In this document: positions 1 to 50,383 of the stretch, in pieces
Layout of the letters: each line of letters starts with the position of its first letter
Position numbering within the stretch: the first letter of the stretch is position 1
Virus record (IMG/VR): IMGVR_UViG_3300000547_000196
Span: 21,637 to 72,019 of that record
Source of the DNA: a virus
Reading direction: 5' to 3' (one strand)
DNA length: 50,383 bases
Program-made: the position numbers and the translations under genes
The notes under the pieces: generated by a model
What the model was told of the DNA's origin: nothing
Database searches by the model: none
The model's input: only the letters and a program-made list of their open reading frames with translations

Positions 1-588
1 AAATTGCTAGATCATGAGAAAGACATAGTCTTCGGAATTGGTCCTGCAGGAACCGGAAAGACCATACTAGCGGTCCAGGTGGCTGTAAAGATGTTTAAAG
101 AAGGGCACGTTGATAAAATCATAGTAACAAGACCCGCGGTATCTGCTGACGAGGATCTTGGATTCCTGCCAGGCACACTGGAGCAGAAAATGGCTCCGTG
201 GACACGCCCTATCTTTGATGTTCTTAGAGAATATTTTAACGCAAAAGAACTTGAAGGTATGGTGGAAGAAGGTGTGCTAGAGATTGCCCCTCTTGCGTAT
301 ATGAGAGGGCGAACATTCAAACGATCCTATATTATCGCAGACGAAATGCAGAACGCAACACAAAATCAAATGAAAATGTTGCTAACTCGTCTAGGTGATG
401 GATCCAAAATGGCAGTAACAGGCGACTTAAACCAGGCAGATAGGCTTAAAGATAACGGTCTCATAGATTTTACGAGACTGATGGAAACTGCCAAAGCATC
501 CCATTTGGACATAGTCCAGTTTGAACAAGGAGATATAGAAAGACATCAAGCAGTTAAAGAAGTACTAGAAGTATACGGCGACTATTAG
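1..588 (+). CDS. phoH: PhoH-like P-loop ATPase (5' end cut by window)
   Basis: PhoH-family ATPases are common in marine T4-like phages; their role in infection is unsettled (RNA or phosphate metabolism has been proposed). The reading frame is open from base 1, so the real start lies outside the window. Visible motifs are Walker A GPAGTGKT near the N-terminus, a Walker B-like IIADEMQN about 105 residues in, and the sensor-like segment AVTGDLNQAD. About 195 residues remain, so little beyond the N-terminus is missing. It is one of few plus-strand genes and converges with the dCMP deaminase gene, their stop codons overlapping by 4 nt, so no terminator separates them. Family assignment is secure; function in the phage is inference. 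Confidence 0.93.
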   Translation, partial: KLLDHEKDIVFGIGPAGTGKTILAVQVAVKMFKEGHVDKIIVTRPAVSADEDLGFLPGTLEQKMAPWTRPIFDVLREYFNAKELEGMVEEGVLEIAPLAYMRGRTFKRSYIIADEMQNATQNQMKMLLTRLGDGSKMAVTGDLNQADRLKDNGLIDFTRLMETAKASHLDIVQFEQGDIERHQAVKEVLEVYGDY

Positions 589-1013
589 GCTAACTGCGTT
601 ACAGGGATGCCGCATTGTTCTAGAAAATCTAGTCCTGCGGTGTCTCTGTAATCACGCTGATAATACACAGCGGCTATGCCACTTTGATAGATTAGTTTCG
701 CACAATCTATGCAAGGTGCGTGTGTTACAAACATTGTAGCACCTTCGCCTGATTCCGGTGAGCGAGCGAGTTTCGAAATACAGTTCGACTCCGCGTGAAG
801 CACTTCGGGTTTGGTTTTAAGCCCAGGCCAACCGTTTTCTATTACTTCGTTCTCGCACGAATTATCCCAACCGCTAGGCATACCATTATAGCCTATTGAG
901 ATAATTCTGTTGTCTTTGACGGCAATAGCGCCTACTTTAAGTCTTTTGGCAGAAGATAGTTCAGCAAATCTTTCTGCCACATCCATATATGCTCTTATGT
1001 ATTTTTCTTTCAT
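585..1013 (-). CDS. deoxycytidylate deaminase
   Basis: Zinc-dependent deaminase converting dCMP to dUMP, the substrate of ThyA encoded upstream in the same operon. The zinc site is clear: HAES at residues 73-76 (His73, catalytic Glu75) and PCIDC at 100-104 (Cys101, Cys104). The 142-residue length fits T4-like dCMP deaminases, although T4's own enzyme is longer. The start overlaps the stop of the preceding gene by 4 nt (ATGA), indicating translational coupling. It is the last gene of the minus-strand nucleotide operon that starts near 6.4 kb. A cytidine deaminase is less likely, given the ThyA and DHFR neighbours. Confidence 0.92.
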   Translation of the reverse strand: MKEKYIRAYMDVAERFAELSSAKRLKVGAIAVKDNRIISIGYNGMPSGWDNSCENEVIENGWPGLKTKPEVLHAESNCISKLARSPESGEGATMFVTHAPCIDCAKLIYQSGIAAVYYQRDYRDTAGLDFLEQCGIPVTQLA

Positions 1014-1237
1014 CCTAATCCTTTTAAATCAAACCAAGTTTTATATTTTCCTTCTTCAAACCAAAGATTAATTGTATAGTGTCCGCTGTCCCAAACTACT
1101 ATGGAATCTGATGGCATTTCCGCACACCATCGTTGCATTTTGTGCATAATGCCACTCATTTCCGTACCCGATCCGCATTCTATCTGTATTTTGTGATCAG
1201 GAGTTTTTTTGACTTCGTTGCGGTGTATCAATTTCAT
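1010..1237 (-). CDS. hypothetical protein, 75 aa
   Basis: I do not recognise this protein. It is a 75-residue soluble protein with a basic N-terminus and a C-terminal half rich in Trp and Tyr (WDSGHYTINLWFEEGKYKTW). It overlaps the downstream dCMP deaminase by 4 nt and the upstream membrane-protein gene by 4 nt, so it belongs to a tightly coupled operon. This context, not any motif, is why I call it real. Confidence 0.7.
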   Translation of the reverse strand: MKLIHRNEVKKTPDHKIQIECGSGTEMSGIMHKMQRWCAEMPSDSIVVWDSGHYTINLWFEEGKYKTWFDLKGLG

Positions 1238-1545
1238 GGCGAGCGATGAGAAAGGGCACTTCCTGTAAGTATTGCACCGAAGGAAAGATGAAACAAACCA
1301 CCTGCTTGTAGAGTAAAAGGCGTGTGTTGCTGGGTAAGATTTTCAATCAGCATCATCTGTACCGAAGCATCAGAAACCGCAGCAGAAGTTGCAGTTAACA
1401 CCTCCTGTACATCAACTCTATTCAACCCAATCCAAGCAGGTACTATAACAAAATCAAATATGCATATTATCAAATATACCACGCCTGCTAGAGACTGCCA
1501 ACCTTGTTGTTCCGAACACCAATTCCAAAATCTAAACCACGACAT
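1234..1545 (-). CDS. small membrane protein, holin-like candidate
   Basis: The protein has 103 residues and two likely membrane segments: one at about residues 19-40 (LAGVVYLIICIFDFVIVPAW) and a second near 82-98 (GGLFHLSFGAILTGSAL). Size, two hydrophobic segments and a Trp-rich N-terminus resemble small phage holins, but no lysis enzyme is adjacent, so this is only a candidate. The start is supported by AAGGAA 5 nt upstream of the ATG and by a late-type motif (ATAAATA, 1562-1568) just before it, so it can be made late independently of the operon. It overlaps the next gene by 4 nt. Confidence 0.7.
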   Translation of the reverse strand: MSWFRFWNWCSEQQGWQSLAGVVYLIICIFDFVIVPAWIGLNRVDVQEVLTATSAAVSDASVQMMLIENLTQQHTPFTLQAGGLFHLSFGAILTGSALSHRSP

Positions 1546-1547
1546 TG

Positions 1548-1778
1548 TTATTCCTTGGGATTATTTATCTGCTGTATTAAAACTTCGTTCTCTGTCAATA
1601 TCCTCGACCATTTGTAGCCTTTGATTGGAACCCTACCCCAACCGTCCATATAGATTTCTACCTGCCAGTAGTACCTTAACCAGATCCAACGATTGCTTTT
1701 GGAACTGCGTTTCGGCAACCAAGCAAACTTTTTATGCCATTTTTCTTTGGGATCAAAAAAAGCAGAAACCGGTTTCAT
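1548..1778 (-). CDS. hypothetical basic protein, 76 aa
   Basis: This is an unrecognised 76-residue protein, strongly basic and aromatic (many Lys, Arg, Trp and Tyr, e.g. SNRWIWLRYYWQVEIYMDGW). Such composition suggests nucleic-acid or protein binding, but no motif proves it. It overlaps the ThyA stop by 4 nt (ATGA) and ends 2 nt before the start of the small membrane gene. Confidence 0.7.
   Translation of the reverse strand: MKPVSAFFDPKEKWHKKFAWLPKRSSKSNRWIWLRYYWQVEIYMDGWGRVPIKGYKWSRILTENEVLIQQINNPKE
1562..1568 (-). promoter_or_regulatory. late-promoter motif ATAAATA
   Basis: On the minus strand this reads AGATAAATAATCC, close to the T4 late consensus TATAAATA. It is followed by AAGGAA and the ATG at 1545. 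It lies inside the 3' end of the preceding gene, so the 1234-1545 membrane gene may have its own late transcript with a normal leader. Confidence 0.5.
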
Positions 1779-2623
1779 ACTGCCATCGGTGCTCGTATCG
1801 CAGGCTGCGGATCATATCCCAATAAAACATAATCATCGGGAGAGGTTCTTAATACTTCTGTCAAGGAATCGAATAGAGGCATTTGCAAGTCGGGGAACGA
1901 CCCAGGAGTTCTGGATAACTGTTCTTGTACTGCGTCAAAGTGATTGTGATAGATGTGAGCATCTCCCAGTGTGTAAACAAAATCTCCTGCACGATAGCCT
2001 GTAATCTGTGCAATTATATGCGTAAGGAGAGCATAACTTGCAATATTAAATGGGCTTCCCAAGAATAAATCCGCACTTCTCTGGTATAACTGACAACTTA
2101 ATCTGTCTCTCTGCACGGAAAATTGGAATAGGGTATGACAGGGTGGCAGTGCCATTTTAGAAATCTCCGGGGGATTCCAAGCAGTAACAATCAATCTGCG
2201 GCTTGTAGGATTGCGAATGATTTCTTGAATAACCCACTCTATCTGATCCACACCGTTAAAGTTTCTCCATTGGGAACCATAAACAGGACCAAGTTCTTTT
2301 ACCTTATCTGTGTTTTCATAGCCCAATGCTTTACCCTGTTCGTCTGCGTTAGCACGCCAGATTGTGTTTTTTGAAGGATCTCTTGTTCCGTGCTGTATTT
2401 CGCATAATCTGCGTTCGTCTGTGCTGCCTTCCAAGAACCATAGCAGTTCTGATACCACTGCTCGCCAAGCAAGACGCTTTGTAGTAAGAGCAGGGAACCC
2501 TTCTGCGAGATTGAAACGCATTTGAGCACCAAAGCAGGCACGGGTATCTACGCCTGTTCTGTTAGATGTATCTGTGCCTGTGTCAAAAACCCTTTTTAAT
2601 GTGTCTAAATACTGCTGTTCCAT
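1775..2623 (-). CDS. thyA: thymidylate synthase ThyA
   Basis: Methylates dUMP to dTMP with methylene-tetrahydrofolate, producing dihydrofolate that the DHFR encoded upstream recycles. It is a classic ThyA, not ThyX. Visible motifs are the N-terminal folate/dUMP region with FPALTTKR at 43-50, the catalytic Cys162 in PPCH, RSADLFLGSPFN at 182-193, and GDAHIYHNH at 220-228. At 282 residues it has the usual length for the family. The start overlaps the preceding gene by 19 nt. Together with dCMP deaminase (which makes dUMP) and DHFR it forms a complete phage dTMP pathway within 3 kb. Confidence 0.97.
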   Translation of the reverse strand: MEQQYLDTLKRVFDTGTDTSNRTGVDTRACFGAQMRFNLAEGFPALTTKRLAWRAVVSELLWFLEGSTDERRLCEIQHGTRDPSKNTIWRANADEQGKALGYENTDKVKELGPVYGSQWRNFNGVDQIEWVIQEIIRNPTSRRLIVTAWNPPEISKMALPPCHTLFQFSVQRDRLSCQLYQRSADLFLGSPFNIASYALLTHIIAQITGYRAGDFVYTLGDAHIYHNHFDAVQEQLSRTPGSFPDLQMPLFDSLTEVLRTSPDDYVLLGYDPQPAIRAPMAV

Positions 2624-3111
2624 TTGTCTCCTCCGTCTATGGGTTCGCCTGCTTCATCTACTTCTATCCAGGTGTAGTCACCTAACCACTTTACACGGGC
2701 AAAATAGGTATACTGTTCGGGCCCGCCGCCTACCCAGTCTTGTTCTCCCATAGGAGATAGACGATATACTTCTTTATAATCGTCATACAGCAGCCAATAG
2801 CAGGAGCCGTGAGCAGGCGTAAAATCGTATTCCGCTGCGTGAACAGCATCCGTGATTTGTATTCTTCTCTGTATGCTGTCTGCCTGTCGTTTCAGCACAT
2901 CAACCATTTCCATTATTCTGTCATATTCCTGCTGTGCGTGTAGACGAGCAACGTTACGCATCAAATCTTTCTGCTGTTTAACATCTACCAAATCAAACGA
3001 AGGCGCACCTACTTCAGTAGGATAAGGAGTAGAACTCCTGTTGATAAACTCAACAATGTCCTTGCCTATTTCTGCATCTTGTGATTCTCTGCCTTTCGCC
3101 CTGTTTGACAT
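2605..3111 (-). CDS. conserved hypothetical protein, DUF2452-like
   Basis: A 168-residue protein with the pattern YPTEVGAPSFDLVDV (residues about 30-44), then a helical, Gln- and Arg-rich stretch and a C-terminal half rich in Trp and Tyr ending in Asp/Gly-rich sequence. The order resembles proteins filed as DUF2452 in phages and bacteria, whose function is unknown; I make that link from memory and it needs a profile search. The ATG overlaps the DHFR stop (TAATG), so translation is coupled within the nucleotide operon. Confidence 0.75.
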   Translation of the reverse strand: MSNRAKGRESQDAEIGKDIVEFINRSSTPYPTEVGAPSFDLVDVKQQKDLMRNVARLHAQQEYDRIMEMVDVLKRQADSIQRRIQITDAVHAAEYDFTPAHGSCYWLLYDDYKEVYRLSPMGEQDWVGGGPEQYTYFARVKWLGDYTWIEVDEAGEPIDGGDKWNSSI

Positions 3112-3605
3112 TATCTTCTATACCAAGTCTCGTATGTAGCCTCGTGCCCCTGTGCCACAACAGTTCTATGAAAATGTGATTCAATTTTTTCCATAGGCAG
3201 AAAAGTGTCGCAGTTGTAATCACCGGGAATACGCGAAAGGTAAAACCTATCAATAATAAGGAAAACTTCGTTAATCAGTTTGGCTCCACCTATAATGAAT
3301 ACATTTTCTAAACCACGCCAGTCTTCTAGACTTCTGATACCTGCTACGAGGCTTTCACCTTTTCTAGGTAGGTACTCATCTGCTCCTGGATGCTGTTCAG
3401 GATGAAGTGTAACTACCACATTGTATCTATTAGGTAGAGGTTTTGGCATTCCTTTGCTTTGCCAGGTAGAAGAGCCCATAACCACAGTCTTGCCGTCTGT
3501 CATTCTTTTGAAGTAGGCAAGATCCTCCTCCATTTTTGGCCAAGGCAGTGTTCCGTTCTTTCCTATGCCACCTCGGTCGTCACAAGCAAGTATCGCACTA
3601 ATCAT
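3111..3605 (-). CDS. folA: dihydrofolate reductase
   Basis: Reduces dihydrofolate to tetrahydrofolate with NADPH, closing the cycle opened by ThyA. At 164 residues it has normal DHFR length. Visible features are the N-terminal strand MISAILACDDRGGIG, the LPWPKMEEDLAYFKRMT loop-helix with the active-site acidic residue, the NADPH segment TVVMGSSTW, and FIIGGAKLINE, which contains the conserved GG. In T4 the equivalent gene is frd. The start overlaps the upstream membrane gene by 8 nt. Confidence 0.95.
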   Translation of the reverse strand: MISAILACDDRGGIGKNGTLPWPKMEEDLAYFKRMTDGKTVVMGSSTWQSKGMPKPLPNRYNVVVTLHPEQHPGADEYLPRKGESLVAGIRSLEDWRGLENVFIIGGAKLINEVFLIIDRFYLSRIPGDYNCDTFLPMEKIESHFHRTVVAQGHEATYETWYRR

Positions 3606-3858
3606 CTTTCATTGCTCTCATAAGAGATTCATTTTCTCTCTGTACAGTATTACGTGCTCTGTCCCATTCAATGTATAGCACGGTTCCTACGAGAGACACA
3701 ATCATCAATGTGCCTGGCACACCAAAAAAGCCGACTTCCCAGGGATAGCCTAACTGAACGGAAGCCCAGCCTCCGATAAATGCAAATACCACATAGCCAA
3801 CAAGACTACAAATAGGCCACGTCATCTGCTTTAGAAACTGTTTCCAAACTCTGCTCAC
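3598..3858 (-). CDS. small membrane protein, 86 aa
   Basis: This is an unrecognised protein with two predicted membrane spans, about residues 13-36 (WPICSLVGYVVFAFIGGW) and 42-64 (VGFFGVPGTLMIVSLVGTVLYI), and a charged C-terminal tail. It lies between the ferredoxin and DHFR genes, 1 nt after the ferredoxin stop. It could anchor or assist the ferredoxin, but nothing in the sequence demonstrates that. Confidence 0.72.
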   Translation of the reverse strand: MSRVWKQFLKQMTWPICSLVGYVVFAFIGGWASVQLGYPWEVGFFGVPGTLMIVSLVGTVLYIEWDRARNTVQRENESLMRAMKDD

Positions 3859-3859
3859 G

Positions 3860-4213
3860 TCAATCTCCTTTGCCGGGTTCTGGCGAAAAATGTGTTTCCA
3901 GTTTGTTTTTCACCCCGTCCCAGTCTTCTGCATCTTCTGGAACGTCTTCTTCCCGCATTTCTGTAATATTGGGCCAAAGTTTAGCATACTTTGCATTGTG
4001 TTCTTCCCACAGTTGGCGAATGTCGCCTTCAAGTTCGTTGTCAGGCACGATAGCATCAACAGGACACTCTGGCACACAAACACCACAATCTATACACTCG
4101 TCGGGATCAATAACAAGCATATTTTCGCCTTCATAAAAGCAATCCACCGGGCAACACTCAACGCAGTCCATATACTTGCATTTAATGCAATTATCAGTCA
4201 CCAAATAAGTCAT
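3860..4213 (-). CDS. fdxA: 7Fe ferredoxin, FdxA type
   Basis: Soluble electron carrier with one [3Fe-4S] and one [4Fe-4S] cluster. The cysteine pattern matches the Azotobacter FdI class shifted by one residue: Cys9, Cys17 and Cys50 for the 3Fe cluster; Cys21, Cys40, Cys43 and Cys46 for the 4Fe cluster; extra Cys12 and Cys25 as in that family. At 117 residues, with the typical acidic C-terminal tail (EVxP-type [13 protein letters not shown]), it looks like a full-length proteobacterial FdxA, not a plant-type [2Fe-2S] phage ferredoxin. It overlaps the endonuclease III stop region by 4 nt. Possible partners are ribonucleotide or sulfur metabolism or other host reductases; this is inference. Confidence 0.95.
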
Positions 4214-4896
4214 GTTCTTTCCTTTGCAACTTCTCTCAAACGATATTTAGGTACGCCAATGTCTCGCTTTTCACAGTATTCTTCTAGTATACACTCATTG
4301 CACAAAGGCTGTCTACTCTTGCACACAAGTTTGGCATGAGTAATCAACTGCATGTGAGCAGCATACTTGTATTTGTCGGGAGTAGTTTCATTTACGGTTT
4401 CGCTTGTCTTGCCTTCATCAAGCGAATCTGTCCATCCCAGTCGCCAAAGAAGGCGAAATACATGAGTGTCCACTGCGATGTTAGGCTCGCCGTATACAAA
4501 ACGCATCACAATGTCAGAACTTTTCTTGCCAACACCGGGGAGTTTCATTAATTCTTTTTGAGTAGTAGGAACCTTGCCCCCGTATTCATCTATTAGCATC
4601 TGTGATGTTGCAAGAATATTTTTTGATTTTGCTTGGAACAAACCTGCTGGACGAATTGCTTCTATCACAGTGTCTCTGTCCAATTTAACCATGTCCCAGG
4701 GATTGTCTGCCAAAGCAAACAGTTGACGACTTGCTTGTGCTGTGCGCTTGTCTTGACTTTGAGCACTCAACATTACACCGATGAGACTTTTGTATGCATC
4801 TTTGTGTATCTTCGCAGCAGGCTTGGAGTTCCTATATTCAGGATACTCTCCCCCCAGTCTTTTGTAAATCTGTTTGATTTCTGCTTCGGTCTTCAT
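4210..4896 (-). CDS. nth: endonuclease III (DNA glycosylase/AP lyase)
   Basis: Base-excision repair enzyme removing oxidised pyrimidines and cutting abasic sites. The 228-residue protein shows the helix-hairpin-helix [12 protein letters not shown] (119-130) with the catalytic Lys125, the catalytic Asp143 in AVDTHVFR, and the C-terminal [4Fe-4S] loop Cys192-x6-Cys199-x2-Cys202-x5-Cys208. All key residues are present, so it should be active. It is encoded between gp44 and the ferredoxin with 4-nt overlaps on both sides. T4 itself uses DenV for pyrimidine-dimer repair; here UvsE (21994-23040) could cover UV damage and Nth oxidative damage. Confidence 0.95.
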
Positions 4897-5816
4897 TCAG
4901 CATTCCTTGCGAGACGAATAAGGGTAGCAGCGAGGTTGATTTCTGGATCAGCTACAAGAGTGTGATCCACTAGACCCTGTTTGATGATAAGCACTGCTTG
5001 ATCCTGTTTTTCTTCTGTTGCACCAAACAGTTCTATATTCGAATACAACCAACGATAGATTTCTTCCATCTCCTCTGGACGAACAGTGCCGCACAACAGT
5101 TTTCTTGCTTCCTGGATTTTGCCTGCCTTGAACAGTTCTACCATATCCAGTTTCCAGTCTGCCTCACCTGTGTCACCTTCATGCGGAGCAACCAACGCAC
5201 CGTCTACTACATTCATCTGAACAGTGTTAATGCACTTTCTCAAATCGGGATAGGTTGCTTTTACATAGGTATCCAACACGTCAATGTCAGGCGTTACTCC
5301 TTCGGAGATTAGTATTTCTGCCACACGAGCAGTAAATTCTGTTTCGTCAATCTTTGCAATATGAAAACCTTGACAGCGTGAGTGAATAGCAGGAATAATT
5401 CTGTTGGGATAGTTACAGGTTAGGATAAATCGTGCTGTGGTATGATACTCTTCCATTACACCACGCAGTGCTGCCTGTGCGTTTGGTGATAGATAGTCAG
5501 CCTCGTCTAACAGCACGACTTTGAAGTCGCCAAACGGAATCATCTGTACAAAATTAACAATCTTGTCACGAACGTCATCTACAGAGTTTGTGCGAGAAGC
5601 GTTAATCTCTAAAATGTCTAAATCGTTTATGTCAAGTTCGTGAAACAGGATTTTTGCAAGAGTAGTCTTGCCAATACCCGCGTTGCCTGAAAACAGCAGA
5701 TGAGGAATAGTCTTGTCCTTAACCCAGGTTTCTACCTGCTTTCTCTGTTCCGCGTCACGAAACACATAGCCGTCAATGGTTTTCGGGCGATACGCCTCAA
5801 CCCATAATTTCTTCAT
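4893..5816 (-). CDS. 44: clamp loader large subunit, gp44 type
   Basis: AAA+ ATPase that loads the sliding clamp for the T4-type replisome. In the 307 residues one sees the RFC box I-like WVEAYRPKTIDGYV at the start, Walker A GNAGIGKT at 44-51, the DEAD variant of Walker B in LLDEADYL (102-109), sensor 1 TCNYPNRI (133-140) and the SRC arginine-finger motif at 146-148. Length matches T4 gp44 (about 319). The small subunit gp62 and the clamp gp45 are not in this window. It overlaps the exonuclease gene by 4 nt and Nth by 4 nt. Confidence 0.96.
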   Translation of the reverse strand: MKKLWVEAYRPKTIDGYVFRDAEQRKQVETWVKDKTIPHLLFSGNAGIGKTTLAKILFHELDINDLDILEINASRTNSVDDVRDKIVNFVQMIPFGDFKVVLLDEADYLSPNAQAALRGVMEEYHTTARFILTCNYPNRIIPAIHSRCQGFHIAKIDETEFTARVAEILISEGVTPDIDVLDTYVKATYPDLRKCINTVQMNVVDGALVAPHEGDTGEADWKLDMVELFKAGKIQEARKLLCGTVRPEEMEEIYRWLYSNIELFGATEEKQDQAVLIIKQGLVDHTLVADPEINLAATLIRLARNAE

Positions 5817-6358
5817 CTCGGTTTAACTCCAAAGTGTTTATATGAATATTGTACGCATTTTGCCTGATAATAGCAATCAGCAAGTGCGTTGTGTAGACTT
5901 TTCTGTATGTCTTTCCTAGGATCCTTTGGCATCATAGCGAACAGAGTGCGCGAGTCTCTAATCTGCCAATAGTGCCAGGGTGCGGGCTTTTCTGCCTGCT
6001 TGTATAAATGTTGTAAAATAACAAAATCAAATGTAGGACCTTGACACCAAATGTAATCCAATCCCACACACCATTTGTTTAATGCTCGGAGCATTTCTTG
6101 CACAAGGGTTCTGTCTGCGTGTTCGCCGAATGCCTCTGCCTGTATTTCTTCAGGCTGCTTGCTCCACCACGCAAGAGTGTTGTCGTCTATAGTCCTGGTA
6201 AATTGTTCAGTCTGTTCTTCAACATCCCCTCTTACATAAAGTGGAGAGTGGGGTTCCGAGTCGGAGAAAGGATCAAACTTGATAGCACCCAGAGTCATTA
6301 CAACACTGTCGGGCTCTACACCCAGTGTTTCGAGATCGATCATTCCGTGTGTAGCCAA
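5813..6358 (-). CDS. DEDD-family 3'-5' exonuclease, DexA-like
   Basis: Probable exonuclease for DNA degradation or proofreading; T4 DexA is the closest familiar relative. Motif Exo I is MIDLETLG (Asp8 and Glu10 counted from the TTG start), and later acidic motifs lie in WCQGPTFDFVIL and ALADCYYQAK. I choose the TTG at 6358 because AGGAG lies exactly 7 nt upstream, whereas the in-frame ATG at 6343 has no good ribosome site. That AGGAG is the distal arm of the hairpin at 6365-6410 that also contains the promoter, so translation probably depends on which promoter made the message. First gene of the replication and nucleotide operon. Confidence 0.85.
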   Translation of the reverse strand: MATHGMIDLETLGVEPDSVVMTLGAIKFDPFSDSEPHSPLYVRGDVEEQTEQFTRTIDDNTLAWWSKQPEEIQAEAFGEHADRTLVQEMLRALNKWCVGLDYIWCQGPTFDFVILQHLYKQAEKPAPWHYWQIRDSRTLFAMMPKDPRKDIQKSLHNALADCYYQAKCVQYSYKHFGVKPR

Positions 6359-6364
6359 AGAAAA

Positions 6365-6413
6365 ACTCCTCTACTATTTTGTAAAGTATAACACTTTACA
6401 GTAGAGGAGTCAA
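6365..6413 (-). promoter_or_regulatory. hairpin-embedded sigma70-like promoter with sequestered SD
   Basis: Minus-strand promoter TTGACT (6408-6413), 17 nt, TATACT (6385-6390). The same bases form a long inverted repeat: 11 bp (6365-6375 with 6400-6410) extended by an inner 7-bp stem (6381-6387 with 6393-6399), followed by five T. In read-through RNA from the gp31-like gene the full hairpin forms; it could terminate transcription and would bury the AGGAG at 6366-6370. RNA started at this promoter begins after the first arm, leaving the AGGAG free for the TTG start at 6358. Base pairing and motifs are seen; the regulatory logic is inferred from similar T4 genes. Confidence 0.75.
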
Positions 6414-6415
6414 GT

Positions 6416-6820
6416 TTAAGCAGTTACAAAAGTGGAAGGATCAAACGAAGCACTTTCTCCGTCAGAGTATTCGTTACCTAGAATAACACCTTCTGGCTTT
6501 TCGTCGGCCCATCCAAGAATAGATTCTGCTTCTACCATTCTAATTTCAAGTTCGTTGTCACCGTCTCCAATTTTAATACCGCGTGTCCAACGACCGTGTT
6601 CAACTAACACCCAATCTCCTTCTGCATAAGGATCATCATTGTGAGGACCTTTCTTATACACTCTACCCCAACGTGGATAAACACCTCGAGTAGTTCCGTC
6701 GTCGTCTTGTATAATAATACCGCTCGCAGTGCGTTGCTCTCCAAAATACATATCGGAGACTAGAACTCTGTTTCCTACTGCTCTTAGATCACCTTCAATA
6801 GCGTTATAGTTGACGCTCAT
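6416..6820 (-). CDS. 31: gp31/GroES-like cochaperonin
   Basis: Probable cochaperonin partnering host GroEL in folding the phage capsid protein, as T4 gp31 does. I place the start at the ATG at 6820, which overlaps the previous stop by 4 nt. The longer frame to 6865 would overlap the upstream gene and begins with a poor leader. The 134-residue product has the GroES-type core: GNRVLVSDMYFGE, the mobile-loop region with GIIIQDDDGTTRGVYP, then WGRVYKKGP and YAEGDWVLVEHGRWTRGI. The C-terminal tail is acidic. It ends just before the composite hairpin and promoter at 6365-6413. Its sequence is far from GroES, so gp31-like is the safest call. Confidence 0.85.
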   Translation of the reverse strand: MSVNYNAIEGDLRAVGNRVLVSDMYFGEQRTASGIIIQDDDGTTRGVYPRWGRVYKKGPHNDDPYAEGDWVLVEHGRWTRGIKIGDGDNELEIRMVEAESILGWADEKPEGVILGNEYSDGESASFDPSTFVTA

Positions 6821-7140
6821 TCGTCCTCCTTGCGTACAAAATTTCCATCTTCGTCTTCCACCCATTCTGTTGTAGGTTCTGGTTCTTCCCAGTCATCTAC
6901 AAGATCTTTTTTCTTGTTTTTCTGGCTGACAGGAACTTCGTCGGGTACAGGCTTGTTGCTGTAATATTCATTAACAAGATCTTCTCTCTTTTTTACAATC
7001 TTGCCACCAGCGCCTAATTGATCACCTCTTGCATTTACTTTTGCATTTCCTACAGCAGGTGTTAATTCATTTCTCTGCCGGAGCATGTCCATGTCAACGG
7101 TTTTTCCTTGCATGGTTTTGTAAATTTTTCTTTTAGACAT
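6817..7140 (-). CDS. conserved phage protein, 107 aa
   Basis: The protein has 107 residues with a basic N-terminal half and a strongly acidic C-terminal tail. The segment RNELTPAVGNAKVNARGDQL followed by GAGGKIVKKRE looks like a motif I recall from marine T4-like phage proteins of unknown function, often close to structural genes. No enzyme motif is visible. It is coupled to the gp31-like gene by a 4-nt overlap, which fits a role in capsid or virion assembly, but that is inference. Confidence 0.75.
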   Translation of the reverse strand: MSKRKIYKTMQGKTVDMDMLRQRNELTPAVGNAKVNARGDQLGAGGKIVKKREDLVNEYYSNKPVPDEVPVSQKNKKKDLVDDWEEPEPTTEWVEDEDGNFVRKEDE

Positions 7141-7165
7141 AATTTGTCTCCTATAATATACATAC

Positions 7166-7729
7166 TTATCTCAAGAACTCTCGCCAATCAAGTCCATATT
7201 GGATTGGATTTATTTTGTGAACGCCTATGAGATATAGCACATAACTTGCTACCGAACTTCCTCTACCTACTCCCCAAACTATATCATTTTCGCGCATAAA
7301 GTTTACAAGATAGATCATATAGCGAAGTAAGTCAAATAATCCGTGTTTTTGATATGCTTCTAATTCTTCGTTTGTTCGCTTAATCTCAGGCAAATCTCTT
7401 TTGTGCCAAACTTCGCTAGGATCTATGCCAAGTTCTTCTGCTAGTTTAAAAATAAAAAATTCTGATAAGTCTATTTTTTTGTATTCGTCTGGCATTAGCC
7501 ATTCTGATTGACATACTCTGTCGAATTCTGTTTTATCTGCATCTATTGCGATATACTTTTGAAGTTCAGGAAGACCGTTTTCTTCTGCTGCTTCGTTGAA
7601 CTTATCAACATCTTCAGACTCGTCGCAGAGCACCACATGAACTTTATCAGTGTGACCAGAATATATCATATTGATAAGATCCTGATTAGAGAATCTAGGA
7701 ATACCTAATTCGTCAGTTTTCATAAGCAT
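7166..7729 (-). CDS. DnaE-like (DNA polymerase III alpha) fragment protein
   Basis: A 187-residue protein whose C-terminal 55 residues resemble the palm entry of bacterial DnaE: LRYMIYLVNFMRENDIVWG then VGRGSSVASYVLYLIGVHKI and PIQYGLDWREFLR. Normal DnaE continues from here into the PDFDID catalytic aspartates, which are absent because the gene stops. It therefore cannot be a polymerase. I recall similar stand-alone proteins in marine T4-like phages, so it is probably a conserved domesticated domain, not recent decay. Two in-frame ATGs (7729 and 7723) are possible and neither has a clear Shine-Dalgarno. It sits between structural-type genes. Confidence 0.8.
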   Translation of the reverse strand: MLMKTDELGIPRFSNQDLINMIYSGHTDKVHVVLCDESEDVDKFNEAAEENGLPELQKYIAIDADKTEFDRVCQSEWLMPDEYKKIDLSEFFIFKLAEELGIDPSEVWHKRDLPEIKRTNEELEAYQKHGLFDLLRYMIYLVNFMRENDIVWGVGRGSSVASYVLYLIGVHKINPIQYGLDWREFLR

Positions 7730-7738
7730 TTTGTAATT

Positions 7739-7972
7739 TTAGTTGACATTAATTAGATTGTCAAGATCGGGATCGTCGGAGTCTTTGTGATCCTGATATT
7801 TTTTTGCTTGTCTTGTTTGTTGTTCCTGTTTCAACATATCAAGAATTACTACTATCTGAGATTGGATATGCGGATTTTTTGACTGCCAATATTTTCTAGT
7901 TAAATCCGTAATTTTCTGTTGCACTTCGTCGTCGCTTAGTTGTGAAAGATCATCAACCAGTGGATTAAACAT
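7739..7972 (-). CDS. conserved phage hypothetical, 77 aa
   Basis: A 77-residue, mostly helical, charged protein (LSQLSDDEVQQKITDLTRK, then an EQQTRQAKKYQD segment). Such short proteins accompany structural genes in marine T4-like phages, but the function is unknown. It overlaps the upstream fibre-like gene by a single base (start and stop share 7972). Confidence 0.72.
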   Translation of the reverse strand: MFNPLVDDLSQLSDDEVQQKITDLTRKYWQSKNPHIQSQIVVILDMLKQEQQTRQAKKYQDHKDSDDPDLDNLINVN

Positions 7973-8580
7973 TATACAAATTGTCCTTTGTAAGTTGCAT
8001 AAACTGTGTCGCCCCCGTCTATAGAATAAAATTCAACTAATATCGGATTTGAAGCAGAGTTCACTACAAAGTTTTCAGGCCACCCTCCTATTGTCACAGT
8101 AGATATGTCGGTCGAATCATATAACTCTACTGGTATGCCTTGATTGTATTTTAAAACACCGTCGTTTTCTACATCCCATGTAATTGTTCGTTGTGAACCG
8201 TCACCTGTTAGAGCAACTTCGATGTTTGCTTTTCGATCCGCTGTTGGCCAACCGGCAAGCGTTAAGGTCAAGTCACTGCTAACATCTACGGTTTGATAAC
8301 TGCCATTATTGAAATCTATCACAGCATTGGTGTCTATATTACCTAGATCATATACCTGTTCAGTGTGTTTTGTAAAGTTAACATCCTCTATTCTTTGTCC
8401 ATTCAAATCATTGTTTACATCTGTTCTCACTACATTTTCTTGTAGATCATTTATTTCCTGCTTTGCAAGATCTAGGTTATTTGCTATCTCAGAAAAATTA
8501 TTTCTAAAACCAAAAGAATCATTATCAACTCCAGGTTGTGGAAATTGTTTATCTATATTATTTGTATTGATAGATGACAT
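7972..8580 (-). CDS. virion structural or fibre-associated protein
   Basis: A 202-residue protein of low complexity, rich in Asn, Asp, Thr and Val, with no enzyme motif. Its N-terminus (FPQPGVDNDSFGFRNNFSEI) resembles the N-terminal motifs of the larger fibre genes nearby (NDGTGDDLRTAFVKVNNNF), suggesting a shared attachment domain. The rest looks like beta-rich fibre sequence. SD GGAG lies about 8 nt before the ATG. It is the last of a run of structural genes transcribed from about 20.3 kb downward. Confidence 0.72.
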   Translation of the reverse strand: MSSINTNNIDKQFPQPGVDNDSFGFRNNFSEIANNLDLAKQEINDLQENVVRTDVNNDLNGQRIEDVNFTKHTEQVYDLGNIDTNAVIDFNNGSYQTVDVSSDLTLTLAGWPTADRKANIEVALTGDGSQRTITWDVENDGVLKYNQGIPVELYDSTDISTVTIGGWPENFVVNSASNPILVEFYSIDGGDTVYATYKGQFV

Positions 8581-8591
8581 TAAAGTCTCCG

Positions 8592-11147
8592 TTATAAATT
8601 AAATTCATAGTTTGCAAACACCAAAAATTGTGCTCTATCAACATCTTCGGTGCTGTCTATTACAAATCTATCTACATCCATTTCAAATTCTCGAATATCA
8701 AAATCAGATGCTCTTATTGCTCCTTCTATTGTTTGAGAAGTGCCAGGTAAACAGAAACAAAGTGGAAAAGCTAGCGTATAACCTATAGCATTAGCTCCTG
8801 TTTGTGCAGTCCTCATCCACAAAGGAAGAAAATCGCTTTCTGTATCTCCTAACTCTCTTATATTTTCTCGTAGAGATCGTATATTACTTATGTATTTGTT
8901 AATTCTGTTAGGGTCACTTACTTTGACAAGATCTGAATCTACAGAAATTGTGTTTGAATATTTTGGTCGATATGAGATATTTGTGCTTTCAGGAGGAACA
9001 TAAAGTGCCTCAACATCGCCGTTTTCTCTAGTCTCGATCGATCGTGTTTCTAGTATGTTTAACGGCATAACTCCGTCTCTTGTCTCAATTTGTATTGTGG
9101 TAGAGAAATATATGATTAGCTCTCCGCTTCTTAAAGACAGCGTCCAACTATTTAGGTCACTATTAGGCACAGTAGTCCACTGCTTGTTATAATCTATTAT
9201 ATCAGCAGTGATTGTTTTTTTAGTTGAGATTGTTTTATCTTTTTGTAATCTTCTATCTTCGTATGGATCGATTAAGTCAAGATATACAACTTCATAGAGT
9301 ATTTTGTTAGTTCCTGGTGTCTTTGCAACCGCGGTTTTAATGTCGTTTATTTTAAGAGTTTTTCTTTTTGAATATTTTGCTGCAACACTAACAAAACGTT
9401 CTGCTGTTTGTCTTTCTATACCTGCATACACTAATATTCTGTTATCTCTCTTAAGACCAAAATTAGGATCAAAAGGCCTGTAAATTAAATCAGGATCGAA
9501 AATAGCAGGATTACTAATAAAGTCATTAAACTTTGTTTTTACTTTTTGTTCAAAATATACCTGATAAAAAATATTGCTATAATCAATTTCTACTTTTTCT
9601 ACAGTAAGGCTAAATGTTCTCTCTATCGCGCTAAAGCGAAACTGGTCACGTGCTTTTATTGTAAAGTTATAGGTTCTTGTCTCTGAAACTTGCGAATTAT
9701 CTATTCTACCGGATATTTCTCCGTTAAAGTTAAGAGTTAGTCCTGGCGGAAGATCGCCTGATTCTAATGTATATAATAGAAATGCATTAGGAACATTGGT
9801 TTGAGCTTCTACATTTAAAATTGAGACGTAGTTGCTAGTGACCGTTCCTAGATTGGAAGGCGTTAACCATTCTATAGTTGAATCTACTTCGCCAAGAACA
9901 TTTAAAGTGAATGTTTTTTCATTTGTAGCAGTTTCTGTAGTTTCTACAGTCTGTCTAATTGCTTCAACTGTAAATGTAAAAGTTTTTGTAACAGCTACTT
10001 GGTAAGGTATTCTGCCGAAAATTTCACCGGTATTCTCGTCTAGTTCTAACGCAGGAGGTAGAATACTTTCTGTTTCAGGAGTTACGGTTTCGAAGTCATC
10101 TGTGTCAGTGTAAGTTATTTCTGTTTCAGGATCCTGCGGAAATTTACCGGAGATTTCAAATCTACCAGGAACCAGTTTGTCTATACTTTTAATTCTGTAT
10201 GTGCCTGGATTAGTATCTTTAAACCTATATACCACCGTTCCCTGTAGTGTATTAGGATCTATTACATCAAGAAACACGGTAGTAAAGTTGTTTGCTCTTT
10301 TGAATCCTAATTCTGCAGGTGTAAGCCAAATAGGAGTTCTTACATAAGTGTTATCTGCAGTATAGATGCCTGTGCCAACTTGCATAATAGTGTTATCAGC
10401 ACGTAAGAAATCATCGCCTACTACATATATTCTAAAAGTTCTCTTAGAAATAGTAAAGCCGTCGCTGGCTGTAACGGTAAATTCATAATATCGATTTAGT
10501 TTTCTTGGCGTTCGGGTAGGATTAGAAAAGTCAAATACAGCAGTATCATAGAAAAAACTATCAAATCCTGCAGTATCAAGAATTGAAAAATCATAAGGAT
10601 ACTTATCATATTTTGATTCGTCATAATATCCTTTAGCAGCGTCCTTTTCAAGAGCAAGTATTGGATCTACGACACCTCGTAATCTACCGTCCTCTCTAAG
10701 AGATATTCCCGGAGGCAGTTCTCCATCTCCTGACGCGATAAAATAAGAAAGTTCTTGTCCTGCGGCTGTGTCACTGTCAACTGCTACTAACTGATAATCC
10801 ACTAGCGCACTATCTAGAATATACAAGGCTTCATTTTTTCCTACAGGCAATAAATCTTCTGGGGTGACCCATACAGGAGCATCAGCGCCTTGCACCGTAA
10901 TAGTAAAGGTTCTATCGTAAGGTATAGAATTTTCAAAAGACCTTAACACAAATCTGTAATCTGTTGATCTAATAACTTCTACAGGTGTGCCAGATATTTC
11001 ACTGCCACTAAGGCTCATTCCGTCAGGTAGTTCACCACTGATTAGAATAGGATCAGTTCCGCCAGAAAGCGGTAGAGAAACATTGGTAAAAACATTCTCT
11101 TGAACAACTGCTAAAACTATTCCTGAAGGCTGTGTCCAGACTGACAT
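8592..11147 (-). CDS. large Ig-repeat (He_PIG-like) virion protein, 851 aa
   Basis: Surface or baseplate protein with at least four cadherin or Ig-like repeats of the putative-Ig type. The signature LPPG(I/L)xL...GxxxG recurs as LPDGMSLSGSEISGTP (about residue 40), LPPGISLREDGRLRGV (about 155), LPPALELDENTGEIFG (about 360) and LPPGLTLNFNGEISGR (about 470). The C-terminal 300 residues lack repeats and contain many charged residues. Such repeats on phage virions usually bind host surface glycans weakly. It is encoded 3 nt after the upstream fibre stop, so it belongs to the fibre operon. The exact structural position cannot be told. Confidence 0.85.
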   Translation of the reverse strand: MSVWTQPSGIVLAVVQENVFTNVSLPLSGGTDPILISGELPDGMSLSGSEISGTPVEVIRSTDYRFVLRSFENSIPYDRTFTITVQGADAPVWVTPEDLLPVGKNEALYILDSALVDYQLVAVDSDTAAGQELSYFIASGDGELPPGISLREDGRLRGVVDPILALEKDAAKGYYDESKYDKYPYDFSILDTAGFDSFFYDTAVFDFSNPTRTPRKLNRYYEFTVTASDGFTISKRTFRIYVVGDDFLRADNTIMQVGTGIYTADNTYVRTPIWLTPAELGFKRANNFTTVFLDVIDPNTLQGTVVYRFKDTNPGTYRIKSIDKLVPGRFEISGKFPQDPETEITYTDTDDFETVTPETESILPPALELDENTGEIFGRIPYQVAVTKTFTFTVEAIRQTVETTETATNEKTFTLNVLGEVDSTIEWLTPSNLGTVTSNYVSILNVEAQTNVPNAFLLYTLESGDLPPGLTLNFNGEISGRIDNSQVSETRTYNFTIKARDQFRFSAIERTFSLTVEKVEIDYSNIFYQVYFEQKVKTKFNDFISNPAIFDPDLIYRPFDPNFGLKRDNRILVYAGIERQTAERFVSVAAKYSKRKTLKINDIKTAVAKTPGTNKILYEVVYLDLIDPYEDRRLQKDKTISTKKTITADIIDYNKQWTTVPNSDLNSWTLSLRSGELIIYFSTTIQIETRDGVMPLNILETRSIETRENGDVEALYVPPESTNISYRPKYSNTISVDSDLVKVSDPNRINKYISNIRSLRENIRELGDTESDFLPLWMRTAQTGANAIGYTLAFPLCFCLPGTSQTIEGAIRASDFDIREFEMDVDRFVIDSTEDVDRAQFLVFANYEFNL

Positions 11148-11150
11148 ATT

Positions 11151-11876
11151 TTACCAAGTTCCTAGGTCGATAGAAAATGGAGCCTTAGAACTGAAAGTAC
11201 CCATATCTATATCAGTGTTAAAAATCACGTATTCTAGAATATTATCAAATTCAGGTGTAAAATCGCCGAAATCCCATGATTGTTCAAATATCAGATCGTT
11301 TAAATCTCTAATGTCTACGCCGTGAACAAGACCTGTAAGATTGCCATAAAAGTTATTAGCAGTTATGGAATCTGCTCTGGTAATATTGTGGAAATCTACG
11401 TCTAGGTTTGCGCTTAATTTAGGAGCAGTGTCGGCCTGTAATACTCCGTTTGTTGCTCTTACTATTATAGAGTTCGAAGGATTCGCAAGTTTTTCTACAG
11501 TGATGCCCGGGCCGCCTTCGAAACTTACAACCCCAGAATTTTGTGTCTCATTAATAATAATGCTGCCATTGTCTGTGGTAAAGATTAAATCTGAAATACC
11601 AACAGCAGCATCTATGGTTACTGTTGTCGAATTGGCACTTAATGATATTCCAGATCCGGCTTGAAGGCTTTTAAAATTAAGTGTGTTATCTACTTTGTTA
11701 TAAAACAAACCTTCGGAAGATGCCGAAGTTCCGAGATTGTTTGCTTCCACGGCAATTGATCGATCAGCATTTTCTAGTTCTGTAAAATTGTTATTGACTT
11801 TTACAAATGCTGTTCTTAAATCATCGCCAGTGCCGTCGTTCGGTAAATTACCTATATTGATTGATTCAATTGCCAT
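11151..11876 (-). CDS. fibre protein with shared N-terminal motif, 241 aa
   Basis: Probable tail or baseplate fibre. Residues 1-33 carry the motif IGNLPNDGTGDDLRTAF then VNNNFTEL, which recurs at the N-terminus of the giant fibre (12680-20311) as VEGNDGTGDSIRESFRKTN then ENFVEL; it is likely the virion-attachment domain. The remainder is Asn, Thr and Ser-rich beta sequence. A late-type motif (ATAAATA) lies 19-25 nt before the start, so it may be transcribed separately from the giant fibre. Confidence 0.8.
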   Translation of the reverse strand: MAIESINIGNLPNDGTGDDLRTAFVKVNNNFTELENADRSIAVEANNLGTSASSEGLFYNKVDNTLNFKSLQAGSGISLSANSTTVTIDAAVGISDLIFTTDNGSIIINETQNSGVVSFEGGPGITVEKLANPSNSIIVRATNGVLQADTAPKLSANLDVDFHNITRADSITANNFYGNLTGLVHGVDIRDLNDLIFEQSWDFGDFTPEFDNILEYVIFNTDIDMGTFSSKAPFSIDLGTW

Positions 11877-11894
11877 TGTCTGCCCCGTTTGTAA

Positions 11895-11901
11895 TATTTA
11901 T
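11895..11901 (-). promoter_or_regulatory. late-promoter motif ATAAATA
   Basis: On the minus strand CTAATAAATATTAC lies in the 24-nt gap before the fibre gene at 11876. It matches the T4-type late consensus, and a GGGG-containing leader follows. Good position for late expression of the 11151-11876 and 8592-11147 genes. Confidence 0.55.
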
Positions 11902-12680
11902 TAGGGTTGTTGTCCTAATGCTGTTAGTGCTGCTGCAATTCTATCTAATGCTTCTGATACACTATCTGGGGATTCTCCTGCCCAGTCGCTTGTATTTTCT
12001 GGGGTGTATGGCACAATTCCATTAACGCCGTCGATTAATAAAGTGCTGTCGTCACCAAATACAGAGCCTTTAAAATCGCCGCTTAAGCTAACAAGATCTT
12101 GATCCGTTAAAATATTTGGTTTATTAGAAACTTCTGCCCAACTTACAGAACCAGGCCGCCAAGCACCACCGAAGAATTTTAAAAATGAATTGGTGTTAGG
12201 GGAACCAGTATATGAAACATCAAATAGATCTTGAATAGATTTAGTAGATAAATCAACTGATAAAACTATGTCAGTTGGCTCATATTGATTGGCTAAATCG
12301 TTCCATACAAGCGCCTGGTTGTTTTCTGGATTGTCTACGCTTACTTCATCTAGGTCTCTAATGTTTTGTGGAATCGCAGGTAGATCACTCAAATCATTAT
12401 AACTGCCAGAAAAACCGCTTGTTGGTAAGTTTTGTAGATCATTGTAATCTCCTGTAAATGCAACACTAGACAACGGAGCATTATTTGAATCACCTGGTGT
12501 TCCGGAAGGATCAATTGTTTGAGATCCTATTGTTAAACTTTGAACATTTGCTGGTCCATTTATATCTAAACCGACAGCATTTATTATATCGCTTCCAAAA
12601 AGGTCAAGAGAATCTCCTTCAGGTAATTCTTTTAGAGTTCCTGTTTCTGGATCTACTACAAGTGGAAATCTATTTGTCAT
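11901..12680 (-). CDS. tail fibre-like protein, 259 aa
   Basis: Fibre protein of 259 residues. It has paired GDYNDLQNLP and GSYNDLSDLP repeats (about residues 75-98) and a later WAEVSNKPNILTDQDL motif, both typical of phage tail fibres. The C-terminal tail SPDSVSEALDRIAAALTALG looks like a trimerising helix. It overlaps the stop of the giant fibre by 1 nt (TAATG), so the two products are made together and may interact. Confidence 0.82.
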   Translation of the reverse strand: MTNRFPLVVDPETGTLKELPEGDSLDLFGSDIINAVGLDINGPANVQSLTIGSQTIDPSGTPGDSNNAPLSSVAFTGDYNDLQNLPTSGFSGSYNDLSDLPAIPQNIRDLDEVSVDNPENNQALVWNDLANQYEPTDIVLSVDLSTKSIQDLFDVSYTGSPNTNSFLKFFGGAWRPGSVSWAEVSNKPNILTDQDLVSLSGDFKGSVFGDDSTLLIDGVNGIVPYTPENTSDWAGESPDSVSEALDRIAAALTALGQQP

Positions 12681-15600
12681 TATGTTCTTCCTACTACAAT
12701 TTCTATTACGCCCTTGCCGTCGTCACTTTTCTCTTCAAGGGATTTACCTATAACGGTGCCGACTTTAGGTTCATTGTTTACTACCGCAAATCCCGGTATT
12801 GCAGAAGTTACAAGAAGATCACCTTTCTCAACCTTACCTAATACTTTGCAAGGTAGTCTTCCTTGTAACGCAACAGCAACAATGTTAGTACCCGTTAAAT
12901 CACTATTCATAAGATAGGCAGGATTTGTGGACAGTACACCTGCTATCCTTTTATCACCTTTTGTCTGTGTAACCGTTACTTCGTTGTGACCACCAAATAC
13001 AAGAACCGTGCCTGGTTCATAGTCCGCATCTGCAACATATTTTTCTGCTAGGTCAGCATATTTTGCTTCTGTTGCTACACCGTTAAACACATTCGAGTAT
13101 ATTGTATCAAATCTGCGTGAGTTTGATCCAAGATTTCTTGTACCGGTTTGATCTGGTTGTACATCACTTGCGAGGTTGGCATTTATAGTTAAATCATCGT
13201 TACTATCAGAGCCTAGTGTAATGTTGCCATCTACGCTGAAGTTACCTGTTGTTGATAAGTTATTGTCTATTTCGGTATTTGTATCACTGACAACTATTCT
13301 AGGAGTGCCACCTGTGACAAGGATAATTTTTGATGCGCCGTCTTCCGTAAATCCTACATTGTCGCCTAGACCAATTCCTGTAGAAGTTGAACCTCTTTCG
13401 GATGCTGCTTCTATAAAAGAAGTATACATCCAATCAGTTGCTAGCCATCCTTCGCCAGAAAGAGCAGATCTATTCTGGAAAGTGCTTTGAGTGGTTATAT
13501 TAGTTGCTCCTACATCTAAATTGCCAGGAAACTTTGTTACCAACGTAGAATCAGTATCACCAGCAGCACTAAAGACTTCAGCCCCGGCCGGTGTATTAAA
13601 AGAAACCGTATTAGACAGGACATTGATTATATCGTTTGCGCCAATCTGCAGAGCAGTAGCATCAATTTTGCCGTTAGGATCTCTTTTGACCATGGTATCT
13701 GCAGAGGCAGAAACTGATATTTCAGTCACGCCGTATACCGCATCACCGTCTCCGTCATCGTCTTGTAGTCTTACAAGAACTTCTCCTGGCGCACCAGTGT
13801 CTGCATCTACTACGGTATTAACAAAGTCGCCGTCTGCTAGACCTTTGCCGTCGTCAACTACTGTACTAAAATCTATTGCACTGGGGTCTCCAGTTCCTGC
13901 AGCAATCCTACCGTAAATCTGAAATTGGTCTAGGTCGGGAATTTCTGCGAAAGCAATTCCGTCGTCTTTGATTCTTACATAGCCGCTGTCGGTTTCAAAG
14001 TTGTTATCTGAAAACTTTGCGAGACCAAGATCAGATTGTGTTTTAGATGTCGAGGTCCAACCAGATGTAGAATTGTCTTCGTCAAAAGTATCAGCCGACT
14101 GCATGTTTAGTTTGCTTTGAGCAATTTCAGCGGTCGGGCTTACGTCTGCATTAATTAAAGATTCGTTTTGTATTTGTAAGTCGTAAGTAGTTGCATTTTC
14201 TGTTCTTTCTACTGTAACGTTGATTACTGAATCAGTCTTTTCACTTGCATTTGCCCATTCGTAAACAGGTTCTTCGATTATTTCTCTACCTACAGATTCG
14301 TCTGGTTGATTATATATGGTTTCTCCCTGTATGAAGTCACCACCGGCTCCTGGTGTATAGGTAATTTCGTCAATCTCGCCGAGAATCGAATCTGTTCTAT
14401 TCTGAGTATCAACGACTGTTCCTGTTTTTGTGCTTCCTATTGTTCCTATAGTGTCACCGGGAACAATACCTAATCCGTCTTCGATGAAGATTTTCTTATT
14501 ACCCGTTGCAACTAACAAATCATTAGCCTGTATTGAGTTAATTTCTGTATCTCTGAGAGAAGGAATGTCGTCAAACGTTCTAGAGACACCATCTACATAA
14601 TTTTTGTTTGCGGCTGCTGTGCCGTCGGGACCAGGTAGAGCAACATTTGTAATATTATTAGCTCCGAGGTTTAAGTCACCTTCAAGTGTGGCTCCTCCGT
14701 TTAACGGAAGGAAACCAGGGCCAATTCTAATACCACTAGGAGGGCCTTCTATTTGTGTAAAGTTATCAACATTGTATCCTAGAGCTCTGTTGATATAATT
14801 ATAGATAGCTCTTTCTGTAGGAACAGCTTGTCCGCTTTGATCTGAAAAAGAGTCGTCTGCACTAAACTCATTTATTGTTACACCTCTTGTGAACCCTAAT
14901 GCGTTTGCGCCTGTGATTCCTATAGATCCGCTAAATGTAACGTCACCTGTTCCTTGGTCTACAGAGAAGAATTTACCTACTCGGAAGAAACCGTCTTGGT
15001 CAGTTGACACATAAAATACTCTGCCTTTTCTTCTTTCCCAAACCTGAGAAGAAGTTGCTGTTACTGCATCTGTGTAATCTGATGCGAGGCTATTTATGGG
15101 TTGACCAAAAATGACGTTAGGATAGTTAGAGTCATTAAATCCACCTGCGCCGATTTGAGTAAAATCATGTCCTGTTGCTCTAAGAAGAGATATTGAAATT
15201 GTAATCTCTGCTGTAGAATCTTGTGGCAACCCTGCATATATTAGTGTTTCGTCTGTATTAGGAATAGCAGCGTTTAAACCAGTTATGCCTGTGGCAGAAC
15301 CGTCGATATTAGTATCCGATACATCTTGTATTACAATGTATGGAAAACTTTCATCTGTATCATTGTATTCTATAACAGCATGGGTTTTTCCAGCCCAAAC
15401 AAATATCATACCACTCGAATATCCGGAATCTCCAGGCTGATTGCCTGCTATGTCTCTCGTAAGACGTTCTTGTAATTCTTCGTCGCCAATCGGAGCAACG
15501 GCAATTCGTGTGTCTCCCTGACTATCACCGAAACCTCCCGAAAGATTAGTAGGATCAGTTTCAATTTCGATGTATTCATAATCTACTTCGGCGGTAGCTG

Positions 15601-18600
15601 TTATCTCTGTAGCTGAAAGATCTACGCCTACGCCATCTGTGGGATCAAAAGCAAGCGTTCTATAAGTGGTAGTATCTGATTCGTCAAAGTTAATTGCAGT
15701 CGAAGGTCTAGTTTGTAAAGCTTCTTGATTTCTAATTCCGTTAAAAACAAAATTAGGACCGGACCGGTATTCAAGTATTTCTCCATCTGGAACATCAGCT
15801 TGTAATGACTCAAAGAAATCTCCTTGAATATTAGGATCGGCAGTGATATTCATGGCGTAGACAACAGGACTTTGTAAAGTACCAGAAGCTAGAATATCAT
15901 TTGGATCGTCGCCAATCTGGCCGTCTATATCGCTGTCTGATAAGCTTCTTATGCTAGATATTCTATAATTTAATAAACCTGTGCTTCCTCCGTGATCTAT
16001 TCTTATAATACTCTGCGGAGTAGGAGTAAATTTGAGATCAGTCACATGAATTGTTTGATCCCCTGATGCATTAGGTTCTGATATTGTTGTGTAAGCCTTC
16101 GCTGGCTGTACTAAAGGTGTATCTAATACTACTTGATCTGGAATTTCATTTGGATCTGAACCTTCTGCAACAAGGCCAAAGAAACCATAGCCGTTTGAAC
16201 CGTTGAGTGACCTAATCTCTGAGCCATTTTTAGCGTAGTATGCTGCTTGGCAGTAATATGTAAACATCGATACCATCTCAGAGACAGCACCGTTGTTTGT
16301 AACAAGGCCGTACCCTAAGTCGTTTATCTGGGTAAAATCGTTGCCTAACATTGATCTATTACCTGCAGTTTGCAGGAATACTTCTTGAGGTGCCGAATCT
16401 GTGAAACCCTGTCCTACTCCTGTTGCAGGATCTGGGTTAGAAGTTGCGTCGAGGAATATCGTTGCTGTTCCATTGCCGCTATCGTAATTAGAAATAGAAT
16501 TAACTTGATATCTTATACCTTCATAGAAAAAAGGACATGGCAATTCTGGGGGCCGGATAAACAACCCTTGATTTAAATCACTTTCTACATCTAGTATAAA
16601 ATCGCTTTGTTTATTAATAATACGTACAGGAATATTTCCAACAAAGGCATCAACATACATACCACCCCTAAAACGTTTTTCGTTGTCGCTCTTGGAGAAC
16701 GAACTACCTGTTTGAATATAAGGAGATTTTGTAAGAATCTGTCCAGCGGGATCTAGAACAACCATAAATCCGCCGTGCCCTTGAACTGTGACGTTTCTCA
16801 CAATAGTTGCATCTGACATTTGAAAAACATCTACTTGGTCGGCATCATTTTGTTTTGGAGGATTGTAATTTGTATTGTAACAGAACACAATTAGATCTAT
16901 TAGATCAGTGACAAAGCCTACTGTTCCGTCTTCTGCCGCGCCAAGTGTAACATCTGGAACAATTTCTCCATTCTGCGTAGGTGCTTGACCTTGTAAAAGG
17001 TCTGAACAAATCAAACTTATCTGTGTTATTGCTTGCTCTATTGCAGGCTGGTCTCCTTGATCTATTTCTGTAAAAAATTTACCCTGCTGTTCCAGTGCAA
17101 ACTCTGCACCTCCGATGCCTAAATCTTTTACTATAGCATCTATAACTTGTCCAATCCTTTCTCTTAATAGAGTCTCATTATATGAAAAACCAATAAAAAC
17201 CGCCGGATCACCTGTACCAATTCCTGTGTTAATATATTCTATAATTTCTTCTTGTATAAATCTTTTGTTATTTTCTAAGATAGAAACTGCAGTTGAAAAA
17301 CCGCCAGGATTGTTGGGAATAGTACCTACATTTTTATCGGAGTGAGGATCTTCAAGATACCATTTTCCAAAATATCCCTGTATCTCGTCTATCTGATTAA
17401 GGAAGTAGCCAACTTCGTTCGCAACCACAAACATTCTACCTTCCGCAGCAGTCCATGATAAATCAGTTCCGCCTTGGGAGTCAGATATAGTAATAGTATC
17501 TCGTGGTGTTCCTGGAACAATGCTGGTTACATAATAAACGATATCTCTTTCAATTTCAGAACCTATTAGATTTGCCCCGGCAAATTTTACAGCCTGACCA
17601 ACAGACATCCAAGAAGCATCGTCTACTTCAATTGCTTGAGGAGCAGAATCACCTAAAGAGAATACAGTCGAGTGTTTTATGTCAACTAATGGTATATCAT
17701 CAAATTCTAGATCTTTATAAAAATAAGTGGTAGCCCATTTAGATTGAGATGTTCTCTTTTTAGGACGTATGATTACACGCCTAAATTCGTCGCCTTTTAA
17801 GGATACATTGTTTGATAGCCTTATCGGAAAATCTTCTTCGTAAATTCCACTTTCAACAAAAATAGTAACCTGTTTGTTTTTAACAAAATTACCAAACGTC
17901 ATTGTTTCGCCTGGTATGAAATCAACTGCGTTCTGTGGAAGTAATTCTAATACGTCGTTATTATCTTCTGTCGGATCAGCAGAAGTATAGGAGATAATTC
18001 TGCCCTGGGCGCCTGACCTGTCTCCTACTACAACCTTACCAGGAAGCAGGTCAAGGTTGTCTGGATTTCCTTGATCAACATAAGGTTGCGAACTCGATCC
18101 GTTATCTATAACAAGCTTATAATTATTGCCAAACGCGATATCTGCACCTGCGTCAATTCCATCGTTTATAATAGTTTCTATAAGCGAAAATTTAGAATTA
18201 ACCGAAGATATACCAGTGGAGTCTGCAGTAATTCCCTGGAACTCGGGTTTAAATCTAACGCTGCTAATAAAACTTTCCCTTTCTTGATAAACAATGCCTA
18301 CTTCACCGCCTGCAGTAAACAGAGTATATGAACTTATATCAAAAAAGTTCTGTAAACCTGCGTCTTCATAAAGTTCAACAGTTGTGTCATTGATCACTCT
18401 TAAGTAGGCGGTTTGTCCTTCAATTTCTGTCATGCCACCTACGTTTTGGAACAGGATTTGTTCTCCGTCTGTATATCCATGCGGAGAGGTTGTTATAACT
18501 CTTGCTCTAGGAACGGTAGTTGACTCGTCTACTGTTATATTTTGTATGTCTCTCTGTTTGAAGAGTTCGTTTTGAAAGATTGAGCCTAAAACAAGATTTG

Positions 18601-20311
18601 CAAAATTTATTCCGTCTAGTGTCTGTGTTTTTTGGGTGGTAATTGCCGATAAACCAGACGAATTAGCATAATATCTTTCTGCTGCTTGCCGTGTTAATGT
18701 ATTTGCATTAACTCCTCTATTCAAATCAAAAGCAATAGCATCTAGAATTAATCCAATATCTCTTTCACAGGTTTCTTCGTCGTAAACAAAATCTGGATAA
18801 GTGAAATTAATATATCCTGTAACTTCTTTTTTGATATACTCTCTATTATTACGAATAAACTTAGCAGTAACAGTAAATTGTGGTGATACAATGCCCGCTT
18901 CGATAACTGTGGAGTCCGAATCTCCATTGTCGTTTGTTATTGTTTGAAAGTAAGGACCAGGTTCAGGCAAACTGGTTTCGATTATTTCTTCTGCACGGCG
19001 AGCAGCAGCGTTTACTGTTCTAAAAGCATAATCAAGAGCAGTTCCTTCTCTGCCTGGAGGCACACCTTGCATGGAATCGTCGCCCGATAAACTTACAAAA
19101 AGGTTTTCAGTTGAAGAGTAAGTGGTAGTATCAACATATAATTTCGTTGCTGCTTGGAGATCGTCATCCCCATTAACCGTGCCGAAACCTGCTAGCTCGC
19201 CAGGATGATCGTGGAGATTTAAGGCACCTTCCATAGTGTCTCCCTGTCGACGAACAAGGCCTTTGCGTGGTACTGCGGCGTTTGCAAGATAATTTCCTTC
19301 TAATGTAGGGTCAAAGCCAGCGTCGGTAAGAGTGTGAACTTCGTCGTCAGGTATTGTTCCTGACAGGAAGATTTTATTTTGTTCTGCGGTAATATCACTA
19401 GGATCTTCAGCGTTATCTTCTGTAAGGTAAGCCGCTAATTGATCATCGTTAACGTACCTTAAGAAATAAACAGGCTTGACTTCTACGTTCGCATCTGTTG
19501 GTGTGCCATCTCTATCAGCTCTGAAAATTAAATTAAGTTCATTTCTTTCTGCACCAAAACTAGTCCAGTCTAAAGAGTCTGGTGCGATAATTTGATAACT
19601 TCGACCTTCTACGATCAAAGAAGCATCATTTGTGCTGTCTAAGCCGTTAGGATCATTGTACCTAGAATCAAACGTAAACGCTTGACCATTAACCGTTCTA
19701 TCAAATCCATGATCTAAAACTTCTACATTACCGTCTACGTATCTGTTTATATCAAGATTATATTGATCTGATGTAGCCGGTTCGTCGGCTACTCTTACCG
19801 GAAGTCCACTTGTAATATAACGTCTGTCTGCATACCCTTTTGTTATAACAAGATCATCTATGTTAATATCGGTGTTGTGTCGGGTATTAAATTCGTCTAC
19901 AGCAAAGTCAGAAATAGCAACATTAGCAATCGCATTATTGCCAACATTTAGAGGACCGCCTAAAAGTGGTTGTGTGTCATCAGACAACTGAGTAAAGGAA
20001 GTTGTAATTACTAATTTACCATTCACTGAATAGTCAAAAACTATTGTGTCAGTGACTTCGGGATCTAGCTCAGAATTAGAAGCAAGCTCTAAAAGATTTA
20101 TAAAACTACCGGTGTCGTTAACTACAGGAATGCCGTTCGGTATCAAGGCTTCCGGAGTGTCTCCTAGAGATGTAAAATCTATTGTACCACCTTCACCAAA
20201 AACAGCATATAGTTCTACAAAGTTTTCGTTGGTTTTTCGAAACGATTCTCTAATGGAATCACCAGTGCCATCATTGCCCTCTACACCAATATCAATATCT
20301 TGTCTTGCCAT
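12680..20311 (-). CDS. giant tail fibre, 2543 aa
   Basis: Probably the long host-recognition fibre. The N-terminal about 35 residues carry the NDGTGDSIRESFRKTN attachment motif shared with the 11151-11876 fibre. The middle is long beta-rich repeat sequence, including parts that resemble a parallel beta-helix (VTIFVESGIYEEDFPIRLSN at about 815). The C-terminal 130 residues (YADLAEKYVADADYEPGTVL, then IAGVLSTNPAYLMN) resemble the self-cleaving or chaperone-like C-terminal domain of marine phage fibres; residues there could direct trimer folding and then be cut off. At 7.6 kb it is 15 percent of the window. No cysteine clusters or enzyme motifs are evident. SD GGAG precedes the ATG at 20311. Confidence 0.9.
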   Translation of the reverse strand: MARQDIDIGVEGNDGTGDSIRESFRKTNENFVELYAVFGEGGTIDFTSLGDTPEALIPNGIPVVNDTGSFINLLELASNSELDPEVTDTIVFDYSVNGKLVITTSFTQLSDDTQPLLGGPLNVGNNAIANVAISDFAVDEFNTRHNTDINIDDLVITKGYADRRYITSGLPVRVADEPATSDQYNLDINRYVDGNVEVLDHGFDRTVNGQAFTFDSRYNDPNGLDSTNDASLIVEGRSYQIIAPDSLDWTSFGAERNELNLIFRADRDGTPTDANVEVKPVYFLRYVNDDQLAAYLTEDNAEDPSDITAEQNKIFLSGTIPDDEVHTLTDAGFDPTLEGNYLANAAVPRKGLVRRQGDTMEGALNLHDHPGELAGFGTVNGDDDLQAATKLYVDTTTYSSTENLFVSLSGDDSMQGVPPGREGTALDYAFRTVNAAARRAEEIIETSLPEPGPYFQTITNDNGDSDSTVIEAGIVSPQFTVTAKFIRNNREYIKKEVTGYINFTYPDFVYDEETCERDIGLILDAIAFDLNRGVNANTLTRQAAERYYANSSGLSAITTQKTQTLDGINFANLVLGSIFQNELFKQRDIQNITVDESTTVPRARVITTSPHGYTDGEQILFQNVGGMTEIEGQTAYLRVINDTTVELYEDAGLQNFFDISSYTLFTAGGEVGIVYQERESFISSVRFKPEFQGITADSTGISSVNSKFSLIETIINDGIDAGADIAFGNNYKLVIDNGSSSQPYVDQGNPDNLDLLPGKVVVGDRSGAQGRIISYTSADPTEDNNDVLELLPQNAVDFIPGETMTFGNFVKNKQVTIFVESGIYEEDFPIRLSNNVSLKGDEFRRVIIRPKKRTSQSKWATTYFYKDLEFDDIPLVDIKHSTVFSLGDSAPQAIEVDDASWMSVGQAVKFAGANLIGSEIERDIVYYVTSIVPGTPRDTITISDSQGGTDLSWTAAEGRMFVVANEVGYFLNQIDEIQGYFGKWYLEDPHSDKNVGTIPNNPGGFSTAVSILENNKRFIQEEIIEYINTGIGTGDPAVFIGFSYNETLLRERIGQVIDAIVKDLGIGGAEFALEQQGKFFTEIDQGDQPAIEQAITQISLICSDLLQGQAPTQNGEIVPDVTLGAAEDGTVGFVTDLIDLIVFCYNTNYNPPKQNDADQVDVFQMSDATIVRNVTVQGHGGFMVVLDPAGQILTKSPYIQTGSSFSKSDNEKRFRGGMYVDAFVGNIPVRIINKQSDFILDVESDLNQGLFIRPPELPCPFFYEGIRYQVNSISNYDSGNGTATIFLDATSNPDPATGVGQGFTDSAPQEVFLQTAGNRSMLGNDFTQINDLGYGLVTNNGAVSEMVSMFTYYCQAAYYAKNGSEIRSLNGSNGYGFFGLVAEGSDPNEIPDQVVLDTPLVQPAKAYTTISEPNASGDQTIHVTDLKFTPTPQSIIRIDHGGSTGLLNYRISSIRSLSDSDIDGQIGDDPNDILASGTLQSPVVYAMNITADPNIQGDFFESLQADVPDGEILEYRSGPNFVFNGIRNQEALQTRPSTAINFDESDTTTYRTLAFDPTDGVGVDLSATEITATAEVDYEYIEIETDPTNLSGGFGDSQGDTRIAVAPIGDEELQERLTRDIAGNQPGDSGYSSGMIFVWAGKTHAVIEYNDTDESFPYIVIQDVSDTNIDGSATGITGLNAAIPNTDETLIYAGLPQDSTAEITISISLLRATGHDFTQIGAGGFNDSNYPNVIFGQPINSLASDYTDAVTATSSQVWERRKGRVFYVSTDQDGFFRVGKFFSVDQGTGDVTFSGSIGITGANALGFTRGVTINEFSADDSFSDQSGQAVPTERAIYNYINRALGYNVDNFTQIEGPPSGIRIGPGFLPLNGGATLEGDLNLGANNITNVALPGPDGTAAANKNYVDGVSRTFDDIPSLRDTEINSIQANDLLVATGNKKIFIEDGLGIVPGDTIGTIGSTKTGTVVDTQNRTDSILGEIDEITYTPGAGGDFIQGETIYNQPDESVGREIIEEPVYEWANASEKTDSVINVTVERTENATTYDLQIQNESLINADVSPTAEIAQSKLNMQSADTFDEDNSTSGWTSTSKTQSDLGLAKFSDNNFETDSGYVRIKDDGIAFAEIPDLDQFQIYGRIAAGTGDPSAIDFSTVVDDGKGLADGDFVNTVVDADTGAPGEVLVRLQDDDGDGDAVYGVTEISVSASADTMVKRDPNGKIDATALQIGANDIINVLSNTVSFNTPAGAEVFSAAGDTDSTLVTKFPGNLDVGATNITTQSTFQNRSALSGEGWLATDWMYTSFIEAASERGSTSTGIGLGDNVGFTEDGASKIILVTGGTPRIVVSDTNTEIDNNLSTTGNFSVDGNITLGSDSNDDLTINANLASDVQPDQTGTRNLGSNSRRFDTIYSNVFNGVATEAKYADLAEKYVADADYEPGTVLVFGGHNEVTVTQTKGDKRIAGVLSTNPAYLMNSDLTGTNIVAVALQGRLPCKVLGKVEKGDLLVTSAIPGFAVVNNEPKVGTVIGKSLEEKSDDGKGVIEIVVGRT

Positions 20312-20323
20312 TCTTTACTCCGT

Positions 20324-20653
20324 TTAGAATCCTATGCTTTCACCGCAGCCACAGGCTGATTGAACATTTGGATTTCTAATTACCAATTTAGATCCAAACA
20401 TTTCGGTATGATAATCTATTTCTGTTCCGTCTAGAAAAGGAACGGAATCGGCTCCTATAACAAGGTTGCCATTTCCACATTGTAAAACTATGTCCTCTTC
20501 TTTCACTTGTTCTCTATCACAAATGTCCCACACATATTCAAATCCAGCGCAGCCTCCACCTTTTAGATTGAGAGACATAGCATACACGTTTCTGTCTTCA
20601 CACACAGAACTGATATGATGCTTTGCTTTTTCAGTTAAAATTGGGGTATCCAT
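20324..20653 (-). CDS. A-type Fe-S cluster carrier (HesB/IscA/ErpA-like)
   Basis: Delivers Fe-S clusters to apoproteins. The family's three cysteines are in place: Cys35 in GGGCAGFEY and Cys101 and Cys103 in ACGCGES near the C-terminus; length 109 is normal. HesB-like genes are known in marine T4-like phages. In this window possible clients are the 7Fe ferredoxin and endonuclease III, a coherent though unproven Fe-S theme. A late-type motif and AAGGAG lie before the ATG. Confidence 0.93.
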   Translation of the reverse strand: MDTPILTEKAKHHISSVCEDRNVYAMSLNLKGGGCAGFEYVWDICDREQVKEEDIVLQCGNGNLVIGADSVPFLDGTEIDYHTEMFGSKLVIRNPNVQSACGCGESIGF

Positions 20654-20668
20654 TGCGTTCTCCTTACG

Positions 20669-20675
20669 TATTTAT
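20669..20675 (-). promoter_or_regulatory. late-promoter motif ATAAATA
   Basis: Minus-strand CGATAAATACG followed by AAGGAG and the ATG of the A-type carrier at 20653. It lies in the divergent region shared with the plus-strand gene at 20709. It probably drives late transcription of the carrier and the giant fibre downstream. Confidence 0.6.
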
Positions 20676-20697
20676 CGCGAAATTTTATAAGCTTAAT

Positions 20698-20704
20698 GTA
20701 AATA
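20698..20704 (+). promoter_or_regulatory. late-like motif GTAAATA, 4 nt from ATG
   Basis: Plus-strand TGTAAATA ends 4 nt before the ATG at 20709, predicting a leaderless or nearly leaderless message. It departs from the consensus at one base. It is part of a back-to-back pair with the minus-strand motif at 20669-20675. Confidence 0.45.
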
Positions 20705-20708
20705 CTTT

Positions 20709-20996
20709 ATGTATTTAGGTGAATACACCATTAAAACCATCCATAAACGAAAATCAAAGTTGGGTAGAGAACATACCTACCCTAGATATAAAACTATTGT
20801 AAATTTGAGATGTGATGCGTGCGATAGAGAATTCGAAAGAGCAAGAAAGTCAATGGATCCGAAACGGCTAAACAACAACTATTTTCACGTATGCGATAGC
20901 TGTGATGCTAAACGTTTTGCTCAAAAGAGAGGAGTAGAAAGAAGAAAGATGTGGGAACTTACCGCAAGTTCCAGTTTGCCTATATCGAAACTTTAG
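20709..20996 (+). CDS. zinc-finger phage protein, 95 aa
   Basis: A 95-residue basic protein with two CxxC knuckles: CDACDREF (about residues 35-42) and CDSCDAKRF (about 62-70). The arrangement suggests a treble-clef or zinc-ribbon DNA-binding fold, of the kind found beside HNH nucleases, though no HNH histidines are visible. It is one of few plus-strand genes, has no Shine-Dalgarno, and converges with the small membrane gene at 20993-21157. I do not know its function. Confidence 0.8.
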   Translation: MYLGEYTIKTIHKRKSKLGREHTYPRYKTIVNLRCDACDREFERARKSMDPKRLNNNYFHVCDSCDAKRFAQKRGVERRKMWELTASSSLPISKL

Positions 20997-21157
20997 TCTT
21001 TCTTAAGCAGAGTGTATGCGCCGTATAGTATCGCACCGTACGCTACAACAGAAGCAATAGGCTTAAAAATTAAAAAACAAACGCCTGCTCCTATAAGTAT
21101 CACTCCGTCTAGTGTAGTTCTTTCTTTAAGACGTTTTTGAATGAAATTTTTAATCAT
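20993..21157 (-). CDS. small single-span membrane protein, 54 aa
   Basis: A short gene read directly from the sequence. The product starts MIKNFIQKRLKERTTLDGVI and has one hydrophobic region (about residues 18-48: ILIGAGVCFLIF then VVAYGAILYGAYTLL) and a basic end. The ATG lies within the last codons of the 21150-21311 gene, so they are coupled. Similar KERTTLDG-type proteins occur, as I recall, in marine T4-like phages. Function unknown. Confidence 0.72.
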   Translation of the reverse strand: MIKNFIQKRLKERTTLDGVILIGAGVCFLIFKPIASVVAYGAILYGAYTLLKKD

Positions 21158-21311
21158 TTTTTTTACTTCCGAAAGGTTTATTCCGCGTTGCTCGATTTAC
21201 TTTTTGTAGTCGCTTAGGATAATTATATCTTATTAGCTGACGTTTAATTTTGTCTGCTCTTAAGCCGTTAATTTTATTAAGGGATAAATCATAAGAATTA
21301 ATGTAATTCAT
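21150..21311 (-). CDS. small basic protein, 53 aa
   Basis: A short gene not previously obvious because of its size. The product, MNYINSYDLSLNKINGLR at its start, is highly basic (RQLIRYNYPKRLQKVNRATR). It is preceded by GATAAATA with 5 nt between the motif and the ATG, so its message should be leaderless. It overlaps the next gene by 8 nt. The coupling and promoter support a real gene; the function is unknown. Confidence 0.65.
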   Translation of the reverse strand: MNYINSYDLSLNKINGLRADKIKRQLIRYNYPKRLQKVNRATRNKPFGSKKND

Positions 21312-21316
21312 GTAGA

Positions 21317-21323
21317 TATTTAT
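21317..21323 (-). promoter_or_regulatory. late-promoter motif ATAAATA, 5 nt from ATG
   Basis: Minus-strand GATAAATATCTACATG. With the T4 late spacing, transcription would begin at or next to the A of the ATG at 21311. Confidence 0.55.
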
Positions 21324-21381
21324 CAATTTTAATTGTTAGTTTTCCTAACAGAATTAAATATTTTTCCTAAGGAGGTATAAA

Positions 21382-21696
21382 ATGGAAATTTCAATTGTGA
21401 TTGTAATTGCTGCATTAGTTGTAGCAGCTTTAGGTTATTTTGTTCTAAGCGAGTCTAAGGAAGAAACACTAGACAAGCCTATTGTAACACCTAATGTAGA
21501 TAGCAAGAAAGAAACAAAGGCCGCAGCTAAAAAGTCTTCTACTACTGCTCCTAAAACAAAGAGCAAAAAGAAAACAGCAGTAAACTTTGATGCTATGACT
21601 AAAACTCAGCTATTAGAGCATGCTAAAAAGAACAATATTAAAGTAAATGCCAGCATGAAGAAAGCTGAGATTGTAAGCAAAATCAAGACCGGTTAA
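21382..21696 (+). CDS. membrane-anchored SAP/HeH-like protein, 104 aa
   Basis: The N-terminus is a membrane anchor (about residues 3-23, ISIVIVIAALVVAALGYFVL). A Lys/Thr/Ser/Ala-rich linker follows, then a C-terminal helix-extended-loop-helix domain (MTKTQLLEHAKKNNIKVNAS then KAEIVSKIK) as in SAP and Rho-N domains that bind nucleic acid. Such a layout could tether DNA or RNA to the host membrane; this is inference. Strong SD AAGGAGG precedes the ATG by 8 nt. It overlaps the convergent coiled-coil gene by 14 nt. Confidence 0.8.
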   Translation: MEISIVIVIAALVVAALGYFVLSESKEETLDKPIVTPNVDSKKETKAAAKKSSTTAPKTKSKKKTAVNFDAMTKTQLLEHAKKNNIKVNASMKKAEIVSKIKTG

Positions 21697-21970
21697 TTAC
21701 ATTCATTAACTGTTCTTGTGTTCTTTCAACACGGGCGAGCTTGCGTTCTAACACGTCCATAGCCGCCCGTTGTTTTTTGACCTGCTCTTCTAGACTTTGA
21801 ACGTATCTCTGGGACGGAATCTGTCTTTCTTGACCGTCCTCGCCTAAAATAGAAAGTGTGTCAACACCTTGTGCTCTTAGTCCGCCTGCTACTCGGTTTG
21901 GATTTTTCGTAGATTCTGGTTCAGGTTTACTTCCTGCGGATTTTCCGTACATCTTTGCGAGATAGCTCAT
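21683..21970 (-). CDS. coiled-coil phage protein, 95 aa
   Basis: I place the start at the ATG at 21970 because AAAGGAGACTCC lies just before it; the longer frame to 22024 lacks this and would run into UvsE. The N-terminal half is Gly, Lys and Ser-rich (MSYLAKMYGKSAGSKPEPES). The C-terminal half from about residue 58 is a clear coiled coil (LEEQVKKQRAAMDVLERKLA then RVERTQEQL). A late-type motif precedes it inside the UvsE 3' end. Function unknown; a virion or assembly role is possible. Confidence 0.75.
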   Translation of the reverse strand: MSYLAKMYGKSAGSKPEPESTKNPNRVAGGLRAQGVDTLSILGEDGQERQIPSQRYVQSLEEQVKKQRAAMDVLERKLARVERTQEQLMNVINRS

Positions 21971-21987
21971 TGGAGTCTCCTTTGAAA

Positions 21988-21994
21988 TATTTAT
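21988..21994 (-). promoter_or_regulatory. late-promoter motif ATAAATA
   Basis: Minus-strand CTAATAAATATTTC followed by AAAGGAG and the ATG at 21970. It lies at the end of the UvsE gene and can give the coiled-coil gene late expression. Confidence 0.6.
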
Positions 21995-23040
21995 TAGGCT
22001 GCCTTGCGTTTGCTTTCCTGCCAATAATCATATAAGTCACGTGAAGCAAGATTCTTTTGTTTAGCCTCGACCATTATGTCACTGTATGGCAAGAAAGATA
22101 ATGCCCAATCGTTACAAGCTGAATTCCACATATAATCAGAATGAGCACGAAGTTTCTGTTTCTTGTAACCCTGCTCTAGCAGACATGCCATATCAGGCTG
22201 TTGACTGTCATCGTGCCATTCCAGTATGTCTTCCTTTGAAAGGGAATAATGCATAGCAGGACGAACACCTCGCCAGCTATCAACAACTCGTTTAAATCTA
22301 TCATCTGAAGGCTGAATATATTCCCCAGTTCGAACCCAATGATGATGAATATCTAGAACAAGGGCAACATCGTCAACAAGTTCCAGTGAAGCATCTAAAC
22401 CCCAACTCATTTCGTCGTTTTCGATGGTAATAGAATTTCTTGCTTCTGGTGACAGCCGAGGCAGAACTTTCTTAATACCCCTAGGGCCTTGACGACCTGA
22501 GATATGAACATTGCATTTGAAGTCTTGAAACTGTTTACCGAAGCCCATCCAACGAATCATATCGACGTGATATTCAAATTCTTCTATCGAACGTTCTACT
22601 ATGCCAGGCGTATCACTAGCAAGAACAGTAAACTGACCAGGATGCATTGAAACACGAACATCAAGACTGCGAGCAGCCGCTCCTGCCTTGGAAAACTCTC
22701 TTTCGCAGTAGTCTCTAACATCGCTTTTCCGCCAAAAGTATCTCCAAGTTGGCTCAGTATACACAGGTAAGCAATCACTGCCCAGTCTAACCATTCGCAA
22801 GTTTTCTGGCAAAGTGCCTGCATAGTCTATCAGCCTTTTATATGATTCAATATTATGAACCATTAAGTCCCATAGTCGCTGTTCAGCATCTTCTTGAGTC
22901 TGGCGGTTAAGCCAAGCCACTGTAGTAGCCCTTGTATTGAGAGGGCGCTGCGATTCTTCTAACAGTTTTTTCTTTTTAGATTGGTCTGGGTCAAGATACT
23001 TACAAGCAAAACCTAGACGCTGCACTGATTGATCAAACAT
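21994..23040 (-). CDS. uvsE: UV-damage endonuclease UvsE/UVDE
   Basis: TIM-barrel endonuclease that nicks DNA 5' of UV photoproducts. The 348-residue protein shows the family order: RLGFACKYL at the start, YNIESYKRL-like helix, MVRLGSDCLPV, VRVSMHPGQFTVLAS (metal His), NVHISGRQG, ITIENDEMSWG, and VLDIHHHWV with several metal-binding His. UvsE is found in several marine phages in place of T4 DenV. The start overlaps the stop of the preceding 36-residue gene (TAATG). Confidence 0.94.
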   Translation of the reverse strand: MFDQSVQRLGFACKYLDPDQSKKKKLLEESQRPLNTRATTVAWLNRQTQEDAEQRLWDLMVHNIESYKRLIDYAGTLPENLRMVRLGSDCLPVYTEPTWRYFWRKSDVRDYCEREFSKAGAAARSLDVRVSMHPGQFTVLASDTPGIVERSIEEFEYHVDMIRWMGFGKQFQDFKCNVHISGRQGPRGIKKVLPRLSPEARNSITIENDEMSWGLDASLELVDDVALVLDIHHHWVRTGEYIQPSDDRFKRVVDSWRGVRPAMHYSLSKEDILEWHDDSQQPDMACLLEQGYKKQKLRAHSDYMWNSACNDWALSFLPYSDIMVEAKQKNLASRDLYDYWQESKRKAA

Positions 23041-23150
23041 TAATTATTTTGCTCTTTATATTCGCGTAGTTTTTCTTTGTATTCTTCTTCTGTTAGATTA
23101 TGCCAACCAATACATTTACCTGTTGGCGAACGGCCACATGAACAACTCAT
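23040..23150 (-). CDS. CxCGRSPTG small protein, 36 aa
   Basis: A very short gene that is easily missed. The product is MSCSCGRSPTGKCIGWHNLT followed by a charged helix. It carries three Cys and a His (C3, C5, C13, H17), a pattern that could bind one zinc. I recall similar 35-40 residue CGRSPT proteins in marine phages and bacteria. SD AAGGAG lies 8 nt before the ATG, and its stop overlaps the UvsE start. Good evidence that it is translated; function unknown. Confidence 0.75.
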   Translation of the reverse strand: MSCSCGRSPTGKCIGWHNLTEEEYKEKLREYKEQNN

Positions 23151-23170
23151 ATGAATACTCCTTTTTGTTT

Positions 23171-23199
23171 ATTATACACTATTTCCAGTTTTGAACAAC
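23171..23199 (-). promoter_or_regulatory. sigma70-like promoter
   Basis: Minus-strand -10 TATAAT (23171-23176) with a weak -35 TTGTTC 16 nt upstream, inside the 3' end of the glycosyltransferase gene. It would drive the CGRSPT gene and UvsE. The -10 is perfect; the -35 matches poorly. Confidence 0.5.
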
Positions 23200-23997
23200 C
23201 CAAGGGTCTTCAACAAGTTCTGGATTGGGATCACCGTGAAAAACGGTTACACAACATTCTGGACGAGGTTTGACATCTTCTATGTCTTTAAACTTCCTGT
23301 TACCTCGGCGTCCGCCTGGTGCAAACTGACGACTTTTTCTTACTTCCCATTTCCAACTCAGTATCCAACTTTCTGGCCAAAACATAGGCTTTTTGTCTGC
23401 TACTGCATAAAGCCAATCTTGGTCACCAAAGAATCTTCTCTCATAACTGAGCCTATTTTTTTCAAAATCCTGCCACAGGTAGTCTAGTTGACCTGAATTA
23501 AATCTTATGACACTAGAATTATATTTCTGCCAATTAGGACGCATTGCCCTTGTAAAGTCTCTTATTATAAACCAATGACCGGGCGAATGAGTGAAGAGTT
23601 TGTCAATGTTACCTGCAATGACGACGTCAAGATCCATGTATAGGATTACGCCATCTAAGCCAAGACTGTTAGAAAACATGTAAGGTTTTGCCCACCAACC
23701 TTTTAGGTAATTAGGTAGACTGATAGTTTTAATCTTTGCATTCAAGCCTTCAATGTCATCTGTCAAACATACAAATTCGAAGTCTAGTGAGCAGTTTCTT
23801 CTGCACATGCGATACAGAGTGTTCACATATTCAGCAGAATATTTCCTGCCATGCTTTACACAGACAAGATAATATTGAGAAGTAGAAGGAACAGAGTAGG
23901 ATTTTTCTACTTGTTTAGTAGCCTTCTCCTGTCTTCTCTGCTCCTTAATAGCCTTCCACTCTGCCTTAGTGTACTGGCTTTTGTCTACCTTTGCCAA
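23179..23997 (-). CDS. glycosyltransferase, GT-A fold
   Basis: A 272-residue protein. After a basic helical N-terminus (residues 1-32) comes a GT-A type domain: YYLVCVKHGRKYSAEYVNTL (42-61), FVCLTDD (75-81), and the metal-binding DLD motif at 122-124 in VILYMDLDVVIAG. The C-terminal region has FGDQDWLY and VTVFHGDPNP, typical of GT8-like nucleotide-sugar transferases. It likely glycosylates DNA, a virion protein or host surface glycan; the acceptor cannot be told. It starts 4 nt downstream of the QueD-like gene's stop. Confidence 0.85.
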   Translation of the reverse strand: MAKVDKSQYTKAEWKAIKEQRRQEKATKQVEKSYSVPSTSQYYLVCVKHGRKYSAEYVNTLYRMCRRNCSLDFEFVCLTDDIEGLNAKIKTISLPNYLKGWWAKPYMFSNSLGLDGVILYMDLDVVIAGNIDKLFTHSPGHWFIIRDFTRAMRPNWQKYNSSVIRFNSGQLDYLWQDFEKNRLSYERRFFGDQDWLYAVADKKPMFWPESWILSWKWEVRKSRQFAPGGRRGNRKFKDIEDVKPRPECCVTVFHGDPNPELVEDPWVVQNWK

Positions 23998-24000
23998 ACT

Positions 24001-24585
24001 CTATCCTTCAAGACGTTTCACAGCATCACGCGGTGCTTCCCAATCCCATCGTGCCTTGCAAGGAAGTAGTTTCCCTTCTGCTACCTTAGTCTCTGCTACG
24101 GAACGGGCTGTGTCACCGTCAACGACGACCTGTCCTGCGTTTCTATCATGCTCGAACACTTCTACCCGCTCTACATAACAGCGACCGTGTGTAACTTCGT
24201 AAATGTATGCGTTAACGTGTTCCCAGATAAACAGAGAACTCATCTCCATAGACACGCCGGATGGCAGTACTCGCACTGTGCCTAATAGTCCACCAGGGAC
24301 TGTAAGTTCTTCTGTGATCTGTCCCAGGCGAGGATCGTCTGCTGGTAAAACCGTAACGTGATCGAAATAGTATTCTAGAAATTGTTTGATAGGTTTTAGT
24401 TCGCCAAAGGGCACGATCCATCCGTGTTCATCTATGTCCCCTGCGAATGTAAGCTCTACTTCTCTGTCATAGCCATGTATGCTTGCGCATTCGCCAGGCG
24501 ATCCGTCTGGTTCTTGATCAAAATACTGTGCATGCCCGCACGGAAGATACTTAAAACGTTTTGTTGATTTGATTTCGATTGCCAT
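24001..24585 (-). CDS. QueD/6-pyruvoyltetrahydropterin synthase-like protein
   Basis: Resembles the QueD family that makes the queuosine precursor 6-carboxytetrahydropterin. Shared features are His18 in LPCGHAQYFD, Cys33 before IHGYD (catalytic Cys position), GWIVPFGELK (56-65), the DH pair at 75-76, and WEHVNAYIYE. At 194 residues it is longer than QueD (about 120). Oddly the HGH zinc motif is HGYD: the third zinc ligand is Tyr39. A C-terminal extension is also present. Activity may therefore be changed or lost. The phage encodes tRNA-His(GTG) and tRNA-Asp(GTC), both classic queuosine targets. Confidence 0.75.
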   Translation of the reverse strand: MAIEIKSTKRFKYLPCGHAQYFDQEPDGSPGECASIHGYDREVELTFAGDIDEHGWIVPFGELKPIKQFLEYYFDHVTVLPADDPRLGQITEELTVPGGLLGTVRVLPSGVSMEMSSLFIWEHVNAYIYEVTHGRCYVERVEVFEHDRNAGQVVVDGDTARSVAETKVAEGKLLPCKARWDWEAPRDAVKRLEG

Positions 24586-24613
24586 CTATTTTCTCCTTAT
24601 CAAATAGACACGC

Positions 24614-24641
24614 AGAATATTTAGAGTGGAGTGAGCGTCAA
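24614..24641 (-). promoter_or_regulatory. sigma70-like promoter
   Basis: Minus-strand TTGACG (24636-24641), 16 nt, TATTCT (24614-24619), before the QueD-like gene; AAGGAG follows just ahead of the ATG at 24585. Confidence 0.55.
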
Positions 24642-24652
24642 AGTCCACAGTT

Positions 24653-25234
24653 TTAAGTATATGCGAAATTACTTATCTTGTCAACTGACACATTAGGCAG
24701 ATTCCATTTTTCTGGTAATTGCCAATCGGGGGTTTGATAGATTTTAAAATCTACAGTAGGAAAGCATCCAAATACCTTACTAATTTGATGAATCCAGTAT
24801 CTAGGGTCTACTGCTCTTTTTTTAGAATCGTCGTAGTTTTCAGTGTCCTTATAGCAGTTGTTTACTAGTTTGTCTTTACCATACAAATCAAAACCTATCA
24901 TTTTTACCTGATTCGATAGTTGTGAGGCAATAAGGACAGCATAAGGTCCGCTACCCCAATGGAAGGGCTCGTCCCATCTTTGGCTTCCTTTGTATGGCAA
25001 ATCTGGCACTTTTTGTATTTTACCGGTAGTATTTTCAAAAAGTAGATTTGCTCTGGTATAACATAAATCAAAGTTAAGATGGTATTGAAGGCATTCACGC
25101 AGCATTTTTCTGTCAACACACACTACACTATCTATTGTGTGATGTCTAACAACGGCATTACATCCAACAATTTGATCTTGAATATGATCTATATCTATTG
25201 AATTACGACTTTCGCCGTTTCCTATTACTACCAC
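24653..25234 (-). CDS. sialyltransferase/DUF115-like transferase
   Basis: A 193-residue protein starting MVVIGNGESRNS, a glycine-rich nucleotide-binding start seen in GT29-like and DUF115-like proteins. It continues with VGCNAVVRHHTIDSVVCVD, HWGSGPYAVLIASQL and VKMIGFDLYGKDKLVNN, the order found in marine phage transferases. It lies near another glycosyltransferase (23179-23997), so a sugar-modification function is plausible. The start is a GTG with a weak ribosome site and overlaps the preceding gene by 32 nt. Confidence 0.7.
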   Translation of the reverse strand: MVVIGNGESRNSIDIDHIQDQIVGCNAVVRHHTIDSVVCVDRKMLRECLQYHLNFDLCYTRANLLFENTTGKIQKVPDLPYKGSQRWDEPFHWGSGPYAVLIASQLSNQVKMIGFDLYGKDKLVNNCYKDTENYDDSKKRAVDPRYWIHQISKVFGCFPTVDFKIYQTPDWQLPEKWNLPNVSVDKISNFAYT

Positions 25235-25529
25235 TTTTTCTAATGTCTTCTTTGACGTCAGTTATATCTTTCTTAACTATTCCTAGATGGATAGCAGTCT
25301 CTTCCATCGACTTGATAATATATAGCAGTTTGTGCAAGGCCCACCACCACCAAAAGACAGAAGTGCCAAAAAACAGCGTGGTAATCACAACAAGAGATTT
25401 ATGAAACCAAGTTTCGTAGCCAATAAAGTAGGAAAATGTTATAAGCGCCAAGGCAGCAAAAGGAAGACTCCAAGCAGCGTAGGACCAATAAGCTACTTCT
25501 CTTTTTGTTTTTTCTGTGATTTTTGACAA
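25203..25529 (-). CDS. membrane protein, 108 aa
   Basis: The protein has two membrane spans, about residues 13-36 (YWSYAAWSLPFAALALITF) and 43-65 (HKSLVVITTLFFGTSVFWWW), and then a basic C-terminus ending in RKSGSNRKRRKS. The TTG start is supported by GGAG 7 nt upstream and by a perfect late motif (TATAAATA) before it. Function unknown; two spans plus a basic tail are compatible with a holin or a membrane-anchored assembly factor. Confidence 0.7.
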   Translation of the reverse strand: MSKITEKTKREVAYWSYAAWSLPFAALALITFSYFIGYETWFHKSLVVITTLFFGTSVFWWWWALHKLLYIIKSMEETAIHLGIVKKDITDVKEDIRKSGSNRKRRKS

Positions 25530-25551
25530 TGAATTTCTCCGCCCTGTAAAA

Positions 25552-25559
25552 TATTTATA
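25552..25559 (-). promoter_or_regulatory. late-promoter motif TATAAATA
   Basis: Perfect T4-type late consensus on the minus strand, followed by a leader with GGCGGAG and the TTG start at 25529. Confidence 0.65.
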
Positions 25560-25588
25560 GACGAAGAGTCAGAAATTAAAAGATAGTT

Positions 25589-26650
25589 TTAGCTGGCAAT
25601 TTGCCCGAAAGGTTTCCACTCACCAGGTGTGCCTTCACGCACACAGATCCAGCCAACGTAGCCCGTAGGTTTAGGATCTGTATTCCAAACAATATCGCCT
25701 TTTTTGTATTCACCAACTGTTGGCTTAGCGGAGCCTACTTCTTGCTTTTTATCAGAAAATCTTATTGCACCTGCTACAGTAAAATCCACATCTTGTAAGG
25801 GATTCTTAACACCGATACTTACCCTCTTTTCAAATGAAGTATCGTCGGATAATGTTATCTTGCCAGTGTTTGCAATAGAAATCCTTATTGTATCATCTGT
25901 AACAAGAGCAAAGTTAGAACTTGTGTAGGTGCCTAGATGCCAAACACTTTCCGAATAGTCAAGATATAATTTATGATCTAGGCTATCTATAGTCAAAAAA
26001 CCTAGAGCATCTTCAGTACCTATCGAAATATTTTCATTGTTCGGATCTAGTCTTATTACTTCGCCAACAGTAATACAGCCGACGGTGTCTAATTCTCTAA
26101 GTTTGCCGACTGACTTAAGTTTGCTATCGACTATAGAATTGCCTAAGGAGGATTCAGTTAAGACCGTTAGATTACCAATTCTGTATTCTTTATCTCGACC
26201 GATATCTATGTTTTCATTTGTCCAGATTCTATAAGGGTTGTCTTTAAGGACTAATTGAGAGGTGTGTTTGTCATTACGCCAGAGAATACCCTCTCCTAAT
26301 GTAGTTTTTTCTGTGTCTATGAATTCTAATGTTTTCTTGTTATCGAACTTAGAAAAGTCTATATCTGTAATTAGATTGCCTTTCACTTCAAGATCGCCTT
26401 GTATAGTAATAGACCCTTCTACAGATGGACAGTATAATCTTTTGGTATGGATGCCGTTGTTATCTACTTTTAAAACTGTCCTATCAGCAAGGTCTTCTAT
26501 TCCTTGACTGGAAAATTTTGTAATTTTTCCGCCATTTATCTTATTACCGGAAAGAGACCTATCAAGTATTTTGGGCTTTTGGTGTTTTTGCTCGTGTATT
26601 GCTTCTATAGAATCTGCTAATTGAGCAAGAGTTTTTCGTATATCTGACAT
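25589..26650 (-). CDS. tail fibre/adhesin-like protein, 353 aa
   Basis: Fibre-like protein with N-terminal helix (IRKTLAQLADSIEAIHEQ), then SLSGNKINGGKITKFSS, a beta-rich middle with repeated KLDG/NISIG-type strands, and a C-terminal domain (YKKGDIVWNTDPKPTGYVGW then CVREGTPGEWKPFG) typical of the receptor-binding tip of marine phage fibres. No enzyme motif. It is separate from the main fibre operon and has its own late motif, so it may be a small accessory adhesin. Confidence 0.78.
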   Translation of the reverse strand: MSDIRKTLAQLADSIEAIHEQKHQKPKILDRSLSGNKINGGKITKFSSQGIEDLADRTVLKVDNNGIHTKRLYCPSVEGSITIQGDLEVKGNLITDIDFSKFDNKKTLEFIDTEKTTLGEGILWRNDKHTSQLVLKDNPYRIWTNENIDIGRDKEYRIGNLTVLTESSLGNSIVDSKLKSVGKLRELDTVGCITVGEVIRLDPNNENISIGTEDALGFLTIDSLDHKLYLDYSESVWHLGTYTSSNFALVTDDTIRISIANTGKITLSDDTSFEKRVSIGVKNPLQDVDFTVAGAIRFSDKKQEVGSAKPTVGEYKKGDIVWNTDPKPTGYVGWICVREGTPGEWKPFGQIAS

Positions 26651-26671
26651 TGTGGCATCCTGATTATAGTG

Positions 26672-26678
26672 TATTTAT
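26672..26678 (-). promoter_or_regulatory. late-promoter motif ATAAATA
   Basis: Minus-strand TGATAAATACAC between the 426-residue protein gene and the fibre gene starting at 26650. Good late-promoter candidate. Confidence 0.6.
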
Positions 26679-27958
26679 CAGGTCACTTTAAGAAGAATAG
26701 TGTCAGGATTAATCCTACCATTCAACTTTGTGTCAGTGGTCTTGATTTCATCCAAGAACTTGCGAAGTTTTACCTTGCCTGCGGATTTGAACTCTTTAAG
26801 TACTTCATCAGGCTTGCGAACAGTCTTTTGAACACTTTGTTCTTCATCAAATCCAGTAATAGTAGTACCCTTTACACTCAAACCTGAGCCTTCTCTGCCT
26901 GCTCCTGTAGGATCAACTTCACTAGCAACATACTTACCAAGCTTGCGAGTCTTCGTATTAAATACCCAAAGAGTCGAAGCACCTACAATATTTGCAGGAT
27001 CGATAGATGCTAACTTATACTTGTCGTCGGTCTGCTTATACTTCAACTTTTCAACGACCTTTGCAGCAGGTTTGCTCTTTGGTTTGCGAGTCTTGCGTGT
27101 TGCCTTTGAACTTTCGATTACAAAGTCGCAGGCTTCAAGAAGATTTTCGAGAGCAGTGATAATCTTCTTTAATTCTGCCTTCTTAATATGTCCATAGCCT
27201 TCTTTGACCTGATCCCACTGATCTGCTTCTTCTTCCGACATCTTTTTCTTTTGAGCAGTAGTAGGCTGGTTTGCGACAGTTCGCCATTCGTCCAGTTCAG
27301 GCTGATAGAACTTGATGATCTTTCTAGCATGGGCCTGTGTGGTTTTCATTGTTTCAAAATGCTTTTTAAAGTCAAACTTTTTGACATCAAACTTGCTCGG
27401 GTCTGTGTCAAATGTGTCTAACCAAGCGTCAATATCTATGCACATCTGCAGACTCTGTTCGTGCAGACGCTCTTGAATAGAAGGCTTATAGCCTTTTTCT
27501 TCTGCTTCTTCTTCTTCCTTTGCTTCTTTTTCGTTTGCTCTGGCAGCAATAACTTCTTCTAGTTTTTCTTTTACTCGCTCGGAGAAAGGACGCACCGTGC
27601 CCATTGTGCCAGGCAAACTTTCCCAATATTCTGCGTATGCTTCATTGTAGTCTGGCATACCTTTGTATAGCAGAGTGCAGAAAACTGCGAGACTGGGGGA
27701 GACCGCAGCAGAACCTGACGCAGCCTTTGCATGCTTGATCTGTTTCTGTGTATAGCCATTGTCTTTCATCCAAGCCCATACATTGCCGAGCAGATCAGAA
27801 TGTTTGTAGTTGAGGTAGTAGAACTCTCGAGCAGCGTCAATGCGTCGGCTGTAGTCTTGCGGAGACCATTCTTCCCAACCGTCCCAGCTAGGCTGTTTTA
27901 GTTTGCTCTTTGGGGTCTTTACGGTCTTTGCTCGCTTGGTTGCTTTTTTTGCTGCCAT
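26678..27958 (-). CDS. conserved hypothetical, 426 aa, Lys/Glu-rich
   Basis: A 426-residue protein with a very basic N-terminus (AAKKATKRAKTVKTPKSKLK), an aromatic globular part (WEEWSPQDYSRRIDAAREFYYL), an acidic coiled-coil region around 150 and a second basic helical region around 280 (KATRKTRKPKSKPAAKV). The C-terminal 130 residues look folded (KYKLASIDPANIVGASTLWV). No recognised domain. The composition suggests nucleic-acid binding or a virion DNA-packaging partner; this is inference. SD AGGAG precedes the ATG, and a sigma70-like promoter lies 33 nt upstream, so it may be early. Confidence 0.78.
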   Translation of the reverse strand: MAAKKATKRAKTVKTPKSKLKQPSWDGWEEWSPQDYSRRIDAAREFYYLNYKHSDLLGNVWAWMKDNGYTQKQIKHAKAASGSAAVSPSLAVFCTLLYKGMPDYNEAYAEYWESLPGTMGTVRPFSERVKEKLEEVIAARANEKEAKEEEEAEEKGYKPSIQERLHEQSLQMCIDIDAWLDTFDTDPSKFDVKKFDFKKHFETMKTTQAHARKIIKFYQPELDEWRTVANQPTTAQKKKMSEEEADQWDQVKEGYGHIKKAELKKIITALENLLEACDFVIESSKATRKTRKPKSKPAAKVVEKLKYKQTDDKYKLASIDPANIVGASTLWVFNTKTRKLGKYVASEVDPTGAGREGSGLSVKGTTITGFDEEQSVQKTVRKPDEVLKEFKSAGKVKLRKFLDEIKTTDTKLNGRINPDTILLKVT

Positions 27959-27990
27959 TAATCTACTCCTGCTTTAACAAATGTGCAGTC

Positions 27991-28020
27991 ATTATATAGC
28001 CAGATGAGACAAAGAGTCAA
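27991..28020 (-). promoter_or_regulatory. sigma70-like promoter
   Basis: Minus-strand TTGACT (28015-28020), 18 nt, TATAAT (27991-27996), 33 nt before the ATG at 27958. The -10 is perfect. Confidence 0.65.
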
Positions 28021-28274
28021 TCGTTTTGAACCGGCTTCCTGCGTATTTCGTATCCGATCTCATCCAACTGCTTTACTAACTCTGCCATACCTCTTTCGTT
28101 GAAACGAGTTTTGAGATTGCGTCCTAATCCAAGCCTGCGAGAGGTTTTTGCAAAGTCTTTAAGTTCTTGATCTAGGCCTTCCCAAATTTCTATAAGTTCT
28201 AGATCCCGTTCTGTAAGTTCGTATTTTTTTGGTTCTGGCGATTTTGTTAAACTTTTAATCATTGTTCCAAACAT
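28017..28274 (-). CDS. hypothetical protein, 85 aa
   Basis: I use the ATG at 28274 because TTGGAG, the ribosome site, lies 4 nt upstream; a TTG further up would consume it. The 85-residue product is charged and helical (ERDLELIEIWEGLDQELKDF) with a basic region (RRLGLGRNLKTRFNERG). Unrecognised. It lies between the ligase and the 426-residue protein. Confidence 0.65.
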   Translation of the reverse strand: MFGTMIKSLTKSPEPKKYELTERDLELIEIWEGLDQELKDFAKTSRRLGLGRNLKTRFNERGMAELVKQLDEIGYEIRRKPVQND

Positions 28275-28319
28275 CGTTAACTCCAAGTAAGTGAAAATAA
28301 TCTTACCACGTCTTATCTA

Positions 28320-29660
28320 TTATAGCTTCTCGCCTGTCTCAAATCCACGGAAAGTTTTGAATCTCGGGAATCTAAGAGAGTACGTTCCATCCTGATTGCT
28401 CGTGATAGCATCTGCTCTAACTTCCACAATCGAACCTGGAAGTTGCTCTCTGTTCTCCCAAAACTCTGTTCGCTGCTTATCTGAAAAACCAGATCCAACA
28501 TTGACTCGTATAGCCTTATCTTCCTCAACTCCTGAACACACGAATGCTCCCAACCTGCCTTCATTTCTTCCTGTTCCTTCTTCTACTTCATCTATCGTCA
28601 GCGATACTTCTATAAACGGCTTCTGCTTTAGCCAACTATGTGTTCGCTTGTTTTCATAGGGAGCATCTGGGTCTTTGATCATTACGCCTTCATATCCACC
28701 GTCTACAGCCGCTCTATTAAGCTCTACAAAGCGAGATCTTCCTTCTTCTGTGTCTAAGTCTACGGTTTCCCATTCTAGTGCTTGTACATGCTTTAGAGTC
28801 TGTTGATGGTCTGCTACCCAAGCACGAGTGATTTCTGAACGAAAATGTTGAGGCTTGTCCCAGCCGCCGTTCCGCCATGAGTTATAGGGAACAGTGTCAA
28901 ACAGATGCAGCACAGCGTCGCTTGCTTCTACGTTTTCTTTTCTATGCACCTGCTTCATGAGGTCCTGAAAGTTAGCACTCATTACTTCGCCGTCTAACAT
29001 AAGTGGATAAGGTGGCGGATATTCTGCTACTACTGCTTCAATCTCGCGTTCTATATGGCCAAAGTTTTCAAAACGCTTGCCATTTCTAGAAAACATTTCT
29101 ACCTTCCAACCAAGTTCTGACGCGTCGTGTGTGATCATTGTGATAACACGCACACCGTCCAGTTTGATTTCAATCTGCTTTTTGCCTGTGACTTTCTTTT
29201 CGTGATTAGCAGCGTCGTGCGATAGTTGGCAAGTGAACACAGGCACGCCCAAATGCTTCTGGCCTTTCTTTTTACAGACCTTGTTTACAGTCTTTTCTGA
29301 CACACCGCACTTCAAATCCTTCTGAAGTATTCTGCGATACCAGTCATTCCACTGCTGTTGTGTAGCAACATCACATGCCAATTGAACAGCGTCTCTCGCA
29401 TCGTGGCCTGTAAGTTCTCGTGTTGTAAGTTGTGCCTGCAGTTTTAAAAACGCTTCCCAGGGCAGGCCTTGACCTTCTGCTTCTGCTTTGAAAGGCACCT
29501 GCTTGATATGAAAAGTGTGTAAAGGATTGAGCGCCATTCTTACGCCGTCAAAGAATTCTGTCAAGCCTTCGTCTACAGCGTCCTCAAGAATCTGCTCTTT
29601 GTCTAGTCTGCCTGACACAGATTCTAGCCTTCTGATAATTTCGTCTGGTTGTGTTCTCAT
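28320..29660 (-). CDS. 30: ATP-dependent DNA ligase
   Basis: Joins DNA nicks in replication and repair; T4 gp30 is the functional counterpart. Starting at the ATG at 29660 the protein has 446 residues. Motif I is KLDG at 166-169 (the adenylated Lys166); later motifs include MLDGEVMS, EGVMIKDPDAPYENK and WLKQKPF, then an OB-fold C-terminal domain (AIRVNVGSGF then GSIVEVRADAITSNQDGTY). All nucleotidyl-transferase motifs appear intact. The N-terminal 150 residues match the helical domain of T4-like ligases. Upstream in-frame codons to 29744 exist but overlap the preceding gene. Confidence 0.93.
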   Translation of the reverse strand: MRTQPDEIIRRLESVSGRLDKEQILEDAVDEGLTEFFDGVRMALNPLHTFHIKQVPFKAEAEGQGLPWEAFLKLQAQLTTRELTGHDARDAVQLACDVATQQQWNDWYRRILQKDLKCGVSEKTVNKVCKKKGQKHLGVPVFTCQLSHDAANHEKKVTGKKQIEIKLDGVRVITMITHDASELGWKVEMFSRNGKRFENFGHIEREIEAVVAEYPPPYPLMLDGEVMSANFQDLMKQVHRKENVEASDAVLHLFDTVPYNSWRNGGWDKPQHFRSEITRAWVADHQQTLKHVQALEWETVDLDTEEGRSRFVELNRAAVDGGYEGVMIKDPDAPYENKRTHSWLKQKPFIEVSLTIDEVEEGTGRNEGRLGAFVCSGVEEDKAIRVNVGSGFSDKQRTEFWENREQLPGSIVEVRADAITSNQDGTYSLRFPRFKTFRGFETGEKL

Positions 29661-29664
29661 TGTG

Positions 29665-29955
29665 TTATCCAAATCGTGAGTGTATCTGTAGTTTATAGGA
29701 GAATTCGGAGGGTTGCAACCTGTCTGGATTTGAAAGATTTTCAATCACCCAAGGCGTTACATTTGCTTTGCATTTTGCAACAAACTCTTCTTGAGAATAA
29801 CTCTCAACATTTTCTAATGCTGAGTTGCCAAATTCATCAAAGAATTCTTGCTTGGCTGATGTTTCTTTAATTGCTTTGGTAATGAGTATTGAAGTTGTTC
29901 GTCCTTCAACGCTCATTTGCTCTGATACTAGAAAAAAATGCCGTTCAGTAGTCAT
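29665..29955 (-). CDS. hypothetical protein, 96 aa
   Basis: Unrecognised 96-residue protein with an N-terminal MTTERHFFLVSEQMSVEGRT and an acidic helical part (KQEFFDEFGNSALENVESYS). It overlaps the metallophosphoesterase gene by 11 nt and lies just before the ligase. Context suggests it is translated as part of the same operon. Confidence 0.62.
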   Translation of the reverse strand: MTTERHFFLVSEQMSVEGRTTSILITKAIKETSAKQEFFDEFGNSALENVESYSQEEFVAKCKANVTPWVIENLSNPDRLQPSEFSYKLQIHSRFG

Positions 29956-30517
29956 AGTATTTTGGTGCTTGTTTTACTCTAAGGTCTTCAATATGAACAG
30001 GCTTGTAATTGGTGTGTTCTACACAAACGCATCTATACGGTCCTGGTGGTGACTGGTGTTGATGAATATGACCGTGAACGTTGAGTAAACAGGGCTGTTC
30101 AGGTTCATGCTCTTTACCAGGTGTGCCTCGTTTCAACTGCGACTTGTGTAGAGGTACATGGCTAAGCAGGATGCCATGTTCGTGCATGGGCATCCACATG
30201 TGAATCTTAGTCACTAGTTCTCTCTTAGCAAAGAATTTTGCATCATCATGATTGCCAAGAATCAACTGCTTAGATCCGTGCAGACGCTTCCACATAGGAA
30301 TAAATTCTTCTTTCGGACCAAAGAATACATCGCCGCAGTGTATCACTCTATCACCAGGTTTGACGACAGAGTTCCACTGGTCGATGATGTATTCGTTCAT
30401 CTCCTCAATGGAATCAAACCCTGGACGTATGAGTTCACCAGTGGTGTAATCTCTAAACTTGAGAATGTTTTTATGATTGATATGGGTATCTGATACAACC
30501 CAGATATCGCCCGCCAT
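29945..30517 (-). CDS. calcineurin-like metallophosphoesterase
   Basis: Two-metal phosphoesterase. Start at the ATG at 30517, with AGGAG 7 nt upstream. Metal motifs in order: SDTHINHKN (D-x-H), HCGDVFFG (GD), GNHDDAKF (GNHD), MHEHGILLSHVPL (H) and NVHGHIHQH (GHxH). All are present, so it should be active. The substrate could be nucleotide, protein phosphate or a cyclic nucleotide; T4-like phages carry several such enzymes. The presence of a nucleotide cyclase in this window makes a cyclic-nucleotide role thinkable but unsupported. Confidence 0.9.
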   Translation of the reverse strand: MAGDIWVVSDTHINHKNILKFRDYTTGELIRPGFDSIEEMNEYIIDQWNSVVKPGDRVIHCGDVFFGPKEEFIPMWKRLHGSKQLILGNHDDAKFFAKRELVTKIHMWMPMHEHGILLSHVPLHKSQLKRGTPGKEHEPEQPCLLNVHGHIHQHQSPPGPYRCVCVEHTNYKPVHIEDLRVKQAPKYYDY

Positions 30518-30539
30518 TTGCAACTCCTATCTTAGTGAT

Positions 30540-30568
30540 AGTATAGCAGGCGATGAGAATTCAGTCAA
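30540..30568 (-). promoter_or_regulatory. sigma70-like promoter
   Basis: Minus-strand TTGACT (30563-30568), 17 nt, TATACT (30540-30545), then AGGAG and the ATG of the metallophosphoesterase. Confidence 0.65.
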
Positions 30569-30950
30569 GACCAGGATCAGGATTGGCAGGTTCTGTAGGA
30601 AGTGGCTTAGGTTTTGCAACAGGATAGCCTAGAGCGTGTTGAATGCCCATTGCGAACTCAAAAATATGCATTTGAGTGATTTCATTAGTCTTGGGGTCAA
30701 CATTTAGTTCTCTCGCAAGAGCAATAATTTCCTCTGCTGACAGAGGTTCTTTTCTAATACCTTCACTCTCTTCTGCTAGAGTTTTGTCAAGCATTTCTCT
30801 TATGTATTCTGCATCACTCATTGTTCGACCTTCTCCGTATTTTGATGCTCTATATCCTGCGTAGGCTGATTTTGCACTTTCTTTAGTTTTGTAGATGCAG
30901 TCGCCCGAACCTATTCTCCATTTACCGTTTGAACATTTTCTTACTGGCAT
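30561..30950 (-). CDS. hypothetical protein with KCSNGKWRIG motif, 129 aa
   Basis: Starting at the ATG at 30950, the 129-residue product has an N-terminal motif KCSNGKWRIGSGDCIYKTKE followed by AYAGYRASKYG, a module I recall at the start of several marine phage proteins, with two Cys that might bind metal. A helical acidic part and a Pro-rich tail follow. It is preceded by a perfect TATAAATA with 5 nt to the ATG and has no Shine-Dalgarno, so the message should be leaderless. Confidence 0.75.
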   Translation of the reverse strand: MPVRKCSNGKWRIGSGDCIYKTKESAKSAYAGYRASKYGEGRTMSDAEYIREMLDKTLAEESEGIRKEPLSAEEIIALARELNVDPKTNEITQMHIFEFAMGIQHALGYPVAKPKPLPTEPANPDPGLD

Positions 30951-30955
30951 ACAAG

Positions 30956-30963
30956 TATTTATA
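30956..30963 (-). promoter_or_regulatory. late-promoter motif TATAAATA, 5 nt from ATG
   Basis: Minus-strand TATAAATACTTGTATG. With T4-type spacing the start of transcription falls on the A of the ATG at 30950. The motif overlaps the stop of the 25-residue gene just upstream. Confidence 0.65.
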
Positions 30964-31036
30964 ATGCCAAAAAAATAACAAGAGGCGAAGTAGTAAAAAG
31001 AAGCAGTATTGCAAAAAGATAGTGGATGGGAGTCAT
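30959..31036 (-). CDS. tiny single-span membrane peptide, 25 aa
   Basis: A possible very small gene: MTPIHYLFAILLLFTTSPLV plus five hydrophobic residues, i.e. almost entirely a membrane span. Its ATG overlaps the preceding stop as ATGA, the coupling style used throughout this genome. That coupling is the main support. It could also be chance. Confidence 0.45.
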   Translation of the reverse strand: MTPIHYLFAILLLFTTSPLVIFLAL

Positions 31037-31338
31037 TGTGATGTCTCCAAGTCTCGTTCTGTGACATCTGATTGTTCGATGTCTTCTGGTCGAATAGGTT
31101 GCAGCCACGAATCAGGAATATATGCTTGAGGTGACGGACCGTATAGGATAGTGATATCATCTCCCCCTATCCACCAATGATGATCGGATACCGCACATTT
31201 ACAAGGCTGCCCTCTAAACTGAAAGGTTTCGCCTTGCACAAACTGACCTATATATTCTTTTACTCTTACTATCCTGCCTATGTTCTCCTGTCGAATAGAG
31301 TAGAGTATAACTGCGAGATCACCTGTCTGACATTTCAT
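31033..31338 (-). CDS. conserved phage hypothetical, 101 aa
   Basis: A beta-rich 101-residue protein beginning MKCQTGDLAVILYS and then ENIGRIVRVKEYIGQF, with CKCAVSDHHWW and PDSWLQPIRPED near the end. This GDLA...G.IV.V...PDSxLxPI order is frequent in small phage and prophage proteins of unknown function. Overlaps the upstream Lar-like gene by 20 nt. Confidence 0.72.
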   Translation of the reverse strand: MKCQTGDLAVILYSIRQENIGRIVRVKEYIGQFVQGETFQFRGQPCKCAVSDHHWWIGGDDITILYGPSPQAYIPDSWLQPIRPEDIEQSDVTERDLETSQ

Positions 31339-31546
31339 CTGTTTCGCCTCGATTCCAACGTGCTACCGCGTGTTCTTTAGTAGTGCCATATACTGTTCTA
31401 CCGCATCCTGAATTGTGGACTTGGCACGCAACATTCCACTGTGAAAATTCACCCGTATAAAGATCTCTTCGACTGGGGTAGAGTGTATCTATCAGTTCCC
31501 AGTTAGAATTCCAAGATTTTCCGCATTGTATGCAAGGTTCTAGCAT
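31319..31546 (-). CDS. Lar-like zinc protein, 75 aa
   Basis: Small protein with PCIQCGKSWN at the start, a second Cys pair (VACQVHNSGCG) and a C-terminal AVARWNRGE. The order CxxC...C..CG...A...WN resembles the Lar restriction-alleviation family, and anti-restriction is a possible role. That is from motif order only. It starts directly after tRNA-Val, 8 nt from the CCA end. Confidence 0.62.
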   Translation of the reverse strand: MLEPCIQCGKSWNSNWELIDTLYPSRRDLYTGEFSQWNVACQVHNSGCGRTVYGTTKEHAVARWNRGETDEMSDR

Positions 31547-31549
31547 AAT

Positions 31550-31921
31550 TTATATGGTGGGCGGTGACAGGCTCGAACTGCCGACCCTCTCGGTGTAAAC
31601 GAGATGCTCTCCCAACTGAGCTAACCGCCCTGTATCTATGGTTCCTTTGTATTTGTATTCGTGTGGTACGATTTCACCCTCATCTGTAATGTGAGGTTCG
31701 ATTGTCAATCCTGCGGCATCAACTTTCAGTATAGTGGGCGTGTTCTGTCTTGCCCACGCTCGACCTGCCTGTGTTTGTAGAATGTAGTCTGGATTGTCTG
31801 TAAGCCAAACCCATTCTCTGTGGCTGTCTTCTTTGGAAATTCCTCGACTCCTTCTTGGCTGTATGCCTTCTCGTAGTATGCGTTCAACTTTTGATTCGCA
31901 AGTGATATGAAACAGCGTCAT
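31550..31921 (-). CDS. ART-like small protein whose frame runs through tRNA-Val
   Basis: A 123-residue reading frame between tRNA-Ala and tRNA-Val. The N-terminal 95 residues look like a small ADP-ribosyltransferase or KptA-type fold: FHITCESKVERILREGIQP, VWLTDNPDYI, and TILKVDAAGL then EYKYKGTI. The fold call is tentative. The last 27 residues are a literal translation of the tRNA-Val gene on the same strand, and the stop is 3 nt past its CCA. A perfect TATAAATA lies 4 nt before the ATG. The protein part probably once ended near 31633. Confidence 0.55.
   Translation of the reverse strand: MTLFHITCESKVERILREGIQPRRSRGISKEDSHREWVWLTDNPDYILQTQAGRAWARQNTPTILKVDAAGLTIEPHITDEGEIVPHEYKYKGTIDTGRLAQLGEHLVYTERVGSSSLSPPTI
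31555..31630 (-). tRNA. tRNA-Val (TAC)
   Basis: Minus strand, complete cloverleaf: acceptor GGGCGGT, anticodon loop TTTACAC with anticodon TAC, normal T-arm TTCGAGC loop, CCA encoded at 31555-31557. It is inside the 3' end of the ART-like reading frame. Confidence 0.96.
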
Positions 31922-31925
31922 ATCG

Positions 31926-31933
31926 TATTTATA
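31926..31933 (-). promoter_or_regulatory. late-promoter motif TATAAATA, 4 nt from ATG
   Basis: Minus-strand TATAAATACGATATG, immediately after the CCA of tRNA-Ala. It predicts a leaderless message for the ART-like gene and co-transcription of tRNA-Val. Confidence 0.6.
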
Positions 31934-32010
31934 TGGTGGACCTGGTCGGGCTCGAACCGACGAACCTCCGACGTGCAAAGCCGGCGCTCTCCCAACTGAG
32001 CTACAGGCCC
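31934..32010 (-). tRNA. tRNA-Ala (TGC)
   Basis: Acceptor GGGCCTG pairs with CAGGTCC, anticodon loop TTTGCAC, T-loop TTCGAGC, CCA encoded. Usual cloverleaf. Confidence 0.95.
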
Positions 32011-32015
32011 ATGTT

Positions 32016-32092
32016 TGGTCGGAGATGCAGAAATCGAATCTGCGACCCCCTGCTCCCAAAGCAGGTGCTCTACCAATCTGAGCTAATCTCCG
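32016..32092 (-). tRNA. tRNA-Pro (TGG)
   Basis: Acceptor CGGAGAT, anticodon stem CCTGC/GCAGG, loop TTTGGGA, CCA encoded. It lies 5 nt from tRNA-Ala and tRNA-Thr on either side. Confidence 0.96.
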
Positions 32093-32097
32093 ATGTT

Positions 32098-32171
32098 TGG
32101 TGCCCGGTGAGAGAATCGAACTCCCAACGACGGATTACAAAACCGTAGTTATACCATTTAACTAACCGGGC
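32098..32171 (-). tRNA. tRNA-Thr (TGT)
   Basis: Acceptor GCCCGGT, anticodon stem ACGGT/TCCGT with one mismatch-tolerant wobble, loop TTTGTAA, small D-loop, CCA encoded. Confidence 0.94.
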
Positions 32172-32188
32172 GTTGATTGTAAAAGAAC

Positions 32189-32264
32189 TGGAGCAGGCGA
32201 ACGGACTCGAACCGTCAACATTCTGCTTGGAAGGCAGAGGCTCTACCAATTGAGCTACGCCTGC
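32189..32264 (-). tRNA. tRNA-Gly (TCC)
   Basis: Acceptor GCAGGCG, anticodon stem TCTGC/GCAGA, loop CTTCCAA, CCA encoded. First tRNA of cluster 1; the preceding gene stops directly at its 5' end. Confidence 0.96.
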
Positions 32265-32525
32265 TTAATCAATAACAAAACTTTTCAACACAATGTTTTC
32301 AGCCTTCTTTCCTACATTTACCACGGTTGGGCCTTTGTGTTCGCGTTCGTTTTTTACAAACGCATGAATACTGCCGCCTGGTTTTAGGTATTTTGCTTGA
32401 TACTCTAAACCTTCTCTCGTAGTAAAAGCAGGATTATCAACCCATTGATATTTGCGTGGAACTTGAAATCTATCACCGCCCCACAGCGAACAAATATAAG
32501 AGATTGTGTTTTCTGCTGTGCTCAT
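32265..32525 (-). CDS. hypothetical protein, 86 aa
   Basis: Unrecognised 86-residue protein (ISYICSLWGGDRFQVPRKYQ near the start, basic middle, VVNVGKKAENIVLKSFVID at the end). It is the first gene behind a consensus sigma70-like promoter and is directly followed by five tRNAs, so it is probably transcribed with cluster 1. The leader would be only about 3 nt. Confidence 0.68.
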   Translation of the reverse strand: MSTAENTISYICSLWGGDRFQVPRKYQWVDNPAFTTREGLEYQAKYLKPGGSIHAFVKNEREHKGPTVVNVGKKAENIVLKSFVID

Positions 32526-32534
32526 TGTTCTAAT

Positions 32535-32562
32535 ATTATATAGTCTTTTTGGATTCTGTCAA
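32535..32562 (-). promoter_or_regulatory. consensus sigma70-like promoter for tRNA cluster 1
   Basis: Minus-strand TTGACA (32557-32562), 16 nt, TATAAT (32535-32540): both boxes perfect. Drives the 86-residue gene and tRNA-Gly, Thr, Pro and Ala. Confidence 0.8.
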
Positions 32563-33621
32563 GTCTGAATATTGATCAACAACTGTTTTCCATACTCGAT
32601 AATTGTGTTCTACTGCTTCTTGACAATCGTCGACTAAGTTTTTTAAAGACTTGTCGTTCAAATTGTTTAATCGTTGTATTTCTTTAACAAGCAACTGCAT
32701 TCTTTTTTCGTTGTCTTCTTCTTGATCATAACTTTCGTCGATGTATGGAGAGAAACTTTTAAATCCAAGAAATTGAAAATCTTCTAACCAATAAGGAGTA
32801 GCAAAAACCAGAAAAAGTTTTTTTTGAGACACTGCCTTAAAAGTTTTTTCTGAGATATCAGTTGGCATTTTATCATAACCGTAGCTATCTAATCCTGTAT
32901 AATCTCTTTGATCATACACAGTTTCAATTAAAATATGTATAAGGGAACTGGCTAGGGAATGATAAACTGCCTTGTGGTCTTGATTACTTGCCGTGTCTTG
33001 GTCTACAAGACGTTTTGGCAACAGACAATCAAATTTTTTGTTTCCATATTTGACTGCTGTGTTGCTCTCGCTGTCGTTTTGATCTATACACTGATAACTC
33101 CAATGACTGTTATCTAAGATTCCTTTTTTATATAGGCGGAAAAAAAATTTCAATCGGTCTGCGGTATGACGTCGACAAAACACTGAGAATGTTTTAATTT
33201 GTTGTGTAGGTTGGTATAATTTATTATCTACGGTCAAATAATGTCTAGGAAACACTTGGAAACATTTAGAGTACTTTGGCATTGCGTTTGTAAAATATCG
33301 AACTTGTAAATCATCTTGTAGATAAATTTTTACCTGTCGTGCAGGTATATTATACGTTGTTAGATATGATTTTAAACTCGTTCTATCGTCATGGGAAATA
33401 AGTTCATATTTGTAGTCTATATGCAGTATATTGGATTTGTACTGTATGAGTTTATCTATACACTCACTATTCAAACAATCAGATACAAAGACATTATCGT
33501 CTAACTCGTCAAAAAGGCTCCAGTAGAAATTTATATTTTCCGTGGTTTTTTTTGGTAGTTTTGTTATTTTTTTTACAGGAGAAAACCTCCCATGTGATTT
33601 TCCTGTTCTGCTGTAATACAT
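32536..33621 (-). CDS. glycosyltransferase-like protein, 361 aa
   Basis: A 361-residue protein; the C-terminal third (ISEKTFKAVSQKKLFLVFAT then GFKSFSPYIDESYDQEEDNE) has the layout of fucosyltransferase-like and other GT-B sugar transferases, where an E-K-x-F motif binds the nucleotide sugar and D-E-S-Y-D closes the site. The N-terminal half is not recognisable. A related design occurs in the 40296-41261 gene (EKSFLPLFTARIPIIL then GFDFFDDLVDHSYDQ). It starts with a TATAAATA 6 nt before its ATG, so late and nearly leaderless. It may decorate virion or host surface sugars. Confidence 0.68.
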   Translation of the reverse strand: MYYSRTGKSHGRFSPVKKITKLPKKTTENINFYWSLFDELDDNVFVSDCLNSECIDKLIQYKSNILHIDYKYELISHDDRTSLKSYLTTYNIPARQVKIYLQDDLQVRYFTNAMPKYSKCFQVFPRHYLTVDNKLYQPTQQIKTFSVFCRRHTADRLKFFFRLYKKGILDNSHWSYQCIDQNDSESNTAVKYGNKKFDCLLPKRLVDQDTASNQDHKAVYHSLASSLIHILIETVYDQRDYTGLDSYGYDKMPTDISEKTFKAVSQKKLFLVFATPYWLEDFQFLGFKSFSPYIDESYDQEEDNEKRMQLLVKEIQRLNNLNDKSLKNLVDDCQEAVEHNYRVWKTVVDQYSDLTESKKTI

Positions 33622-33627
33622 AGAAAA

Positions 33628-33653
33628 TATTTATAGCGTTAATCTAATAAATA
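33628..33653. promoter_or_regulatory. divergent pair of late-promoter motifs
   Basis: Minus-strand TATAAATA (33628-33635) faces the gene at 33621; plus-strand ATAAATA (33647-33653) faces the gene at 33675. They are back-to-back, 11 nt apart, so both directions should be switched on together late in infection. Confidence 0.65.
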
Positions 33654-33674
33654 CTCACATAACGAGGGATCACA

Positions 33675-33953
33675 ATGGATTTTCTCAAACTGGTAGGCGA
33701 ACTGGGTTTTCCAATAGCAGGTGCAATAGCAGCAGGCATATTCGTGTTTATCACTCTCAAGTTTATACTTGCTTCGGTGACAGGCAGTGTAGTAGGGTTG
33801 AAAAACATCATCCACGCTCTGGACAACAGAGTACAGACTATGAACAACGATCTTGTTAAAATAGATTCTCTGCTTTCATACACACTCAATGTAAAACCCA
33901 ACATAGATCGTCTTGCTGCAAACGAAGGCAAGGAGGATGCTCGCCGTGACTGA
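33675..33953 (+). CDS. small membrane protein, BhlA/YvrJ-like (first of three)
   Basis: A 92-residue protein with one N-terminal span (about residues 10-33, GELGFPIAGAIAAGIFVFIT) and a helical tail (KNIIHALDNRVQTMNNDLVK). The GFPI-x-x-A motif before the span resembles YvrJ and BhlA holin-like families. SD GAGG lies before the ATG. The next gene is a paralogue (GFPIIAAMGLGYFVFFVWKW), so the two may form a complex. A lysis or membrane-pore role is possible but unproven. Confidence 0.72.
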   Translation: MDFLKLVGELGFPIAGAIAAGIFVFITLKFILASVTGSVVGLKNIIHALDNRVQTMNNDLVKIDSLLSYTLNVKPNIDRLAANEGKEDARRD

Positions 33954-34293
33954 TGATTTAGTAGCTGCAATATCAGAATATGGTTTTCCTATCATAGCCG
34001 CCATGGGACTTGGCTATTTTGTGTTTTTTGTATGGAAATGGGTTACAGAAGAAGTCAAGCCTGTGCTCAATGACGCAAATACCACTCTTATCAAGCTCGT
34101 AGATAGAATACGAATGCTTGATAACGACATGATACGCCTCAACACCAAACTCGCAATGGTTCTAGAATATAGAAATCAAATAGAACAAGCACGAGGCGAG
34201 TCGATCGATGAAGAATTAGAAGAGATAATCAACAGAAACAAATCAGTGTCAGAGACTTTCAACTCTACAGGTGAGAAGGATGATGGAAATTAG
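33946..34293 (+). CDS. small membrane protein, paralogue of previous gene
   Basis: Start taken as GTG at 33946, 9 nt after AGGAGG; an ATG at 33937 sits too close to that site. The product has 115 residues, with a span at about residues 9-34 (SEYGFPIIAAMGLGYFVFFV), a coiled-coil middle (LNDANTTLIKLVDRIRMLDN) and a charged tail. It resembles the preceding protein in order and motif, suggesting duplication. Confidence 0.72.
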   Translation: MTDDLVAAISEYGFPIIAAMGLGYFVFFVWKWVTEEVKPVLNDANTTLIKLVDRIRMLDNDMIRLNTKLAMVLEYRNQIEQARGESIDEELEEIINRNKSVSETFNSTGEKDDGN

Positions 34294-34405
34294 AGACAAA
34301 GTGTGCGAAAAGATATGGGACGAGTCTAGTCTTGTTTGTACTCTAGGAGTAGGAGCAGCCGTAGGCTCGCTTGTTATGGCTGTAATCGTTCTTATTGTTA
34401 TTTAG
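34280..34405 (+). CDS. very small membrane protein, 41 aa
   Basis: Read directly: ATG at 34280 or 34283, behind AAGGA, overlapping the preceding stop. The product MEIRDKVCEKIWDESSLVCT ends in one hydrophobic span (LGVGAAVGSLVMAVIVLIVI). It is the third membrane protein in a row and overlaps the convergent cyclase stop by 8 nt. Three short membrane proteins in one coupled operon suggest a membrane complex. Confidence 0.6.
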   Translation: MMEIRDKVCEKIWDESSLVCTLGVGAAVGSLVMAVIVLIVI

Positions 34406-36452
34406 AATCTGCTATAAACACGCCGTTCCAGTCTCGAGGTAAATCCTGCTTTGCCATAAAGTCACAGCGAGCCTGCCACATTTCATAGTAAGCAGTCATT
34501 CTGTCGTCAAATTCTGTTTTTAGATCTTCGCATAATGCCCTTGCTCTGTCGAACTTCTGTGCCTGATACAATTTGTGCATACGATTGTGTTCTTCCTGTG
34601 CAAGCAAATAGGCGCCTATATCAACACCTTCTGTATCTAACACTGTGTAAATGCCAATGCCATAACTCTTGCCTTTTACAGCAAGATCATCTACCTTAAG
34701 GAAGAAAAAGTCTTCCGCACACTGTTTTACTGTGTCTTCTCCGACAAGAAGTAGACATCCGTATTCCTTACACTTTGATTCAATTCTTGCGGCAGTAGAG
34801 ACTGCGTCCCCCAAAACATCATATGAGTGTCGTTTTGTAGAACCCATTTCTCCGAGATAGCCAACACCACTGTTAATGCCAGCGCCCATACCAACAGGAG
34901 GGCGTCCTTCTTGAGTAATTTTGTCATTGAATTTCTCCACGGCTCGTATCATTGCCAAACCTGTTTCTACTGCGGTGTGCGGATGATCGTCATCTTCAAG
35001 CGGAGCACCGTGTATGTGCATACTTGCATCACCTATGTATTTTATTATCATACCGTTTCTTTCAATCACAGGCTCTGTTATGGCATCCATATAGCCATTC
35101 ATTAGCGCAGTCAATCCTTTTACATCGTCGCCAAACGATTCACCCAGAGGCGTGAATCCTCGCAAGTCTGAGAACACAATAGAAATATCTTGTTTTGTGC
35201 CTTCCTTGACAAGCGCGGGATTTTCCTGTAGCAGTTTGACAACCGCAGGTGATGCATAGCCTGCAAACTGTTTCTTGATTGCCTGTTTCTCTCTAAACTC
35301 TTTCACAAAGCGAAGGAATACAGAGTGCAAGCCAACTAACACTAGAGCAATAACAGCCATAGTGCCGTCAAGCAGATAAAGGTGATTTGTCCAAGCCCAA
35401 TGCACGCCATAAGCCGCGCCAGCACCTAACATAATCATTCCCAAGCCTACCGTCCAGTATGGTGTAAACCTACCTAGAAGAACTACTGCTAATCCTAGAA
35501 CCAGTGTGCCGGCAAGTTCTGCTTGAAATGCCCAGTATGGTCTTTCTATCTGTTCTCCGTCTATGAGAGTCTGCAGTGTAACAGCAGCAGGTTCATAGTT
35601 GTATCGTGGACCTGTAGGTGATGCTATTACACCACCTATTCCCGCAGCCTGTGCGCCTATTATAACAGTCTTGCCTTGAAAACGAGAAAAGTCCTGTTCT
35701 GCTGCGGATATCGTAGGAAACTCTTTGTTCCAGCGCAGCCATATCCTTCCGTTGGGATCTGTGTTTATGACGGGGAAGCCAGGCACTCTGACAGCTTCTA
35801 TGCCTGCGCCCTGTTCTTTTACCTGGTAGGAAGGCTGTTGAGTTGCTACTCGAATAACTTCTATGCCCAGTGATGGAAACACTTCATTGTCTACTCGCAT
35901 GAGCAGAGGCACTCTTCTTACTACACCGTCTCGTTCAGGCACGGTGTTAATAACACCTACACCATCTGCTGATTCGGCCAGTTCGGGTATAGGTCCTAGC
36001 ACGCCCTGCCATTGATAGAGGTAAGGAACAGGATCGCCTATTTTCGCAATGCCTCTAGGCACTGCATTCTGAGATTCACCTGCAATGCCTGTCTGTGCTA
36101 TTACTACACCATTGTTTTCTAGTGTTTCTGCGAGATAGTCATCACCGCCCAGTCTATCTGTTTCTGAAAAAAGCACAGGTATGACAATTACTCCCGCACC
36201 GTCACTACGCAATTGCCATACAATGTCTGCTATTGTTTCTCTGCTCCAGGGCCACTGACCATAGCGTTCTATTGCAGCTTCGTCTATTGCGACAACGCCT
36301 ATGTCTTGAGACTGTTGAACAGTATCTGTCTGTTGCAGTAAATCAAACTGCTTTAGTCGAAGAGTTTCAACTACAAAGCCATCTGAGTAGTGAACAAATA
36401 AAACCACTGCAAGGGTAAGAAACGCAGTAGTCCAATGTGTTAGCCATTTCAT
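34398..36452 (-). CDS. CHASE2-domain class III nucleotide (adenylate) cyclase
   Basis: Membrane receptor cyclase of 684 residues. An N-terminal anchor (about 8-22) leads to an extracytoplasmic CHASE2 sensor (about 30-300), three spans (about 312-328, 333-350, 362-380) and a cytoplasmic class III catalytic domain (about 420-600). Catalytic residues: metal Asp429 (FSDLRGFT) and Asp475 (KYIGDASM); adenine-selecting Lys471 and Asp545 fit ATP, thus cAMP; transition-state Arg556. The usual Asn of the VNxAxR motif is Ser552 (AVSTAAR), which may lower activity. It is the last gene behind the curli-like operon and starts 5 nt after a late motif, with no Shine-Dalgarno. A complete receptor cyclase in a phage is remarkable. 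Confidence 0.93.
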   Translation of the reverse strand: MKWLTHWTTAFLTLAVVLFVHYSDGFVVETLRLKQFDLLQQTDTVQQSQDIGVVAIDEAAIERYGQWPWSRETIADIVWQLRSDGAGVIVIPVLFSETDRLGGDDYLAETLENNGVVIAQTGIAGESQNAVPRGIAKIGDPVPYLYQWQGVLGPIPELAESADGVGVINTVPERDGVVRRVPLLMRVDNEVFPSLGIEVIRVATQQPSYQVKEQGAGIEAVRVPGFPVINTDPNGRIWLRWNKEFPTISAAEQDFSRFQGKTVIIGAQAAGIGGVIASPTGPRYNYEPAAVTLQTLIDGEQIERPYWAFQAELAGTLVLGLAVVLLGRFTPYWTVGLGMIMLGAGAAYGVHWAWTNHLYLLDGTMAVIALVLVGLHSVFLRFVKEFREKQAIKKQFAGYASPAVVKLLQENPALVKEGTKQDISIVFSDLRGFTPLGESFGDDVKGLTALMNGYMDAITEPVIERNGMIIKYIGDASMHIHGAPLEDDDHPHTAVETGLAMIRAVEKFNDKITQEGRPPVGMGAGINSGVGYLGEMGSTKRHSYDVLGDAVSTAARIESKCKEYGCLLLVGEDTVKQCAEDFFFLKVDDLAVKGKSYGIGIYTVLDTEGVDIGAYLLAQEEHNRMHKLYQAQKFDRARALCEDLKTEFDDRMTAYYEMWQARCDFMAKQDLPRDWNGVFIADSK

Positions 36453-36457
36453 AATGA

Positions 36458-36464
36458 TATTTAG
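36458..36464 (-). promoter_or_regulatory. late-like motif CTAAATA, 5 nt from ATG
   Basis: Minus-strand CTAAATATCATTATG. It predicts a leaderless message for the cyclase. One base off the TATAAATA core. Confidence 0.5.
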
Positions 36465-36790
36465 CGTTGATCTATGCTTAGATCGCAGCCCGCAGGATTA
36501 GTGCAGAATTCCTGTATGGAAATAGAGTTTGATGGGGAGTTCTGCTTTATATCTAACGCAATGCCACCGCCACCTGTAAGATTCTGCAGAGAAAACACAG
36601 CACTTGCACCGTTTGATTGTGTGCTATTAACAGAGTGACCATTGCCTATCACAGAACCTTGCAGATAGTTATCGCCACTTGACTGCAACACACTCATTTC
36701 AAAGTCGTTGCCCTGCACAGTTACATCGACATCGCTTGCATTAGCGACTTTGATCAACCCTAATATCGTTAGTGCCAATACCAGTTTCAT
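36461..36790 (-). CDS. minor curlin-like secreted protein (CsgB-like)
   Basis: Start at the ATG at 36790, giving 109 residues: signal peptide (MKLVLALTILGLIKVANA) and a mature protein rich in Asn, Ser, Gln and Gly. The repeated pattern S-x-L-Q-x-x-G-D-N and x-x-Q-x-N is curlin-like (VLQSSGDNYLQGSVIGN, NSTQSNGASAVF), and near the end NSPSNSISIQEF. Compared with CsgA it has fewer and less regular repeats, as expected for a nucleator. A late-like motif lies 5 nt before the ATG. It overlaps the FecR gene by 50 nt. Confidence 0.75.
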   Translation of the reverse strand: MKLVLALTILGLIKVANASDVDVTVQGNDFEMSVLQSSGDNYLQGSVIGNGHSVNSTQSNGASAVFSLQNLTGGGGIALDIKQNSPSNSISIQEFCTNPAGCDLSIDQR

Positions 36791-37880
36791 AACCGTATTT
36801 AACAAAACTGCCTTGAAGAATATCTATAGAATAACCGTGAGATTCACTTAAACGAAACTCAAATATATTGCCTGCTGCATCCTGTCGCCTTACAACAAAC
36901 TCTGGTGGAGGCGCTTCGTAGTAAATACCTGTTTCTTCGTCTAAACCTTCGGGTCTATCCCCGAACACATTCTGCGAAGCAAATTCATCTCCAAGCGCAT
37001 TAGCGGCCTGGTTTTGTAATCGCTCCATAAGTTCAAAAATGTCTACTTCAAGTATATTGCCTGTTTCGCCTAACTCAGTGTCCCAAATACCTTCTATGCT
37101 TTCTGACAGTTTATCTGCATCAAGTTCGTCAAACTCTAGATAATCCACATCCAGTTCTGCGGCCTGCTCTTGCATTTCTCTTCGTGTGGCATCGTATTCA
37201 GATTCATTTCTTACAATAAGCATATTGCCTAACTGATCGGGAGCTATATCTAACACGACAGGCTTGCTAGGCGCTTGGCTAGAAGTAGAAACGGTGGTTG
37301 TTTCAAATGCCTGATTCATTATGACTACGCCTGCGTCTGTTTCTACAGATATTTCTCCTACAAAGCATTCAAGCGCAGCACGAGGATGACTCTGTCTGCA
37401 GGAGGGTAAAAGCGTTATAGTTGAACCGCCTATTTCATTAACAATCATTGCGAAATCTGTGCCGCGCACACCAATAGTAGCCGACGGTGTTTCTATATTA
37501 ACATTTTGTCTATACTTTTTTGCTATTTGGCCGCTTGCATACTTTACCGTGCCAAGACTTGCTTTTAGGCTGATAGATCCTTTATCTTGTGCAGGATCAA
37601 AAACAAACTCGTCTATTACAAGTCGAGAATGTTCTGTAACATCTACTCTAGTGTCATCGCGAAAATCAATACGCATTCTGCCTTTGGCAGTTACAGCAAC
37701 ATCATATGATTCTATAGACACACCAAGTGAACCTTCTATGGTTTCTGAATCTCGTTCAATAGCAGCAGAGCCTGAAATTTCTGATATTGCGCCTATGGCA
37801 GCCCAACTAGTATTAATCAGACTGAATAATATCAACAGCAGCGTTATCGCCTTCAAATGTTGCATCAACTGTGTTATCAT
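36741..37880 (-). CDS. FecR-domain secreted protein, 379 aa
   Basis: N-terminal signal peptide (LKAITLLLILFSLINTSWA) followed by a FecR domain (about 45-165: GSAAIERDSETIEGSLGVSI, RMRIDFRDDTRVDVTEHSRL, GSISLKASLGTVKY, ATIGVRGTDFAMIV). The C-terminal half is acidic and unlike any domain I know. Periplasmic FecR-domain proteins often accompany surface-polymer systems and sigma-factor signalling. The ATG at 37880 has GTGGAA before it; a second ATG at 37865 gives the same signal peptide. It lies between two curlin-like genes, overlapping both. Confidence 0.85.
   Translation of the reverse strand: MITQLMQHLKAITLLLILFSLINTSWAAIGAISEISGSAAIERDSETIEGSLGVSIESYDVAVTAKGRMRIDFRDDTRVDVTEHSRLVIDEFVFDPAQDKGSISLKASLGTVKYASGQIAKKYRQNVNIETPSATIGVRGTDFAMIVNEIGGSTITLLPSCRQSHPRAALECFVGEISVETDAGVVIMNQAFETTTVSTSSQAPSKPVVLDIAPDQLGNMLIVRNESEYDATRREMQEQAAELDVDYLEFDELDADKLSESIEGIWDTELGETGNILEVDIFELMERLQNQAANALGDEFASQNVFGDRPEGLDEETGIYYEAPPPEFVVRRQDAAGNIFEFRLSESHGYSIDILQGSFVKYGYETGIGTNDIRVDQSR
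36796..36802 (-). promoter_or_regulatory. late-like motif TTAAATA, 5 nt from ATG
   Basis: Minus-strand TTAAATACGGTTATG before the CsgB-like start at 36790. It predicts a leaderless message inside the FecR reading frame. Confidence 0.5.
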
Positions 37881-38499
37881 TTATTCCACTCTGTGTAATA
37901 TTGTATACACCGCCGCCGCCAGTTACATCAAGATTTAGACTATGCCCATTAACATCTCCATCACCGTCGATGTCTATGTTAACAGTATTGCCTCCAGCGA
38001 GACTGGCAGAGTTATCAATCACAACAGTAGCATCGGCATTTACACCGTCTACTTCTACATCAACAACATTAGAATCTCCATCTACAGCAAGTGATGCTAC
38101 AAGATTGGAAGCGTCTGCAGTTTCGCCTATTCTAATGTCAATGTCTGCTCCGTTGCCATTTACAGTAACATCAGCAGTAACAGTTTCACAGGTAGCAGCA
38201 TTACCACTGTCACACATCAAATCTACGGAGTTGTTGTTTCCTGTTAGGTTGATAGTGCCTGTATAGGTATTACCGTTTATCTGTGCAGCAATGACATTAT
38301 TATCACCGACTTGATCTATGTCAAAGGTCATGTCGTCACCAGTGAGTATCATAGCCTGCTCTGCAGTTCCAGCAACGTTATCAGTGCCGTCTTGCGTAAT
38401 GTCAAGATCTAGGTTATCACCTATCTGCTGAACATATATTTCGTTTGCGAATACCGCACTAGCGAGAAGTATCAGTGATAGTGTCAGTGTTCTTTTCAT
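37813..38499 (-). CDS. curlin-like secreted repeat protein (CsgA-like)
   Basis: Start at the ATG at 38499 behind AAGGAA, giving 228 residues; the longer frame to 38541 is unlikely. Signal peptide MKRTLTLSLILLASAVFA, then QIGDN, ITQDGTDN, IDQVGDNN and ITQSGINDN, which follow the curlin consensus (Q-x-G-x-x-N). In between are Asp/Asn-rich repeats (VDGDSNVVDVEVDGVNAD) that could form parallel beta-sheet or bind calcium. The protein is longer and more acidic than E. coli CsgA. It overlaps CsgG by 41 nt and FecR by 68 nt, so the genes are tightly coupled. Confidence 0.82.
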   Translation of the reverse strand: MKRTLTLSLILLASAVFANEIYVQQIGDNLDLDITQDGTDNVAGTAEQAMILTGDDMTFDIDQVGDNNVIAAQINGNTYTGTINLTGNNNSVDLMCDSGNAATCETVTADVTVNGNGADIDIRIGETADASNLVASLAVDGDSNVVDVEVDGVNADATVVIDNSASLAGGNTVNIDIDGDGDVNGHSLNLDVTGGGGVYNITQSGINDNTVDATFEGDNAAVDIIQSD

Positions 38500-39295
38500 T
38501 TTCCTTGCCCTCTTTGAATTGCCAGAGATCTTTTTCTTCACCCTGATAGACGAGTTCTATCACTCCGGCTTCTATTGCTGCCCTCACAGCATAGTTCACA
38601 GGTTCGTTTGCTGTCATGCCCATTTCAGTTTCAACGAGTTCTGTGCCCATATCAAAAAAACGAAACAGATTAGCGCCTGTTTTCGTCGAAAGTATTGTTT
38701 TTTCTGTTGCTACAGAAATCAATACTCTCCCAGTGTTGACACTTACTATTCGCATTACCACAGTGACCGTGTCAACTCTATATTCTGTGTCTACGCCAAT
38801 GCCTAGATATCTTGCTCCTGCACCGCCTGTGACTACATTTGCATCATAGCCTACTATACCGCCTTCCAGTATCAAACCAGCAAAACGCATAGGTTGTAGT
38901 TCAGTATCATCTTCTCCGTAGTTCTCTCTCGTATTCCTTATTAACTGACGTTCTTTTACAAGATTGTCTAGGCCTACTCTTTCGACTACATCAAACCAGG
39001 AACCATTGCCTATATCTTGTAAACTTTTAATGACCCATACTTCACTTCCCTGTGTTACAGCAGTTGATAGACTTGCTACTCGCTGATTAGGCTGTCTCTG
39101 ACCTGTTTTGTCTGCAAAGTCATAAACTGCTATTGTTATTTTAGGACCGTCCAGTTCGGGCACATCTGCCAGTTGTTCTCGCATAGGTGCAGGCTGTGTT
39201 TCTGCAGGGGATGACTGAAACCTTTCTTCTCCAGTTGCAGCACATCCTATTAGAAACGCCAAACAAAATGCAATACAAGCGAATGATCCTTTCAA
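38459..39295 (-). CDS. csgG: CsgG, curli secretion pore lipoprotein
   Basis: Outer-membrane lipoprotein that forms the nonameric curli export pore. The lipobox ends at Cys18 (FLIGC). Conserved CsgG sequence is clear: ITIAVYDFADKTGQ, VTQGSEVWVIKSL, WFDVVERVGLDNLVKERQLI, then GGIVGYDANVVTGGAGARYL and GIGVDTEYRVDTVTVVMRIV, TEKTILS and FFDMGTELVETEMG. At 278 residues it matches E. coli CsgG (277). Every element of the pore and transmembrane hairpins appears present. It overlaps CsgF by 4 nt. One of the firmest calls in the window. Confidence 0.96.
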   Translation of the reverse strand: MKGSFACIAFCLAFLIGCAATGEERFQSSPAETQPAPMREQLADVPELDGPKITIAVYDFADKTGQRQPNQRVASLSTAVTQGSEVWVIKSLQDIGNGSWFDVVERVGLDNLVKERQLIRNTRENYGEDDTELQPMRFAGLILEGGIVGYDANVVTGGAGARYLGIGVDTEYRVDTVTVVMRIVSVNTGRVLISVATEKTILSTKTGANLFRFFDMGTELVETEMGMTANEPVNYAVRAAIEAGVIELVYQGEEKDLWQFKEGKENEKNTDTITDTSR

Positions 39296-39771
39296 AAGTA
39301 TAGTTCTCCTGGTCCTGGTATTTCTATCTCTGTAAATCCGTCAGGACCGTCTACTGTAAGCGTAATTGCTCCTGCTTCTGATCTACTCCAAGTAATGGTG
39401 GATCCTTCGATTTCTGTTGATCCGCCGTCTGGTTGAGAACAGGTTTCATTACCCTCTTCGCATTCTGTGAACATATTGTCAACCATCTGCTTGGATAGCG
39501 TGGCATAGATCCTAGATTCTAGGTTCGTCACAAACTTGTTGAGAATACTATCTTCCAGTTCTCTTTCTATTCTTCGCTGTTCTGCTTCACGCCGTTCACG
39601 AATCTCCTGTTCTCTGTTGTATCTCAACTGCTCATTCGCAAGAACATGGTTGCTCCAACCTTGCCCTGAAAAGGCTGGACTTTTGAATTCCCACACTAAC
39701 TCTCCTGCTGACGCAGTTGACACAAACAGCATTAAAAAAAGACAGAGTCTCCTCACGTTGCACCTCATCAT
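39292..39771 (-). CDS. csgF: CsgF-like curli assembly factor
   Basis: Signal peptide (about residues 1-22) then ELVWEFKSPAFSGQGWSNHV, the conserved N-terminal segment by which CsgF plugs the CsgG pore, then LANEQLRY. A charged helix (REQEIRERREAEQRRIEREL) is inserted that E. coli CsgF lacks. The C-terminal part (STITWSRSEAGAITLTVDGP) matches the CsgF beta-domain order. At 159 residues it is slightly longer than CsgF (138). It is the first gene of the curli-like operon, 4 nt from CsgG, with a TTAAATA motif 9 nt from the ATG. No CsgE homologue is visible in the window. Confidence 0.86.
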   Translation of the reverse strand: MMRCNVRRLCLFLMLFVSTASAGELVWEFKSPAFSGQGWSNHVLANEQLRYNREQEIRERREAEQRRIERELEDSILNKFVTNLESRIYATLSKQMVDNMFTECEEGNETCSQPDGGSTEIEGSTITWSRSEAGAITLTVDGPDGFTEIEIPGPGELYF

Positions 39772-39780
39772 TTTACTACG

Positions 39781-39787
39781 TATTTAA
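39781..39787 (-). promoter_or_regulatory. late-like motif TTAAATA before CsgF
   Basis: Minus-strand CTTAAATACG, 9 nt before the ATG at 39771. Candidate for the start of the curli-like operon. One base off the consensus. Confidence 0.45.
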
Positions 39788-39831
39788 GGTGATAGGGGCA
39801 AAAAGTTAAGTGGAGAGATAATTAACAGATG

Positions 39832-40299
39832 TTAAACCTGTTTAAGATCAATCGGCACAAAAGCTTGATTTGTCCAATAATATAGCTGGAAATCCGACTG
39901 AAAAAAGTTTTCTATTTTATGGACTTTTTGTTCTGGTGCAGGAATTGACAGATTTAAAACTATACCAATTTTTTCTTTAGGAATTTTATAGCGTTCATTA
40001 AGCAATCTAGCACATTCTTCTACACATATACCGTAATGGAAGCCACAAACATAAATCATTTCATATTTAGGAAATTTTTTGTTAAATTGTTTATATATTT
40101 TTTTGGGAATTTGTTTCATTACTCCCAGATGTGAATCATTAGTCCAAATTAGAATCCGATTACCTTTTGCATGTTCTTGTTCTAACACATACCCTAAAAA
40201 ATTTCCAAAGCTTTTATTTTCTTCTTCGATTCTTAGGAAAATGTTTTTTTCCTCAGTTGTATATTTTTCATAAGGGTCAACAAGAAAAATAAGGTTCAT
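39832..40299 (-). CDS. hypothetical protein, AT-rich insert, 155 aa
   Basis: Unrecognised 155-residue protein with LILIFLVDPYEK-like start (MNLIFLVDPYEKYTTEEKN), many Lys, Glu and Asn, and a hydrophobic core (YEMIYVCGFHYGICVEECAR). Base composition is clearly more AT-rich than its neighbours, together with the next gene, suggesting recent acquisition. It overlaps the glycosyltransferase-like gene by 4 nt. Confidence 0.62.
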   Translation of the reverse strand: MNLIFLVDPYEKYTTEEKNIFLRIEEENKSFGNFLGYVLEQEHAKGNRILIWTNDSHLGVMKQIPKKIYKQFNKKFPKYEMIYVCGFHYGICVEECARLLNERYKIPKEKIGIVLNLSIPAPEQKVHKIENFFQSDFQLYYWTNQAFVPIDLKQV

Positions 40300-41261
40300 A
40301 ATATTTTTTCCTCTAATTTTCTTTTAAGGTGATCTAATTGGCTTCGAAAAAAATCATATTTAAGGTGCATAAAATTTCTCTTACATCGTTTATAAATATT
40401 ACCTTCAAGTTTTATTCCGTTTCTTAATAAATTATAATTTAGGTCAATTGCTGTTTTAATTCTATCTACTGGTTTTGTTTTTTGGTCGTAGCTATGATCT
40501 ACTAGGTCGTCAAAAAAATCAAAACCTTCGTTTCTCATAATTTTAATATGCCTTTTAGATGACAAAATTATAGGGATTCGAGCTGTAAATAAAGGTAAAA
40601 AAGATTTTTCACACGGATAAAATGCTCCCATTGTTGTCTCAGCCATCAAACATATAGAAGTTTGAATTTGTTTTTTAATTAAAAAATAATTTAAAAAATT
40701 AGTAGTGCAGGGAACATTGTGAAAATTATTATAAACTCTGTCAGGAGGAATACTATCCTTTTTATACCATTCGAAATCTATATATTTTAAACCAGGAATT
40801 TGTCGATTTGTCCTATGATAAGTTACAAAAGACGATTGCAAAAGATCGTAATCAGATAAATGATCAATTAGAATTTGTCTATGCTCCTTGGCCGTCCTAT
40901 TTAAAGATAGAAAATTATAAGTTAAATTATCAGGCATGATGAGCTGAATAGCATCCTTATTTGTTATATAATTAAGCGCAAAAATATCTTCTAATATATC
41001 AAAAAAAGGAAATCTTATTTCATTACCTTTTTGTTTTTTAAAAAAATTAACTTTGGTAATATAGATGTTGTCAGACTCTATAAGGTATTCAGGTAGTAAA
41101 TCATCTATGTTTAATAGAACTTCATTATCGACTATGACTATTTTTTGTTTTTTTATGTCGCCTTCTATAAATAGTTTATCTAGGTGGGTATCGACGAGGC
41201 AAATATTAGGAAAATTATTCACAATCCATCGATTTATATAAGAACCATTAAGTGGTTGCAT
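40296..41261 (-). CDS. glycosyltransferase-like protein, AT-rich, 321 aa
   Basis: The C-terminal half has the sugar-transferase design seen in the 32536-33621 gene: CEKSFLPLFTARIPIIL, RNEGFDFFDDLVDHSYDQ and VDRIKTAIDLNYNLL. The N-terminal part (IVDNEVLLNIDDLLPEYLIE) is not recognisable. AT content is visibly higher than in flanking genes. It is coupled to the 44-residue gene at 41261-41395 by TAATG. A surface-modifying enzyme is likely, but the acceptor is unknown. Confidence 0.62.
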   Translation of the reverse strand: MQPLNGSYINRWIVNNFPNICLVDTHLDKLFIEGDIKKQKIVIVDNEVLLNIDDLLPEYLIESDNIYITKVNFFKKQKGNEIRFPFFDILEDIFALNYITNKDAIQLIMPDNLTYNFLSLNRTAKEHRQILIDHLSDYDLLQSSFVTYHRTNRQIPGLKYIDFEWYKKDSIPPDRVYNNFHNVPCTTNFLNYFLIKKQIQTSICLMAETTMGAFYPCEKSFLPLFTARIPIILSSKRHIKIMRNEGFDFFDDLVDHSYDQKTKPVDRIKTAIDLNYNLLRNGIKLEGNIYKRCKRNFMHLKYDFFRSQLDHLKRKLEEKIL

Positions 41262-41395
41262 TAGCTACCACCTACAAGTTTTCCTTGTAAGGGATGACGC
41301 TTGCGACCTTTTTTAGCCTTGGGCATTTTTTCTACACCCTTTGCTTGACCTTTAGAGCCTGTAGGATAAGAGCCTGCGAATTCTCGTGCTTTCAT
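41261..41395 (-). CDS. small basic protein, 44 aa
   Basis: A short gene: MKAREFAGSYPTGSKGQAKG followed by KAKKGRKRHPLQGKLVGGS. Very basic, suggesting nucleic-acid binding. It is preceded by CTAAATACTTGT directly against the ATG (5 nt from the late-like motif), predicting a leaderless message, and its stop overlaps the next start as TAATG. The promoter pattern is nearly identical to that of the 30950 gene (AAATACTTGTATG). Confidence 0.65.
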   Translation of the reverse strand: MKAREFAGSYPTGSKGQAKGVEKMPKAKKGRKRHPLQGKLVGGS

Positions 41396-41400
41396 ACAAG

Positions 41401-41407
41401 TATTTAG
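41401..41407 (-). promoter_or_regulatory. late-like motif CTAAATA, 5 nt from ATG
   Basis: Minus-strand CTAAATACTTGTATG; shares AAATACTTGTATG with the promoter at 30956-30963. It lies directly after the CCA of the tRNA with anticodon CAT. Confidence 0.5.
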
Positions 41408-41408
41408 T

Positions 41409-41483
41409 TGGAGGTGATGGCAGGATTCGAACCTGCGACTCGCAGATCATGAATCTGCTGTTCTACCGCTGAACTACATCACC
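41409..41483 (-). tRNA. tRNA with anticodon CAT (Met or Ile2)
   Basis: Acceptor GGTGATG, anticodon stem GCAGA/TCTGC, loop TTCATGA, T-loop TTCGAAT, CCA encoded. Without initiator features (no C1-A72 pair, no GGG/CCC anticodon stem). It could be elongator Met, or Ile2 if TilS (encoded at 49457-50083) modifies C34 to lysidine. Confidence 0.92.
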
Positions 41484-41487
41484 TTTG

Positions 41488-41559
41488 AGCCTAGGACAGG
41501 ATTCGAACCTGCATATAAACAATTTAAAGTCGTTTGCGTAGACATTCCGCCATCTAGGC
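41488..41559 (-). tRNA. aberrant tRNA, anticodon TTA by structure (ochre suppressor or decayed)
   Basis: Cloverleaf-like: acceptor GCCTAGA with one mismatch, D-arm GCG/CGC, anticodon stem AACGA/TTGTT, T-loop TTCGAAT. The 7-nt anticodon loop is CTTTAAA, so positions 34-36 are TTA, which reads the stop codon TAA. The variable loop has only 5 nt, so it is not a Leu-type tRNA. CCA is not encoded, unlike its neighbours. It may be a Leu(TAA)-derived tRNA shifted by one base. Confidence 0.6.
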
Positions 41560-41563
41560 AGTT

Positions 41564-41640
41564 TGGAGTGACATACCAGATTTGAACTGGTCCTGCAAGT
41601 GCCACAAACTTGAGTGCTTACCGCTAACACTAATGTCACC
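41564..41640 (-). tRNA. tRNA-His (GTG)
   Basis: Acceptor GTGACAT/ATGTCAC plus extra G-1 (position 41640), the tRNA-His hallmark; anticodon loop TTGTGGC; CCA encoded. The discriminator is T, which is unusual. G34 makes it a potential queuosine target. Confidence 0.93.
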
Positions 41641-41646
41641 ATTGAA

Positions 41647-41745
41647 TGGCGGAAGGACAGAGATTCGAACTCTGACGTCCACTTTCGTGAACCCTCGGTT
41701 TTCAAGACCGCTGCCGCTACCCAGACTCTTTCGGCTTATCCTTCC
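41647..41745 (-). tRNA. tRNA-Ser (TGA)
   Basis: Long type II tRNA: acceptor GGAAGGA, anticodon loop CTTGAAA, variable arm with GTTCACGAAAGTGGAC, G discriminator and CCA encoded. Typical of Ser. Confidence 0.93.
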
Positions 41746-41904
41746 TGTGTTTGGCGTCTGCGTTGTTTTTTTACATGGCACAGACGAACCTCCATGGAGC
41801 ATTTGACTGAGTGATACTTGACAGGATAGCTAGTCCGGTCATTTTTTCACACAGCCGGTCGACCACCCTTGCTCAGGGTATACTGGTGCGCGGATAATCC
41901 ACGC
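41746..41904 (-). other. hairpin-rich spacer in tRNA cluster 2, no gene seen
   Basis: 159 nt between the phosphatase stop and tRNA-Ser without a convincing gene. On the minus strand several stem-loops follow each other: GCGTGGA/TCCGCGC with a 3-nt loop immediately after the phosphatase stop, ACCCT/AGGGT, GGTCGACC, CCGG/CCGG, and an 8-bp stem CGTCTGTG/CGCAGACG. No T-tract, so not a simple terminator. It may be a processing region or a small RNA. Confidence 0.4.
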
Positions 41905-42324
41905 TTATACAATGTGCAAGCCGCATGCTTGCATTAGTTTTTGTTTTACTCTGATGTTAGGCAGACGATAACGAAAGCATTCGTCAAACCCTAGCATTTC
42001 TGCTACTTCTACCACAGCACCTGAGCGACACGCACCCACTACACAATGCACTAAAACATCAGTGTCATTTGCTAATGCTGTTTTCAATATGTCTGCGATT
42101 TCTTGTGCCTGTCTATCTGATATCAACTTCTCCTCTGGAAAAAACTGAGTAGGCGCTTCTGCATCAAGAAACTGAAACGAATGCCGAGACACGAACACAT
42201 CTTCTTTAGGCTCTGGAGGTGTGTCACCTGGATCTGTTATTTGAATGGCAACTGCGCCAAGAGGCGACAGCCTGTGATTACCTTTTTGAAAGTCTGCCCA
42301 GGAACAATTTTCTATTTTTGGCAT
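41905..42324 (-). CDS. protein tyrosine/dual-specificity phosphatase
   Basis: Start at the ATG at 42324 behind AGGAGG; 139 residues. It contains the signature HCVVGACRSG (His93, Cys94, Arg100) of the Cx5R phosphatase class and an N-terminal QITDPGDTPP region that may carry the general acid Asp. The protein is small, like phage and viral dual-specificity enzymes. It is inserted in tRNA cluster 2, directly downstream of an aberrant tRNA. The substrate could be a phosphoprotein or an RNA 5' triphosphate; this cannot be told. Confidence 0.85.
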   Translation of the reverse strand: MPKIENCSWADFQKGNHRLSPLGAVAIQITDPGDTPPEPKEDVFVSRHSFQFLDAEAPTQFFPEEKLISDRQAQEIADILKTALANDTDVLVHCVVGACRSGAVVEVAEMLGFDECFRYRLPNIRVKQKLMQACGLHIV

Positions 42325-42345
42325 ATCGGCCTCCTCGGTTAAAAA

Positions 42346-42426
42346 TGCTGCCGCTTGGATTCGAACCAAGACCATCCTGCTCACTATGTGCTACAATGCA
42401 GGGCTCTACCGTTAAGCTACAACAGC
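42346..42426 (-). tRNA. tRNA-like gene with 17-nt anticodon loop
   Basis: Acceptor GCTGTTG/CGGCAGC, D-arm GCTT/GAGC, T-arm CTTGG/CCAAG with loop TTCGAAT: a normal body. The anticodon stem CCTGC/GCAGG encloses ATTGTAGCACATAGTGA, 17 nt instead of 7. The extra bases include CAC/GTG that could form a mini-hairpin. The identity is therefore unclear (Thr TGT or Tyr GTA depend on what is removed). CCA is not encoded. It may be a decayed tRNA or one with a 10-nt insertion. Confidence 0.6.
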
Positions 42427-42439
42427 TAGATCTTTTATT

Positions 42440-42515
42440 TGGCGGCTCCGACGAGTTTCGATCTCGCTACCTTCGCCGTGACAGGGCGACGCTCTCCCGA
42501 TTGAGCTACGGAGCC
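42440..42515 (-). tRNA. tRNA-Asp (GTC)
   Basis: Acceptor GGCTCCG, anticodon stem TCGCC/GGCGA, loop CTGTCAC, CCA encoded. The T-loop is ATCGAAA; position 54 is A instead of T, which is uncommon. G34 is a queuosine-type position. Confidence 0.92.
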
Positions 42516-42521
42516 AATGAG

Positions 42522-42598
42522 TGGCCCGCTTGAGAGGATTTGAACCCCTAACCCCTTGGTTCGAAGCCAAGTGCTCTATCCAGTTGAGCTACAAGCGG
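42522..42598 (-). tRNA. tRNA-Arg (TCG)
   Basis: Acceptor CCGCTTG/CAAGCGG, anticodon stem CTTGG/CCAAG, loop CTTCGAA, CCA encoded, G discriminator. Confidence 0.94.
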
Positions 42599-42603
42599 TT
42601 GTT

Positions 42604-42679
42604 TGGCTACCCCGCACGGACTTGAACCGCGAGCGGCTGTTTTGGAGACAGCAATGTTACCGAATTACACCACAGGGTA
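42604..42679 (-). tRNA. tRNA-Trp (CCA)
   Basis: Acceptor TACCCTG/CGGGGTA, anticodon stem GCTGT/ACAGC, loop CTCCAAA with anticodon CCA, CCA end encoded. The T-A first pair is unusual for Trp. Confidence 0.9.
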
Positions 42680-42685
42680 AATATT

Positions 42686-42762
42686 TGGTTGCGCCAGTTA
42701 GATTTGAACTAACGACCTCAGAGTTATCAGCTCTGCGCTCTTACCAACTGAGCTATGGCGCA
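42686..42762 (-). tRNA. tRNA-Ile (GAT)
   Basis: Acceptor TGCGCCA/TGGCGCA, anticodon stem CAGAG/CTCTG, loop CTGATAA, CCA encoded. First tRNA of cluster 2, 32 nt downstream of the terminator at 42795-42826. Confidence 0.95.
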
Positions 42763-42794
42763 ATATCATTATTCTAATTTTTTAAAGAACAAAT

Positions 42795-42826
42795 AAAAAA
42801 CCCCTGAGCAGTTAAACTGACAGGGG
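42795..42826 (-). terminator. strong intrinsic terminator, minus strand
   Basis: Minus-strand stem CCCCTG (42821-42826 complement) with CAGGGG (42801-42806 complement), loop of 14 nt, then TTTTTT. It ends the short RNA from the promoter at 42947-42974 or regulates entry into tRNA cluster 2. The CCCC arm is shared with an alternative stem. Confidence 0.85.
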
Positions 42827-42940
42827 CCGTGTTAATCGTTGTGTATAAACTCTACACTACGTGGCCCCACGCACACGCATATCACGCCAAATAATCTGGC
42901 GATATGAAAAATTCGAATGTGTGCTGTTTTTAACCATCAT
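42795..42940 (-). ncRNA. short structured RNA or tRNA-operon leader (about 145 nt)
   Basis: It lies between a perfect sigma70-like promoter and a strong terminator, with no reading frame. Structure on the minus strand: a long hairpin (GCACAC with GTGTGC, 42919-42924 and 42871-42876, enclosing ATATC..GCCA/TGGC..GATAT), then a stem GGGGCC/GGCCCC (42863-42868 with 42823-42828) holding an inner GTGTA/TACAC hairpin. This second stem uses four of the bases of the terminator stem (42823-42826), so the two exclude each other. Either a stand-alone small RNA or an attenuator controlling the tRNA operon. Confidence 0.7.
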
Positions 42941-42946
42941 AGTGTT

Positions 42947-42974
42947 ATTATACATTGTTTTATTATTGTGTCAA
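42947..42974 (-). promoter_or_regulatory. perfect sigma70-like promoter
   Basis: Minus-strand TTGACA (42969-42974), 16 nt, TATAAT (42947-42952); both boxes perfect. Predicted start near 42940. Confidence 0.85.
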
Positions 42975-42981
42975 GTATTAT

Positions 42982-43182
42982 TTATGACTTATAGTCGACT
43001 GCAGGATAAGCTTTTGTCAACTGATACTCATGTCCACACTTTTCACATTTATGTACATATTTAGGAGGCTGTGTTGCAAGTACAGCAGCGTTTTGATCAT
43101 ACAAAACTTCGCCGTCGCAGCCTGCCCTGTCGCAGAAATATCTTAGTAATACTGGTTTAACTTGAAATTCTTTTTCTGCCAT
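42982..43182 (-). CDS. zinc-ribbon phage protein, 66 aa
   Basis: A 66-residue protein with LLRYFCDRAGCDGEVLYDQN and YVHKCEKCGHEYQL: two Cys pairs (C17/C22 and C46/C49 type spacing) forming a likely zinc ribbon. Similar proteins are common in T4-like marine phages. No visible DNA-binding partner domain. Its stop lies 8 nt from the promoter of the short RNA. Confidence 0.78.
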   Translation of the reverse strand: MAEKEFQVKPVLLRYFCDRAGCDGEVLYDQNAAVLATQPPKYVHKCEKCGHEYQLTKAYPAVDYKS

Positions 43183-43204
43183 AGCTTATTACTTATAAAA
43201 AAGA

Positions 43205-43443
43205 CAGAAGCGGTGAACAAGTAATGACGTAAACAAAAGACATGTGCTGATATAACGAATCAGTGACCTTGCACAAACAAACTGCAACCCACAATGCACA
43301 ATCTGCCGACTTCCGAAGAACAATCCACAACAAAACTACATCAACTTCGGAACACTGCAGGTGGTCCACGCTTTTCACACGCTGTATCAATTTGGAGCAA
43401 CTAAAAATGTTGCAGTGTCATCCTCATCTTTCAACCGCTTCTG
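43205..43443. other. gene-free segment bounded by a 10-bp inverted repeat
   Basis: 283 nt (43183-43465) contain no convincing gene. The segment is closed by CAGAAGCGGT on the plus strand at 43205-43214 and the same ten bases on the minus strand at 43434-43443, with looser similarity continuing inward. Inside, CCGAAG/CTTCGG could pair. It could be a structured RNA with a long closing stem or a small inserted element. Confidence 0.35.
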
Positions 43444-43444
43444 G

Positions 43445-43473
43445 ATGGTTTACCTGCGAACAGGCTTAACCAT
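43445..43473 (-). terminator. stable hairpin over the stop codon, terminator-like
   Basis: Minus-strand ATGGTT..AACCAT outer stem and CCTG-TTCG-CAGG inner hairpin with a stable TTCG loop; it includes the stop codon of the coiled-coil gene. No T-tract follows, so it may protect the message end or mark a processing site. Confidence 0.4.
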
Positions 43474-44047
43474 CAAAATCGGAAATAATCCCCAGTCGAG
43501 CAAGCAGTTTTTCTTCATGCTCGTCCAGTTCGATTTCTGTATCAATGTTAGCAGCAAGAATCATCTCTTGCACACCCTGCTTGGTGCGCTTCAAATTCGC
43601 AAGTTCTCTGCGATATCCGTCAATCTCTTCTTGAGTAAAGATACCAGTAAAGATATCTCCGCTCATGCTGCGATAAAGAGAGTCTTCTTGAGCATTGCGA
43701 CGCTTTTCTAAACGACCTTCCAGAACTTCAATTGGCTGCTGCGACTTAGCATCTGCTAGGTCTTTATACAGAGCAATCTGCGAGTCTAATGCAGCAGCGT
43801 CTGCGAGAAGATCAGAAATGTCTTCATCTGCGTTTGCTCTAGCAACCTTTTTGCGAATATCTAACAGGATGCCTGACAACTTTTCGTGTGTTTTAAGAGC
43901 GCCTTTGAACTCTGAACGAGCAGTGTCAATCTGACTCTTGGTATTTTCAAACTCGTTAAGAGTTACACTGGTTACAAGATCGAGACGACGAAGCTCTTCT
44001 CGAATCTGCGTTTGGATAGCATGTGCCTTTCTAAGATTGATTTTCAT
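43466..44047 (-). CDS. coiled-coil phage protein, 193 aa
   Basis: A 193-residue, almost wholly helical protein with heptad-like repeats (MKINLRKAHAIQTQIREELR, LDIRKKVARANADEDISDLL, LEGRLEKRRNAQEDSLYRSM) and an acidic C-terminus. Unrecognised, but the long coiled coil is typical of scaffold or cytoskeletal-type phage proteins. SD GAGG and a consensus sigma70-like promoter precede it, so it is probably early. Confidence 0.75.
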   Translation of the reverse strand: MKINLRKAHAIQTQIREELRRLDLVTSVTLNEFENTKSQIDTARSEFKGALKTHEKLSGILLDIRKKVARANADEDISDLLADAAALDSQIALYKDLADAKSQQPIEVLEGRLEKRRNAQEDSLYRSMSGDIFTGIFTQEEIDGYRRELANLKRTKQGVQEMILAANIDTEIELDEHEEKLLARLGIISDFDG

Positions 44048-44074
44048 AGCCTTTTTCCTCTAAATATGTTGTAT

Positions 44075-44102
44075 ATTGTACAGCCTTTTCTTTTCCTGTC
44101 AA
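44075..44102 (-). promoter_or_regulatory. sigma70-like promoter
   Basis: Minus-strand TTGACA (44097-44102), 16 nt, TACAAT (44075-44080). It lies between tRNA-Ser(GGA) and the coiled-coil gene; leader with GAGGAAAAAGG. Confidence 0.7.
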
Positions 44103-44106
44103 GTCA

Positions 44107-44193
44107 CAGTGGGTGAGGGATTCGAACCCTCGTGCCCCTTTCGGGACCAACTGATTTCCAATCAGTGCCGTTTAGCCTCTCCGGCAACCCACT
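44107..44193 (-). tRNA. tRNA-Ser (GGA)
   Basis: Type II tRNA: acceptor AGTGGGT/ACCCACT, anticodon loop TTGGAAA, variable arm TGGTCCCGAAAGGGGCACGA, G discriminator. CCA is not encoded. Confidence 0.92.
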
Positions 44194-44197
44194 AAAC

Positions 44198-44289
44198 TGG
44201 CGGAGGCAGAAGGATTCGAACCTTCGGGTCGCGTTTCCGAAACCAACTCATTAGCAGTGAGCCCCAATCGACCGCTCTGGCATGCCTCC
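44198..44289 (-). tRNA. tRNA-Ser (GCT)
   Basis: Type II tRNA: acceptor GGAGGCA, anticodon loop CTGCTAA, long variable arm, G discriminator, CCA encoded. With Ser(TGA) and Ser(GGA) the phage supplies three Ser tRNAs. Confidence 0.93.
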
Positions 44290-44299
44290 TGGTTGTTAT

Positions 44300-44425
44300 T
44301 TACTTTTTGCTATTATCTTTCTCACCCTTCTGGCTGTAGATCCTGTCCCAGCCTTCGCGGTACTTTTTGTCGTCTGCTTTCTTACGACGACCGTCGCCCT
44401 TTCCACCGTGCCATTTACCGCCCAT
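44300..44425 (-). CDS. small basic protein [10 protein letters not shown], 41 aa
   Basis: Read directly: [20 protein letters not shown] then KYREGWDRIYSQKGEKDN. Very charged, with a Gly- and Lys-rich start that is common in tiny phage proteins. The ATG overlaps the ClpP stop (TAATG), which makes translation likely. The 3' end is 10 nt from tRNA-Ser(GCT). Function unknown. Confidence 0.68.
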   Translation of the reverse strand: MGGKWHGGKGDGRRKKADDKKYREGWDRIYSQKGEKDNSKK

Positions 44426-45024
44426 TACTCACCTCGGTGTGACACAATACGATCAACAAGACCATATTCAAGTGCTTCTTCTGCACTCATAAAATAGTCA
44501 CGATCCATATCACGCTCGAACTCATTGTAGGTCTTGCCAGCAGTGTTATGCTCCACATACAGTTCCGTAAGACGCTTCTTCCAATACTGAATCTCTCTAT
44601 AAGAGATCTCAATGTCACTTGCCATTCCACGTGCGCCGCCCGACGGCTGGTGAATCATGTGACGAGCGTTTGGCAGCATCTTCCGCTTGCCAGGTGCACC
44701 TGCCTGAGCAAGAAACGATCCCATCGAACAAGCCTGACCTGTCACAATCGTAGCAACATCTGGCTTGATAAATCGCATAGTGTCATAAATCGCCATGCCT
44801 GCAGTAATTACGCCACCAGGCGAATTAATCATAAATGTAATATCTTTGTCGGAGTTTTCAGATTCTAGATACAACATCTGTGCTACAATAAGATTAGCAC
44901 CCGCATCCTCTACAGGCCCGTTAAGCATAACGATACGTTCTTTCAACAATCTAGAAAATATATCGTAAGAACGTTCACCCTTTGAAGTCTGCTCAACAAC
45001 CATTGGAACCAAATTCATATCCAT
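44425..45024 (-). CDS. clpP: ClpP-like serine protease
   Basis: Homologue of the ClpP proteolytic chamber. The triad is present: Ser100 in GQACSMGSF, His125 in [11 protein letters not shown], and Asp174 in the [20 protein letters not shown] segment. [17 protein letters not shown] (67-83) is the oxyanion region. Length 199 matches mature ClpP, and the N-terminal [20 protein letters not shown] is the usual axial loop and first helix. It may mix with host ClpP subunits or redirect ClpX/ClpA unfolding. SD AGAGG precedes the ATG by 5 nt. Confidence 0.95.
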
Positions 45025-45033
45025 TATAACCTC

Positions 45034-45228
45034 TTAGTAGTCTTGTTCGTCAAGTGCGATAACAGCATGTCGTGCTGCTCTGTGTAAATCTACAACTGCC
45101 TGTTTTAGTTCAGGCTCTGCGTCAATGTCTTTTATTTGATTATAGATGTTTGATTGAAAATAGTCAACATCTACATCATCCAAACCCTGTGCGATTCTTT
45201 CTAGCACTGCTTGGAGTTCTTCCTGCAT
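45034..45228 (-). CDS. hypothetical acidic protein, 64 aa
   Basis: Small, acidic, helical protein (MQEELQAVLERIAQGLDDVD; YNQIKDIDAEPELKQAVVDL). Unrecognised. It is packed between ClpP and the next hypothetical with gaps of 9 and 1 nt, so it is likely real. No motif. Confidence 0.62.
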   Translation of the reverse strand: MQEELQAVLERIAQGLDDVDVDYFQSNIYNQIKDIDAEPELKQAVVDLHRAARHAVIALDEQDY

Positions 45229-45229
45229 T

Positions 45230-45463
45230 TTACCTTCCTTCCTTTACATGATATGCTGTTGGGCCTTCTGATGTAAATTCTAGTCCACCCATAGAACCTA
45301 CATAGATGTGATGCTTGTCGTCATATGCGAGAGAAACTTTAACAGAACGTTCTAGGCTTATGACGAGACGACGCTGCGGAGCGAATTCTAAAATCTCTGC
45401 TTCTACTGTCTTGTCGTGATCTGTGTTATGCACTTTGCACTTGTCATCATAGGTTGTTTTCAT
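45230..45463 (-). CDS. hypothetical protein, 77 aa
   Basis: Unrecognised. A charged N-terminus with Cys9 (KCKVHNTDHDKTVEAEI) and a beta-like C-terminal half (KVSLAYDDKHHIYVGSMGGL). Belongs to the ClpP operon by spacing (1 nt from the next gene). No function visible. Confidence 0.62.
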   Translation of the reverse strand: MKTTYDDKCKVHNTDHDKTVEAEILEFAPQRRLVISLERSVKVSLAYDDKHHIYVGSMGGLEFTSEGPTAYHVKEGR

Positions 45464-45471
45464 TTTGTCTC

Positions 45472-45864
45472 CTAGTTAGATAGTCCTGCGATGATTTTGT
45501 ACTGGTCCCACGCTTTCTTTACCGCGGGCTTGTCTTCTAGATCTGGTTCTGACACAATGGTATCTAGCCATACATAATCTGCTCTGAAACGGCTGGCAGA
45601 TCCGAACTGACGAGGTTGATGTAATCTGCCGCTCTCGTACAAATCGATACAGATGTTTCTGATATCAGTTTCATGATCTTCTAATCCATGCCAAACAGGT
45701 TCGCTTACTCCGCCATATAAGTATCCGTGCCAAATCTGTCGCCAGTGTTCGTCATTGTTGGGGTCGAAATCAGTTCTTGACACTATGACCAAGATATTTT
45801 CGTAGCCAACTCTTTTTTCAAAAATATCTCTCACACAACGTGAAAGAGAAAGTCCTACTTTCAT
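45472..45864 (-). CDS. conserved phage hypothetical, 130 aa
   Basis: 130-residue soluble protein with LSRCVRDIFEKRVGYENILV, RTDFDPNNDEHWRQIWHGYL and SASRFRADYVWLD. I recall similar proteins in marine T4-like phages, without a known function. It overlaps the next membrane gene by 4 nt. Confidence 0.7.
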   Translation of the reverse strand: MKVGLSLSRCVRDIFEKRVGYENILVIVSRTDFDPNNDEHWRQIWHGYLYGGVSEPVWHGLEDHETDIRNICIDLYESGRLHQPRQFGSASRFRADYVWLDTIVSEPDLEDKPAVKKAWDQYKIIAGLSN

Positions 45865-46277
45865 AGCAGTGCTTCCATTAGGTTCATTGCCACAGCAGTA
45901 GAAGTAATAGCACTACCGATCATAATTGCTCTGTCGCTCCACTGCATGCCTACATAAATCCAACCCACACCAGATGCGATATAAGCTATCTGTCCTGGTA
46001 TTGACAAGCCTGCAGAGATTAGGAAGATACCAACTACGGCAAGAATAACAGCACTCCATTTGATATACCAATCAGGTGTGCCTGTAGGGGTAGTAGGCTT
46101 GACACCTTCATATTCTGTTTGAAGTTCATCCAATTCCTGCCGCAGACGACGCTTTTCTTCAGCAAGTTCCATAGCAAGTTTCCCAGCCTTGCTCATGGTG
46201 CTTTTTTCGTATTTGTCTTTTGTCTCTGCCTTTACGTCAGATTCTAGTTTTTCTCGTTCAGCGTCTTCCACTTTCAA
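45861..46277 (-). CDS. membrane protein with coiled-coil N-terminus, 138 aa
   Basis: The first 60 residues are a charged coiled coil (EREKLESDVKAETKDKYEKS, MELAEEKRRLRQELDELQTE). Then a Thr/Pro-rich link and about three membrane spans (SAVILAVVGIFLISAGLSI, IAYIASGVGWIYVGM, IMIGSAITSTAVAMNL). Layout suits a membrane-tethered scaffold. It overlaps both neighbours (4 and 20 nt). Confidence 0.72.
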   Translation of the reverse strand: MKVEDAEREKLESDVKAETKDKYEKSTMSKAGKLAMELAEEKRRLRQELDELQTEYEGVKPTTPTGTPDWYIKWSAVILAVVGIFLISAGLSIPGQIAYIASGVGWIYVGMQWSDRAIMIGSAITSTAVAMNLMEALL

Positions 46278-46494
46278 GCCTCAGGTTAAGTGTAAAATTT
46301 TCAACCAACAGTTTAGCAAGAATAGCCTTGTTTGTCAATGCGTCATTTTCGTCATAGAAATCTACTACATGAGCAGCCATCATTGAGTAGGCTTGCTCTG
46401 GGGAAAGGTTGAGATTATCCCAGTTGATAGGATCTGTGACTTCAACTTCTCTCGCAAGAGCGGCGACTAGTTTTACATCATCTTCTGTGTTCAT
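46258..46494 (-). CDS. conserved phage hypothetical, 78 aa
   Basis: Acidic helical 78-residue protein (MNTEDDVKLVAALAREVEVT, EQAYSMMAAHVVDFYDENDA). Small proteins with the LxPExAYxxMAxxV pattern are frequent in marine T4-like phages, as I recall. Unknown function; 1 nt from the next gene. Confidence 0.7.
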   Translation of the reverse strand: MNTEDDVKLVAALAREVEVTDPINWDNLNLSPEQAYSMMAAHVVDFYDENDALTNKAILAKLLVENFTLNLRLESGRR

Positions 46495-46495
46495 T

Positions 46496-47194
46496 CTAAT
46501 CCCAAAGTGCTCTGAAGTATTTTCCGAACATTCTTAAACCGTAATCAATTCTATCTTCGTAGGCCTGCAAGCCTTCCCAATCAACTTCGTGTGTATCGTT
46601 TTCACCTCTGTCCATTCTGTAATACTTTCTATCTTCTTCAGAAACTTCGTTGCCTTTTGCGTCAACCGGAGTCCATACAATGTCCATCTCGCCTGTATAG
46701 AACTGCTCCTCGCCAGGCTTGCCTTCCGCAATCTCTTGAAAACTCCAGATCATAGAATCGAGAACGTAATCCCAGCGTTCAAAGTGTTTGTCATCAACTT
46801 CGCCTGTTTTTTCAAGTTCTTTCTTTTGTGTCTTTGTAGGTCGAAGTGTATCAGGCACATCTTCGTCGTCAATAAAAGGGGCGCCCTGTTTTTCGTCTCG
46901 CAGCCTTTCAAGAACAGGTAGAATAACATAAGAAAGACTATGGTAGGCATTCCACACATCCCAATTGTCTACATGCACACGTACTTTCTGCTGCCTGCGA
47001 CTTTGTATCTGGTTGACGGTATAATATAATACTGTCTGCCAACCGTCTAAAAGTTTGATGACAATCTTGTCAAGCGTAGTATGTTCTCTGTCGTCAACAT
47101 CCCAGGCAGGCTTTTTGTGACGCCATTCAAGATAGGCGTGCTCTACCCTTTGTGTTGTAAACCAATGAGGATACTTACCTATTGTTGCTTTCAT
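46496..47194 (-). CDS. conserved phage hypothetical, 232 aa
   Basis: A 232-residue protein, rich in Trp, Tyr, Asp and Glu (KYPHWFTTQRVEHAYLEWRH, KLLDGWQTVLYYTVNQIQSR, WDVWNAYHSLSYVILPVLER, EERFYTGEMDIVWTP-like region and FGKYFRALWD at the end). I recall homologues in T4-like marine phages and cyanophages, with no assigned function. It overlaps the 48-residue gene upstream. Confidence 0.75.
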   Translation of the reverse strand: MKATIGKYPHWFTTQRVEHAYLEWRHKKPAWDVDDREHTTLDKIVIKLLDGWQTVLYYTVNQIQSRRQQKVRVHVDNWDVWNAYHSLSYVILPVLERLRDEKQGAPFIDDEDVPDTLRPTKTQKKELEKTGEVDDKHFERWDYVLDSMIWSFQEIAEGKPGEEQFYTGEMDIVWTPVDAKGNEVSEEDRKYYRMDRGENDTHEVDWEGLQAYEDRIDYGLRMFGKYFRALWD

Positions 47195-47321
47195 TCTTCA
47201 AATACCTTACTAGTTGTTTTGTCTTTGCTTGTTCTCGCATGTATTCCGGAGATTTTGTAAACAATTTCCAATCAATGCCAATGTGATTTCGAGATAGCCT
47301 AATGTAATTTGGTATATTCAT
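47175..47321 (-). CDS. small basic protein, 48 aa
   Basis: Read directly: MNIPNYIRLSRNHIGIDWKL then FTKSPEYMREQAKTKQLVRY and a short basic tail. The ATG is only 6 nt from the -10 of a sigma70-like promoter, so the message is probably leaderless. It overlaps the next gene by 20 nt. Function unknown. Confidence 0.65.
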   Translation of the reverse strand: MNIPNYIRLSRNHIGIDWKLFTKSPEYMREQAKTKQLVRYLKNESNNR

Positions 47322-47327
47322 GTGCTT

Positions 47328-47356
47328 ATTTTAATACAGTTTGTGATATAAGTCAA
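47328..47356 (-). promoter_or_regulatory. sigma70-like promoter
   Basis: Minus-strand TTGACT (47351-47356), 17 nt, TAAAAT (47328-47333). It drives the 48-residue gene and the operon below it (46496-47194 and further). Confidence 0.65.
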
Positions 47357-47447
47357 ACAGTTTCAGTTTCGTTGACACGAAACCACTCGTCTTTGCAGAC
47401 TCGTTTTTTATTTGATGTATATATCCAAGTTTCATGTAGATTGTATT

Positions 47448-47735
47448 AGGTCAGACGGAACCTTGTGCAGGTTCCACCAAAACGGCTTCATGTGAGTTGC
47501 ATCCAGCCGAGACTTTGGAAGCAGGTATTTTTAACGCATCTCCATGGGCTCTAACCTTTCCCGTACCTGCGTTGACATCGCGTTTTCACGCTATCCATGC
47601 ACTCGTTCCACTTGCATGGTTTTTAGGAGATATCGCGCGGAGTGGACGCACTACATCCTTCAGCAACGGGCCGTACCTCGGCTGAATCGTAGCGGATCGA
47701 CTTCTCGACCAACAGAGTCCTTGTGTAGCCTAAAA
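47448..47735 (-). ncRNA. large structured noncoding RNA candidate (about 290 nt)
   Basis: The stretch 47322-47743 has no plausible gene; this part is more GC-rich and full of paired segments on the minus strand: CCATGCA/TGCATGG (7 bp), GCGT-GAAA-ACGC with a GNRA tetraloop, TTCAGC/GCTGAA enclosing CCG/CGG, GCAGGTA/TACCTGC (7 bp), CGGCT/AGCCG, and GGAACCT/AGGTTCC (7 bp). An upstream late motif (47741-47748) ends 5 nt before the predicted start. I could not match it to tmRNA, RNase P, 6S, group I or group II introns. A structured RNA of unknown class is the best description. Confidence 0.6.
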
Positions 47736-47740
47736 GTGCC

Positions 47741-47748
47741 TATTTATG
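47741..47748 (-). promoter_or_regulatory. late-promoter motif CATAAATA before the structured RNA
   Basis: Minus-strand CATAAATAGGCAC overlaps the stop of the gene 47744-48154. No reading frame follows, so it would start the structured RNA at about 47735. Confidence 0.55.
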
Positions 47749-48154
47749 AGTCTAGTTCTTTCGCAGCCTTTTCAATCGCTTTGCTGTAATTGTAAGCCTG
47801 CTGCTTTGTCAGTATGACAGTTGATTCGTATTTCGCATAACCTTTAAACAGAATTCGAAAAATAAGACGTGCTCTGCGAACTGTTTCATTCACAGTGTAT
47901 GCCACGGTTTGCCAAATCGAATTTAAAAAAGGTGAATCAAGATTATTCACTCTTTCTGGAACATCCTGCGTCCAAAAGTCAGTAGTTGCCTCTGTTGTGA
48001 TTTCTACCGTTACCAGTTTTGTTTCTGAATCTCTTTCAATCCAAATAGAATGATAGTGATCAGGACTGCCGCATTGACAATCTACTTCATACCACACAGC
48101 ATCTGAGTATGATGCCTTTTTGCTAATTCCTTCCGCTGGTTGTTCTGCTTTCAT
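47744..48154 (-). CDS. conserved phage hypothetical, 136 aa
   Basis: The N-terminal half has EVDCQCGSPDHYHSIWIERD, which may bind a metal through Cys and His; then ITTEATTDFWTQDVPERVNN and a basic C-terminus ending in KAIEKAAKELDS. Similar proteins occur in marine T4-like phages by recollection. It ends within the late motif of the structured RNA, and the preceding gene is 1 nt away. Confidence 0.7.
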   Translation of the reverse strand: MKAEQPAEGISKKASYSDAVWYEVDCQCGSPDHYHSIWIERDSETKLVTVEITTEATTDFWTQDVPERVNNLDSPFLNSIWQTVAYTVNETVRRARLIFRILFKGYAKYESTVILTKQQAYNYSKAIEKAAKELDS

Positions 48155-48155
48155 T

Positions 48156-48455
48156 TCAAATTCCTTTTACATCACCATTCTGTGCAATTTTATCATCTTC
48201 ATAAGGTTCTGCTATTCTGCGATAGAGTTCCTGCTTACAGCCTTCAAGAGCACCAATGCAGTCGTTAATGTGTTGATAGTTTAATCCTTGCTCTTTCAAA
48301 TAAGCCTGTGCTATCACTGTAAATGCATAATTTAAGTCGCCTGCGTTTCCGCATCGTTTACCAGTTTCCTCTAGTAAACTTATACCACATTCAGGACCAA
48401 GTTTCTGAGGAGCATATGTAAATCGTTTCCTATCTTCCTGCTTAATATATGGCAT
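48156..48455 (-). CDS. DUF6899-like phage protein, 99 aa
   Basis: Pattern MPYIKQEDRKRF at the start, GDLNYAFTVIAQAYLKEQGL then NYQHINDCIGALEGCKQELY, and YEDDKIAQNGDV at the end. This MPYI...GxLNY...YRR...YEDxKxxxNGDV order is widespread in phages as a protein of unknown function (DUF6899). The family name is from memory. Length is normal. Confidence 0.85.
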   Translation of the reverse strand: MPYIKQEDRKRFTYAPQKLGPECGISLLEETGKRCGNAGDLNYAFTVIAQAYLKEQGLNYQHINDCIGALEGCKQELYRRIAEPYEDDKIAQNGDVKGI

Positions 48456-48460
48456 TGTTG

Positions 48461-48910
48461 TTATCCAGTGATGTTATTGTCGATAAAAACTTTCAGTGTT
48501 TCGTCATCGTCCTGCAGAGAAAATTTCACAGTTTCTCCTTTTTCTAAACGATTTGTGTAAGACCTACCGTGTCTATCTACGACTTCAACGCGATTGACAC
48601 CTTTCATCTTGTTCAACTCTTCTCCGTCATAGATTGCGTTATGTATTGACATATAACCGCATTCCATACCTAACGCATACATGCCAGGGTCAAATCCAAA
48701 CACATCGTAGAGCGCGTAGCGATAGCTTCCGCCGTCTTTGCCGTCTGCCTGCCAGATACGCTTACACACAGCATAGAAAGCATCTTCTCGCTCTTGCTCC
48801 GTGAGATTGTTCCACCACTCATCATTCTTCTTTTCGTGTTCTTCCATTGCTTCACGCATTGTCTCACCTATTTTTGAGATAGTATCAAGCAGTTTATCCT
48901 TGTCCGTCAT
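48461..48910 (-). CDS. conserved phage hypothetical, 149 aa
   Basis: N-terminal helical region (DTISKIGETMREAMEEHEKK), middle WWNNLTEQEREDAFYAVCKR, YALYDVFGFDPGMYALGMEC, and a C-terminal beta part (RVEVVDRHGRSYTNRLEKGE). I recall related proteins in T4-like marine phages. It overlaps the next gene by 17 nt. Function unknown. Confidence 0.7.
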   Translation of the reverse strand: MTDKDKLLDTISKIGETMREAMEEHEKKNDEWWNNLTEQEREDAFYAVCKRIWQADGKDGGSYRYALYDVFGFDPGMYALGMECGYMSIHNAIYDGEELNKMKGVNRVEVVDRHGRSYTNRLEKGETVKFSLQDDDETLKVFIDNNITG

Positions 48911-49082
48911 TTTGTTTCGCCTCTGAATTTAGGGCACCTGTCCAAAACTGTTGCGCACTTTTCTGCACAGTTTCAAGCCAATGATAATATAACTCTGTGC
49001 CTCTGTCAATATCCTTCTCATCAGGTGTAATCAGTTCTTTTGCCTCTTCCGGCGTCATTTCGATTTCAGTTTTAATCTTCAT
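48894..49082 (-). CDS. hypothetical protein, 62 aa
   Basis: Start taken as the ATG at 49082 (MKIKTEIEMTPEEAKELITP); the upstream TTG is less likely. Acidic and helical, with WLETVQKSAQQFWTGAL. Overlaps the preceding gene by 11 nt. Unrecognised. Confidence 0.62.
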   Translation of the reverse strand: MKIKTEIEMTPEEAKELITPDEKDIDRGTELYYHWLETVQKSAQQFWTGALNSEAKQNDGQG

Positions 49083-49485
49083 CTTTAACAAACTCTCCGT
49101 CTTTTACCCGATGAACGACATGATAACCAGACGAGCGAATATAAGATCTACCGCCGTCTATCATGCTTCCGTTTTCAAATTGCTTATAATCGTGTCTACT
49201 ACGACTATACTCCCAGTCACCGTCGTCATTTACTACCAAACCAAACTCTAATTCTTCTACTCGATCTGCATTCGTGATCATAATTCTGTTAGATCTATCT
49301 ACAAACAAACCAAAGTATCTATTGCCGAACTCCGGATGAGCCGTTTCTCTATAGAATACATCAACAGGCATGTCAACATTATTAATGTCTGTAGTGCAGA
49401 CATACTTAACTGATACTCCGTCCTTTTCGCTGTAGTGTTCAATTACTCTTTCTGTGTCAAACACAGGAGAATGCTTGATAGTCAT
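49072..49485 (-). CDS. hypothetical protein, 137 aa
   Basis: Beta-rich, acidic 137-residue protein (VSVKYVCTTDINNVDMPVDV, NRYFGLFVDRSNRIMITNAD, DGDWEYSRSRHDYKQFENGS). No domain recognised. Overlaps TilS by 29 nt. SD AAGGTG lies about 7 nt before the ATG. Confidence 0.65.
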   Translation of the reverse strand: MTIKHSPVFDTERVIEHYSEKDGVSVKYVCTTDINNVDMPVDVFYRETAHPEFGNRYFGLFVDRSNRIMITNADRVEELEFGLVVNDDGDWEYSRSRHDYKQFENGSMIDGGRSYIRSSGYHVVHRVKDGEFVKDED

Positions 49486-50083
49486 CGTTAAGCACCTTTT
49501 TCTTAATGACCTTTTTCAGCCCTGGATTTACTCGTAGAGCATGAGGCATCAATTCATGTCTAATATAGTTTCTAGTATAGCAGGTATCTTGGTTGCTATC
49601 ATCCTCTACCCAGGGCACAGAATTCATTTCTGCCCAAAGTCTAAGATTGCGTTTTTCTACAAGACGAAAGGGTCTAATAACATCTCGCCTGCGATAGGGG
49701 ATGATCTTGCCTTCGCCGTGTAGTGAGCTCCAAAGCCAAGTTTCTACGCAGTCGTTGAGGTGATGACAGGTTACAACAGGGGCGCCGCGCTGATCTGCAA
49801 TTTCATCAAGTTTTTTGTAGCGCTCGTTGCGCCAGTGTTCTTCTTGACTAACACCCTGTGGTTTTGCTTCCTTGAGCACTCCGTACCACAAAACAATGTC
49901 TCTCTGTCGACAATACTCCGTTAGAAAAATTCCAGCACGACGACCATGCTTGGTGCCGTGATCAAAATAAACGGCCTCTACATTATGGCGACGCGATAGA
50001 AAATCAAGCACCGCCATTGAATCTACACCGCCTGAGCAGGCTACGATTATTTTTCGAGGAAGTTTGCCTTGCAGTTTGATCAT
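49457..50083 (-). CDS. tilS: TilS-like tRNA(Ile)-lysidine synthetase, short form
   Basis: PP-loop ATPase that adds lysine to C34 of tRNA-Ile2 (anticodon CAT). The 208-residue protein has SGGVDSM (17-23), TCHHLNDCVETWLWSSL, RPFRLVEKRNLRLWAEMNSV, and WVEDDSNQDTCYTRNYIRHE then LMPHALRVNPGL. That is the catalytic N-domain; the C-terminal tRNA-binding domains of E. coli TilS (432 residues) are missing, as in many short bacterial forms. The phage also encodes a tRNA with anticodon CAT (41409-41483), a natural substrate candidate. Start ATG 6 nt after the -10, so leaderless. Confidence 0.9.
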   Translation of the reverse strand: MIKLQGKLPRKIIVACSGGVDSMAVLDFLSRRHNVEAVYFDHGTKHGRRAGIFLTEYCRQRDIVLWYGVLKEAKPQGVSQEEHWRNERYKKLDEIADQRGAPVVTCHHLNDCVETWLWSSLHGEGKIIPYRRRDVIRPFRLVEKRNLRLWAEMNSVPWVEDDSNQDTCYTRNYIRHELMPHALRVNPGLKKVIKKKVLNDDYQAFSCV

Positions 50084-50089
50084 ATTATT

Positions 50090-50118
50090 AGTATATGCGA
50101 ACTGCGGCAGGAAGTCAA
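50090..50118 (-). promoter_or_regulatory. sigma70-like promoter
   Basis: Minus-strand TTGACT (50113-50118), 17 nt, TATACT (50090-50095). Drives TilS with a predicted leaderless start at 50083. Confidence 0.65.
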
Positions 50119-50383
50119 CCTATAATATACCACCACACAGGCAAGCCCACTACAATATTTACAGGGAATGTAACAGCAATGCTCATAGTCAAATATTTTC
50201 CTATCTCTGCGGCAGGCACTGCTTTGCTTAGGATTGCAGGAGCAACGATATAACTAGCACTTGCCATTAACAGTGTAGTAAGATAAAGATCGCCTGTAGT
50301 AAGACCAAGAGCAACACCTGCGGCATATCCTAATCCACCATTAATCCAAGGTAGTAGGAGAGCAAGTGACACAAGACGAACAT
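50115..50383 (-). CDS. SbtA-like sodium-dependent bicarbonate transporter (5' part outside window)
   Basis: Only the C-terminal 88 residues are visible; the frame continues past base 50383. They are wholly membrane-type and match the C-terminal part of SbtA/DUF897 transporters: GGLGYAAGVALGLTTGDLYL, TTLLMASASYIVAPAILSKA and SIAVTFPVNIVVGLPVWWYI. In that family the ASASYIA-P and TFPFNxxxGIPL motifs belong to the last two helices. A phage-encoded bicarbonate transporter would help the infected cell import inorganic carbon. The assignment rests on a fragment. Confidence 0.8.
   Translation of the reverse strand, partial: VRLVSLALLLPWINGGLGYAAGVALGLTTGDLYLTTLLMASASYIVAPAILSKAVPAAEIGKYLTMSIAVTFPVNIVVGLPVWWYIIG

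Follow-up and report, generated by a model that had tools for sequence, protein, structure and literature searches.

A sigma70-type promoter within a hairpin that pairs with the Shine–Dalgarno sequence of an exonuclease gene in uncultured T4-like phages

We analyzed a 50,383-nucleotide stretch of DNA (the window) from a 106-kb virus contig whose T4-like genes include a phage DNA polymerase and found, at the start of an exonuclease gene, a hairpin that overlaps a promoter and contains the gene's Shine–Dalgarno sequence. We propose, with a probability of roughly 0.77, that the hairpin is a compact operon insulator, acting at once as terminator, as lock on the Shine–Dalgarno and as host of a promoter from whose RNA the exonuclease is translated. 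The element is real, conserved and selected, and it is a sigma70-promoter, terminator-bearing variant of a device known from T4. In that phage, the genes e, soc, 49 and I-TevI have a late promoter placed in a hairpin and their Shine–Dalgarno is paired in long transcripts (PMC3014915, PMC2988022), a precedent that an initial annotation of the window had invoked and that the literature documents.

All parts of the element lie on the minus strand, in the region 6413–6356, as confirmed by inspection of the sequence. In the direction of transcription, the features are:

6416–6865, minus: upstream gene, GroES/gp31-like co-chaperonin (PHROG head morphogenesis, E 2.5e-11; co-chaperonin GroES, E 3.7e-5)
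6408–6413, minus: -35 box TTGACT, its last three bases opening the proximal stem arm
6400–6410, minus: proximal (5') arm ACTCCTCTACT, complementary to the Shine–Dalgarno arm and covarying among relatives
6381–6399, minus: inner stem-loop GTAAAGT-GTTAT-ACTTTAC, containing the -10 box
6385–6390, minus: -10 box TATACT, TG-extended (TATAAT in most relatives)
6378, minus: predicted transcription start, placed 7 nt past the -10 box by promoter geometry
6365–6375, minus: distal (3') arm AGTAGAGGAGT, pairing with the proximal arm
6366–6370, minus: Shine–Dalgarno AGGAG, whose predicted partner in read-through RNA is the proximal-arm CTCCT
6357–6365, minus: U-rich tract TTTTTCTTT, directly past the Shine–Dalgarno and into the TTG start; terminator-like, enriched in relatives
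5813–6358, minus: exonuclease with TTG start, first operon gene (3'-5' exonuclease, Rv2179c-like/phage exonuclease; Pfam PF16473, E 2.3e-36; PHROG exonuclease, E 4.8e-50)
585–5816, minus: rest of the presumed operon, with a dCMP deaminase-like gene named from sequence

The outer stem consists of 11 perfect pairs (6410–6400 with 6375–6365) and the inner stem of seven (6399–6393 with 6387–6381, GTAAAGT/ACTTTAC, around the loop 6392–6388), just as the initial annotation had them; five bases, 6380–6376, stay unpaired between the two stems on the 3' side. The sequence likewise bears out the annotated promoter, TTGACT-17-TATACT at 6413–6385 with TG ahead of the -10 box, and an AGGAG in the distal arm (6370–6366) 7 nt ahead of the exonuclease TTG (6358–6356). 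Two details had to be amended. Where five T were said to follow the stem, there is indeed a T-rich tract, but T6365 is paired in the stem and so four T follow, the whole tract reading TTTTT-C-TTT and running into the TTG start. The promoter boxes, said to lie in the stem, overlap it but straddle its limits: just three bases of the -35 box fall within the stem, and the -10 box is split evenly between inner loop and inner stem.

The gp31-like gene upstream encodes 149 amino acids counted from the first ATG, the true start being probably internal, and its stop codon (6418–6416) leaves a gap of 5 nt to the stem. Tail-fibre and baseplate-like genes are found upstream of the element; adjoining the structural genes, at 7166–7729 on the minus strand, is a 187-aa DNA polymerase III alpha-like fragment, in a phage that has a T4-type DNA polymerase too. 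Behind the exonuclease, the presumed operon holds genes for a clamp-loader ATPase, an HhH-GPD (endonuclease III-like) glycosylase, a ferredoxin, a small ORF, DHFR and DUF2452, followed by thymidylate synthase, small ORFs and the dCMP deaminase-like gene.

Against dinucleotide shuffles, the folding energy of the hairpin had a z of -5.1, none of 200 shuffles being as stable, and the hairpin is the sole perfect 11-bp inverted repeat with a loop of at most 30 nt in the 50-kb window, in which about 0.5 would be expected at random. The promoter match alone was at background in a scan of the window (34 found, 31 expected); not being significant there, it led us to use relatives, and the case for the element rests on conservation and covariation among them. 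A simple terminator scan of the window, which takes loops of at most 8 nt, did not list the hairpin, and an Rfam covariance-model search of the element gave only a chance snoRNA match (E 0.42, far under the gathering score). Searched at the nucleotide level, phage records gave no match to the window; the nearest isolate exonucleases were less than 60% identical, and we found no close relative in culture whose RNA ends have been mapped.

Using the exonuclease protein as query, blind to the upstream DNA, we collected 80 loci. In 44 of the 80, the window counted in, a promoter with a 10–12/12 match stands at the operon head, preceding either the exonuclease or a small ORF of 52–64 aa inserted ahead of it. 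The latter is conserved (MKLTPQTAGIGTTGATGIALMILH...), perhaps membrane-bound, and lies between hairpin and exonuclease in L005–L016, L022–L024, L109 and others. Such an element is missing near the exonuclease in close to half of the 80 relatives, where a tRNA or another ORF stands instead; in L003, L027, L031, L037, L049 and L061, a tRNA-like sequence directly precedes an exonuclease with an ATG start. Among 30 distinct elements, 27 share one common layout, and the Shine–Dalgarno is closed in read-through RNA in 23 (probability unpaired <0.1) and partially closed in the remaining seven. Two relatives (L011 and L012) keep a consensus TTGACA -35 box, and another pairing register, CATATAGACTTC/GGAGTCTATATG, closes the AUG.

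A pattern search extended the sample beyond the exonuclease loci. At least 120 stretches of viral contigs match the element pattern, compared with three matches in 257 Gb of cellular genomes, a rough comparison since the patterns were not identical and the cellular one was stricter, ending in TTTT. The same kind of promoter-hairpin was seen before a MazG-like pyrophosphohydrolase gene in other uncultured phages (L087, L105, L110, L118, L120, L139, L149, L153 and L160) and before a dUTPase-like gene in L128. In the isolate cyanophages S-SKS1, Bellamy and RN05-S, the gene preceding MazG overlaps its start and leaves the element no space.

Outside a five-base core, CTCCT/AGGAG, the arms vary widely among relatives, with complementarity maintained. 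In the protein-found set, elements formed 8.74 of 11 pairs with their own arms and 6.93 with swapped arms (0/5,000 permutations). The corresponding values were 7.63 and 5.49 for 101 distinct elements, the viral-contig pattern search included (0/5,000), and 6.21 and 4.64 for 39 cluster representatives, chance matches included (0/5,000); 24 of 107 pattern matches were weakly paired and were treated as chance. Across 20 diverse elements, 85% of the stem cells were paired compared with 67% after shuffling (0/500), double-change cells numbered 44 against 16, and the covariation score was 0.495 against 0.186 (0/500), with slid registers reaching at most 0.215; at a shifted register, used as a negative control, covariation fell to background values. 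These 20 elements were hand-picked from the cluster representatives with a bias towards clear hairpins, and the permutation on all 39 representatives is the fairer version of the test. Both halves changed together in dozens of relatives, from which it follows that the pairing matters.

Covariation bears directly on two ways of explaining the hairpin away. Since -35 boxes ending in CT(CCT) complement AGGAG, the remainder of the stem might be coincidence, and the background level of the window promoter scan and the five free pairs of CTCCT/AGGAG are what this would predict. The pairing outside the core nevertheless covaries (0/5,000 and 0/500) and other promoters in the same genomes rarely show it, which brings the probability of chance close to nil. 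The inverted repeat could alternatively be the DNA operator of a dimeric repressor overlapping the promoter: a repeat across -35 and -10 has the usual operator shape, and one of the three cellular matches (L326, a Christensenella contig) sits ahead of a gene for an Rrf2-type regulator, its inverted repeat there perhaps serving as a DNA operator. In the phage elements, however, the complementarity is conserved and the arm sequence is not, the arm spacing varies, and the conserved half is exactly the Shine–Dalgarno and its complement, making an operator very improbable. Both explanations were rejected on covariation.

The other promoters of the same phages provide an internal control. In contigs of 20 relatives, TTGACW-16..18-TATAAT was many times commoner than a reversed control pattern, an excess indicating that these phages use sigma70-type promoters. 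Promoter sites with their flanks were then drawn from eight relatives. At the operon-head promoters, the Shine–Dalgarno was fully hidden (probability unpaired 0.00), in direct contrast to about 70 other sigma70 promoters, at which it was mostly open, with a typical probability of about 0.5. There were few exceptions, one of them a clear second instance before an unrelated gene in relative G004 (L268), and the window's own contig had no such hairpin at its other good promoters. The rarity of the hairpin elsewhere implies that the architecture is retained at certain genes and does not simply follow from promoter and Shine–Dalgarno consensus.

As in intrinsic (rho-independent) terminators, the stable stem is followed directly by a U-rich tract. 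It differs from them in that its 3' arm is the Shine–Dalgarno, its 5' arm is part of a promoter and its U tract runs into a start codon. At least seven T within the 9 nt past AGGAG were counted in 42 of 70 strong hairpins and in none of 102 ordinary AGGAG sites of the same genomes (kinship uncorrected). Of the distinct exonucleases placed immediately after the element, 18 of 19 began with TTG or GTG, and all 34 others began with ATG (Fisher 3e-13, kinship uncorrected), and in most of the TTG/GTG cases a TTG lengthens the U tract. The hairpin is thus probably a terminator as well as a lock, to judge from these compositional biases.

The same figures could mean that the hairpin is primarily the intrinsic terminator of the upstream operon, its arms reused in a crowded genome as promoter part and Shine–Dalgarno and the hiding a by-product. 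The enriched U tract, the upstream stop codon just 5 nt ahead of the stem, and the start codons, consistent with a U tract running into TTG, all fit such an account. Against it, eight strong hairpins have few T and no U tract (for example, AGGAG-ATCTC), showing that termination is not universal; L011 and L012 close their AUG by another register and lack a U tract; and the predicted T4 counterparts described below lack one too. We regard a primary terminator as unlikely, though a serious contender. On the simplest reading, what the elements have in common is that they hide the ribosome site, to which termination is often added.

The genes upstream of the element vary among relatives, belonging to gp31-like, 117-aa, HAD-like, MazG-like and other families (all but gp31 named from sequence). 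They are co-directional in almost every case, and the -35 box usually lies no more than 20 nt from their ends, so that read-through is to be expected and little space is left for a separate terminator. The proximity of their stop codons, 5 nt ahead of the stem in the window and within about 20 nt in many relatives, could also suggest translational coupling, in which ribosomes reaching the upstream stop melt the base of the stem and translation of the long RNA requires that of the upstream gene. We find coupling rather improbable: the distance from stop codon to element varies among relatives, from overlap up to 60 nt, and a terminating ribosome would cover the first few pairs only.

Under the insulator mechanism, which we consider likely overall on the comparative evidence, polymerase arriving from the gp31-like and structural genes upstream would copy the entire hairpin. 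Stem and U tract would end many incoming transcripts where the exonuclease gene begins; in RNA continuing past the hairpin, the Shine–Dalgarno would be paired with -35 and spacer sequence and thereby be unusable. The embedded sigma70 promoter would give RNA from about 6378 that lacks the proximal arm and can form neither terminator nor lock, and from this RNA the exonuclease would be translated. Expression of the exonuclease, which heads the replication and nucleotide operon, would then require the operon's own promoter, whatever transcription goes on next to it; the likely purpose is to keep late read-through RNA from being expressed after the early promoter has shut down. We infer the early use of the embedded promoter from one feature, its host-sigma form; the gene order, with the replication and nucleotide operon behind structural genes, suggests the opposite of a late gene lying in early or middle transcripts. 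In fold predictions for the window, the Shine–Dalgarno was unpaired with a probability of 0.00 in read-through RNA and 0.27 in inner-promoter RNA, and the values for promoter-derived RNA of relatives ranged from 0.05 to 0.81. The modeled opening appears real but partial, which counts against our explanation, as does the frequent pairing of the TTG start itself with coding sequence. The initial annotation had held that read-through RNA is terminated or left untranslated, for which the covariation of the arms and the enrichment of terminator-like U tracts give comparative support; its interpretation as a whole is partly supported. It held that the timing of the whole operon is controlled, whereas a position behind the lock was shown for the operon's first gene only.

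The element shares two properties with the T4 late-promoter locks (e, soc and 49; I-TevI and segB; mobE of Aeh1): the Shine–Dalgarno is paired with upstream RNA in long transcripts, and a promoter at the 5' arm yields a shorter RNA without that arm. In the window, fold prediction and covariation indicate pairing of the Shine–Dalgarno and/or start codon in read-through RNA, and by geometry the predicted start at 6378 lies past the proximal arm (6410–6400). The T4 locks differ in having late promoters and keeping late genes silent in early RNA, whereas the window element has a sigma70-type promoter, stands before a replication and nucleotide operon behind structural genes and has an added U tract. 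The T4 late promoter TATAAATA is absent from the element; its nearest copy in the window is 19 kb away, and the window holds six copies where three are expected, an excess that may be chance. A search for T4 gp55 found none in this phage (G000) and weak matches in two relatives, which makes the late-transcription system of this phage a putative one. The expected timing is the reverse of the T4 precedent, in that RNA made by host polymerase would be translated and upstream read-through silenced.

The same method recovered the known T4 locks of e, 49, segB and I-TevII. Applied to 215 genes of T4, it further predicted for the early genes denV, nrdC.8, regB, 30.8 and alc that read-through RNA has all five Shine–Dalgarno bases paired inside a T4 early-type promoter, whereas promoter RNA leaves them open (0.48–0.91). 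In each, the spacer of the early-type promoter would pair with the gene's own Shine–Dalgarno:

L319:32741, 35356 and 23886, minus: T4 regB, denV and nrdC.8, respectively
L323:10254 and 16276, minus: T4 30.8 and alc, respectively

Less clear cases were motB.2, modB and e.8. Hidden sites were commoner behind T4 early-type promoters, with 9 of 38 against 11 of 177 (p 0.003), one of the nine being gene 49, which is known to be late and was picked up through the looseness of the pattern. The five predicted cases resemble the window element in that an early-type promoter pairs with its own Shine–Dalgarno in read-through RNA only, and differ from it in having no U tract and unrelated genes. By eye, the leaders of T4 dmd, ipI, ipII, e.7, cd.2 and trna.4 (L319, L322 and L323) show an inverted repeat across the -10 box that excludes the Shine–Dalgarno. 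Our literature searches found neither an early-promoter version of the device nor the T4 early pairing, which older T4 papers outside the search may describe.

The element, found in uncultured T4-like viruses of bacteria, amounts to a natural 45-base part in which terminator, promoter and ribosome site are combined, and translation is probably confined to RNA that starts within the lock. According to a review, the genes under such hairpin control in T4 are all late (PMC2988022); here, the logic would be turned round, with an early-type promoter as the key and the RNA of neighbouring transcription kept silent. We advance only tentatively, at somewhat under even odds, the wider proposal that T4-like phages, T4 included, generally use host-sigma (early) promoters to gate translation. 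If so, replication and takeover genes would be locked in all read-through RNA, and turning the early promoters off would turn translation off too, despite later transcription running through. The element itself suggests a simple way, testable in T4 through the predicted counterparts, in which phages with compact genomes could avoid making early replication genes again under late transcription.

Follow-up and report, generated by a model that had tools for sequence, protein, structure and literature searches.

The stretch of viral DNA analyzed here (the window, 50,383 nucleotides of IMG/VR record IMGVR_UViG_3300000547_000196) carries a curli-type gene module. On the minus strand, the order is csgF, csgG, curA, a fecR-domain gene, curB, and then a CHASE2-adenylate cyclase gene, which is the last of the module, lies just outside 36461-39771, and had been touched on only briefly in the preliminary description. 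The preliminary description had placed five genes at 36461-39771, overlapping by 4, 41, 68, and 50 nt, and all of this was reproduced. All frames of the operon are open, and both curlin-like genes have ATG starts. The features, all on the minus strand, are as follows:

39781..39786, minus: TAAATA, candidate core of a T4-type late promoter immediately upstream of csgF
39292..39771, minus: csgF, 159 aa, curli assembly protein that associates with the pore and has a signal peptide
38459..39295, minus: csgG, 278 aa, lipoprotein pore of the outer membrane with lipobox Cys18
37813..38499, minus: curA, the first of two curlin-like proteins, with its ATG at 38499 in an ORF that is open from 38541
36741..37880, minus: fecR-domain protein with signal peptide, FecR domain, helical linker, and C-terminal curlin-like tail
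36744..36926, minus: C-terminal curlin-like tail of the FecR-domain protein, residues 319-379
36796..36801, minus: possible additional TAAATA within fecR, immediately ahead of the curB ATG
36461..36790, minus: curB, the second curlin-like protein, short in this phage, with its ATG at 36790 in an ORF that is open from 36805
36458..36463, minus: TAAATA, candidate core of a late promoter immediately ahead of the cyclase gene
34398..36452, minus: CHASE2 sensor and class III nucleotide cyclase, 684 aa

CsgG and CsgF are near full-length, as first described. CsgG matches Pfam PF03783 (E = 1.2e-52), and the phage CsgG profile matched E. coli CsgG at 4e-71 among solved structures. CsgF matches PF10614 (E = 1.4e-13) over profile positions 5-132 of 132 and phrog_35372 at 5e-36; a phmmer search of the window's CsgF against solved structures found nothing. 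Of the components of a type VIII secretion (curli) system, the CsgG pore and CsgF are therefore present, and CsgE of the gammaproteobacterial type is missing, which had also been reported before. CsgE had no match in the partial 106-kb record, which may be incomplete, and none above the cut-off in nine relatives. Alphaproteobacterial curli modules likewise lack CsgE (PMC9599517). The idea that the phage CsgG is unusual for missing the E. coli constriction residues was dropped, as Tyr51 and Phe56 are replaced in most alphaproteobacterial CsgG proteins too.

The secreted curlin-repeat substrate of type VIII secretion is recognized through the CurA family: the window protein alone scores 17.6 bits, below the Curlin_rpt cut-off of 20.7, whereas 19 of its 24 phage relatives match Curlin_rpt (best E = 4.4e-7). 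The count of hxhxQxGxxN motifs in CurA is above that in all 2000 shuffles, and its length is constant among relatives (median 242 aa). The AF2 model of CurA is all-beta (pLDDT 81.5) and has no significant Foldseek match among solved structures (best E = 0.14). Two curlin-like proteins with repeats had been claimed; this stands for CurA but not for CurB, in which a motif search found no canonical curlin repeat. CurB appears curlin-like solely through homology of its conserved C-terminal module, which is common to longer phage CurB proteins of 240-445 aa. The length of CurB varies among phages, with 109 aa in the window against a median of 244, and other phages carry long repeat-rich CurB proteins. 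As CurB of the window is short and without the canonical repeat, a long fibre may not form here.

The FecR-domain protein, encoded between the curlin-like genes as described earlier, matches Pfam PF04773 (E = 2.4e-9) and phrog_37870 (2e-97), and its AF2 model has a pLDDT of 82. A cytoplasmic anti-sigma domain before the membrane segment is absent; the protein starts with a signal peptide, and the FecR domain begins at about residue 60. Its likeness to PupR is restricted to the FecR domain, aligned with the cell-surface signalling domain of PupR. When the FecR profile was searched against the sequences of solved structures, all matches were at chance level. With Foldseek, the model matched 5ix9, which is described as a "cell surface anchoring domain" (61 columns, E = 0.019, TM 0.73 by target length), a suggestive hint at most of likeness to adhesin retention, for which a supporting paper was not found.

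The C-terminal tail of this protein is modelled as six strands (pLDDT about 91). Gln377 is invariant and Q356 and Y350 are nearly invariant in 36 sequences. In tests that were framed after looking at the sequences, which are related to each other, the C-terminal motif occurred in 103 of 110 viral proteins against one of 79 FecR proteins outside curli loci, and the ten top scorers of a tail profile run over about 16,600 non-FecR ORFs were all CurB. Compared pair by pair, the tail resembles curlins only weakly (best E = 0.035), and profile-profile comparison gives P = 6e-4; Curlin_rpt is matched by two of 36 FecR-domain proteins. With its curlin-like tail, the module's least understood gene product now has a specific hypothesis for what it binds.

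The cyclase gene product matches CHASE2 (9e-43) and Guanylate_cyc (4e-17) in Pfam. The catalytic residues Asp429 and Asp475 (metal), Lys471 (adenine), and Arg556 are kept in all 11 aligned sequences. The transition-state Asn552 is replaced by Ser in the window. Ser occupies this position in 46 of the 52 phage cyclases with a readable motif, and Asn in nearly all bacterial copies read. Since the transition-state Asn is missing, the cAMP output may be low.

In sequence comparison, the clamp loader of the window's phage is nearest to that of PA5oct-type jumbo phages (53%) and is 36% identical to that of HTVC008M, which places this large marine phage in a lineage other than the pelagimyophages. 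A sister record measures 237 kb, and the phage's own record of 106 kb is possibly incomplete; Gp23 had no match in this partial record. The nearest relative (L003; CsgG 84%) shares this short CurB, and the C-terminal module is conserved in it. An Rfam scan of 30-46 kb yielded tRNAs only and no other element, so the glutamine riboswitch of Melnitz was not seen there.

Phage curli gene sets are known from ocean phages; what is added here is a copy in a different phage lineage, together with clues on timing and on FecR. Curlin, FecR, and cyclase had been thought possibly new to phages. This does not hold, because all three are annotated in the isolate phages HTVC008M and Melnitz and such modules were published in 2020-2022 (PMC7029224, PMC9004378, PMC9599517). 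Curli modules borne by phages are widespread in the sea, and we counted at least 584 CsgG-encoding stretches. The expected linkage in related genomes proved very strong, as the order CsgF-CsgG-CurA-FecR is present in 138 of the viral loci retrieved, with some contigs counted twice. Overall, the observations of the preliminary description are confirmed in part and its interpretation is partly supported.

The closest published arrangement is the module of Pelagibacter podo- and myophages (PMC9599517; HTVC008M, NC_020484), with six genes in identical order: CsgF, CsgG, curlin, FecR, curlin, and adenylate cyclase. The operon of the window has the phage order CsgF-CsgG-curlin-FecR, often followed by curlin-cyclase, given in that study. 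CsgG of HTVC008M is 51% identical to that of the window, and the two phages differ in lineage by their clamp loaders. The podophage form has a histidine kinase directly upstream (PMC9599517), whereas none was recognized in the window, where the two upstream ORFs matched no Pfam family up to E = 1. Methylophilales phage Melnitz (MZ577097; PMC9004378) has the gene order of the window, with identities of 54% for CsgG, 42% for FecR, and 62% for the cyclase; its second curlin has 338 aa compared with about 109 aa here. The Melnitz paper calls csgA/csgB lacking (PMC9004378), contrary to the Melnitz record, which annotates two curlin-repeat proteins.

Candidate late promoter cores constrain the timing of the module. 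Of 74 dereplicated relatives, 41 have TAAATA in the 60 nt that directly precede csgF (7.3 in dinucleotide shuffles), and 23 of 45 have it before the cyclase gene (3.7 in shuffles), in a test framed after looking at the sequences, which are related. Upstream of csgG (0/66) and fecR (0/68), it is absent from the relatives. This strong enrichment before csgF and the cyclase gene, with absence before csgG and fecR, points to late expression. No excess of sigma-70 promoters was found in the region (20 against 19.6 expected). The pattern is a direct, testable constraint on when phage curli modules act.

Published proposals for the purpose of these modules in marine phages disagree; aggregation, superinfection block, virion capture, and lysis, the roles listed in the preliminary description, have all been named (PMC7029224, PMC9004378, PMC9599517). 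We lean towards reading the module as a phage version of the curli-type (type VIII) secretion operon, expressed late and putting curlin-type protein on the infected cell. The operon would be switched on late in infection. CsgG, tuned by CsgF, would make the outer-membrane pore through which CurA and CurB could leave the infected cell, and both would likely polymerize on or near its surface. The benefit would most likely fall at or around lysis, when neighbouring hosts and progeny might be held close to the dying cell. Counting against this explanation, Melnitz-infected cultures showed no clumping by flow cytometry or TEM (PMC9004378).

Another reading, proposed for Melnitz (PMC9004378), is that the CsgG-CsgF pore has been repurposed for a pinholin-like or lysis-timing role, with the curlin proteins as plugs or passengers. 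The late promoter cores fit lysis timing, and the reduced CurB of the window and the absent CsgE gate are in line with it. It leaves unexplained why nearly all copies retain FecR and CurA, a secreted protein whose length hardly changes, and why other phages have a long repeat-rich CurB. Moreover, lysis is classically timed at the inner membrane, and the CsgG pore sits in the outer one. We regard such a repurposing as unlikely.

Exclusion systems are usually made early, whereas csgF and the cyclase gene bear late-type promoter cores, a better fit to roles late in infection than to superinfection being blocked early. The lack of a sigma-70 promoter excess also counts against surface fibres that block superinfection or competing phages, and we hold this function, proposed in PMC9599517, to be somewhat less likely still.

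A further reading, in which this phage carries the operon as decaying cargo that only recent transfer has maintained, agrees with the CurB of 109 aa against the median of 244. The open frames throughout, the catalytic residues kept except for Asn552, and the short CurB shared by L003 with a conserved C-terminal module all argue against decay, which is very improbable. Least credible is a pore that takes up iron compounds or cofactors, FecR being a regulator that senses iron, an option named in PMC7029224 and PMC9599517, as it gives the curlin genes no role and the FecR protein has no cytoplasmic anti-sigma domain.

Within the curli-type secretion explanation, the FecR-domain protein would go to the periplasm; because it is exported there with a curlin-like tail, its most likely binding partners at the pore are curlin subunits or the end of a fibre, and it could act there as an anchor, nucleator, or export checkpoint. 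The adenylate cyclase encoded next to it has a periplasmic CHASE2 domain, to which it might then signal the state of the pore or fibre. Only tentatively, and with more doubt than belief, do we propose the full form of this idea: a periplasm-held fibre partner, not an iron-type regulator, whose tail attaches at the CsgG pore to curlin subunits or to the base of the fibre (as anchor or as nucleator replacing CsgB) and which, paired with CHASE2, relays the state of secretion or of the fibre to a cAMP signal late in infection. If true, this would be a phage-carried secretion-sensing circuit, unlike any characterized curli system.

The FecR/CHASE2-type cyclase pairing has been published for Campylobacterota (PMC9239204), and 25 of 73 bacterial FecR loci without CsgG had both within 1.5 kb. 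Alphaproteobacterial csg operons group CsgF, CsgG, and curlin genes like the window, but 19 sampled ones lacked FecR and CHASE2-cyclase within the 12-18 kb read. The one bacterial chromosome found with FecR and cyclase in a curli operon is that of Hyphomonas sp. TMED17 (L170, 705-kb contig), with CsgF-CsgG-curlin-FecR-CHASE2 cyclase on one strand and in order, as in the phage. It has one 504-aa repeat-rich curlin, its FecR C-terminus is without the terminal Gln motif, and its cyclase keeps the Asn. Its CsgG groups with the phage-type clade, inside or beside it (91/69 support; donor and recipient are not separated). This operon is a bacterial counterpart in which the link of FecR and cyclase to curli could be studied without a phage.

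In the window (21637-72019 of the 106,249-base IMG/VR virus record), the five minus-strand reading frames proposed as a curli-like export operon and their overlaps were reproduced. The encoded proteins match the Pfam families for CsgF (1.4e-13), CsgG (1.2e-52) and FecR (2.4e-9), and the gene after CurB, the second curlin-like protein, matches CHASE2 (9e-43) and Guanylate_cyc (4e-17). The operon is genuine and belongs to a kind that has already been published. Pelagimyophages carry CsgF, CsgG and three linked genes, for which 'sibling capture' was proposed (PMC7029224, 2020); a lysis-timing pore was proposed in PMC9004378 (2022), where clumping was not seen; and the complete module, including curlins, FecR and adenylate cyclase, was described in podo- and myophages (PMC9599517, 2022). 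The phage curli system is thus already known, and the preliminary description's guess that the curlin, FecR and cyclase genes may be new does not hold. In the later literature, we found no experimental test of the module. For the lineage of the window phage, we found no report of it. Elsewhere in the window, a single 2543-aa ORF spans 12680-20311 (minus strand) in the baseplate/tail-fibre region.

By tblastn against named phages, the module was found in Pelagibacter phage HTVC008M and four Melnitz isolates, whose records annotate CsgF, CsgG, curlin-associated proteins and cyclase in the order of the window; FecR is annotated, also in this order, in the Melnitz record. Viral contigs hold at least hundreds of CsgG relatives and 79 FecR relatives. 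The order CsgF-CsgG-CurA-FecR occurs in 138 fetched loci (some contigs counted twice), and in many of them a second curlin and/or a cyclase follows FecR. The clamp loader of the window phage is 53% identical to that of PA5oct-type Pseudomonas jumbo phages, 67-88% to those of three other records that carry curli genes (one is 236,751 bases long) and 36% to those of HTVC008M, Melnitz and one further record. A Gp23 match is present in these last phages and absent from the others, which alone is weak evidence because records may be fragments. The ligase comparison gave no clear lineage for the window phage.

CurA, the first curlin-like protein, scores 17.6 bits against the Curlin_rpt cut-off of 20.7 bits and is by itself below it, and 19 of 24 aligned relatives match the family. 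The proposed curlin-type repeats are therefore borne out for CurA through its family; window CurB shows no canonical repeat and retains a conserved C-terminal module. Among phage relatives, CurA length is constant (160-289 aa, median 242) and CurB ranges from 67 to 445 aa, the low end including contig-end cases. This would be expected if, as we infer, CurB is the fibre protein that bears the repeats and CurA is a constant component. In the record of the nearest relative, a sub-threshold CsgE-like match (G792:C1:8654-8827; 16 bits, E=0.0017) lies in a 484-aa open frame.

The FecR protein begins with a signal peptide, has no anti-sigma domain, and its FecR domain is alike in fold to the PupR cell-surface signalling domain. 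Gln377 does not vary across 36 aligned phage FecR proteins, in which Tyr350, Gln356, Gly367, Ile373 and Ile375 are almost invariant. A C-terminal hydrophobic-x-hydrophobic-x-Gln ends 103 of 110 viral FecR proteins, 6 of 8 from curli loci on bacterial or MAG contigs (of the two that lack it, one is truncated by the contig end) and 1 of 79 elsewhere. AlphaFold2 models residues 319-377 as strands (pLDDT about 91) after a helical linker of low confidence. Profile comparison of this tail gave P=6e-4 against CurB and 0.013 against CurA, versus 0.58-0.71 against CsgG and CHASE2; its top ten matches among all ORFs of the loci are CurB proteins, and Pfam finds Curlin_rpt in 2 of the 36 FecR proteins. 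Together, conservation, strand model, profile comparisons and Pfam matches provide moderate evidence that the tail is curlin-like.

FecR and cyclase were stated to be absent from bacterial T8SS operons (PMC9599517). We scanned 84,980 species' genomes for FecR with two short patterns only, which limits sensitivity, and obtained several phage-type contigs within MAGs and a single clear chromosomal case, in Hyphomonas sp. TMED17 (NHBW01000006.1). Its 705-kb contig encodes CsgF-CsgG-curlin-FecR-CHASE2 cyclase between metabolic and TonB-receptor-like genes (named by eye). Within its order (398 genomes), a strong phage-like FecR was found in TMED17 only. Since the stretches read of 19 other alphaproteobacterial curli operons (on contigs between 32 kb and several Mb long) gave no FecR or CHASE2 hit, the statement holds as a rule, with TMED17 as the exception. 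In the CsgG tree, TMED17 groups inside or beside the phage clade (100/99 against other bacteria). The phage-type curli contigs binned in MAGs (L164-L169, L172, L327) are labelled Rhodobacteraceae, Pirellulales, Flavobacteriaceae, Maricaulis and Pelagibacter, labels that are not host evidence. The very short record OR851715.1, listed as Salmonella phage S.Kent 1-2-1 and only 1499 bases long, matches CsgG at 42% identity; it is perhaps a mislabelled piece of bacterial csgG.

FecR lies within 1.5 kb of a CHASE2-type cyclase in 25 of 73 bacterial loci without CsgG (L178-L241), and this adjacency was reported for Campylobacterota (PMC9239204). FecR and CHASE2 cyclase would form a general two-gene signalling pair. 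Because this pairing is common without curli, the phage module resembles a curli operon combined with a signalling pair that already existed. The window cyclase retains the catalytic Arg as well as the residues that bind metal and base. Like most phage copies, it has Ser in place of the transition-state Asn, which is kept in the nearest relative, in HTVC008M and in bacterial copies; in class III cyclases, this replacement is predicted to reduce turnover.

The core of T4-type late promoters is TATAAATA; PMC9004378 used TATAAAT as its query. TATAAATA-like boxes lie 5' of csgF in many relatives. In the window, the boxes are:

39781-39786, minus strand: TAAATA before csgF
36458-36463, minus strand: TAAATA before the cyclase gene

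The TAAATA test was conceived after inspecting the sequences, with the internal genes csgG and fecR as control. Before dereplication, TAAATA occurs within 60 nt 5' of csgF in 43/96 and of the cyclase gene in 23/48, versus 0/99 for csgG and 0/93 for fecR. After dereplication, the counts were 41/74 for csgF against 7.3 (maximum 15) in dinucleotide shuffles, 23/45 for the cyclase against 3.7 (maximum 9), and 0/66 and 0/68 for csgG and fecR. No other permutation of TAAATA came near its counts, except its own frame-shifted overlaps. Our best model overall is curlin export expressed late in infection, together with a putative FecR-CHASE2 sensing pair.

The whole window has 28 copies of TAAATA on its minus strand and 11 on its plus strand, and several minus-strand copies sit just 5' of minus-strand ORFs, as late promoters would. 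A tRNA gene at 41487-41559 (minus strand), with anticodon loop CTTTAAA and called anticodon TTA (which would read the stop TAA), is a candidate ochre-suppressor or degenerate tRNA; despite it, TAA ends 25 of the 41 larger minus-strand ORFs, more than any other stop codon. Another tRNA, at 42346-42426 (minus strand), overlaps the start of a phosphatase-like ORF (41905-42384); its call gives a four-base anticodon (gtag) and no assigned identity.

Follow-up and report, generated by a model that had tools for sequence, protein, structure and literature searches.

A 292-nucleotide structured RNA with a pseudoknotted core belongs to an unlisted RNA superfamily of uncultured, mostly T4-like phages

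The locus

The window analyzed here is a 50,383-nt stretch (positions 21,637 to 72,019) of the 106,249-bp virus record IMGVR_UViG_3300000547_000196, in which T4-like genes are present. The best cultured matches of its sliding-clamp loader are jumbo myoviruses, e.g., PA5oct (53% identity). The window also carries unusual cargo, comprising a CHASE2-cyclase (34398-36452), a FecR-domain protein (36741-37880), a ClpP protease (44425-45024), and a PP-loop (TilS-like) ATPase (49457-50083).

On the minus strand, the gene for a 136-aa protein (47744-48154) and a small frame that begins at 47321 enclose a gap of 422 nt (47322-47743). An initial annotation, made from the letters of the window, had placed a novel structured RNA of about 290 nt here, within an otherwise fully packed genome. 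The geneless stretch is real, but the description of its surroundings was too strong, because the gap ranks only fourth by size and the window contains three larger ones. Two other long gaps, with no minus-strand frame of ≥45 aa, lie at 37881-38458 and 33971-34397.

The gap holds two units. The larger is the RNA, a 292-nt element on the minus strand with its 5′ end at the high coordinate (47721 to 47430). It coincides with the single conserved block in an alignment of relatives, scores 178 bits against the core covariance model, and is present once in this genome according to a search with that model. A second occurrence of ATCTACATGA in the window (21308-21317) was rejected as another copy because a small reading frame opens with it. 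The GC content of the element is 50.7%, against 40.9% for the whole window, in agreement with the GC richness described initially. The smaller unit (47328-47383, minus strand) lies downstream and outside the RNA and consists of a hairpin, GTTTCGT/ACGAAAC, and a sigma70-like promoter (TTGACT-17-TAAAAT) for the next genes. The hairpin (47366-47383) is perfect (GTTTCGT-TGAC-ACGAAAC) and occurs once in the window, and it is kept 3′ of the RNA, together with a promoter of the TTGACA-17-TATACT type, in four relatives (L034, L035, L041, and L065).

Secondary structure and covariation

The hairpins described in the initial annotation exist: GCGT-GAAA-ACGC (47591-47580), CCATGCA/TGCATGG, and GGAACCT/AGGTTCC. 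Folding of one sequence alone is nevertheless weak evidence: the 304-nt minus strand gave a z score of −1.0, with 13 of 100 shuffled sequences folding equally well, and z scores were −2.2 for the 422 nt and −2.3 for the plus strand. Proof of the fold is comparative. In an alignment of 42 core sequences, 92.0% of the pair cells of the proposed fold are paired, compared with 31 to 44% when partners are slid by 1 to 3 columns; the covariation score of the fold is 0.473, compared with ≤0.091 for the slid versions, and 22 of 38 pairs show changes on both sides. PK1, H1, and H2 ranked top by mutual information in 87 sequences, and a tree-based null applied to 28,920 pairs left four with E values of <0.05, two in PK1 and one in H1. 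The fold is thus proven by covariation. The initial annotation had proposed this comparison and had named a lack of covariation as evidence against an RNA; the opposite was found. The strand is fixed as minus by the frequent G-U pairs on the minus-strand reading.

The 5′ domain (47644-47720) is a three-way junction formed by P1 (47720-47717 with 47647-47644), P2 (47710-47705 with 47700-47695), and P3 (47693-47691 with 47652-47650). P1 and P2 are paired in each of 29 diverse sequences, and the types of pair vary. Two pairs of P3 are likewise kept in 29 of 29 and one in 25 of 29, while a proposed innermost pair (47690-47653) is unsupported. Folded in isolation, the 5′ domain of the window forms the same junction. 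A long-range helix between CAGCCGAG (47687-47680) and CUCGGCUG was dropped because UCUCGGCUG is kept unchanged even in members with a 5′ domain that offers it nothing to pair with.

The core is built around PK1, in which 47631-47626 pair with 47543-47538; each of the six pairs shows changes at both positions, and the central four are paired in 42 of 42 sequences. H1 (47619-47613 with 47601-47595) has a conserved loop with GGAACGA and four covarying outer pairs (99.4% paired); its innermost pairs were rejected as shared structure, being unconserved across the alignment. H2 (47578-47593), the GCGT-GAAA-ACGC hairpin, varies in length and contains inserted palindromes in relatives. H4 (47562-47560 with 47548-47546), a GGG/CCC hairpin with the conserved 11-nt loop AAAGGUUAGAG, is 100% paired and changes from G-C to A-U in 8 sequences. 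Its loop pairs with the upstream strand in the 3-bp helix H3 (47573-47571 with 47555-47553), which is 100% paired and has both-side changes in every pair. PK2 (47570-47565 with 47526-47521) is 98% paired, with double changes in one pair and three pairs invariant in the 42 core sequences. Because PK1 crosses PK2 and H3 crosses both H4 and PK2, the core is pseudoknotted. Towards the 3′ end follow the single-stranded motif ACUCACAUGAAG (47486-47497), identical in 42 of 42 core sequences; the terminal hairpin H5 (47478-47470 with 47462-47454), which is 98.1% paired with one-sided changes only; and the invariant 3′ motif AUCUACAUGAAA (47430-47441).

Single-sequence folding that barely beats shuffles could suggest the remnant of a decayed protein gene with hairpins formed by chance, and evidence for a frameshifted old gene had been named initially as a ground for abandoning the RNA. 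Strong covariation already refutes this reading, and no frame is kept: the RNA strand is without an open frame in 153 of 153 non-redundant elements listed, and the opposite strand has only 4, a chance level. The remnant was therefore rejected, with next to no probability left to it. The gap encodes a 292-nt noncoding structured RNA on the minus strand.

Relatives and modular organization

Relatives were recovered by several routes. A search with a neighboring protein brought in 24 loci, and a degenerate pattern derived from conserved blocks gave whole-length copies in L034, L035, L038, L041, L043, L045, L053, L054, and L065, the sequences of L038 and L045 being cut at their ends; L073 was rejected as a chance match to the pattern. 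A diverged copy with 65% identity (E value of 5e-6) lies in another gene context in the contig pair L010/L011. Scanning with a 3′-end pattern yielded at least 120 IMG/VR stretches, and a variant pattern yielded at least another 120. The full element is present in at least 236 IMG/VR loci, of which at least 153 are non-redundant, in a virus collection from which records close to that of the window may be missing.

The RNA was not found in cultured phages (INPHARED) by blastn, the matches being short or from an unrelated hairpin, and the core model had no match in Phosso, Atu_ph07, or PA5oct, the nearest cultured jumbo phages by gp46, gp44, and gp26. A blast match of one type A member (see below) to Roseobacter and Caulobacter phages was rejected, as it came from a palindromic hairpin inserted in H2 and not from the RNA. 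This palindrome, TATACGGTGTAGCGTATATT...AATATACGGTATAGCGTATA (L142:6441-6489, L194:2500-2547, and L195:2500-2546), recurs in phages of Roseobacter and Caulobacter, in CcrBL9 at a site flanked by tRNA genes, and many RNA copies carry it within H2; it has the look of a mobile hairpin element. A search of 84,980 cellular genomes gave only two matches, both in contigs assigned to a single Neomarinimicrobiota MAG from the Red Sea (L192:632-867 and L193:3825-4060); these lie beside T4-like phage genes and are therefore probably misbinned virus. The RNA belongs to a large unlisted superfamily of uncultured, mostly T4-like phages and looks like an unnoticed, widespread viral RNA class. It is dispensable in some relatives, since the closest flank relative (record G009, locus L003) has reading frames filling the interval and no match to the core model across its 194.5 kb.

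Members differ in their 5′ and core parts. Cores of type A, among them those of the window, L116, and L142, occur with the 5′ domain of the window or with a long one unrelated to it. Those of type B (L253, L278, and L291) have a different sequence and their own covarying helices, with the same 5′ junction and terminal module as type A; the type A covariance model scores them weakly (19 to 32 bits), and divergent type B members have another stem sequence at the H5 position. L208 seems to represent a third core type. The core, with at least three divergent types, and the 5′ domain are exchangeable around a common 3′ module.

Constancy is greatest in two short unpaired motifs, CUCACAUGA and AUCUACAUGA, which lie on either side of the terminal hairpin; CUCACAUGA(A/U)G is retained in type B and type C loci. 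Both motifs served as bait in the two pattern scans, so their constancy within the listed matches is partly by construction. Support independent of the bait comes from L034, L035, L041, and L065, which were first found through other blocks, and from L205, found via the covariance model. Of the 151 relatives listed with ≥40 nt of sequence past the 3′ motif, 124 have a hairpin within 40 nt of it, in most cases with a UUC loop, compared with 34 after shuffling; this hairpin is likely the transcript end.

Promoter motif and gene neighborhood

A late promoter motif, CATAAATA (47741-47748, minus strand), reads into the RNA and shares bases with the stop codon that ends the 136-aa gene. The late motif reported initially as pointing into the RNA is thus present, with the heptamer ATAAATA at 47741-47747. 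On the minus strand of the window, where this copy is one of 13, 6 of the 13 ATAAATA copies stand just 5′ of gene starts, exceeding each of 20 other heptamers of A5T2 composition, and NATAAATA behaves like a T4-like late promoter, 14 to 30 nt before gene starts; by these statistics, this genome has a functional late motif of the T4 type. Only 1 of 153 non-redundant homologs among the matches listed has NATAAATA upstream, and late timing is therefore not a family trait. The earlier suggestion that the RNA works late in infection holds in part, in that a promoter-like NATAAATA points into the RNA in this phage: late transcription is suggested here, for this phage alone.

Among the matches listed, 206 loci extend far enough upstream to show the gene directly 5′ of the RNA, and in 188 of them it encodes a SegE-type GIY-YIG endonuclease (Pfam PF19835; E value of 7e-35). 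The RNA may therefore be cut from, or cotranscribed with, the SegE gene in most phages. The order in the T4-like group is gp46, a small gene, SegE, the RNA, and the gp26 side, and the fixed position between gp46 and gp26 looks vertical. The window genome and its clade have no SegE gene beside the RNA. Neighbors vary on both sides: upstream they include SegE, the 136-aa protein, and others, and downstream they change by group (gp26-side genes, metallophosphoesterase-like, or cytochrome c-like). The changing downstream genes and the separate promoter after the RNA in the window clade argue against cis regulation and for an independent transcript.

Comparison with known RNA families

At gathering thresholds, Rfam 15 identified only tRNAs in the window, and nothing matched in 47200-47850 at E values of ≤10. 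Relatives had no match at gathering thresholds; permissive thresholds gave only implausible eukaryotic or far subthreshold matches. The initial annotation, which could assign the RNA to no known class and proposed an Rfam search, is thus borne out by the absence of a credible match in the window or its relatives, and its proposal of a novel structured RNA of about 290 nt agrees with the covariation, the lack of a kept frame, and the hundreds of homologs. No description of the RNA was found in the literature searched, outside which most subscription papers lie. A large uncurated set of phage RNA predictions reportedly exists and could contain it, unnamed. As far as these tools tell, the class is new in sequence and secondary structure, a claim that does not extend to mechanism. 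In broad style, the RNA can be grouped with other large phage RNAs that have no assigned function.

GOLLD and ROOL form RNA-only oligomeric cages, and GOLLD expression rises during lysis, which is paralleled here by the late promoter motif before the RNA. GOLLD (RF02032) resembles the RNA in being phage encoded, large, structured, and pseudoknotted and in having no known function. The two differ in length, many GOLLD RNAs exceeding 800 nt compared with 292 nt here, and in location, GOLLD often being near tRNA islands whereas the RNA is not beside tRNA arrays. No tRNA genes surround it in L142, L116, L034, L065, L110, L080, L130, L192, or L193; the five tRNA genes of L041 are >4 kb away, and the tRNA nearest to the window copy is about 3 kb away. 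Two tRNA calls by ARAGORN in the window (41487-41559 and 42346-42426), one with anticodon TTA, which would decode UAA stops, and one with a four-base anticodon (gtag), are possible suppressor-type tRNAs. GOLLD was absent from the Rfam scans of the window element and relatives at E values of ≤10, and its model matched 0 of 10 whole records in a search in which the positive control was silent too. The 3′ part of GOLLD is conserved and its 5′ part less so (PMC12286853), and the same arrangement was found here, where the 3′ module and core are common to members with two unrelated 5′ domains. ROOL is likewise a phage or prophage noncoding RNA with several pseudoknots and no known function (PMC12286853). 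The present RNA shares the phage origin and the pseudoknots but has no Rfam match at E values of ≤10, is about half the length of ROOL, and lies outside tRNA islands. The most abundant transcript of phage ICP1 is an unexplained noncoding RNA of ~800 nt (PMC7567579), similar by description in that an ORF-less phage region gives an abundant noncoding transcript, although host and phage group differ; it shows that such RNAs can dominate infection (PMC7567579).

HEARO and OMEGA RNAs are also structured RNAs of ~300 nt adjoining a nuclease gene, as the RNA does in most relatives. The nuclease here is GIY-YIG (SegE) rather than HNH (IscB), lies upstream rather than downstream, and is absent beside the window copy; there is no Rfam match, and IscB/IsrB-type HNH domains were absent from the neighbor genes examined. 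Phages also carry tmRNA, including permuted forms, which is pseudoknotted and 300 to 400 nt long. ARAGORN and Rfam detected neither a tRNA-like domain nor a tag in the region, whereas both detect a true permuted (two-piece type) tmRNA in L025 (8854-9266; two Rfam models; tag ANFNVANDNHFEDIRLAA). A permuted tmRNA, which that case had brought up, was rejected, as the L025 tmRNA lies elsewhere and nothing tRNA-like is present here.

Possible role of the RNA

Large structured RNAs conserved across wide distances are often catalysts, RNP cores, or RNA-only assemblies. It seems probable that the modular superfamily, seen at no fewer than 236 loci of IMG/VR and not found in cultured phages, represents a further class of large phage RNA machine, be it a scaffold, an RNP, or a ribozyme. 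In it, several types of 5′ domain and of pseudoknotted core would be swapped around a single invariant 3′ module; it would bear comparison with GOLLD and ROOL without being related to them. The more specific reading, slightly more likely than not, is a trans-acting scaffold RNA that is GOLLD/ROOL-like in style and not by family, has its own late promoter in this phage, and docks a constant partner through its 3′ module. In this phage, a T4-like late promoter of its own would drive late transcription of the RNA, which would act in trans as a stable, compact scaffold, in the manner of GOLLD and ROOL. Its invariant 3′ module could dock a protein, the ribosome, or another molecule of the same RNA, the last possibly via the self-complementary CAUG, and the exchangeable 5′ domain would fit a host- or phage-specific partner. 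We infer such a scaffold or docking function purely from patterns of conservation.

The main rival is a ribozyme or SegE-linked element, in which the RNA would be part of a mobile or self-acting unit, as ribozyme or guide RNA with the adjacent endonuclease, like HEARO/OMEGA or intron-endonuclease pairs. The frequent SegE gene directly upstream, its stop codon lying inside the RNA start at some loci, the compact nested pseudoknots reminiscent of ribozyme cores, and the differing exact position of the RNA among window-type phages all favor such an element. It is nonetheless unlikely, given that the window genome and its clade have no endonuclease beside the RNA, that the T4-like locus is fixed, that no intron, HEARO, or other ribozyme family was matched, and that this genome contains a single copy. 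Less likely again is a cis-acting element, i.e., a riboswitch, an attenuator, or an mRNA-stabilizing 3′ end of the neighboring gene. In the window, the RNA does lie immediately past the preceding stop codon, and in most relatives it comes after SegE; the hairpin frequently found downstream of it would also suit a 3′ end. However, neighbors on both sides change completely with no constant downstream gene class, the downstream gene in the window clade has its own promoter after the RNA, and no alternative terminator/antiterminator pairing was seen.

A regulatory small RNA or sponge that pairs with host or phage mRNAs, or that titrates a host RNA-binding protein via two ACAUGA motifs, comes below both of these and is quite improbable. 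Two near-identical invariant single-stranded motifs and the RNA's own promoter in this phage would be in keeping with it, but the size and intricate fold are unusual for a base-pairing small RNA. Compared with these, the trans-acting scaffold remains the preferred reading.

To our knowledge, few large structured RNAs are known from viruses. This one occurs in hundreds of uncultured phage sequences, yet it has no entry in Rfam, and searches of INPHARED phages and, two MAG contigs aside, of 84,980 cellular genomes did not find it. It combines a covariation-proven pseudoknotted fold with invariant docking-like motifs in 292 nt and is small enough for structural biology, so that the function of a large phage RNA becomes directly testable. 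Separately, the gp46-gp26 interval of the cultured jumbo Sinorhizobium phage Phosso (L196:7411-8424; Phosso 229759-230772) contains ~1 kb without annotated genes, which is GC rich with many short inverted repeats by eye and may be another large RNA.

Follow-up and report, generated by a model that had tools for sequence, protein, structure and literature searches.

A complete SbtA-family transporter gene in a phage genome, a probable sodium-driven bicarbonate importer

A 50,383-nucleotide stretch of virus DNA (the window) ends in part of a gene resembling the bicarbonate transporter SbtA. Does a phage really carry a complete gene of this family, and what could it do in a virus with no visible photosynthesis genes? 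The original prediction was that the C-terminal 88 residues of such a protein, with SbtA motifs, lie at the window edge. On translation of the window, a minus-strand frame at 50115–50381 gave 88 open codons and a stop, and the motifs ASASYIVAP and VTFPVNIVVGLP were both present in it. This 3′ part (C-terminal 88–89 residues) of the gene, designated sbt, occupies window positions 50115–50383 on the minus strand. The window is cut from the interior (bases 21637–72019, G000:C1) of a virus record of 106,249 bp; the contig runs on past its edge, and so the 5′ part could be read beyond it, where it had been predicted to lie. The complete gene (L002:752–1693, minus strand; bases 71751–72692 of the record, equivalent to window positions 50115–51056) reaches 673 bases past the window end, starts with ATG, stops at window position 50115 and encodes 313 amino acids, with two ambiguous bases inside.

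A second IMG/VR contig of the same phage (L006) contained the same locus intact and without ambiguities, A215 and D226 standing at the two ambiguous positions of the first copy. Identity between this contig and the record was 99.98% over 9.7 kb and 99.99% over 8.3 kb, spanning sbt. Since sbt was complete beyond the edge and the second contig had the same locus, the window edge posed no assembly problem, and a contig-edge artefact was rejected, the edge being that of the window only. An assembly chimera, which the prediction had named as a possible refutation, or host contamination might be suspected from the two ambiguous bases, but the second contig read through the same junctions at 99.98% identity and phage genes flanked sbt on both sides, so that such an origin of sbt in this record is extremely improbable.

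The whole protein matched the Pfam family PF05982 (Sbt_1, of which DUF897 is presumably the older name) with E=3.1e-79 and 267 bits against a cut-off of 27, as the HMM search suggested with the prediction was meant to establish. The match, which by its score is far beyond chance, spanned residues 10–312 of 313 and model positions 3–307 of 308. A profile of sbt relatives, from a set that excluded plasmid-derived sequences, matched only SbtA among PDB structures (E=8e-48). An AlphaFold model had a pLDDT of 92 and a pTM of 0.89. SbtA ranked first for this model in Foldseek, and by VIA-align the best structural match was SbtA 8zor (Z 38.4, 2.2 Å over 305 residues), SbtA structures scoring Z 30–38 and the next family Z 23. 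Bile-acid symporters, PIN/LYCHOS and NhaA-like antiporters had the broad fold in common but scored well below SbtA, which disposed of the concern that the complete protein might fall in another transporter family. No viral fold in the model collection BFVD was similar (best E 0.14). Pfam, PDB profile, Foldseek and VIA-align all agreed with the SbtA-like membership first proposed: the phage protein is, by sequence and model, a full-length member of the Sbt_1/SbtA family with a predicted ten-helix, 5+5 SbtA-type fold.

The gene lies in a tight run on one strand. The sbt ATG overlapped the stop codon of a dUTPase gene (dut) by one base (TAATG), and a TilS-like gene started 31 bases past the sbt stop. 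The latter (49457–50083, minus strand) encoded a 208-aa protein with a tRNA(Ile)-lysidine synthetase domain (ATP_bind_3, PF01171, E=1.7e-30; TIGR02432 lysidine_TilS_N above cut-off), and a 137-aa ORF (49072–49485, minus strand) overlapping its end extended the run. Genes for a T4-type DNA polymerase, ribonucleotide reductase (RNR), DNA ligase and tail-fibre proteins were found elsewhere in the record, which, as predicted, is a phage, of T4-like type. The gene is encoded within a phage genome and homologous to a cellular metabolic gene, and an auxiliary metabolic gene for carbon uptake is a reasonable, though provisional, reading of it.

Two tRNAs were noted in the window. One (41487–41559, minus strand, ARAGORN) has the anticodon UUA, which would read the stop UAA, although the phage ends more of its genes with UAA than with any other stop (58 of 108 counted on the minus strand); it is possibly a degenerate tRNA-Leu. 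The other (41409–41483, minus strand) has the anticodon CAU and, in a phage with a TilS-like enzyme, may be an isoleucine tRNA modified by TilS rather than a tRNA-Met. A UvdE-type UV endonuclease gene was located at 21994–23040 (minus strand).

Host-like genes in the record encoded DnaK, DnaJ, Hsp20, Clp ATPase, ClpS, heme oxygenase, peptide deformylase and GMP reductase/IMP dehydrogenase, the proteostasis genes and heme oxygenase lying at L002:10145–13483 and L004:14331–17875. The DNA polymerase was nearest that of Sinorhizobium phage Phosso (50%), with Agrobacterium phage Atu_ph07 at 47%, and pointed to alphaproteobacterial phages, sbt to Paracoccaceae, DnaK to Betaproteobacteria (closest, 70%, 24 genomes compared) and a cyclase, described below, to Methylophilales and Pelagibacter phages. 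The host was left at Pseudomonadota, within which it probably belongs.

To ask how widely viruses carry such genes, two collections were searched. Relatives of sbt were absent from 50,697 phage records (INPHARED). Scans of 2.9 million IMG/VR contigs yielded ten other records with sbt or relatives, a lower bound because pattern scans favour conserved motifs: the second contig of the same phage, L107 (49%), L097 (45%), L011, L012–L015, L016 and L098. Several of these records are clearly phages: in L016, sbt comes after a T4-type terminase gene with a tail-sheath gene upstream, a terminase also occurred in the records of L012 and L013, and L097 had putative T4 gp32, gp59 and gp33 genes (by eye). 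The record of L013 (G004), 518,643 bp long with sbt, terminase and peptide deformylase, is a probable jumbo phage. A viral Sbt transporter was not found reported in the open-access literature, which leaves room for a report in other sources; the phage protein adds a member to a known family, and that several unrelated phages carry such genes seems not to have been described before.

Some of these loci had features of their own. In the phage contig L098 (7598–8895), sbt is of Flavobacteriaceae type and is broken across two reading frames; the small gene upstream resembled, by eye, the gene that precedes sbt in Bacteroidota (L069), as though both genes had been captured from a host as one cassette. 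Viral sbt of betaproteobacterial type lay near TerC and AhpC/peroxiredoxin genes (L012, scanned; L014, by eye), and on an Aureimonas plasmid (L009) sbt comes after TerC and an OxyR-like gene; some members of the Sbt family may form part of a module for stress or metals. A link to oxidative stress (LysR/OxyR, TerC, AhpC), real for part of the family, was rejected for the present gene: none of these stood beside it, and P-II, not stress genes, was the commonest neighbour of bacterial relatives.

Viral sbt genes occupied five separate positions among bacterial relatives in a first tree and four in a second (L107 added, L098 left out), both built without Thiomicrospira Sbt sequences. Well-supported branches forced these positions apart; therefore, phages captured sbt repeatedly. 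The present gene grouped with L097, L107 and two Paracoccaceae metagenome genomes (MAGs) with support 99/98, its exact place being less sure because its branch is long. L012–L015 sat among Betaproteobacteria and L098 among Flavobacteriaceae. The nearest cellular relatives (L017 and L018) were 46–47% identical; in the family of L017, 109 of 394 genomes had an sbt relative, none closer than 47%, and L017 was still the best.

Among L012–L015 synonymous change was saturated whereas nonsynonymous change was 13–20%, indicating purifying selection. This bears on the possibility that sbt is captured host cargo that now does little or nothing for the phage. The rarity of the gene (some ten IMG/VR records detected in 2.9 million contigs), the split copy in L098 and the long branch of the present gene are all consistent with cargo. 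Such a reading is nevertheless quite improbable, given that the present gene is intact in two contigs within a tight gene run and keeps the positions that are invariant in its clade, and that selection acts on L012–L015.

Could the protein bind bicarbonate as SbtA does? In a docked model of Synechocystis SbtA, HCO3− contacts were S114, Y140, S324 and S327, and mutation of any of them reduced transport to about 10–40% (PMC8352866). The phage protein keeps two of the four, S103 (equivalent to S114) and S268 (S324), with L129 replacing Y140 and V271 replacing S327. At the Na+ site, a crossover of helices 4 and 9 formed mainly by main chain, the sequence appears compatible with binding, having YGS for FGA and S266 for S322. 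The equivalents of S114, S322 and S324 were invariant among aligned residues in 86 relatives. The replacement of Y140 and S327 was common to all 86 of these short relatives, including those beside a P-II gene; it thus marks the short clade as against cyanobacterial SbtA, and would not by itself exclude HCO3− transport. Unique to the subclade of the present gene, L107, L097 and the two Paracoccaceae MAGs were N102 and T104 beside the site, in a GSNST motif where the other relatives show V or I, then A in most cases.

Gene neighbours were informative on substrate. A P-II gene was present near 38 of the best 80 bacterial relatives, nearly always directly downstream on the same strand, and a carbonic anhydrase gene near 13, which for the clade at large points to bicarbonate. 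Neither L017 nor L018, the nearest relatives from cells, had a P-II neighbour. The literature on non-cyanobacterial Sbt function is split. Two Sbt proteins of Thiomicrospira pelophila rescue E. coli that lacks carbonic anhydrase and increase its internal DIC (PMC12628692), an SbtA-like protein of Labrenzia gave no uptake in E. coli (PMC4275256), and Shewanella SO_3758, argued to be an exporter, alters formate tolerance in two hosts (PMC12093963).

The Shewanella result lends some weight to a transporter with the same fold and Na+ coupling that naturally moves formate or some other small carboxylate, perhaps outwards. Peptide deformylase, encoded in the same record, releases formate, for which an outlet could help during heavy translation, and the altered pocket with its unique N102 and T104 would suit a changed substrate. 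We consider this unlikely: the P-II and carbonic anhydrase neighbours of the wider clade point to bicarbonate instead, and deformylase was found in only 2 of the 11 virus records with sbt, most of which are fragments. Import of bicarbonate by the phage Sbt is our best guess.

To see if the phages bring partners for bicarbonate use, their records were searched. No match to P-II/SbtB, the regulator that the prediction had suggested looking for, was obtained in the 11 virus records (fragments) by a family-level search that did detect it in 13 of the 14 genomes used as controls; the phage Sbt could make use of a P-II from the host. Carbonic anhydrase was likewise not found in the sbt-bearing virus records (fragments), nor was a photosystem reaction-centre gene, in keeping with the predicted lack of photosynthesis genes, the present record being perhaps incomplete. 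Given these results, the phage would rely on host enzymes.

One candidate partner was a CHASE2 and class III adenylate/guanylate cyclase (34398–36452, minus strand), 14 kb away in the same genome. Were it an HCO3− sensor, the transporter might feed a bicarbonate-responsive signal rather than carboxylations. However, on alignment the phage cyclase has Asp where CyaC (structures 1wc0/1wc1) has Thr, which we take to be the mark of the bicarbonate-responsive type, and phages Melnitz and HTVC008M have the same cyclase, yet a search of their records gave no sbt. A signalling role is therefore very improbable, and the cyclase was rejected as a bicarbonate-activated partner because its residue pattern does not support one. 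The order of the CsgG-like, FecR-like and CHASE2-cyclase genes (34398–39295, minus strand) was as in Methylophilales phage Melnitz; the cyclase was 62% identical to that of Melnitz and 44% to that of Pelagibacter phage HTVC008M, and apparently has Ser in place of the usual transition-state Asn.

The reading we prefer, with a probability of about 0.6, is that sbt encodes a complete, probably functional phage-borne Sbt_1 member, most likely a Na+-driven importer of HCO3− into the host. During infection the protein would enter the host inner membrane as a ten-helix, 5+5 inverted-repeat elevator symporter; the inward Na+ gradient would drive its elevator cycle, and cytoplasmic HCO3− would rise. 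Cells consume bicarbonate in anaplerosis and in making carbamoyl phosphate, purines and fatty acids. The most economical use of the imported bicarbonate would be in carboxylations feeding phage DNA and protein synthesis, namely carbamoyl phosphate for pyrimidines, purine synthesis and anaplerosis, in a host among the Pseudomonadota for which CO2 is in limiting supply. The position of sbt beside dut fits nucleotide supply without proving it.

Carbon auxiliary genes of phages are known mainly from cyanophages and photosynthesis. Since captures of sbt were repeated and independent, its carriage is a pattern and not a single oddity, and phages may adjust host inorganic-carbon supply even without photosynthesis genes. 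If the preferred reading is true, phages in ordinary heterotrophs can be held back by a shortage of bicarbonate. More speculatively, large T4-like phages infecting heterotrophs among the Pseudomonadota and Bacteroidota might have captured Sbt repeatedly as an unreported auxiliary class, one group (the present phage, L107 and L097, with alphaproteobacterial-type sbt) having in its GSNST pocket a substrate or coupling of its own, and such phages might govern how hosts without photosynthesis balance inorganic carbon or formate; we hold this broader view only tentatively. The unique pocket residues make the phage protein a useful probe of the substrate of short Sbt proteins, on which published results conflict.

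Among known systems, phage transporter auxiliary genes and viral carbonic anhydrase, the latter known from a giant virus (PMC13037468), resemble sbt as viral genes for nutrient or inorganic-carbon handling but differ in that no viral Sbt report was found in the open-access literature. The Sbt and Sbt-CS proteins of Thiomicrospira pelophila are, like the phage protein, non-cyanobacterial Sbt members, and DIC accumulation in E. coli is theirs (PMC12628692). Cyanobacterial SbtA (Slr1512, TC 2.A.83; PDB 7CYE, 7EGL, 8ZOR) has the same Pfam family and ten-helix 5+5 fold, and its S114, S322 and S324 have equivalents in the phage protein; the two are only about 22% identical by structure, Y140 and S327 are replaced in the phage protein, and an SbtB/P-II gene was not found in the phage record. 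Compared with the short bacterial Sbt_1 proteins (about 320 aa; Paracoccaceae, Comamonadaceae, Bacteroidota, Cyanobacteriota), the present copy is phage-borne beside dut and tilS and is without the P-II or LysR neighbours common in bacteria, but it shares their length, their short loop (loop length alone being no criterion of function, PMC4275256) and their pocket pattern.
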